Shown one piece after another: positions 1 to 37,329 of a stretch of DNA of 37,329 nucleotides. Source of the stretch: Polyangiaceae bacterium (GTDB lineage: Bacteria > Myxococcota_A > Polyangia > Polyangiales > Polyangiaceae). Location: positions 1 to 37,329 of the forward strand of contig JAKLKA010000066.1 of NCBI GenBank assembly GCA_023150915.1, read 5' to 3'. Every line of letters starts with the position of its first letter. Positions within the stretch are counted from its first letter, which is position 1. A program made the translations under genes and the position numbers. The notes beneath the pieces were generated by a model, which worked only from the letters and a program-made list of their open reading frames with translations, made no database searches and was not told where the DNA came from.

Positions 1-2
1 CG

Positions 3-1940
3 GGCAGTGGCGCTGCCGGCGGCGCGGGCGGCACCAGCGGCGCGGGCGGCACCAGCGGCGCGGGCGGCGGCGGCGGCAGCGGGGCGATCATCTCTGCCAT
101 CGCCAGTTGCACGGCCACGGGCAGTGCGTGCGCCGCGCTCGCCGACGGCAAGGCCTACGCGAGCTATCGCAAGGACCAGTTCTTCGCCGACAGCGTGTAC
201 AACGAATACACCGACCCGCCGACCGCCGGAGGGCGCTTCCACGTCGCGTTGACCGCTGCGACCACCGGCCCGGTGATGGGCGTGCTCATCGACGGCTTCG
301 ACACCGCAGGCATCGCCACCGCCAACAAGCCGCCCGTGGACTGGTACCACGTGTGGCCTCGCACGCTGAAACAGGGGGAGCCGTTCTTCGTGCAGTTCCA
401 CTCGCGAGACGCCAAGTGGGACGGCAAGACCACCGGAGCGCTGAAGGTCACGACCAGCACCGGAACCGCCTTCGACGGCACCTTCCCCGTTGCAAAGACG
501 CCCGTGCCCATCACCTGGGTCACCACCGCCGATGACCACAAGACCTTGGTGATTCACCTGCGAAACGCCGACAGCCAGCCGCACACCCTGACGCGGCTTC
601 TGGTGGGTCAGCGCGACGTGACACCCTTCGCCTGCATCCCGCAGAAGACCATCGCGCCGGGCGCTGCGGCGATGCTCACGCTGCCGTTGTGCCAGCCCGC
701 CAAGGCCGGCGAGGCGTGGACGGTGGTGGCCGAGTACCAGGCCGCCGCCGCCGCCGTGGGCGTGGGGCGAGTGTTGCCCGAGCACTTTCCGATCGTGACC
801 TGGAACAACACCAGCGACTGCCCCTTCCCCCAGGCGAAGACGACGAACTACGACAAGCACGTTGCGGCAGGCATCGACACCCTGTTCTTGTCAGGGCCCA
901 AGTCGGACAGTGGCTGCACCTTCGACCCCGGCGCCGTGATCGCCAGCGCAGCCCAGAGCGCGAAGTTCCAGTTGATGGTGAGCGCGAGCACGGGCCTCTC
1001 GACCAGCATCCCCGACGCGAGCGGCGTCGCCGCGTTCATGACCGGCGACGAGTCCGACGGGCAGATCTACGACTCGAACGGGCACTCGGTGGCCGCCGCG
1101 ATCGCCAAAGAGGTCGACGAGCTGTGGGCGAAGTACCCGGCGCGCCCGACGTACAACGGGGGCAAGACCAACGGCAACAACGGCACCTTCTCGGGCACGG
1201 ACGACATCCAGGGCATGGACGTGTACATCGGCGGGTGCCCACCCCACATCACCGCCTGGGGCGGTGGCACCCCGCCGCGCATGCCCTTCGACTATCTGAA
1301 GAACACGCGGAACAACCACATGGCGCTGCCGACTTGGCTGTATGCGCAGGGGCTCTCGCCGGTGAGCGCGTGGAAGGCGCAACCCACGCCGGCAGAGATC
1401 TGGGTGCAGGCCCTGAGCGTGATCGCGGCCGGCGGCAAGGGCTTCATGTGGTTCCAGACCAACATGGAGAAGGCGCAGTCGAACCCCGCCAGCTGGGACG
1501 CCATGAGTCAGGTGGGGCGCATGCTGCAGGGCGTGCGCCACCACTTGCTCGAGGGCGATCTGACCGGCATGGCCAAGTCCGACGACAAGACCCTGGTCGA
1601 TGCCATCCGCTCGCGCGACGCCATCGTGGTGCCCGTGATCGACATCGCGACCAGCTCGGGCCCGAGCGACGTGAGCTGCGCGCTGGTCTCGACCCCGTGG
1701 ACCTTCGCGGCGACGGCGCCCAGCGTCAGCGTCACCGTCCCCGACGACTTCACCGTGGTCGACGTGTTCGAGGTGACGACCACAGCGGCACACGTGGCCG
1801 ACTTCAAGAACCATCAGGTCGCCGGTCGCGTGCTCACGCTCTCGGCCGTGGCCCTCGACAACGCCCGACCCGCGCGCCTTTTCGTGCTGGCGCGGACGCC
1901 CGGAATTCGGGCCAGCGTGGCCGCTGGCATGAGCTACTGA
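3..1940 (+). CDS. Secreted glycosidase-like protein, 5'-truncated by the window edge
   Basis: The frame is open from the first bases and ends with TGA at 1938-1940, giving 645 visible residues. The visible start is a Gly/Ala/Thr/Ser linker of the kind that follows a lipobox in myxobacterial lipoproteins, so the signal peptide probably lies upstream of the window. After it come a beta-rich region (about residues 60-230) and a region with TIM-barrel character (about 250-520). The latter has a GDESDG stretch near residue 345, a possible catalytic acid, and many Trp/Tyr/Asn-rich loops typical of carbohydrate-active enzymes. A small beta domain closes the protein. The layout suggests a surface or secreted glycoside hydrolase or carbohydrate-binding protein, but I cannot name a family. 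The glycosidase reading is inference; the secreted nature is better supported. Confidence 0.7.
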   Translation, partial: GSGAAGGAGGTSGAGGTSGAGGGGGSGAIISAIASCTATGSACAALADGKAYASYRKDQFFADSVYNEYTDPPTAGGRFHVALTAATTGPVMGVLIDGFDTAGIATANKPPVDWYHVWPRTLKQGEPFFVQFHSRDAKWDGKTTGALKVTTSTGTAFDGTFPVAKTPVPITWVTTADDHKTLVIHLRNADSQPHTLTRLLVGQRDVTPFACIPQKTIAPGAAAMLTLPLCQPAKAGEAWTVVAEYQAAAAAVGVGRVLPEHFPIVTWNNTSDCPFPQAKTTNYDKHVAAGIDTLFLSGPKSDSGCTFDPGAVIASAAQSAKFQLMVSASTGLSTSIPDASGVAAFMTGDESDGQIYDSNGHSVAAAIAKEVDELWAKYPARPTYNGGKTNGNNGTFSGTDDIQGMDVYIGGCPPHITAWGGGTPPRMPFDYLKNTRNNHMALPTWLYAQGLSPVSAWKAQPTPAEIWVQALSVIAAGGKGFMWFQTNMEKAQSNPASWDAMSQVGRMLQGVRHHLLEGDLTGMAKSDDKTLVDAIRSRDAIVVPVIDIATSSGPSDVSCALVSTPWTFAATAPSVSVTVPDDFTVVDVFEVTTTAAHVADFKNHQVAGRVLTLSAVALDNARPARLFVLARTPGIRASVAAGMSY

Positions 1941-1987
1941 CAGGGCCAAGGCCCCAGCAAAGCGCGAACGGAACGCAGGCCCGCATG

Positions 1988-2218
1988 TCAGGGCGTGCGC
2001 CACCAGGCGCGGGCCACCTCGGTCGCCATGTTGTCGTCCGTCACCTCCGGAACGCCCTGAGTGCGCTGCAAGATCGCCGAGCAGGGCTCCAGCCAGTGTT
2101 CGCGCGGCGCATCGGGTCTGGCGGGGTCCACGAGCAATGCCATCTGCTCCAGCCGCTGCCGGTGGCGCGGCAAGCTCAGATCGAACACCTTGCGTCCGTC
2201 GATCTCGTACGCTTCCAG
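1988..2218 (-). pseudogene. C-terminal remnant of an unidentified minus-strand gene
   Basis: Read on the minus strand, this stretch encodes about 76 residues with natural composition (for example VFDLSLPRHRQRLEQMALLV and DDNMATEVARAWW) and strongly GC-biased third positions, ending at a TGA (complement of 1988-1990). The frame stays open further upstream, but there the composition becomes that of a shadow of the plus-strand gene beginning near 2219. I read it as the last part of a gene whose 5' portion is missing. No family was recognised. It may reflect a deletion or inversion, or an assembly misjoin. Confidence 0.55.
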
Positions 2219-2914
2219 CCCAAGCTCTACGCGATGACGAAGGACGGCGCGCATCGCGGCGTCTACACCCTGGGCGGGGCGCAGGCCGCAGACTGGGAGG
2301 ACATCGCCATCGGCCCGGGCCCCGCATCGGGCGAGGTGTACCTGTACGTCGGCGACATCGGCGACAACCCGTCGACGAGGCCGAACATCCGGCTCTACCG
2401 CGTGGCCGAGCCGAAGGTGGCGACCACCGGGCCAGCCGCCACCCTCACGCTCGGCGGAGTCGAGACCTTCACGTACACCTACCCCGACGGCCCGCACAAC
2501 GCCGAGACGCTGCTGGTCGATCCCGTGGGCGGCGACGCCTTCATCGTGGTCAAGGCCTCTTCGGGCAAGAGCCCCATCTTCCGCGCAAAGTCGCCGCTCA
2601 CCAGCGGCGTGCTCGAGAAGGTGGGCGAGCTCACCTTCGGCACCGCGCCGCTCACCGGGGGCGCCGCCACCACGGGTGGCGAGATCTCTCCGAGCGGCGA
2701 CGCCATCCTGATCCGGACGTATTCGAGCCTCTATCTGTGGCGGCGCGGCGCCGGCATGTCGGTGGCCCAGGCCTTCCAAGGGGTTGCCTGCCCCGTGCCT
2801 CAGCATGCCGAGCCGCAGGGCGAAGCGGTGTGCTTCGGCAGTGACGGCGCCGGGTACTACACCGTGAGCGAGGGCTCTCAACAGCCCATTTACTTCTTCG
2901 CCAAGCAGCCGTGA
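2219..2914 (+). pseudogene. N-terminally truncated beta-propeller / esterase-like phytase-type protein
   Basis: From about 2219 the plus strand encodes a recognisable pattern: a KLYAMTKDGAHRGVYTL-like strand, then DWEDIAIGPG, then YLYVGDIGDN. It continues through NAETLLVDP and GEISPSGDAILIRTY to the stop at 2912-2914. This order is typical of secreted propeller proteins of the phytase-like/esterase-like group. Full-length members normally have a signal peptide and a first blade with a W-x-HNDSGD type motif before the KLYA strand. Here that part is absent, and the sequence before 2219 codes for something else on the other strand. The first in-frame ATG (2234) falls inside a propeller strand, so it is unlikely to be a natural start. 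Probably a decapitated gene. Confidence 0.6.
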
Positions 2915-2979
2915 GGCGCGCGCCGCGAGCCAGATCGCCGCGCTGGCGCAGTGACCGGGGGAGCCCGCCGCCGCGTCGC

Positions 2980-3711
2980 TCACTTTCCCATCGAGTCACG
3001 CTCGAGGGCGAAGCGCTCTTCGATCACGCCCTTCAGGTTCTCGACCAGGTCGCGCTTCGACTTGTCCGCCCACTCTTTCTCCGGCGTGCCCTCGAACCAC
3101 TCGAGCTTGTCCGAGTTGGTGGTGCGAAAGCGATATCGGGCCTTCAGCTCGGCCGCCGGCACCGCGAAGAGCAAGAGGTCGCCCTCGACCTCACCCGGGT
3201 CGAAGCTCTTCGAGGCCATCTTGATCTTGGCCATGGTGATCTTCCGCGGGCGCACCACGGCGATGTACTCCCAGGCCAGGCACTGCCCCATGTACTTGAC
3301 GTCGTCCTTGACCTCGCTGTCCTTGGTGCTCTCCACCTTCTTGTCGACGGCGTACGCGCAGAGCGACAGCGTGGCGTCATCGATGTCGATCTCGTCTTCG
3401 CCGGGGCTGCGATGGACGTCGGTCAGCCACTTGTCGCCGACGATGATCACCTTGTCGCGCTCCAGCTTGGCCGTCAGCGGCTGGTCCTTCTTGACCGCGG
3501 GCTCGCTCTTGGCCTTCTGGCTCAGCTCGGGCAGCTTGCCCAAGAGCGACCTGACCTTGGGCGCCAGCTCTCGAAACTGCTTGGCGTCGGCAGACTCGGT
3601 GGCCACGGGGGTCGGGTCCGGGGCGCTCTTCTTCTTGCACGCCAAGAGGGCGGCCAAGAGCGCGCCGAGCCACAGAACGGAACGCCATCGTCTACTCGCC
3701 GACATCGCCAT
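2980..3711 (-). CDS. Hypothetical lipoprotein
   Basis: A 243-residue protein starting MAMSASRR (a second Met two codons later is equally possible). A basic start, a hydrophobic stretch LGALLAALLAC and three lysines after the Cys make a clear signal peptidase II site at about residue 24. The mature part is charged and soluble, with an Asp/Glu-rich segment around residues 115-125, a few Trp/Tyr strands and no recognised catalytic motif. It reads away from the next gene (3837 plus), with a 125-bp divergent intergenic region holding the promoters. Family not recognised; the lipoprotein assignment is solid. Confidence 0.75.
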   Translation of the reverse strand: MAMSASRRWRSVLWLGALLAALLACKKKSAPDPTPVATESADAKQFRELAPKVRSLLGKLPELSQKAKSEPAVKKDQPLTAKLERDKVIIVGDKWLTDVHRSPGEDEIDIDDATLSLCAYAVDKKVESTKDSEVKDDVKYMGQCLAWEYIAVVRPRKITMAKIKMASKSFDPGEVEGDLLLFAVPAAELKARYRFRTTNSDKLEWFEGTPEKEWADKSKRDLVENLKGVIEERFALERDSMGK

Positions 3712-3836
3712 GGGGGCCTCGCTCGCGAGGGTGTCACGGCCGGCAGGCCGCCGTCACCAGGCCAGGCACCGCCGCGCCGGGCCGGCCCGCGTGCACGCGG
3801 CTGGCGAAGGGCCCCCGCGACAGATACCATTCGGGC

Positions 3837-4328
3837 ATGAGTGACTCGTCGTCGGTCAGTCGTCGTGCGCTGCTGGGCTACGCCGGCGCCGGCATCGCGG
3901 CCTCGGGCGCCGGCGGGTCGGCCGTGGTTCGCCCGGCGGCCCCCCGACCCAGCCTTCCGCCGTTGGCCGCGCTGGTCGCGCCCCTCGCGGCGGGCTCGGC
4001 GCTCGGGCGGTGGCGCGTCGAACGTCTGATCGAGCCCGAGGGCGGCGCGGCGAGCATCGTGCTGACCGACGCCGCGGGTGCCGAGTTCCAGCTCGACGTG
4101 TGCGCGCGCGACCCATCGCCCGGGGCCAGCCGCGGCCCGGCCATCACCGAGCACTTCGAGATCTTCGTCGCGAACCAGGGCGACGGCGCAACGGGCACTC
4201 ACGAAGACCACGGGCTGTGCGCGATGGCCCTGGGTGAGGTCATCCGTGGCAACGAGGCCCAGGCCGCGCGCACCGCCTTCGTCACGCTGGCCGAGCGCGA
4301 GGCACCCCGACGCCACGTGCGGGTGTGA
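3837..4328 (+). CDS. Hypothetical Tat-signal protein
   Basis: A 163-residue protein. Its N-terminus carries SRRALLGYAGAGIAASGAGG, which matches a twin-arginine leader (S-R-R-x-L-L followed by a weakly hydrophobic run). Tat export suggests a folded or cofactor-bearing protein. The mature part has a short beta-rich region and a segment with HFEIFVANQGDG and HEDHGLCAM, where two His residues flank acidic residues, possibly metal-binding. The gene overlaps the following one by 4 bp (GTGA), so the two are probably translationally coupled. Family not recognised. Confidence 0.65.
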   Translation: MSDSSSVSRRALLGYAGAGIAASGAGGSAVVRPAAPRPSLPPLAALVAPLAAGSALGRWRVERLIEPEGGAASIVLTDAAGAEFQLDVCARDPSPGASRGPAITEHFEIFVANQGDGATGTHEDHGLCAMALGEVIRGNEAQAARTAFVTLAEREAPRRHVRV

Positions 4329-4750
4329 TCGTCCAGCTGACCGCCGAACGACTCGCGAGCCGCGAACCGTGGCCGCCGCAGGGCTTCTGGGTCGAAGTGT
4401 TCGGCGTGACCGAGGCGATGCACGACCACCACGCGCCGGGCTTCCGGCAGCTGGTGCTGGGGTTGCGGCGAGCTCGCGCCGAGCACATCCCGTTTTCCGT
4501 GGTGTACCGCCTGACGCGCTCGAACTATCGGCACTCGGCAGAAGTGATCCGCGTGGCGCACACGCTGGGCGCCCGAGCCGTGGGCTTTTGCCCCGCGCTG
4601 GGGGATTGCCGCGTGCCCGCTCCGGTGCCCGAGCTGGCAGCGCCCTTCATCGAGCGAGCGTTCGACGTGGGCCGCGTGTGGGGCGTGCCGGTGGCCACGA
4701 CCGATCGCGCGGAGCCGCCGACTGCGAGGCAGTGGCTGCCCGAGCTGTGA
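4325..4750 (+). CDS. Radical-SAM-barrel-like protein lacking the FeS motif
   Basis: A 141-residue protein starting with GTG inside the previous stop. It resembles the second half of a radical SAM TIM barrel: a strand ending in an H-D-H-H motif, a PGFRQLVLGLRRARA helix, a strand plus LTRSNYRHSAEVIRVAHTLG, and a strand before a GDCRVP loop. In the window's own full radical SAM enzyme (23114-24700) the same order appears (LHGHTAKLHD, PGAFEQEVTGLRAALA, and a strand followed by a helix). The N-terminal Cx3Cx2C cluster is absent, so it cannot bind the usual 4Fe-4S cluster alone. It may be a partner or a remnant. The likeness is by eye. Confidence 0.55.
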   Translation: MIVQLTAERLASREPWPPQGFWVEVFGVTEAMHDHHAPGFRQLVLGLRRARAEHIPFSVVYRLTRSNYRHSAEVIRVAHTLGARAVGFCPALGDCRVPAPVPELAAPFIERAFDVGRVWGVPVATTDRAEPPTARQWLPEL

Positions 4751-4822
4751 CCGCGGCACGGATCTTTCATCGTGGCCCTCGGAGTCGTGAAACCAGCCTC
4801 GGGCTGGCACAGGAGTGAGCCA

Positions 4823-5620
4823 ATGCCGACAGTTCGATCATGGTCCGCGGTCTTCGTGTCTGCTGCGCTCGCCGCTGCGTGCGGCGGCTCGGTCTCGACC
4901 GACCAAGCCGGCTCGGGCGGCGCCGGCGGCATCGGCGGCGGCATCACCGACGGCGGCACCGGCGGCGGCACCGGCGGCGGCATCACCGACGGCGGCACCG
5001 CGGGCTGCGGGGCGAGCAGCGGCGCCGCCTGCGGCAGCTGCGTCTACGACGGCCAGGTCTATCCGCCGGGTGCCACCTTTCCCGCCAGCGACGGCTGCAA
5101 CAAGTGCTCGTGCGACAGCGGTCAGGTAGAGTGCACCCTGGTCGACTGCGTCGCGGGTTGCGAGTGGAACGGGAAGACCTACCAGCCCGGCGAGCAGTTC
5201 CCGGCGGGTGACGGTTGCAACGCCTGCATGTGTCAGGAGGGCGGCGCGGTGGCGTGCACGTCCGGGATCTGCCCTTCGAGCTGCGTGTATGCAGGCAAGG
5301 AGTACCAGGCGGGCGAAGTCTTTCCGGCGCTGGACGGCTGCAACAAGTGCTCGTGCACCCCGCAGGGCGTGAGCTGCACCGAAATGGCCTGCCCCTGCAA
5401 CCCCAGCAACGAGTGGTGGCGCAGCTACATCGGCAAGAGCCCACAAGACTGCATGGCCATCAAGTACGCATGCACCGGGAACACCACGGCCTTCAGCAAC
5501 GCCTGCGGGTGCGGGTGCGAGCAAGACGCGAGCTGCCCGAAGACCATCAACTGCATGCCGCCGGCGCCGAACTGCGAAGCCATGAAGAAGAAGTGCCCGC
5601 TGTCGGGTGTGGCGTACTGA
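4823..5620 (+). CDS. Secreted lipoprotein with three vWC-like Cys repeats
   Basis: The start is set by the AGGAG at 4811-4815, seven bases before ATG 4823. The protein has 265 residues. A lipobox (ALAAACGG) is followed by a Gly/Thr/Asp linker of about 40 residues. Then come three tandem units of about 37 residues with the pattern C-V/E-Y/W-x-G-K/Q-x-Y-x-x-G-x-x-F-P-x-x-D-G-C-x-x-C-x-C, resembling von Willebrand factor type C or pacifastin-like modules. A last Cys-rich tail holds CGCGCEQDASC. These modules are usually extracellular and disulfide-bonded; their role in bacteria is largely unknown. Its stop abuts the stop of the convergent gene at 5621. Confidence 0.75.
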   Translation: MPTVRSWSAVFVSAALAAACGGSVSTDQAGSGGAGGIGGGITDGGTGGGTGGGITDGGTAGCGASSGAACGSCVYDGQVYPPGATFPASDGCNKCSCDSGQVECTLVDCVAGCEWNGKTYQPGEQFPAGDGCNACMCQEGGAVACTSGICPSSCVYAGKEYQAGEVFPALDGCNKCSCTPQGVSCTEMACPCNPSNEWWRSYIGKSPQDCMAIKYACTGNTTAFSNACGCGCEQDASCPKTINCMPPAPNCEAMKKKCPLSGVAY

Positions 5621-7060
5621 CTACGGCGCCGCGATCAGGCTCTCGACCCGCTCGCTGACATCGACGCGGAACGCGCCGACCTTGCCGGCGGCGTCGTCGC
5701 CGCGCGCCACCACCAGCATCACGTCGCGCTGCGCAAGAGATGCCGCGGCCCAAGCGCCTTCGGCGATGCAGCGCTCGGCCGCGCTGGCCATCCGATCGAT
5801 GGCGCCGGTGCGGAGCACGATCGCAGACGAGGGCGCGAGGCGGCTCGCTACCAGGAAGACCTTGTCGCCGAGCTCGGCGACGTGCGCGCTCTCGGCGGAG
5901 ATCCCGGGAATCGCCCACGACCCCGCGCGACACCCGCTGGGTGTACAGCGCACGAAGTGAAGCCCCGCCTCGCGGGAAGACCAGGTGAGCCACACGCCGG
6001 CCTGGTCGCAACTCACGCGCGCGCGCCGGTACACCGGATCGGGATCGTGGAACAGCCGCACGTCGGCGGCTGACACGCTCTTCCAGACGCCACCGTCCTC
6101 GAACAGCACCAGCGCGGTGTCGTGGGACGAGTGGGCCGGTTCCCCGGGGCGGCCCAGCACGACGACCGGCCCCGCCGCGCGGCGGCACCCGTCGACGAAG
6201 GACACTCCGCTGGCGCTGCCGGCGATCTGCACCGGCGCAGCCAAGCTCCTCGGCCCCGCGTCGAAGCGGCGCGCCCGCACGCCCCGCGAGCCGTCGACCC
6301 AGAGAAGCCAATCGCCCGCGATGCGCATCTGCCACGGCTCGCGCCCGTGCAGCTCGGGCAGCGCGAGCTCCGGTCCCTCGCGGACCATCAACTTGGGCTC
6401 GAGCGGCGAGCCGGGGCCCTTGGGCGAGAGCAGGGCGAGCGCCAGCGGTGGTTTCGGGCTGGGCTGGTCGCAGCGGATCGTGCGCCACGCGTCGTCCGGG
6501 CGACACGACCGATCGCTCGAGGGCCCGACCCGGATCGCCGGTCCGGCCTCGGTGTCGAGGGTGACCCGGGTGCCCCGGGGCGCCGCCGTGAGCCCGACCA
6601 GCTGCGCCTGGGGTAGCATCGGCGTCGGAGGAGGCAGCACGTCGCTTTCGACCGGCACGATCACGATGCCTCGGGCGGAAGCGGCGCGGTCCATGGCCTC
6701 GAGGATCGGCCAGAAGTCTTCGCCGCGCTCCAGCGCGCCCAGCGCCCGCTGGGTGTCGAGCACCAGGCCCGCGGCCCGCCGCTCAGCCAGCGCCGACTCG
6801 GCGAGCGCCTTCAGATGCGACTGGCAGCGCCCCGGCCACGGCATCTTGGTGGGGCCGAGCGCTGCTTGCGCGCGCGCGATCGCCCGCAGGTGGGCCGGCA
6901 TGTCGGGGACGGGCGCGTCACCGACCAGGCACGCGCGACTGCGACTGTAGAGGCGTGCGATCTCGGCGAGCTCTCGGCGCTGCTTGGAGGTGAAGTGTGC
7001 GGCCAGCGCCGCGCCGACCAGAAGCGGAACGGCGACCGCCAGCCCGGTGCGCGCCCTCAT
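5621..7060 (-). CDS. Membrane-anchored or secreted protein, probable beta-propeller
   Basis: The start at 7060 (ATG) is chosen because its ATGA overlaps the stop of the upstream gene at 7057 by 4 bp. The 479-residue protein begins MRARTGLAVAVPLLVGAALA, a signal anchor or uncleaved signal. An alpha-helical part of about 100 residues has several Cys (RACLVGDAP, GRCQSHLK). The rest, about residues 170-479, is built of short beta strands with repeated W/V patterns, such as MRIAGDWLLWVDG and AGVWLTWSSREAGLHFVRC, suggesting a propeller. No enzyme motif was recognised. Tight coupling to the acyltransferase-like gene suggests a shared job, but its nature is unknown. Confidence 0.65.
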   Translation of the reverse strand: MRARTGLAVAVPLLVGAALAAHFTSKQRRELAEIARLYSRSRACLVGDAPVPDMPAHLRAIARAQAALGPTKMPWPGRCQSHLKALAESALAERRAAGLVLDTQRALGALERGEDFWPILEAMDRAASARGIVIVPVESDVLPPPTPMLPQAQLVGLTAAPRGTRVTLDTEAGPAIRVGPSSDRSCRPDDAWRTIRCDQPSPKPPLALALLSPKGPGSPLEPKLMVREGPELALPELHGREPWQMRIAGDWLLWVDGSRGVRARRFDAGPRSLAAPVQIAGSASGVSFVDGCRRAAGPVVVLGRPGEPAHSSHDTALVLFEDGGVWKSVSAADVRLFHDPDPVYRRARVSCDQAGVWLTWSSREAGLHFVRCTPSGCRAGSWAIPGISAESAHVAELGDKVFLVASRLAPSSAIVLRTGAIDRMASAAERCIAEGAWAAASLAQRDVMLVVARGDDAAGKVGAFRVDVSERVESLIAAP

Positions 7061-8328
7061 AGCTCCAGCGCCGCGCAGAGCTCGCGCTCCAGCTCTTCGA
7101 GTGCCTCGGGCGCCAGGCCCGGGGCGCCGAACAGCTCGAGGTGCAGCTGGCCGCGGTAGCCAAAGGCCACCACGGCGGGGACGGCGACCCCGTGCATGTT
7201 GGGCCCGATGATCCGCAGCTGCAGGATGTCCGGGCCGAACGCCGCGAGCCCGTGGTCGATGCGGCCGACGTTGGTGAAGACCAGACCGCGGCTCAGCGGC
7301 AGGTCGATCAAGACCGGATGAAGGAAGCGGGTCAGCTGGCGCGCCCACGCGTGGGGCGTGCCGAGGGCCAGCGCGAGCGGCGTCAAGATGAACGCCGGGC
7401 CGGCGAGGCCGCCGTGCTGGCGGCGAGTGATCTTCGCGACGGCACGCGCGGCAGACTCGAGGCTCGAGACGGCCTGGCGCGGGACGATCACCGAGAGAAT
7501 GCTGGAGGTGTTGGCAGCGCTGAGCCGGGGGGCGCCGGCGTAGCGACGCAGATCCATGGTGTACATCACCGCCAGCGGGCCGCGGCTGGACCGGCCCGCT
7601 GCCACGCGGGCCAGCGCGGCGATCAGCGCGTCGTTGATGCTGGCGCCGGCGGGCCGACAGCGGGCCTTGATGCGCTCGAGGTCGCCTTCTGGGATGGTGA
7701 CATGGCGCCAGATGGCCTGCTGCGACGCGCGGGTGGGGAAGTGGCGCTCACGCTTGGCAGCCGTCCACGTCTTGAGGGGGAGCGCCAGCGTGCCGGCCAC
7801 GTCGCGCGCCAACACCGGCAGGTGGTACCAGCGCAGACCTTCGAGCACGCTGCCCACGCTGCGGCGCGAGTCCACCGGCAAGGCAGGCGCCTGGCCATAC
7901 AGGTGCGCGCCAATCACGTGACCGACCGCTGCCACGCCGCCGCCGTCCACCGCAAGGTGCGTGATGCTGAGGATCAGCCGGGACCCCTGGCCGCGCGCGA
8001 GGCTCACCAGGCGCAGGGGGCGCTCGCGCGCCGAGTCGATGGGGCGACGCGCCCATCTCTCGGTCTCGGCCTCGAGATCGCTCGGCTCGGGCAGCACGTG
8101 CACTGCGTCCCCGACCGGCCCCTCGACCTTCTGCCAGCGGTCGCGCCAGAAGCCGGGAACATAGCGACGCCCGAGCACGGGAAACGCGCGGATCGCTGCA
8201 CCGAGCGCGCCCTCGAGCTCGGCCCGAGAGAAGCTCTTGGCCAGATCGATGACGGCGTGGATCCCGAGGTCGCCGTAGCGATCCATGGACCCGAAGAGGC
8301 CGACGTCGGCCAGCTCGGCTACGACCAT
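7057..8328 (-). CDS. Condensation-domain / CoA-dependent acyltransferase-like protein
   Basis: A 423-residue protein with the HxxxDG signature of the chloramphenicol acetyltransferase/condensation superfamily: HLAVDGG at residues 124-130, where the His is the catalytic base in characterised members. The early part (MDRYGDLGIHAVIDL, then an ALGAAIRAFPVL segment) and the later SINDALIAAL and FTNVGRID segments also fit the fold of PapA-type, WS/DGAT-type and stand-alone condensation enzymes, and the length is right. Its likely role is acyl transfer onto an alcohol or amine, for example lipid or secondary-metabolite acylation; the substrate cannot be told. It is coupled by a 4-bp overlap to the anchored protein at 5621-7060. 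Confidence 0.75.
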   Translation of the reverse strand: MVVAELADVGLFGSMDRYGDLGIHAVIDLAKSFSRAELEGALGAAIRAFPVLGRRYVPGFWRDRWQKVEGPVGDAVHVLPEPSDLEAETERWARRPIDSARERPLRLVSLARGQGSRLILSITHLAVDGGGVAAVGHVIGAHLYGQAPALPVDSRRSVGSVLEGLRWYHLPVLARDVAGTLALPLKTWTAAKRERHFPTRASQQAIWRHVTIPEGDLERIKARCRPAGASINDALIAALARVAAGRSSRGPLAVMYTMDLRRYAGAPRLSAANTSSILSVIVPRQAVSSLESAARAVAKITRRQHGGLAGPAFILTPLALALGTPHAWARQLTRFLHPVLIDLPLSRGLVFTNVGRIDHGLAAFGPDILQLRIIGPNMHGVAVPAVVAFGYRGQLHLELFGAPGLAPEALEELERELCAALEL

Positions 8329-8360
8329 GGGGCAAGTGTCGCCCGGAGCCGCGCGGGGCG

Positions 8361-8594
8361 CTAGGCGTCGCTGTGCTTCCCCGAAAGCCGGGGGTACTCG
8401 GTTCCAAGCCGACCGAGAGGGCTGGGAACGGGCTCGATGCGAATCAGGGCAAGGTCGACGTCGCTACCCGGTCGCGCCGAAGCGCGAGCGACGCTGCCGA
8501 ACAAGTACACGGCAGCGAGATCGCACGGTTCCGACTCGAAGAACGCGCGAAGCCGGGCCACCACGTCGTCCCGCAGTGCCACCGCGGACACCAT
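8361..8594 (-). pseudogene. Truncated MNT-type nucleotidyltransferase
   Basis: The ATG at 8594 opens a 77-residue frame with the hallmark of minimal nucleotidyltransferases: FGSVAR followed by GSDVDLAL (G-S-x8-10-D-x-D), which binds metal and NTP. Intact MNT proteins usually run past 100 residues, with a third acidic strand and a C-terminal helix. Here the sequence after ALIRIE becomes Pro/Gly-rich and stops, so the back half seems lost or frameshifted. MNT proteins often act as antitoxins with a HEPN (HepT) partner; none is visible beside it. It could still be a short functional form. Confidence 0.6.
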
Positions 8595-8616
8595 GTGCCG
8601 AGCATACGCGGCGCCC

Positions 8617-9462
8617 TCACTTCTCCCAAGGCGTGCGGCGCGCCCACCACGCCCAGTTCCAGTAGTCGTCGCAGGCGCCGCTCTCGAACGAGCGCAGGTT
8701 CCGGACCGCCATGGCCTGCGGGCCCATGAGCGTGGCGGTCTGACCCATGTACACCACGGCGCCCGGGTCGCCTGGGCCGACGCTGAAGGAGAAGGCGAAG
8801 TCGTCGGCCACGCCGCCGCAGCTCGGCGCGCCGGGGCTGCACCCCAGGGCGATGGTGCTGACCGAGAAGGGCGCATCCGGGTGCTGCTTCTGGCCATCCA
8901 CACCCGCGAACCAGAGCCCGCTGTCGCCGATGACCGGGTTCTTCTCGCCGCCCCACTCGGGCAGGTTGCGGACGCTGAGCTCCTTGGTGCAGCCGCCCCA
9001 GGCCGGGTTGAGCGCGTACTTGACCTTCACGAACGTGCCCATCGGCAGATCGAGCGGCACGCCGACGATCTGAACCACGTCGTGCATCGGCATGCAGTCG
9101 GCGTTGGGGGGACAGCTGTCGAGCACGAAGGTGTCGCCCGACGACTTGACGACCTGCCCGTTGACCTCCCACTTCACCGGCGACCCCATCGAGCACTCGG
9201 GCCCGCTCTCGGACGTGGCAGGCGAGATCTTCACGGACAGCGTGTCGTGCGTCCGGTTGCAAGCGCCCCCGCTGCCGGCGGCCCCACCCGCGCCGGCCAT
9301 TCCGCCGGAACCGCCGCCGGCCACGCCGCCCCCGGAGCCGCCGCCGCCGAGGGCGCCCGAGCCGCCGGTTCCGGACCCGCCGGTGCCCCCCGATTGCTCC
9401 ACCGAGCCGCCGCACGCCGCCAGCGTGAGTGCCAAACCAACCAGCGATGCCTCACGAATCAT
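8617..9462 (-). CDS. Hypothetical Gly-rich-linker lipoprotein
   Basis: The start at 9462 is chosen so that MIREASLVGLALTLAACGG forms a clean lipoprotein signal (Cys about residue 17). The protein has 281 residues. A linker of about 55 residues rich in Gly, Ser and Thr follows, then a soluble domain with several spaced Cys (ACNRTHD, DSCPPNADC, GGCTKE, LGCSPGAPSC) that could form disulfides, ending in a Trp-rich tail (DDYWNWAWWARR). The composition matches the surface lipoproteins common in Polyangia. Family not recognised. Confidence 0.7.
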   Translation of the reverse strand: MIREASLVGLALTLAACGGSVEQSGGTGGSGTGGSGALGGGGSGGGVAGGGSGGMAGAGGAAGSGGACNRTHDTLSVKISPATSESGPECSMGSPVKWEVNGQVVKSSGDTFVLDSCPPNADCMPMHDVVQIVGVPLDLPMGTFVKVKYALNPAWGGCTKELSVRNLPEWGGEKNPVIGDSGLWFAGVDGQKQHPDAPFSVSTIALGCSPGAPSCGGVADDFAFSFSVGPGDPGAVVYMGQTATLMGPQAMAVRNLRSFESGACDDYWNWAWWARRTPWEK

Positions 9463-9568
9463 GGCCGGGACGAACAGCAAGCGGCGTGCCGAAGCGAAAC
9501 GCCGGCCAACACCGAGAAGCCCCACCCGATGGCACAACGTGGCGCAGGGGGCGCGGCGGCGCTGTCGG

Positions 9569-10357
9569 TCAGGGATAGAGCAACCCGGCGGGGCTGTCGG
9601 TGATGCGAACGTCGTCGATGATGGTGGTGGCGGGGCCGTAGGCCTGCCAGCCGATGGTCTTGGTCGCGGGCGCGCACTGCAGCGTGACCTGGGCGGGCCC
9701 GCGCGGACCGAGCCCGCTCTTCTTGCGCACCCAGAGCGACGCGAGCCCCAGGGGGCTCACGTTGAGCGTGAGCACGTAGGCGGTGTCCTGCGCCGCGGGC
9801 AAGAACTGGTTCTGATCTTTCCCGTCCAGGCACTCGAGCAGCGCCCAGTTTCCATCCGCGCCGACCTTGACCTGGGCGCCGCCGACGGTCGCCAGCCAGC
9901 CGCCGACGCGAAAGACGACGGTGCCCGCGTTGCGGCGGTCGAACAAGAGCTCGAACCAGAGGTCCTTCGGGGCCGTGCCGCAGGTCTGGGAGATACTCGT
10001 CGAGTTGCCGCCCTCGAGGTACGCGCTCTGAAGGCCCGAGAGGGGCGCCGCCCCACCGCAGTGGGCGTTTCCACTGGTCACCAGCGCGTAGGCCGCGAAG
10101 CAGCTCGTGGCCTCGAAGTTCACCGAGCACAGCACCTGCGGAGCATCGGCGTCGCTCTCGGCGTCGGCGCCGGAATCGGCGTCGGGCGGTGCCGCGTCCT
10201 GGACCACGCCCGCGCTGCCCCCGGTGCCGGCCAGCCCCCCGCTGCCGCCCACCCCGCCCGAGCCCCCGGCCTGACCGGCATCGGCCGCTTGCAGCGGCGC
10301 CAGGTCGACGCTGCACCCCGCGACCAGCGCGACGAGCCACCCGGCATGACGGTACAC
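9569..10357 (-). CDS. Hypothetical lipoprotein with lectin-like C-terminal domain
   Basis: GTG at 10357 is favoured because it gives a short signal with the lipobox LVAGC; the upstream ATGs would run into the divergent gene at 10428. This gives about 262 residues. After the Cys come a Gly/Ser/Val linker and an Asp/Ala-rich stretch. A beta-rich domain of about 170 residues follows, with a pattern (LCSVNFEATSCFAAY, WFELLFDRR, IIDDVRI) reminiscent of the concanavalin A-like/LamG fold, where a final D-D-V-R-I strand is common. Ligand unknown. The start is the least certain part. Confidence 0.6.
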   Translation of the reverse strand: MYRHAGWLVALVAGCSVDLAPLQAADAGQAGGSGGVGGSGGLAGTGGSAGVVQDAAPPDADSGADAESDADAPQVLCSVNFEATSCFAAYALVTSGNAHCGGAAPLSGLQSAYLEGGNSTSISQTCGTAPKDLWFELLFDRRNAGTVVFRVGGWLATVGGAQVKVGADGNWALLECLDGKDQNQFLPAAQDTAYVLTLNVSPLGLASLWVRKKSGLGPRGPAQVTLQCAPATKTIGWQAYGPATTIIDDVRITDSPAGLLYP

Positions 10358-10427
10358 GGCGCCGAACAGGCTAGCACGCGGCTGAAATAATCCCGGGCCC
10401 CCGAGCGAAAGCCACCCCGGAGGCATC

Positions 10428-10970
10428 ATGCAGGCACTCATCGACCAGTGGGAAGGGCTGACTTCTTGGGGATTTCGCCTGGCGGGCGACATCGGGGACG
10501 CCTTCTCGGGCGCGCTCGTGCTGTTCGTTCTGGGCCTGGTGCTGCTGGCCCTGGTCGGCGAGCGAATGGAACGGGTCGAAGGCGAGGTCGCTGCGCGACC
10601 CGCGCGATCGTTCGCGCTGGGCTTGCTGGGGATGATCGGTGCTGCGGTGATCGGCATCGCGCTGTGCGTGATGGTGATCGGCATCCCGTTCGCCATCGTC
10701 GGGGCCATGGGCGTCGCGGTGCTCACCTACGCCGGCGTGGTGGCCGTGCTCCGGACACTGGGCGCGGCGCTGATCCAGCACCGCACACCGAACCGCTACC
10801 TGCACCTCGCCCTCGGCTGCCTGCTGTTCTTCGTCGTCGGCTGCATCCCGTGGCTCGGGAAGTACGCCACCTTCGCAGTCCTGGCCACGGGCCTCGGGGC
10901 GGTGCTGGGCTCGCGGATCGCAGGGCTGTGGCGGCCTCGCAACGGTGGGGGCTCGTACGCCGCGGTGTGA
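10428..10970 (+). CDS. Small integral membrane protein
   Basis: A 180-residue protein from ATG 10428. It has a short amphipathic start, then four hydrophobic segments: about residues 28-45, 65-85, 87-108 and 125-160 (the last probably a hairpin with a GCIPWLGKYATF turn). A charged loop, GERMERVEGEVAARPARS, lies after the first. The layout resembles the membrane domain often found in bacterial polymer-forming or carbonic-anhydrase-like membrane proteins of unknown function. It diverges from the lipoprotein gene at 10357, and a 70-bp gap holds both promoters. No catalytic motif seen. Confidence 0.6.
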   Translation: MQALIDQWEGLTSWGFRLAGDIGDAFSGALVLFVLGLVLLALVGERMERVEGEVAARPARSFALGLLGMIGAAVIGIALCVMVIGIPFAIVGAMGVAVLTYAGVVAVLRTLGAALIQHRTPNRYLHLALGCLLFFVVGCIPWLGKYATFAVLATGLGAVLGSRIAGLWRPRNGGGSYAAV

Positions 10971-11006
10971 ACGACTAAGTTCGGGTCGCTGCTCTGGAGC
11001 GACCGA

Positions 11007-11735
11007 ATGGAAGAGGTCATCAAGAACGCGGAAGAAGCCGACCTCTTGGCGTTCGCCAAGACCTTCCTCGGCACGTATGGCACCCACGGGTTTCAGTCGC
11101 TGGCCAAGCGCGACACCGATCTGCTCTTGTTCTATGCCCTCGAGCACAGCGGCGTGATCGATTCGCGCGCCAGCAATCACCAGGTGGCACGGCGACTGAA
11201 GCTGACCCCGAAGCGCGTCTCGAACCTGCGGCGCGACGCCTGGGCGCGCTGGGCCGAGCCCAGCGACGTGCGAGACCACCTGGCCCACACGTTGAAGGCC
11301 TGTTTCGCCGCGCCGGCCCTGGAGCGCTTGCTCAAGCAGAACCGCGCGGCGTGGAAGACCGACAAGCTCATCCCGCTGTTGCTCGAGCATCCGAGCGACA
11401 GAGCCGAAGTAGAGCAGTTCCTGAAGTCCGCGGGCGACATCCCCCACTACGCGAAGAACCCCGAGGTCGTGCTCATCCCCCACGATCAGGTGATGGCGCT
11501 GGTGGACTTTGCCGCCGACGGCCTGGACAGGGCGCGCCAGGCGCTGATCAAGAAGAGCTTTGCCACGAACAGGAAGCTCAGCGAGCTCTTGACCCAGGAC
11601 ATCTCCAAGCTCTCGGCCGGCGAGGTTCGGACGGTGCTGAACGCCACGGTCGCCACGGTGATGGAGAAATCCACCATCGACCTTGCCGCGAAAGGCCTGA
11701 GCGCGCTGGTGCTCGGCTACCTGGGGACGCCCTAG
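11007..11735 (+). CDS. Hypothetical protein with HTH-like segment; its 3' end is one arm of a direct repeat
   Basis: A 242-residue protein with a GGAG at 10996-10999, seven bases before ATG 11007. It is soluble and mostly helical. At about residues 50-80, SNHQVARRLKLTPKRVSNLRRDAW looks like a helix-turn-helix: a first helix, a KLTPKRV turn and a basic recognition helix. No other domain was recognised. A central helical part (residues 95-140) is followed by a hydrophobic stretch with NPEVVLIPHDQVMALV and a final helix with an LGYLGTP tail. The last 25 bp, including the stop, are repeated exactly at 15278-15302, on the far side of an islet. DNA-binding is inference. Confidence 0.65.
   Translation: MEEVIKNAEEADLLAFAKTFLGTYGTHGFQSLAKRDTDLLLFYALEHSGVIDSRASNHQVARRLKLTPKRVSNLRRDAWARWAEPSDVRDHLAHTLKACFAAPALERLLKQNRAAWKTDKLIPLLLEHPSDRAEVEQFLKSAGDIPHYAKNPEVVLIPHDQVMALVDFAADGLDRARQALIKKSFATNRKLSELLTQDISKLSAGEVRTVLNATVATVMEKSTIDLAAKGLSALVLGYLGTP
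11711..11735 (+). repeat. Left copy of a 25-bp exact direct repeat (att-like)
   Basis: This is the 3' end of the preceding gene, beginning GCTCGGCTACCTGGGG and ending with the TAG stop. It is identical over 25 bp to 15278-15302. The bases on either side differ, so the match is confined to this block. The two copies bound 3542 bp (11736-15277). Duplication of a gene's 3' end is the pattern left by site-specific recombinases that use a gene end as attachment site; here no recombinase gene is recognisable inside. Confidence 0.8.
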
Positions 11736-11744
11736 CTAGATAGA

Positions 11745-11870
11745 GTGTTCGTCGAAGCCACCCGCCGCGCGGCACGCGTCGAGTATCGACGGCGGCGGCC
11801 GGAGCTCGGCGAGCTCTACCGAGTCGTCGCCGCCAACTACCGCACACTCGAGGCCCCCAAAAATGCCGCA
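11745..11870 (+). pseudogene. Possible N-terminal remnant of an IS91-type transposase
   Basis: About 40 residues read VEYRRRRPELGELYRVV and then AANYRTLEA, which resembles the opening of IS91-family transposases (a basic R/P-rich start, then LYRVV and a helix leading to the Cys-rich zinc finger). The zinc finger and catalytic Tyr region do not follow; after 11860 the frame changes character. It sits 10 bp inside the left repeat. Similarity is from memory of the family and covers a short stretch, so this is tentative. Confidence 0.35.
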
Positions 11871-11901
11871 ACTGGGCGTTCCGGGAAGCCGATGAAGGGC
11901 C

Positions 11902-12285
11902 GTGTCCATCACTGCTGCGTCCCGACCGGGGCGCTCTTGGCGCATTCGTCACAGGTTCCGAGGGAATGGAGACACGGCGGTGGTCAGCTACCGGTTCTGG
12001 ACGACCATCAACGGCGAGCAACGGCGCGTGCAGCCAGCCCACGGCAGCGCGGACGCGGCAACCGGGCGGCTGGTCCTGGACACCGGTTTCTTGGGCAAGA
12101 GCCTGTCCTCGAAGCTCGAGCGCGCCGCGGAATTCAGTCGCGAACCGTACTGTCCGTCGGGTTCATGCGCAGACGCTGCACGCCCCTATTTCGACGACGA
12201 GCCGATCGCGGCCTTCTGGCTGGGGGGCCGAGCGACCATCGTCACGCGCGGGCCCGCAACGCGAATCGTGGTCGTCGACCCCTGA
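11902..12285 (+). CDS. Small hypothetical protein, possibly 5'-truncated
   Basis: A 127-residue frame from GTG 11902; the first 25 residues are Arg-rich and look unlike the rest, so the natural start may lie elsewhere or be lost. From about residue 27 the sequence has alternating beta-type residues (VVSYRFWTTINGEQRRVQ), a short acidic stretch and a final strand AFWLGGRATIV. A pair of Cys (YCPSGSC) is in the middle. No family recognised. The TGA lies inside a 14-bp perfect palindrome (12283-12296), and two longer palindromes follow. Confidence 0.4.
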   Translation: MSITAASRPGRSWRIRHRFRGNGDTAVVSYRFWTTINGEQRRVQPAHGSADAATGRLVLDTGFLGKSLSSKLERAAEFSREPYCPSGSCADAARPYFDDEPIAAFWLGGRATIVTRGPATRIVVVDP

Positions 12286-12304
12286 CGCGCGCGTCAATCG
12301 CTTG

Positions 12305-12323
12305 GGGTCAGCAAGTCTGACCC
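12305..12323. repeat. Palindromic element, copy 1 (7-bp arms)
   Basis: GGGTCAG CAAGT CTGACCC: perfect 7-bp inverted arms around a 5-base loop. It lies 52 bp from an almost identical copy and between two convergent ORF ends (12285 plus and 12398 minus). It could act as a REP-like element or a bidirectional hairpin. Confidence 0.7.
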
Positions 12324-12356
12324 GCGCCCGATGGCCACGTCGCGCCCAGACACCGT

Positions 12357-12375
12357 GGGTCAGCACGTCTGACCC
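12357..12375. repeat. Palindromic element, copy 2 (7-bp arms)
   Basis: GGGTCAG CACGT CTGACCC, the same arms as copy 1 with one loop base changed (A to C). Flanking bases are also partly shared. A pair of identical-arm palindromes in tandem is typical of REP/BIME-type repeats. Confidence 0.7.
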
Positions 12376-12397
12376 GAGCCGCCGGAGCGCTCGCTCC

Positions 12398-12664
12398 TTA
12401 CGGCGCGGGTACCGGGTGCTCCGGCTCGAGGCTGAGCTCGTGCGCTTCGGCAGCGGTCTGCAGCACGCTCCGGCCAGCGGCGCCCTGCGGCGCGTTGGCG
12501 TGCTCGGCGGCGCACACCTCCGCCAGCTTCCGCAGGTCCTTCAGCGTCAGGGGCACCGCCAGCGAATCAAGCCAAGGCGGCGGCGCATGGAAAGGGAGCC
12601 CGAAAGCGCGGGCAACCAGAGAAACCAGGCAACTGGCGAGCTCGGGGCGCCGATAGGGGGCCAT
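12398..12664 (-). CDS. Small hypothetical protein (minus strand), possible fragment
   Basis: Reading from ATG 12664, 88 residues with natural composition: MAPYRRPELASCLVSLVARAF, then PPPWLDSLAVPLTLKDLRKLAEVC and an acidic, Pro-rich tail. The frame remains open further upstream, but there it overlaps the plus-strand gene at 12663 and looks like a shadow. The PLTLKDLRKL segment recalls the region joining domains in some regulators, but this is too short to assign. It may be a remnant of a longer gene. The two start codons sit back to back at CCATGG. Confidence 0.4.
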   Translation of the reverse strand: MAPYRRPELASCLVSLVARAFGLPFHAPPPWLDSLAVPLTLKDLRKLAEVCAAEHANAPQGAAGRSVLQTAAEAHELSLEPEHPVPAP

Positions 12665-13727
12665 GGCGCCCAGAATCGAGCAGCGTCCCAAGCCGCGCGC
12701 CGGGGGCGCTCCCACTGACCGAGTCGACGAGCAGCGCGGAGTCGAGCCGGCGCGCGCCAAGCCGAAGCCTGCCGTCCCCCCACCGCTCACGGACGCCGAG
12801 CGTCGCCTGTCCGAGATGTTCCGGCTGCGCCCCACGGTGATCGAGCGGACGAAACCAGCGCAGCGCCATCCGCCGCTCCAAGACCGCGGAACCGAAGAGA
12901 CGATTCGGACCGCGTTGTCGCAGCAGTCCGGGATGTCGATTCGAACCAAGCCGGAGCCCGGAAGCATCGAATTCGTCGCTCCGCGGCAACCTCTGCCGAA
13001 GCCAGTCATCAAACCGCTCTCGGGCGCTCCGCAGGCGCCCATCCCGGTCCGCATCGAAGCCGAGAGGCGGATCCAAGCGCTCGAGAGCAAGCACGCGAAG
13101 ATGAAGTCACAGGTCGAGCGTGCCATCGACGTGCACACCAAGGACGCCGCGCGCCTGCGGTCGCTCGCTCGCGAGGATGCGAAGCGTGGGATCTTCCGCG
13201 AAGGGCTCGAGGGAGCAGTCTGGCACTCGGAGCACCAAGCGACCCTCGCGAAGCAGATGCTCCGGGACTTGGAAGTGGAGCATCGAGCGGCGCGCTACGC
13301 CTACGATGCGTTGGTCGGCACCGTGAGCGGGCCGGCCATGCGTCAGGGAGACGGGCGGCGGGTCCCTCCGAACGAAGCCCGGTCGGCCGCCGAACGCTTC
13401 GCCGAGCGCGTCGAACGGTACAACCGTTCGGTCGAGACCCTGCGGACCTCGGGGCCAATCGCAGCCGTGGTTGCCACGACCGTCCCACTGGCCGCGGCGC
13501 TGAACGGCAAGGACTCCCTCGACGACGAGCACCTACGGGTCATGGACGCGATTCACAGCGCGGGGACCGTCGGAAACGTTCCGCTCGGGATCAAGCAGAC
13601 GAGCGATTCCAGGGCCAAGGGCGCGGCTCCCGCCGCTCCCGGCGTGGACCACCGGAGCGAAGCCCTGAACGCCACCCGTGACGCGAACGCACGAGCCAAC
13701 CAATCAGCCCATTACGGTGACCGATGA
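12663..13727 (+). CDS. Hypothetical coiled-coil protein, candidate effector
   Basis: A 354-residue protein. An in-frame TAG at 12654-12656 makes ATG 12663 the earliest possible start. Residues 1-125 are Pro/Arg/Lys-rich and probably disordered. Residues 130-220 form a long charged helix, probably coiled coil, starting RIEAERRIQALESKHAKMKS. Residues 265-295 hold a hydrophobic Ala/Val-rich stretch (GPIAAVVATTVPLAAALNG), and the tail is again flexible. There is no signal peptide. The stop overlaps the next ATG by 4 bp (ATGA). This arrangement, a large flexible protein coupled to a small two-helix membrane protein, is seen in polymorphic-toxin effector/partner pairs, but no toxin domain was recognised. 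Confidence 0.6.
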   Translation: MAPRIEQRPKPRAGGAPTDRVDEQRGVEPARAKPKPAVPPPLTDAERRLSEMFRLRPTVIERTKPAQRHPPLQDRGTEETIRTALSQQSGMSIRTKPEPGSIEFVAPRQPLPKPVIKPLSGAPQAPIPVRIEAERRIQALESKHAKMKSQVERAIDVHTKDAARLRSLAREDAKRGIFREGLEGAVWHSEHQATLAKQMLRDLEVEHRAARYAYDALVGTVSGPAMRQGDGRRVPPNEARSAAERFAERVERYNRSVETLRTSGPIAAVVATTVPLAAALNGKDSLDDEHLRVMDAIHSAGTVGNVPLGIKQTSDSRAKGAAPAAPGVDHRSEALNATRDANARANQSAHYGDR

Positions 13728-14125
13728 CCGCCTTTCAGCCCTACCGCGCGCCGCTCTCCATCCCCCATCGCCAGCCCGCGCCCCCTGATCCCACCTGGCG
13801 GAAGTACCGGCGCTCGGCCCGACTCTACAACCTGCTCCTCGCGGCGCTGCTGCTCGGTTTCCTCGGGATGGCGTTCGTGGACCCCGTCGCGTTGCCCGGG
13901 CTGTTTCTCGTGATCATGCACGCGCTCTTCGCGATGTACGCCTGGGTGCGGCGCTACCGTTGCCCGCGCTGCCTGCAGAGCCTCATCACCGGGAGCCGCG
14001 CGCCGTCGGCGTGGGCGCTGACGTTCGGCGTGTTTCCGAGCGATTGCACGCACTGCGGCGCCACGGCCGAGCCGCCCCAGTGCGAGTGCAACGGTTGTCG
14101 CGAACGCGCTTCAGCGTCGTCCTGA
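13724..14125 (+). CDS. Small membrane protein with zinc-ribbon-like Cys motifs
   Basis: A 133-residue protein translationally coupled to the gene before it. Residues about 35-75 hold two hydrophobic helices (LYNLLLAALLLGFLGMAFV and VALPGLFLVIMHALFAMYAW). The C-terminal third has CPRC, CTHC and a CECNGC stretch, which could bind zinc. Small double-spanning proteins coupled to a larger gene are often immunity or anchoring partners; this is inference. Its end overlaps the antitoxin-like frame that follows. Confidence 0.6.
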   Translation: MTAFQPYRAPLSIPHRQPAPPDPTWRKYRRSARLYNLLLAALLLGFLGMAFVDPVALPGLFLVIMHALFAMYAWVRRYRCPRCLQSLITGSRAPSAWALTFGVFPSDCTHCGATAEPPQCECNGCRERASASS

Positions 14126-14322
14126 GAGCCGAACCGACTGATCTGCCGGAAGGCAGAGAGGTCGAGCTTGTTGTCCTGGACGACGAGGAGTTCGCCCCAG
14201 AGGAGAAGGCTCGGTTGCTTCAGGCCATCGAGGACGGGGTCGAAGATTTCGAGCGAGGCGACCACATGGACGGCTTCGAGTTCATCGCCCAGCTCCGAGC
14301 CAAACGTGAAGCTGCCTCGTGA
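14095..14322 (+). CDS. Orphan antitoxin-like protein
   Basis: No ATG exists near the start of this frame; TTG 14095 (or GTG 14080/14086) are the only options, all overlapping the previous gene's end. The product of about 75 residues starts with a short strand and PTDLPEGREVELVVLDD, then EEKARLLQAIEDG and GFEFIAQLRAKR. This order (a beta strand, LPEG turn, a helix, then a basic C-terminal helix ending in x-L-R-x-K) is usual for small antitoxins that accompany RelE/ParE toxins. No toxin follows: the sequence after 14322 has only a short frame. Either the toxin was lost or the gene is a decayed remnant. Confidence 0.5.
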   Translation: MSRTRFSVVLRAEPTDLPEGREVELVVLDDEEFAPEEKARLLQAIEDGVEDFERGDHMDGFEFIAQLRAKREAAS

Positions 14323-14388
14323 ACGAGCGCGTCACACGACACCGGCGAGTCGCCCGTGGAAACTGCCCCTGCGCGAAGGAGGATGCAG

Positions 14389-14405
14389 GCATGCCATTGG
14401 CATGC
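14389..14405. promoter_or_regulatory. Palindromic operator upstream of vapB
   Basis: GCATGCCA T TGGCATGC: perfect 8-bp arms with one central base, ending 12 bp before the VapB start codon. Antitoxins of the ribbon-helix-helix type bind such palindromes over their own promoter, so this is a likely autoregulatory site. Confidence 0.65.
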
Positions 14406-14417
14406 TAGGTGTCCAGC

Positions 14418-14654
14418 ATGTCGAGCGTCCAGGTGAAGAACGTCCCCCGCGCGCTGCACGCCAAGCTGCGTCGCTACGCACGCGCTCGCGGCCAAACCGT
14501 GCGTGAGTTCGTGCTCGAGGCGGTGCGCCGGGACGTGGAGCGCATGGAGTTTCGCGAACGACTCGCGGCTCGCCAGCCGGTGGATCTCGGGCGACGCGCC
14601 GCGGTGACGCTCGACGAGGAGCGATCCGCGCGCGACGCGGAGCTAGAGCGTTGA
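14418..14654 (+). CDS. vapB: VapB/FitA-type antitoxin
   Basis: The ATG at 14418 is preferred over GTG 14409 because AGGTG at 14407-14411 sits six bases upstream. The 78-residue protein opens with SVQVKNVPRALHAKLRRYAR, the beta strand and helix of a ribbon-helix-helix DNA-binding domain, followed by GQTVREFVLEAVRRDVER. The rest is a flexible tail that would wrap around the toxin. It overlaps vapC by 4 bp (TTGA), the usual arrangement, and lies just behind a perfect palindrome. Function: neutralises VapC and represses the operon. Confidence 0.85.
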   Translation: MSSVQVKNVPRALHAKLRRYARARGQTVREFVLEAVRRDVERMEFRERLAARQPVDLGRRAAVTLDEERSARDAELER

Positions 14655-15046
14655 GCTTCGTCGTCGACGCTTCGATCGCGGTCGAGTACCTGCTGCGTAC
14701 CGACCTGGGCCAGAGGGTTGCCATGCTGGTGGACGCGACGGAGCTCTTCGCCCCCGAGCTACTTGACGCGGAGGTTCTCGCGGTCGTGCGCAGAGAGTGC
14801 TTGCGCGGTCGCTTGCCCGAAGCGCGGGCAGTCGAGGCGCTCGAAGATCTGGAAGCATGGCCGATCGAGCGATTACCCAACCGCACGTTGCTGCGACGCG
14901 CGTGGTGTTTCCGCCAAAACGTGTCCGCCTACGACGCGCTTTACCTCGCCGCTGCCGAGCAGTGCGGCTCGCCCGTCCTGACCGCCGATGGCCCGCTCGC
15001 GCGCGCGCCATCCCTGGGCATAGTGGTTCAGAGCGTTCGAATCTGA
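14651..15046 (+). CDS. vapC: VapC-type PIN-domain ribonuclease toxin
   Basis: A 131-residue PIN domain from TTG 14651. The four expected acidic residues are present: D6 (FVVDASIAVEYL), E41 (LLDAEVLAVV), D95 (SAYDALYLAAAE) and D113 (LTADGPLA). These coordinate Mg and cleave RNA, often tRNA, in known members. Length is typical. The gene is coupled to vapB, so toxin is made only with antitoxin. No sign of decay. The pair is the only intact toxin-antitoxin module of the islet and might help hold it in the chromosome. Confidence 0.88.
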   Translation: MSFVVDASIAVEYLLRTDLGQRVAMLVDATELFAPELLDAEVLAVVRRECLRGRLPEARAVEALEDLEAWPIERLPNRTLLRRAWCFRQNVSAYDALYLAAAEQCGSPVLTADGPLARAPSLGIVVQSVRI

Positions 15047-15348
15047 CCCGCCGCACGGCGGCGCGCATCGAGAAGATCCTCCGCGCGCTTCGTGATGCCC
15101 GGAGGCGCACGCTCGCCGCCGCCGTCACCGCCCCGGCCACTGTCACCGACGCCTCTCCCGGGACCAGGCGAGCGACCCGCACGCGCTCGTTGGCGCCGTC
15201 TTCGGAGTAGCTCGAGCGTTCTACGCAATACGCCAAGAGCGAGGAGCAGGCGTCTTCGAGCTAGGCGGAGGCAGCTCGCTCGGCTACCTGGGGACGCCCT
15301 AGCCTGCCCCTCGCCGTTCCGGGCCCACCGAGCTAAGCTCTGCGCACG
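15047..15348. other. Gap without a convincing gene
   Basis: Frames here are short and biased (Arg/Ala/Thr-rich) with no recognisable pattern. The only structure found is the 25-bp direct repeat copy at 15278-15302. The start of the HxsD-like operon at 15349 must have its promoter in this stretch or be read from the islet. Confidence 0.5.
15278..15302 (+). repeat. Right copy of the 25-bp direct repeat (att-like)
   Basis: Exact copy of 11711-11735, here not part of any convincing gene. The next gene, an HxsD-like CDS, begins at 15349. If the islet were removed between the two copies, the gene at 11007 would be followed directly by the HxsD operon with about 46 bp between them, which is a plausible ancestral arrangement. 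Confidence 0.8.
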
Positions 15349-15777
15349 ATGAGCGAGGGACAGCCGGCAGAGACGGTGATCGAGCTCGACGAGAGCCTGT
15401 ACCCGAAGGACGCGATCTACGGCGCGGCGTACGTGTTCATCGATCGTTGCTACGTGCACCTCGATCGGCCGGCCCCTGGCCGGGTGAGCGTGCGGCTGAA
15501 GCCCAAGGCGGATGTCGCCGTGGCCTCTGCCGACCTGGCGGGCGAGCTCGAGAACGAGCTGCTCGGCCAGGCGTGGCGCCGGCTCTTGGTGGACGAGAAC
15601 CGGCGGCTGGTGGAGACGGTGACCACCCAGGCCCTGGCCGGCGCGGCCGGGCCCGCCGGGCTCGACGAGCTGCTGGAGATGGATCTGGACGCCGAGGCAT
15701 TCGACGATCCGCTCGGCATCGCCATGAGCTGGGAAGAGAAGTACAAGAAGCGCGCGCCCAAGCCGGAGGGCGAGTGA
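15349..15777 (+). CDS. HxsD-like small protein, first copy
   Basis: A 142-residue protein from ATG 15349. It carries the pattern of the HxsD family of the His-Xaa-Ser system: YPKDAIYGAAYVFIDRCYV near the N-terminus, VSVRLK in the middle, and ENELLGQAWRRLLVDENRRL, close to the family's LLNDYxLRE-type helix. Family members average about 100 residues; this one has an added Asp/Glu-rich tail (LDELLEMDLDAEAF) and a basic end. HxsD genes normally accompany radical SAM proteins HxsB and HxsC and the substrate HxsA. None of these is adjacent. It overlaps the next gene by 4 bp (GTGA). The family call is by motif memory. Confidence 0.65.
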   Translation: MSEGQPAETVIELDESLYPKDAIYGAAYVFIDRCYVHLDRPAPGRVSVRLKPKADVAVASADLAGELENELLGQAWRRLLVDENRRLVETVTTQALAGAAGPAGLDELLEMDLDAEAFDDPLGIAMSWEEKYKKRAPKPEGE

Positions 15778-15989
15778 TCGAGCTCAGCTTCCGCCGTGAT
15801 CTCTACTCGGGGGCAGCCGTCGAAGAGGCGCTTCGGGCTTTCGCCGAGCACGCGGCGATCGAGCGCATCGAGTCCGAAGAAGCGTTCGTGCTGCGCGTGC
15901 GCGCGCCCGAAGGGGTCGACGAGCGCCTGCTCTCCGACGAGCTCGACAACTATGTGCTCGGCGCCACCATCGAGCGTCGCGGCGAGTGA
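15774..15989 (+). CDS. HxsD-like small protein, second copy
   Basis: A 71-residue protein from GTG 15774, inside the stop of the first copy. It also fits HxsD: IELSFRRDLYSGAAVEEALRA, then a hydrophobic strand FVLRVRAP, and LLSDELDNYVLGATIE, again near the LLNDYxLRE motif. It is shorter than the first, ending right after that helix. Two tandem HxsD-like proteins of different length suggest a heterodimer or two adaptor roles. The next gene begins four bases after its stop. Confidence 0.6.
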   Translation: MIELSFRRDLYSGAAVEEALRAFAEHAAIERIESEEAFVLRVRAPEGVDERLLSDELDNYVLGATIERRGE

Positions 15990-15992
15990 CGC

Positions 15993-16904
15993 TTGGCGCG
16001 GCGATCGAACTCGTTCGACTTCGAGCCCGCGCGCGACGTGGTGCGCCCCGCCGGCACGGCCTGCCCGCTGAGCTCGGAGTCGGGCCCGCTGGCGGGCGCC
16101 CCCAACCCAGGTCGCGCGCTGCTCTTGCGGCTCGAGGGCCGAATGCGACTGTTCGTGGCCCACGGCCGCGACTTCGACGACGACGAAGTCGCGAGGGTCA
16201 AGGCACTGGGTCAGATCTACGTCGACCGGAGCACGAAGCAGTGGCCGGACGACTTCTCGGCCGATCTGCTGGCGCTTGCACCGGTGGCAGAGTGTGGGGC
16301 GTGCGCCCGGCGCGGCGACTGCCCGGGTGCGTTCCGCGCGCGGGGTCACGACGTGTTCGCCGAAGACGAGGCGGCCGTCCGCGCGATCTTGCGGGGTCTG
16401 GCTGGACGCGTGCTGGACGTGGGCGCTGGCGATGCGCCCTACGCGGCCGAGCTTCGGCCCGGTGCCGAGTCGGGCCTGCTCCAGTACCTGGCCGTGGATC
16501 CGGACGCGCAGCGACTGTCGCTGGTCCGGGGGCGCCTTCCTCGAGCCGAGATCTTCGTGGGCTCGCTCGACGAGCTCGGGGCCGAGCGGCAGTTCGACCA
16601 CGTGCTGTTCCTGCGCAGTCTGAACCACCTGCCCGATGCGCGGCGCGCCGTGGCTTCCGCATGTGAGCGACTGACCCCCGGTGGCACCCTGGTGCTGGTG
16701 GACGACGGGGCCTTTGGCTTGGTGCGCAGCGCTGCACAACGGGCCCGCGCCCAGCAGGGGAGCGGCGCGTTCGAGCACTTCCGCAACGACAGCTCGGTCG
16801 ATGTCCGGGCGCACGTTGCAGGTTTGCCGCTGCGGCTCCTCGAAGAGCGACCGATCCGACCCGGCGGGAGCAATCAGTGGCTCTTGAGGTACCAGAGGGA
16901 ATGA
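15993..16904 (+). CDS. Cys-motif / SAM-dependent methyltransferase fusion protein
   Basis: A 303-residue protein from TTG 15993 (the in-frame TGA at 15987 rules out any earlier start). The N-terminal 115 residues hold a strand-rich part and a Cys cluster CGACARRGDC (C101, C104, C110), which resembles the auxiliary FeS site of SPASM-type domains. From residue 139 a class I methyltransferase fold follows: motif I VLDVGAGDAPY (140-150), YLAVDPDAQRL as the second strand, and FDHVLFLRSLNHL before a final TPGGTLVLVDDG. It likely methylates a protein or small molecule, using SAM, in the cytoplasm. Its position right behind two HxsD-like genes suggests it acts with them. It overlaps the next ATG by 4 bp. 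Confidence 0.7.
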   Translation: MARRSNSFDFEPARDVVRPAGTACPLSSESGPLAGAPNPGRALLLRLEGRMRLFVAHGRDFDDDEVARVKALGQIYVDRSTKQWPDDFSADLLALAPVAECGACARRGDCPGAFRARGHDVFAEDEAAVRAILRGLAGRVLDVGAGDAPYAAELRPGAESGLLQYLAVDPDAQRLSLVRGRLPRAEIFVGSLDELGAERQFDHVLFLRSLNHLPDARRAVASACERLTPGGTLVLVDDGAFGLVRSAAQRARAQQGSGAFEHFRNDSSVDVRAHVAGLPLRLLEERPIRPGGSNQWLLRYQRE

Positions 16905-17764
16905 GCGAGCTCTTGGCCACGGCGCGGGCCCTCTCACGGGACGCCGCCCACACCTTCTCGCAGCGCGGTGCTCGCCTGATGAGCGGGTCGGTGGCGTTCT
17001 ACGCGTTGGTCTCGGTGGTGCCGATCTTGGTCATCGCGCTCGAGCTGGCCGCGCTGGTGGTGGACGAGCAGCAAGCGAGCTCGACGGTGTCGGCCGAGCT
17101 CGAGGCCTGGGTCGGCCCGACGGGCGCGGCCACGGTTCTGTCGCTGGTGCGCGCCGTGCGGGGGCGCCCACACTCGGGCATGACCAGCGTGCTGGGCGCC
17201 TTGGTGCTGGTCTATGCGTCGACGCGGCTGTTCTCGCAGCTGACCACCGCCCTCGACATCTTGTGGGAGACGCCGCCCGAGCCGGACCCACGGGACTGGG
17301 CCGAGCGCCTGCGGCGGCAGGTCAAACGCCGCGGGCTTGCCTTTGCGATGGTGCTCCTGGTCGGTGTCTCGCTCACCGTCACCGTGCTCTTGCACGCAGC
17401 GCTTGCTGCGGGGCGCCGCGCCTCGGGCTTCGAAGTGCCGGTGTCGCGCCTGGTGGAGGCGCCCGCGTCGTTGCTGCTCACTTCGCTGCTGTTCGCGGCG
17501 ATGTTCCGTCTTTTGCCCCGGGGCCGGGTGAACCTGCGCGACGCCCTGGTCGGCGGCGCCGTGACCTCGGTCTTGTTCACCGCCGGCGCGCTGGTGGTCA
17601 CGGCCTTCGTCGCGCGTCGCGACACCACGGTCTATGGCGCCGCCGCCAGCCTGGTGGTGCTCCTGCTCTGGATGCACTACTCGGCCCAGGCGTTCTTCTT
17701 CGGAGCCGCTTTCACCAGGGCCCACGCGCGACGCGGCGAGCTTCTCGCGCGCGACCAGAAGTGA
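16901..17764 (+). CDS. YihY/BrkB-family membrane protein
   Basis: The start at 16901 is the ATG within the previous stop (ATGA), preceded by an AGAGGGA. The 287-residue protein has about six hydrophobic segments and the family's typical points: GARLMSGSVAFYALVSVVPI in the first helix, STRLFSQLTTALDILWE after the third, and YGAAASLVVLLLWMHYSAQA near the end. Family members are inner-membrane proteins of unsettled function, once thought to be RNase BN. It is probably co-transcribed with the genes before it, though it may simply ride on the same operon. Confidence 0.85.
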   Translation: MSELLATARALSRDAAHTFSQRGARLMSGSVAFYALVSVVPILVIALELAALVVDEQQASSTVSAELEAWVGPTGAATVLSLVRAVRGRPHSGMTSVLGALVLVYASTRLFSQLTTALDILWETPPEPDPRDWAERLRRQVKRRGLAFAMVLLVGVSLTVTVLLHAALAAGRRASGFEVPVSRLVEAPASLLLTSLLFAAMFRLLPRGRVNLRDALVGGAVTSVLFTAGALVVTAFVARRDTTVYGAAASLVVLLLWMHYSAQAFFFGAAFTRAHARRGELLARDQK

Positions 17765-17777
17765 GAGACTGTCGAGG

Positions 17778-18797
17778 GTGAAGCAGCTGGTGCTGGTCGG
17801 TAATCCCACGGCACAAAGTGGGAAGAACGCGGCGCGCATCGAGCGTGCCCGGGCGCTGTTCGCCGCCCGCGGCATCGAGGCCGAGTTGCTGCCCACCCTA
17901 CCCGACGGCAAGACCATCGCCGCGGTGGCGGCGCGGCTGGTCCGGGCCGGCGACGCCGCGATCGTCGCCATGGGTGGGGACGGCACCTTCCGCGAGGTGG
18001 CCGCCGGCATCGTCGACTCGGGGCGGGCCGAGCAGGTGGTGATGGGCATGCTGCCGACCGGCACGGCCAACGACCAGGGCAAGAGCTTCGGGCTGGCCGC
18101 CAGCGAGGACGCCCTGGAGCGGAACGTCGAGGTGGTGGTGGCCGGCCACGAGACGCGGCTCGACGCCGGGCGGCTCGAATCGTTCGGCGAGCACGGCGCG
18201 CCGGGCAGCGCGTGGTGGTTCTTCGATTCGGCGGGCTGGGGGCTCTCAGCGCGAGTGCTCTCGGTCCGTAACCGTGACCGCGAGCTGGTGGCGAAGCTCG
18301 GTCCGCTCAAAGAGCTGTACCGCGATCAGCTGGTGTACGCCGGCGCGCTCGTGCGCACGTTCCTCGAGGCGCAGGTGATCGACGACAAGTTCAGCGCGGC
18401 GGTCGAGGTCGACGGCGCGTCCCACAGCTTTCACGGGCTGACGGACCTGGTGATCAAGGGCACGCGCCTCTACGGCGGCGCCTGGGTGTTCGACCGCACC
18501 AGCCGGCACGACGACGGGCAGTTCGAGCTGGTGGCGTTCCGCGGCAAGCGCGAGTGGGCGAGCAAAGCCATCGTGGACCTGGACGGCAACCCGATCACCG
18601 AGGCCATGCTGAACCAGATCGGCGTGGAGCACATGAAGCCGATCCGCGGAGCGAGCTTCGAGCTCAGCTTCGCCCACGAGGGCGAGGTCCCGGTCTTTGC
18701 CCAGGTCGACGGTGAAGAGATCGCGTGCGGCGCGCACGTTCGGGTGAGCGTGCTCCCCCGGGCGATCCGCTTGATCGTGCCCCAGGGCGCCAGCTGA
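17778..18797 (+). CDS. Diacylglycerol kinase-type lipid kinase
   Basis: A 339-residue protein from GTG 17778. The catalytic-domain signatures of the DagK/YegS family are present: VGNPTAQSGK near the start, GGDGTF (66-71) for ATP binding, and LPTGTANDQGKSF, equivalent to the GTxND motif. It phosphorylates a lipid hydroxyl using ATP, probably diacylglycerol or a related lipid. The C-terminal beta domain ends with VDGEE, as usual. It follows the YihY gene by 13 bp. Two inserted segments make it somewhat longer than the E. coli enzymes. Confidence 0.85.
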   Translation: MKQLVLVGNPTAQSGKNAARIERARALFAARGIEAELLPTLPDGKTIAAVAARLVRAGDAAIVAMGGDGTFREVAAGIVDSGRAEQVVMGMLPTGTANDQGKSFGLAASEDALERNVEVVVAGHETRLDAGRLESFGEHGAPGSAWWFFDSAGWGLSARVLSVRNRDRELVAKLGPLKELYRDQLVYAGALVRTFLEAQVIDDKFSAAVEVDGASHSFHGLTDLVIKGTRLYGGAWVFDRTSRHDDGQFELVAFRGKREWASKAIVDLDGNPITEAMLNQIGVEHMKPIRGASFELSFAHEGEVPVFAQVDGEEIACGAHVRVSVLPRAIRLIVPQGAS

Positions 18798-18816
18798 CGG
18801 CGCGCCCTGGCCCGGG

Positions 18817-19659
18817 TCAACGGCGGCGGCGCCGGGGGCCCGCCGTGGCCCAGCGCCAGCGAACGCCCAGGTGGCCGAAGTCGGCGCCTGCCAAGCCAAG
18901 GCTGTCGGGGCTGTGGATCACCGGCAAGAGCGAGAGCTGCACGTCCAGGTTGTCGCCGAGGGCTGCACCGCCGATCACGCCGGCGCGGATCACGTATCCC
19001 GGTCGACCCGGGTTTTCGAGGATCTCTTCCGCGATGCCCAGCCGAAGGGCGTCGTGCGGCCCGAACTGCCAGACATAGCCCGAGCGCAGCCGGAAGACCC
19101 AGGGCGGGTCGACGATGACCTTCAGCGACTCTTCGTACAGGTGATAGCCCTGCTTCACGTTGCTCAAATAGTAGACGCCGGCGAGCCAGAAGGGCCCACC
19201 GCCCGGCACCGCGATCGACCCCGAGACCTCGCTCTCGACGGAATACGGTTCGGGCTCGGGCCCCCTCGGGGTGTCGAGCTCGGCGCGCCCGTGGTGCTCT
19301 TGCTCGGGGAGCAATCGGTGCTCGAACGCCTCGAAGTGTCGCACGCCCGCGCGCAGGTCGAAGAACGGAACACTGCCCCTCAGGCCAGCGTAGAAGCCGG
19401 CGCCGGTCGTGGTCACGATCGGCTTCAGATCCAGGCCCATCCAGCGATGGAACGGCCTGCCGAAACCGACGGCGAACTCCGGACGCACGTAGGTCCAGCC
19501 CAGCTCGAGGGTGGCCGCCACGAAGGGGCGAGACACGCCGCGCTCCCAGTACGCCGGAAGCGGCAGCCCGCTGTCGTGCGGCGGCGGCGCCGGCGCCGGC
19601 AGCTGCGCCCGGGCAGCCGAGGCGCACAACGCCACGAGCAGAGCGACGCGCGTGCGCAT
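18817..19659 (-). CDS. Probable outer-membrane beta-barrel protein
   Basis: A 280-residue protein from ATG 19659. A Sec signal peptide (MRTRVALLVALCASAARAQ) is followed by a Pro-rich stretch and then alternating hydrophobic and polar strands with many Tyr/Trp/Phe (ATLELGWTYVRPEFAVGFG, VFRLRSGYVWQFG, YVIRAGVIGGAAL), ending in a basic tail. This pattern fits an outer-membrane barrel of about 10-12 strands. The unusual Arg-rich C-terminus lacks the terminal aromatic residue expected for BamA-dependent folding, so the topology is uncertain. It overlaps the upstream PAP2 gene by one base (TGATG) and is probably co-expressed with it. Confidence 0.65.
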   Translation of the reverse strand: MRTRVALLVALCASAARAQLPAPAPPPHDSGLPLPAYWERGVSRPFVAATLELGWTYVRPEFAVGFGRPFHRWMGLDLKPIVTTTGAGFYAGLRGSVPFFDLRAGVRHFEAFEHRLLPEQEHHGRAELDTPRGPEPEPYSVESEVSGSIAVPGGGPFWLAGVYYLSNVKQGYHLYEESLKVIVDPPWVFRLRSGYVWQFGPHDALRLGIAEEILENPGRPGYVIRAGVIGGAALGDNLDVQLSLLPVIHSPDSLGLAGADFGHLGVRWRWATAGPRRRRR

Positions 19660-20567
19660 CAGAACGCCCCTCCGATGGCGACCCCGGTGGGATGGGGCAC
19701 CAGATGAACGCGCGCCGGGCTGCGCCGCGACCCCTGCGGATGCCGATAGTGCAAGAGCCAGGGCACCCCGAGCCCTGCAAGCGTTCCCCAGGCGGCCCCT
19801 ACGGCGACGTCCGAGGCGTAGTGCATGTCGCCCACCACCCGCAGCGCCGAGGTGGCGCCGGCCAGCGCATAGCCGGCAGCGCACGACGCGGCGTCGGCTG
19901 CGCCGCCCCCGTACAGCGGCAGGTGCAGGTGATGCATGCACGACACGCTGGCGGCCGAGAACGCCGTGGCGGCGTGCCCGCTGAAGAAGCTGCGATAACG
20001 GTCCCGCTTCGCGCAGTCGTTCAGCTCGGGGTCGAGCTCGGCCCCGCAATCTTCACCATAGGGGCGCTCGCGGCTGGCAAGCGATGAGACGCTGGTCTGC
20101 ACGGCAACGGTGATCGCCAGGGTCTCGGCGTTGATCAGCAACACCTGTTCGGCCACGTCGGGGCTCTGGTGGTACCAGTAGCTGGTCAAGAGGCCGTCGC
20201 CGAGCATGGGCTGCGCCACAGCCAGCGCAAGCGTCAAGTCACTGGCGTCGCGGGCGTTCCGGCGACTCTGGTAGCTGCCGGAGCGCAGCGAACCACGCGC
20301 ATCGTCGTCGAACCCGATGCCGCCCTTCCAGCGGTCGGCGCTGGCCCCGGCGGCATACGCGCCGACCGCCGCGATCGCGAAGCCACCCGTGGCGTAGAGC
20401 TCCCAGGTCTGCACCCGACGGAAGCGCCACTCGAGCCGGGGCTGCACATCGGCCTGGGGCGCGAACAAGACGTGCGGCGCCCGCGGCTCGGGCTCGGCCT
20501 TCGCGGGCTCGGCCGCCGCGAGCCACGACGCGGTCCCGGCGGCCAGGGCGAAGCAGAGGCGGCGCAC
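19659..20567 (-). CDS. PAP2-family phosphatase
   Basis: The start at GTG 20567 gives a signal peptide MRRLCFALAAGTASWLAAA; the ATG farther upstream lies inside the divergent gene. The 302-residue protein carries the three-part PAP2 signature: SRERPYG (Arg and Pro at 168-169), SGH at 196-198, and RVVGDMHYASD (R243, H249, D253). These form the phosphate-binding pocket and the catalytic His pair. It is likely a periplasmic acid phosphatase acting on lipid phosphates such as undecaprenyl pyrophosphate or phosphatidate. The SFFSGHAAT segment has SGH but not the full PSGH; this occurs in family members. Confidence 0.8.
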   Translation of the reverse strand: MRRLCFALAAGTASWLAAAEPAKAEPEPRAPHVLFAPQADVQPRLEWRFRRVQTWELYATGGFAIAAVGAYAAGASADRWKGGIGFDDDARGSLRSGSYQSRRNARDASDLTLALAVAQPMLGDGLLTSYWYHQSPDVAEQVLLINAETLAITVAVQTSVSSLASRERPYGEDCGAELDPELNDCAKRDRYRSFFSGHAATAFSAASVSCMHHLHLPLYGGGAADAASCAAGYALAGATSALRVVGDMHYASDVAVGAAWGTLAGLGVPWLLHYRHPQGSRRSPARVHLVPHPTGVAIGGAF

Positions 20568-20611
20568 GCGCTTCAGCCTAGTACAGAAACCTCGACTAGC
20601 ATGGGGCGACG

Positions 20612-21841
20612 ATGACGGTCCCCGACGCCCGACCCGACGTGAACGCATGGCGCGTCGGGCTGGTGCTGACGCTGCTTCCGATGGTGCTCGGCCTCGAGCG
20701 CTGGGCCTATTGGATGAGCCGCGGTGCGCTGTTCATGCACCTGCGTGGTCTGGGCGTCGCCTCCGAAAGCATTCGCAGCATCATGACGGGCCAGGTCGTG
20801 GCGAACACGCTGCTGGTGCTGCTGGGGGGCCTGGTGGCCGTCGCCGCGGGGCCCGTGGTGCCGCTGGCAGCGGGGGTCGCGATCTCGGTGGTCGGGTACG
20901 CGCTGATCGCGGCGAGCGATGGCTCGCCGATGGTCTGGGTCGGCATGGGGGTGCTCGCGCTGGGGCAGGGCCTGTGCAAGCCGGCATTCTTTGCCGTTGC
21001 CGCCTCCGAGCTCGGGCACCCTCGCGAGCAGCTGCGCACGCTTTCGTTCGTGTTGCTCTATGCCGTGCTCAATGCCTCGGCGCTGACGTCGTCCACGGCA
21101 GCCGGGGTGGTCACCACGCGGATGGGGGCTGCGGCGGTGTTCGCGACGGCGGCCGGGGCTGCGGCGCTCGGAGCGCTGCTTGCAGCGGGGCTGGGCATCG
21201 CCTGGTTTTTGACCCGTGAGCGCAAGGCGCCGGCCCCGAGCCCTCTCAGCACCGGGCGCGTGCTCTGGGGCGCGCTGGGCTTGGTCGCGCTGGCAGCACC
21301 CTACGTGGCACTGCTCACGCTGGTCAGCTCCCTCAGCTTCGATGCGTCGTCGCGCAGCTCGCTGTCGTGGCTCACCCTGGTCAACCCGCTGCTGGTCATC
21401 CTGGGGTCGTGTCTGGTGATGGGGGTGCTCGCGGTGTTGCACCTGCGCCGGCTCGAGCTCCCCGCGCTGCTGGTGGTCGCGGTGGGGCTGTGTCTGGCGG
21501 CCGTGGCTGCCGTGCCGCTGATGCTCGCGCGCACCTCGCTCTGGGCCGCCTTCACCGCGGAAGGCACGCTGGGGCTGGCCGAGGTCCTGGTCGGGCCGTT
21601 TGCCATGGCCCGCCTGGTCGGCGACGTGCCGCGCCGCTTCCAGACGCTGGTGATGAGCGGCTGGTTCGTGGTGTCGGGCGGGGTGCCGGTCGCGGTCTCT
21701 TCATTGTCGCGCGCCTTTCCCCAGGCCGAGATCTTCGGCTTGGCAGCGGTCGCGGTCGCGGTGTTCGTGATCGGCGTGGCGCTGATGCTGACTGCCAAGG
21801 CGCTTTCGCGCTGGCTGTACGAGCCGCCACCGCCGCCGTGA
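20612..21841 (+). CDS. POT/MFS-type transporter
   Basis: A 409-residue protein from ATG 20612 with about 12 hydrophobic helices. The first helix region has GLERWAYW, close to the ER-F-x-Y-Y signature of proton-coupled oligopeptide transporters, and the ALGQGLCKPAFFAVAASEL segment matches the conserved part between helices 4 and 5 of that group. POT members usually exceed 450 residues, so this is a short form. The substrate is unknown. It diverges from the PAP2 gene, with only 44 bp between the starts. Confidence 0.75.
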   Translation: MTVPDARPDVNAWRVGLVLTLLPMVLGLERWAYWMSRGALFMHLRGLGVASESIRSIMTGQVVANTLLVLLGGLVAVAAGPVVPLAAGVAISVVGYALIAASDGSPMVWVGMGVLALGQGLCKPAFFAVAASELGHPREQLRTLSFVLLYAVLNASALTSSTAAGVVTTRMGAAAVFATAAGAAALGALLAAGLGIAWFLTRERKAPAPSPLSTGRVLWGALGLVALAAPYVALLTLVSSLSFDASSRSSLSWLTLVNPLLVILGSCLVMGVLAVLHLRRLELPALLVVAVGLCLAAVAAVPLMLARTSLWAAFTAEGTLGLAEVLVGPFAMARLVGDVPRRFQTLVMSGWFVVSGGVPVAVSSLSRAFPQAEIFGLAAVAVAVFVIGVALMLTAKALSRWLYEPPPPP

Positions 21842-21866
21842 CGGCGGTGACGGACCGAAGACCGAC

Positions 21867-22970
21867 TCAGTTCCCCTGACACTCGCCGTCGAAGCACACT
21901 TCGCCGGTCTTGCAGTGCGAGCTCGCGCTGCACTCGTCGCACTTGTGTTCGGCGGTGCAGTGAGGCTTCTGGGTGTCTTTGCAGTCGGTGTCGGTGTTGC
22001 ACTCTTCACAGCGGCCCGTGGCCACCACGCAGGCCGGCTTCTGAGCGTCTTTGCAGTCGGTGTTGGCGGTGCACTGCACGCAGATCCCCGTGCTCACGTT
22101 GCAAACCGGCTGGCCACCGCCGGTGCAGTCTGTGTTCGCCTTGCAGGTGGCCTTGCACTCGCCGCCCGGCGAGCAACTCTGCCCGGTCGGGCAGTTGGCA
22201 TTCGACAGGCACTGCACGCAGTCGTTGGTCGCGGTGTTGCACTTCTGCCCGTTCTGACAGTTCGCGTCGCTGGTGCACTGCACGCACTTGCCGGCGCTGG
22301 TGCAGACGGACTCGCCGGCTTGCGTGCACTGGGTGCTGACCTTGCACTCGACACACGACTTGGTCACGGTGTTGCAGAACGGGCTGCCGGCCTGGCCGGC
22401 ACAGTGCGTGTCGCTGGTGCACTCGACGCACACGCCGCCCTCGCACACGGGGTTGCCGCCCCCACAGGTGGCGCCGCCCGTGCCGCACGCCGCGTTGCAC
22501 TGCTTCGACGGGGCGCACTTCTGGCCCGTTGGGCAGTCTTTGTCGGCGTTGCACTCGACACACTGTTTGGCCGCGGTGTCGCACACGCCGTTGCCCGCGC
22601 AGTGGGCGTCGCTGGTGCACTCGACGCACAGGCTGCTGGCTGGGTCGCACACCGGCGAGCCGCCAGGGCAGATCCCACAATTGCCGGTCCCGCCCCCGGT
22701 GCCCGTCCCGCCGGTGCCCGTCCCGCCGGTGCCCGTCCCGCCGGTGCCCGTCCCGCCGGTGCCCGTCCCGCCCGTGCCCGTCCCGCCCGTGCCCGTCCCG
22801 CCCGTGCCTGCGGCGCCGCCAGTGGAAGCGGCGTCTCCGGCGGCACCGCCGGTGCCCGCCCCGCCGGTGCCGCTGGACGTCTCGCTCTCGTCGTCGCCCC
22901 CGCACGCGGCGAAAATCAGCAATCCCAGCATCGAAGCACACATCAGACCACGCGTGACCGTAAGCGCCAT
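21867..22970 (-). CDS. Lipoprotein with Gly/Thr tandem linker and Cys repeats
   Basis: ATG 22970 is preceded by AGGAG with a short spacer. The 367-residue protein has a lipobox (LLIFAACGG), then a linker dominated by the five-residue unit GTGGT, encoded by a 15-bp DNA repeat (22696-22800). The rest is about ten Cys-rich units of about 22-26 residues with the pattern C-V-E/Q-C-T-S/N-D-x-x-C, resembling Dickkopf-like or other small disulfide modules found in Polyangia lipoproteins. It is probably a surface protein for adhesion or binding. Function unknown. Confidence 0.75.
   Translation of the reverse strand: MALTVTRGLMCASMLGLLIFAACGGDDESETSSGTGGAGTGGAAGDAASTGGAAGTGGTGTGGTGTGGTGTGGTGTGGTGTGGTGTGGTGTGGGTGNCGICPGGSPVCDPASSLCVECTSDAHCAGNGVCDTAAKQCVECNADKDCPTGQKCAPSKQCNAACGTGGATCGGGNPVCEGGVCVECTSDTHCAGQAGSPFCNTVTKSCVECKVSTQCTQAGESVCTSAGKCVQCTSDANCQNGQKCNTATNDCVQCLSNANCPTGQSCSPGGECKATCKANTDCTGGGQPVCNVSTGICVQCTANTDCKDAQKPACVVATGRCEECNTDTDCKDTQKPHCTAEHKCDECSASSHCKTGEVCFDGECQGN
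22696..22800 (-). repeat. Seven tandem 15-bp repeats in the lipoprotein linker
   Basis: Seven consecutive copies of the plus-strand unit CCGGTGCCCGTCCCG (the last two read CCCGTG...), with a partial eighth after 22800. Being 15 bp, changes in copy number keep the frame and only alter linker length. Confidence 0.85.
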
Positions 22971-23113
22971 CGGAGCTCCTTGGGTTCGAACCCTCGGTGG
23001 ATGTCGTAACCGCACCCCCCGCCAGCAGGCACCCGGGGAGCACGAAGTGGCGCTGCCCTGGGCCGGGCCGGGTGAGCTACCCCCGGGGGCGCGCTGCGCT
23101 ATGAAGGAGCACG

Positions 23114-24700
23114 GTGGCGGACGCGACGCTGATTCGGGAAGAGGCCGCGCACGAGCAGAAGAACTGGGTGCGGCTGACGAACGACTGCAACAACCACTGC
23201 GTCTTCTGCCTGGACACGATGGCCTTCGACGGCACCGTGCGACCCTCGATGGAGATCAAGGCCCAGATCGTCGAGGGGCGGAAGCGCGGGGCGACCCGAC
23301 TGATCCTCTCGGGCGGCGAGCCGACCATCCACCCACACTTCCTCGATTTCGTGAAGCTCGGGCGGCGCTCGGGGTATCGCCGCGTTCAGACGGTGACCAA
23401 CGGGCGCATGTTCGCCTATCCCGAGTTCCTGGCTCGGGCCGCCGACTCGGGCCTGGACGAGATCACCTTCAGCCTGCACGGCCACACCGCCAAGCTCCAC
23501 GACGCGCTGGTGGGTGCCCCCGGGGCGTTCGAGCAAGAGGTGACCGGGCTGCGCGCCGCCCTGGCAGCGGGCCGCTTCATCGTCAACGTGGACATCGTGA
23601 TCAACAAGATGAACGTGGTGCATCTGCCCGAGATGCTCGAGACGTTCATCGACTGGGGCGTGCGCGAGTTCGACCTGCTGCAAGTCGTCCCTTTTGGCAA
23701 CGCCTGGGGCAAGGCCAAAGACGCGTTGTTCTACGACCTCGACGGGCACGAGCAGGCACTCAGCCGTGCCTTCGCGATCGCGCGGCGGCCCGGGATCCAG
23801 ATCTGGCTCAACCGCTTCCCGCCGCCCCACGCCGAAGGCTTCGAAGAGCTGATTCAGGATCCGTACAAGCTGAACGACGAGGTCCGCGGGCGGCGCGAAG
23901 AGTTCGACCGCTATCTCACCCTGGGGGAGAAGCTGGATTGTCGCGAGCCCGAGCGCTGCAAGCGCTGCTACCTCGAACCGCTGTGCGACGGGCTCGATCG
24001 CGTGCTCGAACACCGCGCCTTGCCCGAGGTCGAGGTCTTGCGCTTGGTCGATCCCCCGCCACGTGCCGAAGCGCTGCCCCGCGCGAAGGTGGCCCACGTC
24101 GTGGCCGAAGGCGCCTCGCGGGCGCTGGCGCTGGCGTCGCTCTCGCCGAACGCCGAGCTGTGGCTCGAGCTCGAATCCTATCGCGACCTCGACTCGGCCG
24201 ACCTCGGCGGTCGCGCCGTCGGGCGCATCTTCGTTGCCACGGCGGTCGACCTGGCGCGGGTGCGCGATTGGCCCGGGGAGTTCGAAATCGCGGTGATGCT
24301 GCGGGCCGAGACGGCGCCGCTGGTGCCGTCTTTGGTGACGCTCGGCGCGCGCCTTCTGGTCTGCGCACCCTCTTACCAGCGCGTCACCGACCAGCAGCGC
24401 GAAGACGTGGACACCCGAGCGCTGTGCACGGCGCTGCCCGCCGCGGTGCGCACGCGCGGCATCCCGGCGTGTCTGGGCGGTCGCGAGCCCGAGCGCCGCG
24501 AGCCGGTGTTCGACACGGCAGCACTCGGGCCCGACGGGCGCGTCGACATGGCCCGCCACACCCGGCGCTTCATCGCAGCGGGCTTCATGACCAAGAGCCG
24601 CCGCTGCGGCGACTGCCGGTACGACGCCCGGTGCGCGGGCGTGCACATCAACTTCGCGCGCGCCCACGGATACCGAATGCTCGAGCCGGTGGTAGGCTAG
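23114..24700 (+). CDS. Radical SAM enzyme with two extra Cys clusters
   Basis: A 528-residue protein from GTG 23114, with AAGGAGC at 23104-23110. The radical SAM cluster motif is CNNHCVFC (C25, C29, C32), and GGEP lies at 67-70. Two further Cys groups follow: C276, C282, C285 and C291 after the barrel, and C498, C501 and C507 near the C-terminus. These may bind auxiliary FeS clusters as in SPASM/twitch enzymes that modify peptides or proteins. Between them is a domain of about 200 residues of unknown type. The lipoprotein gene at 24705 starts 4 bp after its stop, so they are probably co-transcribed. Product and substrate unknown. Confidence 0.8.
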   Translation: MADATLIREEAAHEQKNWVRLTNDCNNHCVFCLDTMAFDGTVRPSMEIKAQIVEGRKRGATRLILSGGEPTIHPHFLDFVKLGRRSGYRRVQTVTNGRMFAYPEFLARAADSGLDEITFSLHGHTAKLHDALVGAPGAFEQEVTGLRAALAAGRFIVNVDIVINKMNVVHLPEMLETFIDWGVREFDLLQVVPFGNAWGKAKDALFYDLDGHEQALSRAFAIARRPGIQIWLNRFPPPHAEGFEELIQDPYKLNDEVRGRREEFDRYLTLGEKLDCREPERCKRCYLEPLCDGLDRVLEHRALPEVEVLRLVDPPPRAEALPRAKVAHVVAEGASRALALASLSPNAELWLELESYRDLDSADLGGRAVGRIFVATAVDLARVRDWPGEFEIAVMLRAETAPLVPSLVTLGARLLVCAPSYQRVTDQQREDVDTRALCTALPAAVRTRGIPACLGGREPERREPVFDTAALGPDGRVDMARHTRRFIAAGFMTKSRRCGDCRYDARCAGVHINFARAHGYRMLEPVVG

Positions 24701-24704
24701 CCGG

Positions 24705-25901
24705 ATGAAGTGGCTGGGGAGCCTGGGGCTGGCGGTCGTTCTCTTCGGGTGTGGCTCGGACAGCGGCGGCGGATCGCCGGCCACGGGGGGCGCTTCCAGC
24801 GGCGGCGCTTCCAGCGGGGGCGCTTCCAGCGGCGGCGCTTCCAGCGGGGGCGCTTCCAGCGGCGGCGCTTCCAGCGGGGGCACCAGCGGCGCGGGCGGCA
24901 CGGCGTCGGGCGGCGCCAGCGGCAGCGGCGGAAGCACCAGCGGCGGGTCGGGGGGCGCGGGCGGTGCCGGCACCGGCGGGTCGAGCGGCGCGGGGCCGGG
25001 GCTGGCCGCCAAGTACCCGGGCGACGTGGGCATCGACAAAGATCCCGACGTGATCTGGGTCGAGAGCTTCGAAGAGGGCACGGTGAGCGCGCTGCTCGCT
25101 CGCTACGAAAGCAAGCAGGGCACCGGCGCCATCGCGCTGGACCCGAGCGTGCCGGCGAAGAGCAGCGGCAAGGCCAGCGGCAAGCTCACCGCCAGCGGCG
25201 CGGGGCCGAACGCCGTCGACTTCTACAAGAAGCTCGCCCCCGGCTACGACGAGCTGTTCGTGCGTTACTACGCGCGGTACCAGGCCGGCGTGAAGTGGCA
25301 CCACACCGGCGTCTGGGTCGGGGGCTACAACCCGGCGTCGAACTGGCCGAGCCCCCAGGCCGGGCTGAAGCCCGACGGCGACGACCGGTTCCATGTCTCG
25401 CTCGAGCCCATGACCAGCGGCACCGCCCCGCGGATGGACTTCTACAACTACTGGATGAAGATGCATTCGTGGATGGATCAACCCTCGGGGAACACCGCCT
25501 ACTACGGCAACTCGGTGATTCACGACCCGGCGCTCACCGCCAAGGACGAGTGGCAGTGCTTCGAGCTGCACATCAAGCTGAACCCGTCGGCCGGGTCGGG
25601 TGCGGGCGCCGAGCTGGGCGTCTGGGTGAACGATCAATCGGTGATTCAGTTCACCGACAAGGCACCGCTCGGCTACTGGGTGAAGGACAAGTTCTGCCCC
25701 GAGAAGGCCACGGGCACCGAGTGCACGCAGTACAAGCCCGCAAGTCCGACGCTGGTGCCACTGGACCTTCAGTGGCGCAGCACCACCGACCTGAAGCTCA
25801 ACGCCTTCTGGCCACAGAACTACATCACCGAGGGCGGCGCCGGCAGCGTGTGGTACGACGACATGGTGATCGCCAAGAGTCGCGTGGGCTGCATCCAGTG
25901 A
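24705..25901 (+). CDS. Lipoprotein with lectin/polysaccharide-lyase-like domain
   Basis: A 398-residue protein. After the signal (MKWLGSLGLAVVLFGCG) comes a linker of about 85 residues with GGASS repeats, encoded by 15-bp DNA repeats. The domain of about 280 residues begins IWVESFEEGT and has beta strands with YDELFVRYYARYQ, KWHHTGVWVGG, ECFELHIKLN-type strands and ends VWYDDMVIAKSRVGC. This resembles concanavalin A-like jelly rolls such as polysaccharide lyases of the alginate-lyase type. It may bind or cut extracellular polysaccharide. Catalytic residues cannot be assigned. The start lies 4 bp behind the radical SAM gene. Confidence 0.65.
   Translation: MKWLGSLGLAVVLFGCGSDSGGGSPATGGASSGGASSGGASSGGASSGGASSGGASSGGTSGAGGTASGGASGSGGSTSGGSGGAGGAGTGGSSGAGPGLAAKYPGDVGIDKDPDVIWVESFEEGTVSALLARYESKQGTGAIALDPSVPAKSSGKASGKLTASGAGPNAVDFYKKLAPGYDELFVRYYARYQAGVKWHHTGVWVGGYNPASNWPSPQAGLKPDGDDRFHVSLEPMTSGTAPRMDFYNYWMKMHSWMDQPSGNTAYYGNSVIHDPALTAKDEWQCFELHIKLNPSAGSGAGAELGVWVNDQSVIQFTDKAPLGYWVKDKFCPEKATGTECTQYKPASPTLVPLDLQWRSTTDLKLNAFWPQNYITEGGAGSVWYDDMVIAKSRVGCIQ
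24789..24878 (+). repeat. Six tandem 15-bp repeats in a lipoprotein linker
   Basis: Six copies of GGCGCTTCCAGCGG plus one variable base (C or G, alternating), coding for GGASS-type repeats. Copy number changes would keep the frame. Confidence 0.85.
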
Positions 25902-25914
25902 GACGGAGCGAGCA

Positions 25915-28575
25915 ATGAGCTGGACGATACGCGTGGGTGCGCCGCTGGTCGCGGCGTTGGTCTTCGTCTCGGGGGGTTGCCGCCCCGGCGCCGGCGGCGA
26001 GGTGGCGCGGCCCGATCCGCCCAAGGTGCAGGCAACGCTGTGCGACTCGGTGGCCGACTTCGGCCAGCCGCTGATCGTGGACCTGAAGGCTCACGAGCGT
26101 GCGGTGTACGAAGCGGTGATGAAGGACGGGGTGGCAGTCGTGAGCTACGACTGCAAAGAGCTGCGCATCATCAAAGACTGCAAGATCGACGGCGACTACG
26201 GCTTCGTCGGCGTCAGCCCGAAAGAAGAGGTGGTGCGGCTCGAGGGCGCCGACGAGATCCAGCTGAACCTGCCGACCTTCGGCGCGAAGATCGCGGCCGA
26301 GGTGCAGCGCGACACCTCGCTGGATCTCGGTCTGATTCTCATCGGCATGCGGCGCACCACGGTGGCCGCGGCAGACAAGAAGCGACTGACCGGCAGCGGG
26401 TGTGCCGCGGCGACCCACTTCGTGCGGGGCGCCTTCGTCGGCGCGTTCGCGCTGAAGCAGGGCTCGTCGGGCTCGGTGCGCGGCGCGGTCGAGATCATGG
26501 GCGCCGGCGCCAGCGCGGCCAGCAAGAGCAGCAAGCGCACCGAGAACCGCGACGGTGACGCGAAAGCGTGCAAGGGCTTCAACCCGACCTCGTCGAGCCC
26601 CGATCCGGCCTGCTCGGCGCTGCTTCGCCTGGAGCTGACAGCCCTCGAGGTGGCGTCGAAGGACGAGGGCGGCACCGTGGACGTGTGCCCGCGCGGGTTG
26701 GTGCTGACCGACGGGAAGTGCGCGCCGCCCAACGCTGCCGGCCCGTTTCAATGCCGCGAAGGCCAGCTGGCCGAGTGCGTCGCCGAGTGTGAGAAGGGGC
26801 ACGCGGGCAGCTGTGCGGCCGCTTCGTTCATGTACTTCGGCAACCACGGCGTGCCCGCCGACCCCGAACGGGCGGCCACCCTGGCCGAGAAGGCCTGCGC
26901 CGGCGGCAGCGCCCGTGGCTGCGGAAACCTGGGGCACGCCTACGATCGCGGCGACGCGCTGCCCAAGGACATGAACAAGGCTCGCGAGCTGTATTCGAAG
27001 AGCTGCGAGGCCGGCTGGCCGCGGGGCTGCAGTAACCTGGGCGTGGTGACCGAGAAGGACGGCGACGCCACCGCCGCCAACGTGCTGTATGGCCGCGCGT
27101 GCAGCGGTGGCGAGGCGCGCGCCTGCCACTTCTTGGCGCTGAACCTGGAAACGGGCAAGGGCACCGCACCGGACGCCGCGCGCTCCAAGGCGCTGTTCAC
27201 CCGCGCCTGCCAGGGCAAGTGGGAAGACGCCTGCGGGCTCTTGGCATCTCAGCTGCTCGGCGGGTCGGAGGCCGAGCGCGCCCAGGGCGTGAAGGGCCTG
27301 GAAGGTAGCTGCGCCAAGGGTTCGGCCAACGCGTGTCGCTTCCTCGGCACGCTGCGGCTCTCGGGGACCAAGATGCCGAAAGACCCGGCGCGGGCGGCGC
27401 AGGACTTCGAGCGGGCGTGCGAGGCCAAAGACTGGCGCAGCTGCATCGACGCGGCGTCGCTGGTGTTCGAGGGGCGCGACGGCGTCACCAAGAACGGGGA
27501 GAAGGCCGCCAAGCTGGCCAAGCGCGCGTGCGACGGCGGTCACGTCCCGGGCTGCCGGCTTCTGGCCGTGTCACAGCTGCAGGGCAGCGGAGTGGCGCGG
27601 GACGACGCCGCGGCGCTCAAGCTGCTCGAGAAGGGCTGCGCCGATGGCGACGGAGAGAGCTGCGCGGGCACGGGCCTGCTCCACCGCCACGGCTTCGGCA
27701 CCGCCTCGAACCCGAGCTTCGCCGCGGGCTTCTTCGAGAAGGCGTGCCAGGCCAAGTACGGCTACGGCTGCGCGCTCTTGGCTGCCGCACGCTACGACGG
27801 CCTGGGCGGAGCCAAGGACATCGACGGGGCGCGGGGCGCGCTCGGCCGCGCCTGTTCCGCGGGCTATGGCCCCGCGTGCGGGCTCTCGTACACGCCGCCC
27901 CGCACCTACGACCTCACTCCCTCTCCGAGCCCCTTCGGCGACAAGGGCACCACCGCCGGCGCGGCGAGCCCGGGCGCGGCGTTCCGAAGCAAGAGCACCC
28001 TGGCAGAGAGCGTGCCGACCGAAGCGCCCAGCGAGCTGGAAAAGCGCCGCACCAGCCTGAGCGACAAGCTCAAGACCAAGGTCGGCGCCATCAAGGCCTG
28101 CCCCAAGGACAAGACCGTGAGCGCGCGCCTGCACCGGGTCGGCTTTGCGGTGGGCCCCGACGGCAAGACCCAGGTGACGGCCCCTGCACGCGGCACGCAT
28201 CCCAAGTTCGACGCGTGCCTCGACAAGGTGCTGGCCTCGATCCAGATCGCCGCCGGCGAGCACACCCTTCGTGGCAGCGCGTTCGTGCGCTTCTTGGACA
28301 AGGGGGCGGTGAACGTCTCGCTCTCGATTCTGCCCGATCCGAGCGAGCTTCGGCTCCCGGCGGCGGTGCGCCGCCTGGCCGGCTGCGGGTGCGGCGCCGA
28401 CTCGCTCTCGGTGGCGTGTGCCATCGAGTGCCGCTCGGGGGCGGGGCCCCAGGGCTCGCTCGACACCGGGGGCGGCACGGGCGGTGGCGGGTACGACGGC
28501 ACCAAAGACACGGCGCCGTCGGCGCCCTTCATCGAGAAGGGCACCGACCCGAGCAGGCAGAAATCGAAGAAGTGA
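25915..28575 (+). CDS. Large Sel1-repeat lipoprotein
   Basis: An 886-residue protein from ATG 25915, with GGAG at 25906-25909. A lipobox SGGC is near residue 22. Residues 40-270 form a Cys-containing domain of unknown type. From about 275 to 670 there are about ten Sel1-like units, each with the pattern G-x-x-x-G-C-x-x-L-A/G-x-x-Y/L, A-x-x-L-x-x-K-A-C, where a Cys pair joins the helices, as in the HcpA-type repeats of Helicobacter. After a Ser/Pro linker, residues 700-790 hold a domain with charged helices and a FDACLDKVLASIQIA segment, as seen in TonB-like C-terminal domains of myxobacterial gliding proteins. It probably acts as a scaffold on the envelope. Confidence 0.75.
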   Translation: MSWTIRVGAPLVAALVFVSGGCRPGAGGEVARPDPPKVQATLCDSVADFGQPLIVDLKAHERAVYEAVMKDGVAVVSYDCKELRIIKDCKIDGDYGFVGVSPKEEVVRLEGADEIQLNLPTFGAKIAAEVQRDTSLDLGLILIGMRRTTVAAADKKRLTGSGCAAATHFVRGAFVGAFALKQGSSGSVRGAVEIMGAGASAASKSSKRTENRDGDAKACKGFNPTSSSPDPACSALLRLELTALEVASKDEGGTVDVCPRGLVLTDGKCAPPNAAGPFQCREGQLAECVAECEKGHAGSCAAASFMYFGNHGVPADPERAATLAEKACAGGSARGCGNLGHAYDRGDALPKDMNKARELYSKSCEAGWPRGCSNLGVVTEKDGDATAANVLYGRACSGGEARACHFLALNLETGKGTAPDAARSKALFTRACQGKWEDACGLLASQLLGGSEAERAQGVKGLEGSCAKGSANACRFLGTLRLSGTKMPKDPARAAQDFERACEAKDWRSCIDAASLVFEGRDGVTKNGEKAAKLAKRACDGGHVPGCRLLAVSQLQGSGVARDDAAALKLLEKGCADGDGESCAGTGLLHRHGFGTASNPSFAAGFFEKACQAKYGYGCALLAAARYDGLGGAKDIDGARGALGRACSAGYGPACGLSYTPPRTYDLTPSPSPFGDKGTTAGAASPGAAFRSKSTLAESVPTEAPSELEKRRTSLSDKLKTKVGAIKACPKDKTVSARLHRVGFAVGPDGKTQVTAPARGTHPKFDACLDKVLASIQIAAGEHTLRGSAFVRFLDKGAVNVSLSILPDPSELRLPAAVRRLAGCGCGADSLSVACAIECRSGAGPQGSLDTGGGTGGGGYDGTKDTAPSAPFIEKGTDPSRQKSKK

Positions 28576-28626
28576 TTCGGGCAAGCGCTTCCGCCGTCAC
28601 GCCTTCGGCACCAGAGATCGCCCTCG

Positions 28627-28986
28627 ATGTGGATCCGTGTCGCCGCCAGCCTGGGTTTTCTGGCCGTCGCACTGGGCGCGTTCGGCGCACACCTGTTGCG
28701 TAGCCGGGTGACCGACGCCCAGCTCGGCGTGTGGCAGACGGGTGTGCTCTATCACGCGCTGCACGCGGTGGCGCTCTTGGCGGTTTCGCTGTACGGCGAC
28801 GCCACCGGGCGCGCGATCAAGTGGCCCGCGCTGGCGTTCACGGTGGGCGTGGTGCTGTTCTCGGGCAGCCTCTACGCGATGGTGCTGACCGGGGTGCGCA
28901 AGCTGGGCATCATCACGCCCTTCGGCGGGCTGGCATTCCTGACGGGCTGGGTGCTGGTGGCCGTCCAGCTCGGGCGCGGTCGCTGA
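28627..28986 (+). CDS. DUF423 / YgdD-family membrane protein
   Basis: A 119-residue protein with four hydrophobic helices. It matches the DUF423 family pattern: a first helix ending GAFGAHLLRSR, WQTGVLYHALHAVALLA in the second, SGSLYAMVLTG in the third, and ITPFGGLAFLTGW near the end. Family members are small inner-membrane proteins of unknown function found in most bacteria. Length is typical. It sits alone between the Sel1-repeat gene and the kinase. Confidence 0.9.
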   Translation: MWIRVAASLGFLAVALGAFGAHLLRSRVTDAQLGVWQTGVLYHALHAVALLAVSLYGDATGRAIKWPALAFTVGVVLFSGSLYAMVLTGVRKLGIITPFGGLAFLTGWVLVAVQLGRGR

Positions 28987-29059
28987 GCGAATCGGACCGA
29001 GCCGCTGCCCGCGCGGGGCGTGCGGTCCGGCGCCTGTGGTATTTTCATCGGACGACCTC

Positions 29060-30421
29060 ATGGCGCGGGACTTTTCAGCCGGCGACGTGCTCGCGCAGAA
29101 GTTCCGGCTGGTGTCGCAGCTGGGCGCCGGTGGCATGGGCAGCGTGTGGCGCGCAGAGCACCTGCTCTTGCAGTCACCCGTGGCCATCAAGCTGATCCAC
29201 GAGCGCGTGGCCAGCGCCCCGGGCGCCGTCGATCGCTTCTTGAACGAAGCGCGCGCCGCTGCGGCGCTGCGCAGCCCCCACGTGATCCAGGTGCTGGACT
29301 TCGGCGTCGAAGGCACGACGCCCTATCTGGTGATGGAGCTCTTGGAGGGCGAGAGCCTGGCCACGCGCCTCGGCCGGGTGTCGCGGCTGTCGCTGGACGA
29401 GACGGCGCGGATCGTGAGTCAGGTGGCCCGCGCGTTGACCCGTGCCCACGAGTCCGGTGTGGTGCACCGCGATCTGAAGCCAGACAACGTCTTCTTGGTG
29501 AAGAACCAGGACGAAGAGCTGGCGAAGGTGCTCGACTTCGGCATCGCGAAGACCCTGGCCACCGGCGACACCACCACGGCCGGCCTGACTCAGACCGGTG
29601 CCGTCTTGGGAACGCCGCACTACATGAGCCCCGAGCAGGCGCGGGGCCGCAGCGACGTCGACCACCGCAGCGACCTCTGGTCGCTGGGCGTGATCGCGTA
29701 CCAGTGCGTGACGGGCCTTCGCCCGTTCGACAGTGCCATCTTGGGCGACCTCTTGCTGAAGATCTGCGCCGATCCCATCCCCGCCGCGCCGGGCGCACCC
29801 CCCGGCTTCGACGGCTGGCTGGCGCGTGCACTGGCGCGGGATCCGAGCCAGCGGTTTCAGTCCGCGACCGAGATGGCCGACGCCCTGCGAGCGCTCACGA
29901 GTCATTCCCCGAGCGCGGGGGTCACCGTGCCGACCCATGTCCGGATCGATTCGCTGCCCGCACCGCGGCGCCCCAGCGCAGCACCGCTCTGGGTCACGCT
30001 GGGCGCGGCGGTTCTCTTGTTGGTGCTCGGAGTCGTGGGCGTCGTGGGGGCCTACTTGATCGGTGCATTCGACCGGTCGGTGCCGGCCGGGTCGGCCTCG
30101 GCAGCGCTCGGAAGTGACGCGCCACTGCTGGCGTCCGCCCCCCCCACGGCACCCTCACCCTCGGGCGCGGCGTCGGGCAAGCCGCCGTCGGGCGCTGCCC
30201 CCAAGGGCTCGCGCACAGCCGCCTCTGGCACGGCATCGCCCGCGCCCACGGCCTCGGCCCCAGCGCCCAGCAGCTCGGATGCCTGCGCGAAGGCCTGCGC
30301 CAAGCTCCAGGCTTGTGGGTACAAGTGCCCCGCGTTCCCCTGCGTGGGGCCCTACAAAGCGATCGCCGACTGCGTCAACGGCAAGTCGAACTGTCTGGAG
30401 ATGGCGGGCTGCAGCAAGTGA
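29060..30421 (+). CDS. Membrane-anchored Ser/Thr protein kinase with Cys-rich outer tail
   Basis: A 453-residue protein from ATG 29060. The N-terminal kinase domain is complete: G-loop GAGGMGSV (22-29), ATP-anchoring K44, C-helix E63, catalytic HRDLKPDN (136-143), DFG (159-161), and MSPEQARG. It should be active. After residue 270 there is a Ser/Pro linker, a transmembrane helix (VTLGAAVLLLVLGVVGVVG), a Pro/Ser/Ala-rich stretch and a small Cys-rich tail (CAKACAKLQACGYKC, then further spaced Cys). The tail lies outside the inner membrane and may sense or bind something. The type is the common Hanks-type eukaryote-like kinase of myxobacteria; the sensor tail is unusual. Confidence 0.88.
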   Translation: MARDFSAGDVLAQKFRLVSQLGAGGMGSVWRAEHLLLQSPVAIKLIHERVASAPGAVDRFLNEARAAAALRSPHVIQVLDFGVEGTTPYLVMELLEGESLATRLGRVSRLSLDETARIVSQVARALTRAHESGVVHRDLKPDNVFLVKNQDEELAKVLDFGIAKTLATGDTTTAGLTQTGAVLGTPHYMSPEQARGRSDVDHRSDLWSLGVIAYQCVTGLRPFDSAILGDLLLKICADPIPAAPGAPPGFDGWLARALARDPSQRFQSATEMADALRALTSHSPSAGVTVPTHVRIDSLPAPRRPSAAPLWVTLGAAVLLLVLGVVGVVGAYLIGAFDRSVPAGSASAALGSDAPLLASAPPTAPSPSGAASGKPPSGAAPKGSRTAASGTASPAPTASAPAPSSSDACAKACAKLQACGYKCPAFPCVGPYKAIADCVNGKSNCLEMAGCSK

Positions 30422-30439
30422 GCCGGTAAAAGTCGCCGG

Positions 30440-31096
30440 TCAGCGCCCACGCCACTTTTCGGGAACGCGGGCCACGAACGACGAAGCCGGGAAGGCCTGG
30501 GTCAGCTCGCGATACAGCGCGCGTGCGTTGGCAGTGTCGCCAGCGCGCTCGTGCTCGTAGCCGGCGAAATACAGGACCTCGTCGAGCTTGGCGTAGGTGG
30601 GGTACTCGGACCGCACCGCCAGGTAGTACGTGAGCGCGTGCTTGCGTGCCGCGGCGACGATCTTGGCGCCGTCGGCCTCGTGCTGGGCCGCGTACTCGAG
30701 CTCGACGTACCCCTCGGCCAGCCGGCGCATCAGCGTCGGCCGATCGGGGGAGCGCTTCGGCGTGGCTGCGTACAGCTTCTCGAGCGCCTGCAGCTCCAAG
30801 ATGAGGAGCGAGCGGGGACGGTGCTGGGTGGCGATGCGACGCGGATCGCGCGCGGTCGCGCTCGGCGAAGGCTCGGAGGCAGGCGCCGGGGGCGCCGCCG
30901 GCGGCTGGGCGACCTCCGGGGCGAGCGGCTCGGGCTGACTGCTGGCCACCACCGGGGCCATGCCGGGCGATTCACCGGCGGGCTGCGCCAAGGGCAGCGG
31001 CGCGTCGGTGGGCGCTGGCCGGGGCGCAGGTCGAGCCGGCTCGGGTGCGGGAGAGGCGCAGCCCCAGACGAGCAGGAACCCGATCAGCGTCCGCAT
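30440..31096 (-). CDS. Small lipoprotein with TPR-like C-terminal part
   Basis: The start at 31096 gives MRTLIGFLLVWGCAS, a clean lipoprotein signal. The 218-residue protein has a Pro/Ala-rich linker of about 75 residues, then a helical part of about 125 residues with ALEKLYAATPKRSPDRPTLM, YYLAVRSEYP and LYRELTQAFP, where the x-A-x-x-Y-x-x-x-x-x-x-P pattern recalls tetratricopeptide-like or YbgF/BamD-type repeats. It may work in envelope assembly. The gene lies downstream of preA with an 8-bp gap, so it may share its transcript. Confidence 0.6.
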   Translation of the reverse strand: MRTLIGFLLVWGCASPAPEPARPAPRPAPTDAPLPLAQPAGESPGMAPVVASSQPEPLAPEVAQPPAAPPAPASEPSPSATARDPRRIATQHRPRSLLILELQALEKLYAATPKRSPDRPTLMRRLAEGYVELEYAAQHEADGAKIVAAARKHALTYYLAVRSEYPTYAKLDEVLYFAGYEHERAGDTANARALYRELTQAFPASSFVARVPEKWRGR

Positions 31097-31104
31097 CGGC
31101 GGCC

Positions 31105-32391
31105 CTAGTGGGCGCCCTTCTTGGGCCTGAGCGTGGCGCCGCCGGTGAGGTGCTGGTTCCAACTGGCCGGCGCGAAGCCGTTGTCCACCGGAACCAGGCT
31201 GATGCAGTCGGGCACCGGGCACACGATCTTGCACAGGTTGCAGCCCACGCACTCACTCTCGTCGACGATGGGCACGCGGGTGGCCGTGGCCCCTGGCGAC
31301 TCTTTCGCCGGGTGAATGCACTGGTGTGCACCGTCGTGACAGGCCACCACGCAGAGCTGGCAGCCGATGCACTTCTTCTCGTCGATCTTGGCGATGGTCT
31401 CGTAGTTCAGATCCAGGTCGCCCCACTCGGAATAGGCCGGCACGGCCTTGCCGATCAGCTGGTCGAGGGTCTGGAAGCCGTGGCTCTGCATGTATTCGTC
31501 GAGGCCTTCGATCATGTCCTCGACGATGCGATAGCCCTTGAGCATCACCTCGGTGCACACCTGCACACTCGAGGCGCCCAGCAGCATGAACTCGACGGCG
31601 TCCCGCCAGTTGGTGATGCCACCGATGCCGCTGATGGGGATGCTGAAGTCGTCGGAGCGCGCCAGGCGCGCCAGCATGTGCAGGGCAATGGGTTTGACCG
31701 CCGCGCCACAATACCCACCGTTGGTGCTCAGCGAGCCCACCCGCGGTTCGGGCACGAAGCGGTCAATGTCGACGGCAATGATGCTCTTGATGGTGTTGAT
31801 CAACGACACGCCGTGAGCACCACCGCGCTGCGCGGCCAGCCCATGCGGCAAGATGTCCGAGACGTTGGGGGTCAACTTCACCAGCACCGGCACCGTCGAA
31901 TACTCGACGGCCCACGAGGTGATGCGTTCGTTGACCTTCGGCTCTTGCCCCACCGCCGAGCCCATGCCGCGCTCGCACATGCCGTGCGGGCATCCGAAGT
32001 TCAGCTCCAGGCCGTCGGCCCCGGCGTCGATCGAGCGCTTGATGATCGCTTTCCACTCTTCTTCGGTCTCGACCATCAGCGAGACCACCACCGCATGCTT
32101 CGGGAACTTCTTCTTGGTCTCGTAAATTTCCTTGAAGTTCACCTCGAGGGGGCGGTCGGTGATCAGCTCGATGTTGTTGAAGCCGATGGCGCGAGTGCCC
32201 GAATAGTTGATGGCGCCAAAGCGGCTGGACACGTTCTGGATCGGCACGCCCAGCGTCTTCCACACCGCGCCGCCCCAGCCAGCGTCGAACGCGCGCTGCA
32301 CTTGCGCACCCGAGTTCGCGGGTGGGGCCGAGGCCAACCAGAACGGATTGGGAGAGCGGATGCCCCCGCAGTTGGTGGACAGATCAGGCAT
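31105..32391 (-). CDS. preA: Dihydropyrimidine dehydrogenase subunit PreA
   Basis: A 428-residue protein. The N-terminal FMN barrel is of the dihydroorotate-dehydrogenase type: SPNPFWLASAPPANSG, AVWKTLG, LELNFGCPHGMCERGMG, and SGIGGITNWRDAVEFMLLGA. At the C-terminus two 4Fe-4S motifs follow: C341, C344, C347, C351 and C381, C384, C387, C391. Together with PreT it reduces uracil and thymine with NADH, the first step of reductive pyrimidine breakdown. Its ATG overlaps the preT stop by 8 bp, so the two are coupled. The hydantoinase that would act next is not in the window. Confidence 0.93.
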   Translation of the reverse strand: MPDLSTNCGGIRSPNPFWLASAPPANSGAQVQRAFDAGWGGAVWKTLGVPIQNVSSRFGAINYSGTRAIGFNNIELITDRPLEVNFKEIYETKKKFPKHAVVVSLMVETEEEWKAIIKRSIDAGADGLELNFGCPHGMCERGMGSAVGQEPKVNERITSWAVEYSTVPVLVKLTPNVSDILPHGLAAQRGGAHGVSLINTIKSIIAVDIDRFVPEPRVGSLSTNGGYCGAAVKPIALHMLARLARSDDFSIPISGIGGITNWRDAVEFMLLGASSVQVCTEVMLKGYRIVEDMIEGLDEYMQSHGFQTLDQLIGKAVPAYSEWGDLDLNYETIAKIDEKKCIGCQLCVVACHDGAHQCIHPAKESPGATATRVPIVDESECVGCNLCKIVCPVPDCISLVPVDNGFAPASWNQHLTGGATLRPKKGAH

Positions 32392-33694
32392 CTTTGCCTC
32401 CCAGGTGACGATGAATGGCCTGCGCCGCAGCCTTGCCTTCGGCGGCGGCGTTCACGACTTCTTTGCCGCCGTTCCGGCAGTCGCCCCCGGCGAACCAACC
32501 CTTGCGCCCGGTGGCGCCCGCGGCGTCGGTGACGACGGACCCGTTCTGCACGCCGATGCCCGAGAGGCCCGAGAGCATCTGCCCCAAGGTGGACTGCCCG
32601 ATGGCGATCAGCACCAACTGGGCGTCGAGCGTGAATTCGCTGCCGGCGATGGGCTTCTTCTGCGCGTCGGTGCGCACCAAGCGCACCCGCTCGACCCGAG
32701 CGTTGCCCTCGAATCCGATCGGCACGGCGTGGAAGGCCCCGGCGACGCCCACCTCGCGCGCCGCCAGCCATTCGTGACGGTAGCCGGGCATTTGCGCTTC
32801 GGCGCCGCGATACGCCAGCGTGACGCTGGGGACGCCCAGGCCCGCCAGCTCGCGCACACCGTCGATGGCGGTGTTGCCGCCCCCGACCACCAGCGCGCTC
32901 TTCACGCCGCTCAGCTCCAGCTTGCCCAGCTTCAGTCGCTCGATCAGCTCCACGGCGCCGTGCACGCCCGGCAGGTCTTCACCCGGAACGCCCAAGCGGG
33001 TGTCGGGGCCCAGGCCCACGCCGACGAACACCGCGTCGTGCTTCTTCTCCAGCTCGGCGAGCGTGAGGTCTTTGCCGACTTCCACGCCGGTCTCGAGCTG
33101 GACGCCGCCGATGCCCAGCACCCACTGTGCTTCTTGGACAGAACGGTCGGCGCGCATCTTGTAGGGCGCGATGCCGGTGGTGTTGAGGCCGCCGATCACG
33201 GGCCGCTTCTCGTAGACCGTGCAGGCGTGGCCCAGACGCCTGAGCTCGTGCGCCGCGGCCAGCGAGGCGGGGCCGGCGCCAATCAAGCCCACGCTCTTGC
33301 CGGTGGGGGCGCCCGCTTCGAAGAAGCGCCAGCCCTGCTCGTAGGCGCGGTCGGTCGCGTGGCGCTGAAGCTTGCCGATCTGGATCGGAGGCACGCCCAT
33401 CTGGTTGTAGACGCAGTCGCCGACGCACAAGACCTCGACCGGGCACACCCGGGCGCAGCTCATGCCCAGGATGTTCGCCTCGAAGATGGTCCGGGCCGAA
33501 CCCTTGAGGTTGCCGGTGGCGATCTTGCGAATGAACTCCGGCACGTCGATGTGGGTCGGGCATGCCTGGGTGCACGGTGCGTCCGAGCAGTACAGACAGC
33601 GGTTGGCCTCGATCAGCGCCTGCTTGGCGTCGTACTCGTGCTTGTAGTCCTCGAAGACGCTCTCGCTCCGATCGGTCGGTATCGGTTTCGACAT
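32384..33694 (-). CDS. preT: Dihydropyrimidine dehydrogenase subunit PreT
   Basis: Start at 33694 (MSKPIP) is preferred to the ATG one codon upstream, because GGAGG lies four bases away. The 436-residue protein has an N-terminal FeS region (C33, C36, C41, C45 and a second Cys group with MSCARVCPVEVLCVGDC), then FAD binding (LIGAGPASLAAAHEL), NAD(P)H binding (VVGGGNTAIDGVREL) and a closing GGDCRNGGKEVVNAAAEG segment. It passes electrons from NAD(P)H to PreA. The shape is that of glutamate-synthase small-subunit-like reductases, but the pairing with PreA settles the function. It diverges from the YchJ-type gene at 33903. Confidence 0.9.
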   Translation of the reverse strand: MSKPIPTDRSESVFEDYKHEYDAKQALIEANRCLYCSDAPCTQACPTHIDVPEFIRKIATGNLKGSARTIFEANILGMSCARVCPVEVLCVGDCVYNQMGVPPIQIGKLQRHATDRAYEQGWRFFEAGAPTGKSVGLIGAGPASLAAAHELRRLGHACTVYEKRPVIGGLNTTGIAPYKMRADRSVQEAQWVLGIGGVQLETGVEVGKDLTLAELEKKHDAVFVGVGLGPDTRLGVPGEDLPGVHGAVELIERLKLGKLELSGVKSALVVGGGNTAIDGVRELAGLGVPSVTLAYRGAEAQMPGYRHEWLAAREVGVAGAFHAVPIGFEGNARVERVRLVRTDAQKKPIAGSEFTLDAQLVLIAIGQSTLGQMLSGLSGIGVQNGSVVTDAAGATGRKGWFAGGDCRNGGKEVVNAAAEGKAAAQAIHRHLGGKDA

Positions 33695-33902
33695 CATCCC
33701 TCCGGCGCCGAAAGGGGCATAATAGATCACGGGGCGCTGGCCAAAGCCAAGGTTTCGCTTTCGCCGCCGGCCGGCCCCTTGGCGCGTCTGACCACGCGGC
33801 AGGGCGGGGCCCGCTCTGCCGGCTCACGCCGCGCTTGTCGGTGAGACCATTCGGTGGCATTCACGCCGCCCCAGCCAGCCTCTGGTGAGAAGGAGACACC
33901 CC

Positions 33903-34394
33903 GTGCCCTGCGTCTGCGGAATTGGCGAGTCCACCGAGTCCCACTGCCTGCCGATCATCAAAGGCGAGAAAGCCGCTGCCACCGCCGAGGCGTTGATGCG
34001 CGCGCGCTACGCCGCGTACGCGCTCGGCGAGGTCGACTTCATCCTGAAGTCGCACACGCCCGAGGCCGGCAAAGACGTCGACCGCGCGCAGACCGAAGCC
34101 TGGAGCAAGAGCAGCAAGTGGCTGGGGCTCGAGATCCTGGGCACCGACGCGGGCGGCGAGAACGACGATCGGGGCACCGTGGAGTTCGTGGCGCGCTACA
34201 AGGTCAAGAACGTGAGCCTGGAGCACCGCGAGCGCGCGAAGTTCGAGAAGCACGACGGCAAGTGGTTGTTCGCCGACGCCGAGGCGCTGGCCGGGCCGAC
34301 CGTCAAGAACGAAGGGCCTCGGGTCGGCCGCAACGACCCGTGCCACTGCGGCAGCGGCAAGAAATTCAAGAAGTGCCACGGCAAGGCGGCGTGA
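33903..34394 (+). CDS. YchJ-family protein with C-terminal SEC-C motif
   Basis: A 163-residue protein from GTG 33903, with AGGAG at 33891-33895. Its N-terminus ([19 protein letters not shown], Cys at 3, 5 and 15) and [17 protein letters not shown] follow YchJ/UPF0225, whose middle domain is NTF2-like. The end, [21 protein letters not shown], is a SEC-C zinc motif, as at the tail of SecA. YchJ normally has such a Cys motif at both ends. Function unknown in the family. It overlaps the phosphatase gene by 4 bp (GTGA). Confidence 0.85.
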
Positions 34395-35167
34395 CGCCAG
34401 AGGCCCTGGGGCAGATCGCGCTCGCTGTGGCCCGCGAGGCCGGCGCGCTGGCGCTGGGCGGCTTCCGACGCCAGATGGCGATCCGCGAGAAGGGCACGCG
34501 CGATCTGATCACCGAGTTCGATCTGGCGTCCGAGCGACTGATCCGCTCGCGCCTGACCGAGCTCACGCCGCAGATCGCGGTGGTCGGAGAAGAAGAGGGC
34601 GGGGAGCGCGACGCCGAGCGGGTCTGGTACTGCGACCCCATCGACGGCACCACGAACTATGCCCACGGCCATCCGATCTGGTGTGTGAGCATCGGCGTGG
34701 CAGAGGGGGATCTGCCGATTGCCGGCGCCGTGGTCGCCCCGGCGCTGGGGCTAGAGTGGAGCGGGCATGTCGGCGGCCCCGCGCTCCGCAACGGCGAGCC
34801 TTGCCGGGTCAGCACCACCACGACGCTGGAGCAGGCGCTGCTCGCGACGGGTTTTCCGCGCGAGCGCGAGCGCGAGCCGGACAACAACTTCGCCACGTTC
34901 GTGGGCGTGAAGAAGCGCTGCCAGGCGGTTCGGCGCTGCGGCGCCGCGGCCATGGACCTGTGCTTCGTCGCCGACGGAACCTACGACGGATACTGGGAAC
35001 GCCGGCTCGCCCCATGGGATCTCGCCGGCGGCGCGGCGATCGTGCTCGCCGCAGGTGGGCAGCTGTCTCACCTGAATGGCGGTCCGCTACGACTGGCAGA
35101 GGGACACGTGATCGCGACAAATGGCGCGATCCACCCGGCGCTGGCCGAGCTCGTGCGCGCCCCGTGA
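34391..35167 (+). CDS. Inositol-monophosphatase-family enzyme
   Basis: A 258-residue protein from GTG 34391, coupled to the gene before it. The metal-binding signatures of the family are present: GEE at 66-68, DPIDGT at 82-87 and WDLAGG with D210. It is Mg-dependent and removes phosphate from inositol 1-phosphate or related sugar phosphates; histidinol-phosphatase activity is also known in the family. Length is typical. No sign of decay. Confidence 0.9.
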
Positions 35168-35231
35168 GCGCAACTGCGCTCCCTTCATCTGGCCCCAGCG
35201 GCGAACCTCTGCGATCCTCTCGTCCGGACAG

Positions 35232-37329
35232 ATGCCGGGAGGTAGCTCGAACGACGGGTCCGGCGACGACCCCTTGGAGTCGTCCAAGCCGACGCGGAAT
35301 CCGCTCCCCCTCTCGGAGCACTATCGCCCCACGGTCCGGGCACCGAACATCCCCCTGCCGCCGGCGGCACATCAGCCCAGGCCCGTGCCGCGGCCCGAGC
35401 TCGAGTCGGTATCGGGGGACGACCCCACCGCCGTGTTCCCCAAGCCCGCGCGCTTGCCGGACGACGGCCGCGCGCGGGTCAGGCCCCGCGACCCCGGGCC
35501 GCCCCCGCCCCCGTTCGACGACGGGCCGCCGCCGATCCGGCGCGACGACTCGCGTGCGTTTCGCGCGAGCCAGCTGCCGGGGCGAGAAGACTCACGCGCG
35601 TTCCGCTTGAGCCAGCTGCCGGCGCGCGACGAGTCCCGCGCCTTCCGCCTGCGCGAGCTGGCGCGTCGCCGGCCGGCGGGGCGCCCCGGTGAGCCCAGCG
35701 TGCTGATCGTGGGCGCGCCCGAGACGCTGAGCGCTGCCCTGGAGCCGGCGCTCGCGCGGCATCGCGTGCAGGTGGTCCGCGCGGCGGTCCAAGAGGTGGC
35801 CGACGCGGTGATCGCCCTGGCGCCGGACCTGGTGGTGCTCGCCGGCGATGCCGCCCGCGACTCGGGGCACCACATCTTGCGCGCGCTGGCGCTCTCGCCA
35901 CAGAGCAGCGTGGTCCCGGTCGCGATCCTGGATGACAACACCGAGCTCGAGGGCCGCCTTCGCGCCTTCCGCCACGGGGCAGCGGCGGTCATCCCGCGCT
36001 CGGCCAGCATGGACGAGATGGCGGATCGCATCGCCACCTTGGCGCGCGAGATCCCCGAGCGCGAATCAGAGACGCTGGGGGACGTGGGCGAGGCCACGCT
36101 GCAAGAGCTGGTCGGGGCCCTGGAGCACGAGCTCAGGACCGGGATCTTGAGCGTGCGCGCACAAGGCAGCACCGAGGGCCAGGCGATTCGCATCGTCCTT
36201 GGCGGCGGCCGGGCGCTCACCGAAACCATCGACGACTTCGTGTCGCGCGTGCGCGAGCACGTGGTGACCGCCGAGCCGCTGACCTACGAGTTCGACGAGC
36301 GGGCCGCGGGGACGGTGCAGCTGCTCGGTGGGCTGGACGACGAGCAACCCGAAGCCCACGTGGACGTGAAGGGCCTGCGCGTGGTGCTGGCCGACAACGA
36401 CGCCGCCCGCGCGGACGCCATCGCCCAAGAGCTGCGCGAGCGGGGGGTCGACGTCGTCGTCACCGATCTGGATCCCAGCGAAGTGCGCTTCCACCGCATC
36501 CGCACCATGGACCCGGCGGTGCTGCTGATCGGCGAGCACGAGGCCCAGGGCGAGGGCTACGAGCTGATGCGGCGCATGCGGCGCGATACGCGCCTGCGCT
36601 GGGCGTCGCTCTTGGTGGTGCGCTGGAACGAGGTCTGGTCGGAAGAGCGCGCCGTGCCGGCCATCGAGCGCATCTTGGGCACGCTCTCGGCCCTGGCCGA
36701 GCCCGAGCGCGCGCTGGCCGAGCGCGCCGACTCGCGCGCCGCGTTCGACACCCGCCTGGAGATCACCGGGCCCGCCCGGATGATCCGCGGGCTCACCTCG
36801 GCCACCAAGGCGGTTCGCGTCACCATCCAGAACCCGCGCTTGCGGGTGCGGATCGACGTCTCCGAGGGGCTGGTCGTGGGCGCGTCGGGCGAGGTGCTGG
36901 CGCCCGAGCCCCGGGAGCTGTCGGGGCCGGTGGCGCTGGCGGCGCTGATGGTGGTCTCGAGCGGGCGCGTTCACGTCGAGCCCACCGAGCAACCCCAGAC
37001 CACCAACTTGATGACCACGCCGGACGTCGCGCTCAACATGGCCGACGCCGAGCCGCCGCCCATCCCGCCCAGCATGCCCATGCCCGCGGTGAGCGAGTCG
37101 CGCGCGCGGCGCACGTCCGAGCGGCCGCGGAGCACGACGGGGGCTCGCAAGCGCAAGTCGGCCAGCCCGCTCGGCACGCTGCTGTATGCGCTCGGAGGCC
37201 TCTTGGGGGTGCTCGCGGTCGGAACGGTGGTGGTGCTCGCCGTCGGGAAGTCCACCGGCAAGAAGCCCGCACCCCTCGCGCCACCCACCGCCGCCGCCCC
37301 CCCAGCCGGAACGGCCACGGCCACCGCCA
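35232..37329 (+). CDS. Double pseudo-receiver / PATAN-like membrane signalling protein, 3'-truncated by the window edge
   Basis: The frame opens at ATG 35232 and stays open to the last base, so 699 residues are visible and the end is missing. Order: a Pro-rich disordered part with three 14-residue repeats (104-145); a receiver-like domain (about 155-275); a PATAN/DUF4388-like domain (about 285-370, ATLQELVGALEHELRTGILSV); a second receiver-like domain (about 382-485); a second PATAN-like domain (about 515-585); a basic linker; and one transmembrane helix near residues 645-670. In both receivers the phosphoacceptor Asp is absent: VVLAGDAA and VLLIGEHEA stand where LLDxxxP is usual. It probably acts as a protein-binding scaffold. 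Weak ribosome site. Confidence 0.7.
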   Translation, partial: MPGGSSNDGSGDDPLESSKPTRNPLPLSEHYRPTVRAPNIPLPPAAHQPRPVPRPELESVSGDDPTAVFPKPARLPDDGRARVRPRDPGPPPPPFDDGPPPIRRDDSRAFRASQLPGREDSRAFRLSQLPARDESRAFRLRELARRRPAGRPGEPSVLIVGAPETLSAALEPALARHRVQVVRAAVQEVADAVIALAPDLVVLAGDAARDSGHHILRALALSPQSSVVPVAILDDNTELEGRLRAFRHGAAAVIPRSASMDEMADRIATLAREIPERESETLGDVGEATLQELVGALEHELRTGILSVRAQGSTEGQAIRIVLGGGRALTETIDDFVSRVREHVVTAEPLTYEFDERAAGTVQLLGGLDDEQPEAHVDVKGLRVVLADNDAARADAIAQELRERGVDVVVTDLDPSEVRFHRIRTMDPAVLLIGEHEAQGEGYELMRRMRRDTRLRWASLLVVRWNEVWSEERAVPAIERILGTLSALAEPERALAERADSRAAFDTRLEITGPARMIRGLTSATKAVRVTIQNPRLRVRIDVSEGLVVGASGEVLAPEPRELSGPVALAALMVVSSGRVHVEPTEQPQTTNLMTTPDVALNMADAEPPPIPPSMPMPAVSESRARRTSERPRSTTGARKRKSASPLGTLLYALGGLLGVLAVGTVVVLAVGKSTGKKPAPLAPPTAAAPPAGTATATA
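35541..35666 (+). repeat. Three tandem 42-bp repeats coding DSRAFRxSQLP units
   Basis: Codes for three consecutive 14-residue units starting RDDSRAFRASQLPG, REDSRAFRLSQLPA and RDESRAFRLRELAR. The amphipathic motif DSRAFRxxxL is kept although codons vary, so it is selected at protein level, perhaps as a short binding peptide displayed three times. Confidence 0.75.

Follow-up and report, generated by a model that had tools for sequence, protein, structure and literature searches.

Two HxsD-type genes and the methyltransferase gene adjoining them in a Polyangiaceae genome are probably one dispersed piece of a His-Xaa-Ser (Hxs) maturation system of the HxsA4 type, with a co-inherited methyltransferase. 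An earlier note on this DNA had proposed a candidate new modification system; the methyltransferase would instead be an undescribed component of the HxsA4-type system, to which the genes appear to belong rather than to a separate new one. The window, i.e., the whole stretch of DNA that was analysed (37,329 nucleotides, contig JAKLKA010000066.1 of assembly GCA_023150915.1; the genome is called G000), carries the following features, where P1, P2 and P3 denote HxsD, HxsD' (HxsD_rel) and the methyltransferase (MT), respectively, and rSAM stands for radical SAM:

15349..15777, + strand: HxsD (P1), 142 aa, match to TIGR03976
15774..15989, + strand: HxsD' (P2), 71 aa, GTG start, match to NF038315
15993..16904, + strand: class I SAM-dependent methyltransferase (P3), 303 aa, TTG start, with an N-terminal Cys-motif domain
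16293..16322, + strand: CxxCx5C motif of P3 (residues 101-110), putative metal or FeS site
23114..24700, + strand: rSAM protein, 528 aa, HxsC4-related, match to PF04055, 6.2 kb downstream of the MT gene
3837..4328, + strand: accessory protein, 163 aa, with a Tat-like signal (SRRALLG); G099 has a homologue immediately 5' of its HxsD operon
4325..4750, + strand: small rSAM remnant, the translation of which lacks CxxxCxxC; weak match (31 bits) to a small rSAM profile

Genes were called by codon-usage scoring, which missed small genes and also the MT genes of loci L038, L093 and L105/L147.

The HxsD pair and its methyltransferase neighbour

Each of the two small proteins, which the earlier note had called HxsD-like, exceeds the curated cut-off of its family model. 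P1 passes narrowly against TIGR03976 (HxsD; 54.2 bits, E = 1.4e-14, cut-off 50), a cut-off that a related HxsD in L045 does not reach (37.9 bits), and P2 scores 62.9 bits (E = 2.4e-17) against NF038315, 'HxsD-like protein', with a cut-off of 41. The resemblance is not a chance one. The window HxsD is the only match to TIGR03976 in G000, and the window HxsD' the only match to NF038315 above cut-off. It had also been stated correctly that the three genes overlap or nearly touch, the start of P2 overlapping the stop of P1 by 4 nt and P3 starting at 15993 after the stop of P2 at 15989.

The predicted HxsD model (mean pLDDT 81.7) has a beta-alpha-beta-beta-alpha core of high confidence, followed by a flexible tail of low confidence that bears the conserved motif FDDPLGIAxSWEEKY, a loose version of which is present in 62/66. 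The alignments used 48 of 50 HxsD proteins (A1) and 33 of 50 HxsD' proteins (A3). A structure search with the model returned no match at E ≤ 0.001 (best Foldseek E 6.3e-3) and nothing at a VIA Z of 8 or more (best Z 6.8), and solved structures gave no match to the HxsD alignment at E ≤ 0.1. Rpb11/Pcc1-like and ferredoxin-like rows were set aside as HxsD relatives, this arrangement being common.

The partner of the pair had been described as a SAM methyltransferase with a CxxCx5C motif, and this description holds. Four Pfam methyltransferase models match P3 above their gathering scores, and its model (pLDDT 91.6, pTM 0.89) aligns with methyltransferases at VIA Z values up to 18.5 over 162 residues, so that both the Pfam gathering score and the Rossmann fold place P3 among the class I SAM methyltransferases. 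Its best NCBIfam match is the DVU_1556 family methyltransferase (NF045667), a family outside of which P3 falls with 27.2 bits against a cut-off of 155. Approximately the first 80 residues of the model are scarcely covered by structure matches. The cysteines at 101, 104 and 110, which form the CxxCx5C motif, are invariant in 28/28 rows of the methyltransferase alignment (A2, using 28 of 32 proteins), and a fourth cysteine (residue 24) is at least 90% conserved; among 54 methyltransferase gene calls, 4 showed no such motif. The same pattern occurs in the C-terminal part of the rSAM proteins of the system, i.e., in 11/11 HxsC4, 65/67 HxsB, 30/31 proteins of the 528-aa type and 40/43 fused halves, in a survey that left out 15 loci from duplicate genomes. 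Since most rSAM proteins of the system carry this pattern, it is reasonable to think of an auxiliary cluster in P3 as well, and its CxxCx5C motif is a possible metal or FeS site.

Dispersed Hxs components and their co-inheritance

All five components of the HxsA4/HxsB/HxsC4/HxsD/HxsD_rel system (NF038313, TIGR03978, NF038332, TIGR03976 and NF038315, respectively) are encoded in G000 above their curated cut-offs: besides the window pair, HxsB lies on contig C159 (540.5 bits, cut-off 370), HxsA4 on C166 (115.7 bits, cut-off 55) and HxsC4 on C282 (553.4 bits, cut-off 500). No classical HxsC was found in G000 above cut-off (best 101.5 bits vs. 267.9). The HxsA4 precursor contains 14 Ser-His-Gly (SHG) units followed by SW, in agreement with the earlier suggestion that a target-like peptide is encoded elsewhere. 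In G000 the system is not clustered at one place of the assembly, its components being spread over C4, C159, C166 and C282 of 295 contigs, and HxsA4 sits between unrelated genes (L072). In the same-genus G099, assembled into 5 contigs, the parts of the system are likewise split over C4, C2 and C3. Because the window HxsD/HxsD' pair is the sole such pair in the genome, it would have to serve HxsB and HxsA4, if those work at all.

Compared with the HxsA4-type system, the genes of G000 are thus distributed over four contigs, HxsD-HxsD' is coupled to MT instead of HxsB, and two proteins are added, MT and the 528-aa rSAM protein, both of which fall under the cut-off of every NCBIfam model listed for them. 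The canonical HxsABCD system (e.g., of Pseudomonas aeruginosa), whose genes are named in a list in PMC8446631, shares the HxsD and HxsB families with G000; G000 differs from it by an A4-type repeat protein, the lack of an HxsC above cut-off and the extra HxsD'. Two other papers touch upon bacterial Hxs systems: PMC9062424, which makes a comparison in passing and cites the description by Haft and Basu, and PMC6537148.

Co-inheritance was assessed among 79 genomes of the family by strict counting, with MT scored above 100 bits and HxsB and HxsA4 above cut-off, because rSAM proteins, repeats and methyltransferases are widespread: at the looser E ≤ 0.001, the HxsB model matches 14/14 control genomes and 77/79 family genomes, the HxsA4 model matches 1/14 controls, and the MT query finds 65/79 family genomes. 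Counted strictly, MT is present in 31 genomes, HxsB in 33, HxsA4 in 30, HxsD' in 31 and the 528-aa rSAM protein in 32; all five occur together in 28/79 and none of them in 44/79. MT and the 528-aa rSAM protein agree in 78/79 genomes (both 31, MT alone 0, rSAM alone 1, neither 47; Fisher p = 3.7e-21, a value that overstates the association since related genomes are not independent), the rSAM protein being present in 31/31 MT genomes. As to departures from the pattern, G320 has MT and the rSAM protein without HxsB, HxsA4 or HxsD' above cut-off, G301 has the other four components without MT, and G293, G294 and G339 have HxsB without HxsA4, HxsD' or MT at the thresholds used, probably carrying another Hxs type.

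The association extends to the phylum. Among 282 Myxococcota genomes, with HxsD' counted at E ≤ 0.001 (97 genomes, 91 of them above cut-off) and MT at E ≤ 1e-20, 61 have MT and HxsD', 1 has MT alone, 36 have HxsD' alone and 184 have neither. The co-occurrence with HxsD' in 61 of 62 MT genomes bears out the claim that the methyltransferase belongs with the HxsD pair. HxsD' (E ≤ 0.001) is present in 87/88 Myxococcota genomes with HxsA4 above cut-off, and HxsA4 above cut-off is missing from 7 of the 62 genomes with MT. From these 7 genomes and the 36/97 HxsD' genomes without MT, it follows that MT is a frequent, not an obligatory, component and that its tie to the system is imperfect.

Gene order and the probable radical SAM partner

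HxsD' was found above cut-off at 33 places in 31/79 same-family genomes, with a single place in 29 of the 31 and two in G111 and G244. Its neighbour is MT at 11 places, HxsB or an HxsB-like protein at 19 (in G310 and G330 the neighbour is HxsB-like and does not reach the cut-off) and neither at three (G301, G307, G329). The order HxsD-HxsD'-MT therefore recurs at 11/33 places, clearly at 10 of them and with an MT fragment at a contig end in G326. The earlier note had proposed checking whether it recurs in other Myxococcota that lack HxsB and HxsC; the order does recur, but HxsB is not absent, since all 11 MT-adjacent genomes encode it, 10 of them above cut-off and G305 as two contig-end fragments below cut-off. 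HxsA4 is above cut-off in 10/11 of these genomes (not G327) and HxsC4 in 9/11 (not G056 and G326).

The arrangement is compact in G099 (L031), in which the genes for the Tat-like protein, the rSAM remnant, HxsD, HxsD', MT and the 528-aa rSAM protein follow one another with 4-nt overlaps or gaps of at most 10 nt. In G276 and the window, genes of this set lie far apart, with the rSAM gene 6.1 kb (G276, L131) and 6.2 kb (window) downstream of MT and the Tat-like gene 5.9 kb and 11.0 kb, respectively, upstream of HxsD; the window is accordingly read as a spread-out version of the compact G099 operon.

Relative to the same-genus G276 (L032), in which a 180-aa gene, the counterpart of window 10428-10970, lies directly 5' of HxsD, the window has about 4.3 kb of extra sequence at 10971-15348. 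This stretch holds a ribbon-helix-helix-like gene (14409-14654) and a PIN-domain gene (14651-15046), which look like a toxin-antitoxin pair. Further along the window, at 31105-33730, a dihydroorotate-dehydrogenase-like FeS protein adjoins a Fer4_20 flavoprotein, and we take the two to resemble the dihydropyrimidine dehydrogenase pair.

The protein encoded at 23114-24700 matches PF04055 with 66.4 bits and falls under the cut-offs of both HxsC4 (NF038332; 120.6 bits vs. 500) and HxsC (TIGR03977; 97.3 bits vs. 267.9). In G099, G056 and G111, the gene for its homologue and that for MT share 4 nt, and the 528-aa protein is likely the partner of the methyltransferase. In 43/57 rows of an MT tree, MT is fused behind an rSAM domain, giving proteins of approximately 560-670 aa with the rSAM domain N-terminal and MT C-terminal. 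In this tree (14 loci from duplicate genomes skipped; solo MT defined as a gene call of at most 450 aa, L101 being a short gene call and L102 sitting close to the end of a contig), the solo and fused labels require 6 changes, and fused rows fall on both sides of the deepest branch, as placed by midpoint rooting only. The fusion heads the order [rSAM-MT]-HxsD-HxsD'-HxsB-HxsA4 in at least three loci, L141, L145 (Plesiocystis pacifica SIR-1) and L153; L154 has the fusion-headed order of L141 with HxsC4, HxsA4 not being among its called genes, and L146 follows the order [rSAM-MT]-HxsD-HxsD' as far as HxsB. In the Polyangium records L132-L134, the fusion gene overlaps a 528-aa rSAM gene by 4 nt. 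A scan of contigs across genomes gave at least 62 loci, 38 of which (L131-L168) were annotated; MT is present in 34/38, and 25 of these 34 have another component of the system inside the fetched flank.

In a tree of the rSAM proteins (69 rows, with a limited number of each type), the sampled rows contain three distinct, supported clades, one each of fused-type halves, 528-aa proteins and HxsC4. The 12-row fused-type clade takes in two unfused 309-aa proteins (L060, L068), and the distant fused row L157, on a long branch, falls outside it. A simple fission of the fusion into MT and a 300-aa rSAM gene beside HxsB (L071), with both halves kept, is unsupported, because the 300-aa rSAM protein of L071 is placed in a different clade from the fused rSAM halves.

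The 163-aa Tat-like protein matches nothing in NCBIfam or Pfam at E ≤ 0.01, and its homologues recur in many fetched Hxs loci; it could serve as an exported carrier or be a further substrate. Direct inspection showed the twin-arginine motif in the window, L031, L034 and L035, and a count with a permissive pattern (35/38) was left unused, being noisy and including upstream sequence. A short form similar to the rSAM remnant occurs in L031, and 252-aa homologues with CxxxCxxC occur in L034 and L035. Between the Tat-like/rSAM pair and HxsD, L086 (9072-11120) and L034 (2597-4426) encode a large protein that has Gly-rich segments and repeats of Cys-Asn-Gly and Asp-rich units, the start of which has a resembling counterpart in L033. 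In L198 and L199, HxsA4 is flanked by the Tat-like gene and the small rSAM gene, and a divergent HxsB-like protein, below cut-off, adjoins HxsD'.

Possible roles of the methyltransferase module

The earlier note had taken the three abutting genes, with no rSAM gene between them, for a methyltransferase-based Hxs variant working without rSAM maturases. This is the least probable of the readings considered and is given hardly any weight, since the same genome encodes HxsB, HxsC4 and HxsA4, all 11 genomes with the same order encode HxsB, and the window itself holds an rSAM protein downstream; the methyltransferase does not replace the rSAM maturases. It is also very improbable that MT is an ordinary methyltransferase of small molecules, with no tie to hxsD beyond its position. 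Class I folds are generic and several unrelated methyltransferase families match P3 weakly, but MT has its own N-terminal Cys domain, is fused to rSAM domains in most rows of its tree (43/57) and co-occurs almost perfectly with HxsD', being found without it in 1/62 genomes.

More room has to be left for a separate module, in which HxsD/HxsD', MT and the 528-aa rSAM protein would act on a target of their own, most likely the 163-aa Tat-like protein, and HxsD would be shared with the HxsA4 system. Tat export suits proteins that are finished in the cytoplasm. The gene order of L031 includes no HxsB or HxsA4 within the 10.3 kb fetched, and L034, L035 and L098 are similar to it, save for 1.8-1.9 kb of spacing ahead of HxsD. 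However, in L086, L111 and L122 the Tat-like gene is also found about 2.1 kb away from HxsD-HxsD'-HxsB-HxsA4 clusters that lack MT, and the presence of MT across genomes follows that of HxsA4 and HxsB, which leads us to regard a separate module as rather unlikely.

Under the preferred reading, i.e., a dispersed HxsA4-type system with a co-inherited methyltransferase, HxsD and HxsD' would pair up as a small heterodimer and offer the HxsA4 peptide to at least two maturases, one shared pair serving both HxsB and the MT/rSAM module. HxsB would modify the Ser-His-Gly repeats, and MT and its rSAM partner, fused in many species and perhaps the separate 528-aa protein in the window, would pass on a methyl or one-carbon unit, either to the peptide itself or to an intermediate that the rSAM step has made. 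The Cys site of MT may hold a metal or an FeS cluster that aids docking or stability. Since the HxsD model has no clear structural relative, the docking heterodimer is backed by no known fold, and the reaction, the substrate and the complex of the module are proposals drawn from gene content, co-inheritance, fusion and the swap of neighbours.

A bolder version would have the rSAM-MT fusion perform two-step one-carbon chemistry on the Ser-His-Gly repeats, the rSAM half attaching a SAM-derived unit and the MT half resolving it, with the HxsD/HxsD' heterodimer carrying the peptide between HxsB and the module, which would here consist of the MT half and the 528-aa rSAM protein. We consider this version improbable, and we are not aware of any repeat protein that undergoes two-component chemistry of this kind. 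A likeness by description is found in C10P/C10Q of CC-1065 biosynthesis (PMC6050322), a two-component cyclopropanase in which an rSAM enzyme and a methyltransferase work together in two steps; it differs in that the rSAM enzyme is HemN-like and the pair acts on a small molecule.

In the portion of the literature accessible to the search, no paper was found that gives the chemical product of His-Xaa-Ser systems of the HxsA4 type, and in the main text of a review on methyltransferases in peptide natural products (PMC11285071) the terms 'His-Xaa-Ser' and 'histidine' are absent. The tie of a Cys-site methyltransferase to the Hxs system predicts an MT-dependent mass shift on HxsA4, and the link supplies a gene set for reconstitution. 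An Hxs system can thus persist as scattered genes, which gene-cluster mining would miss.
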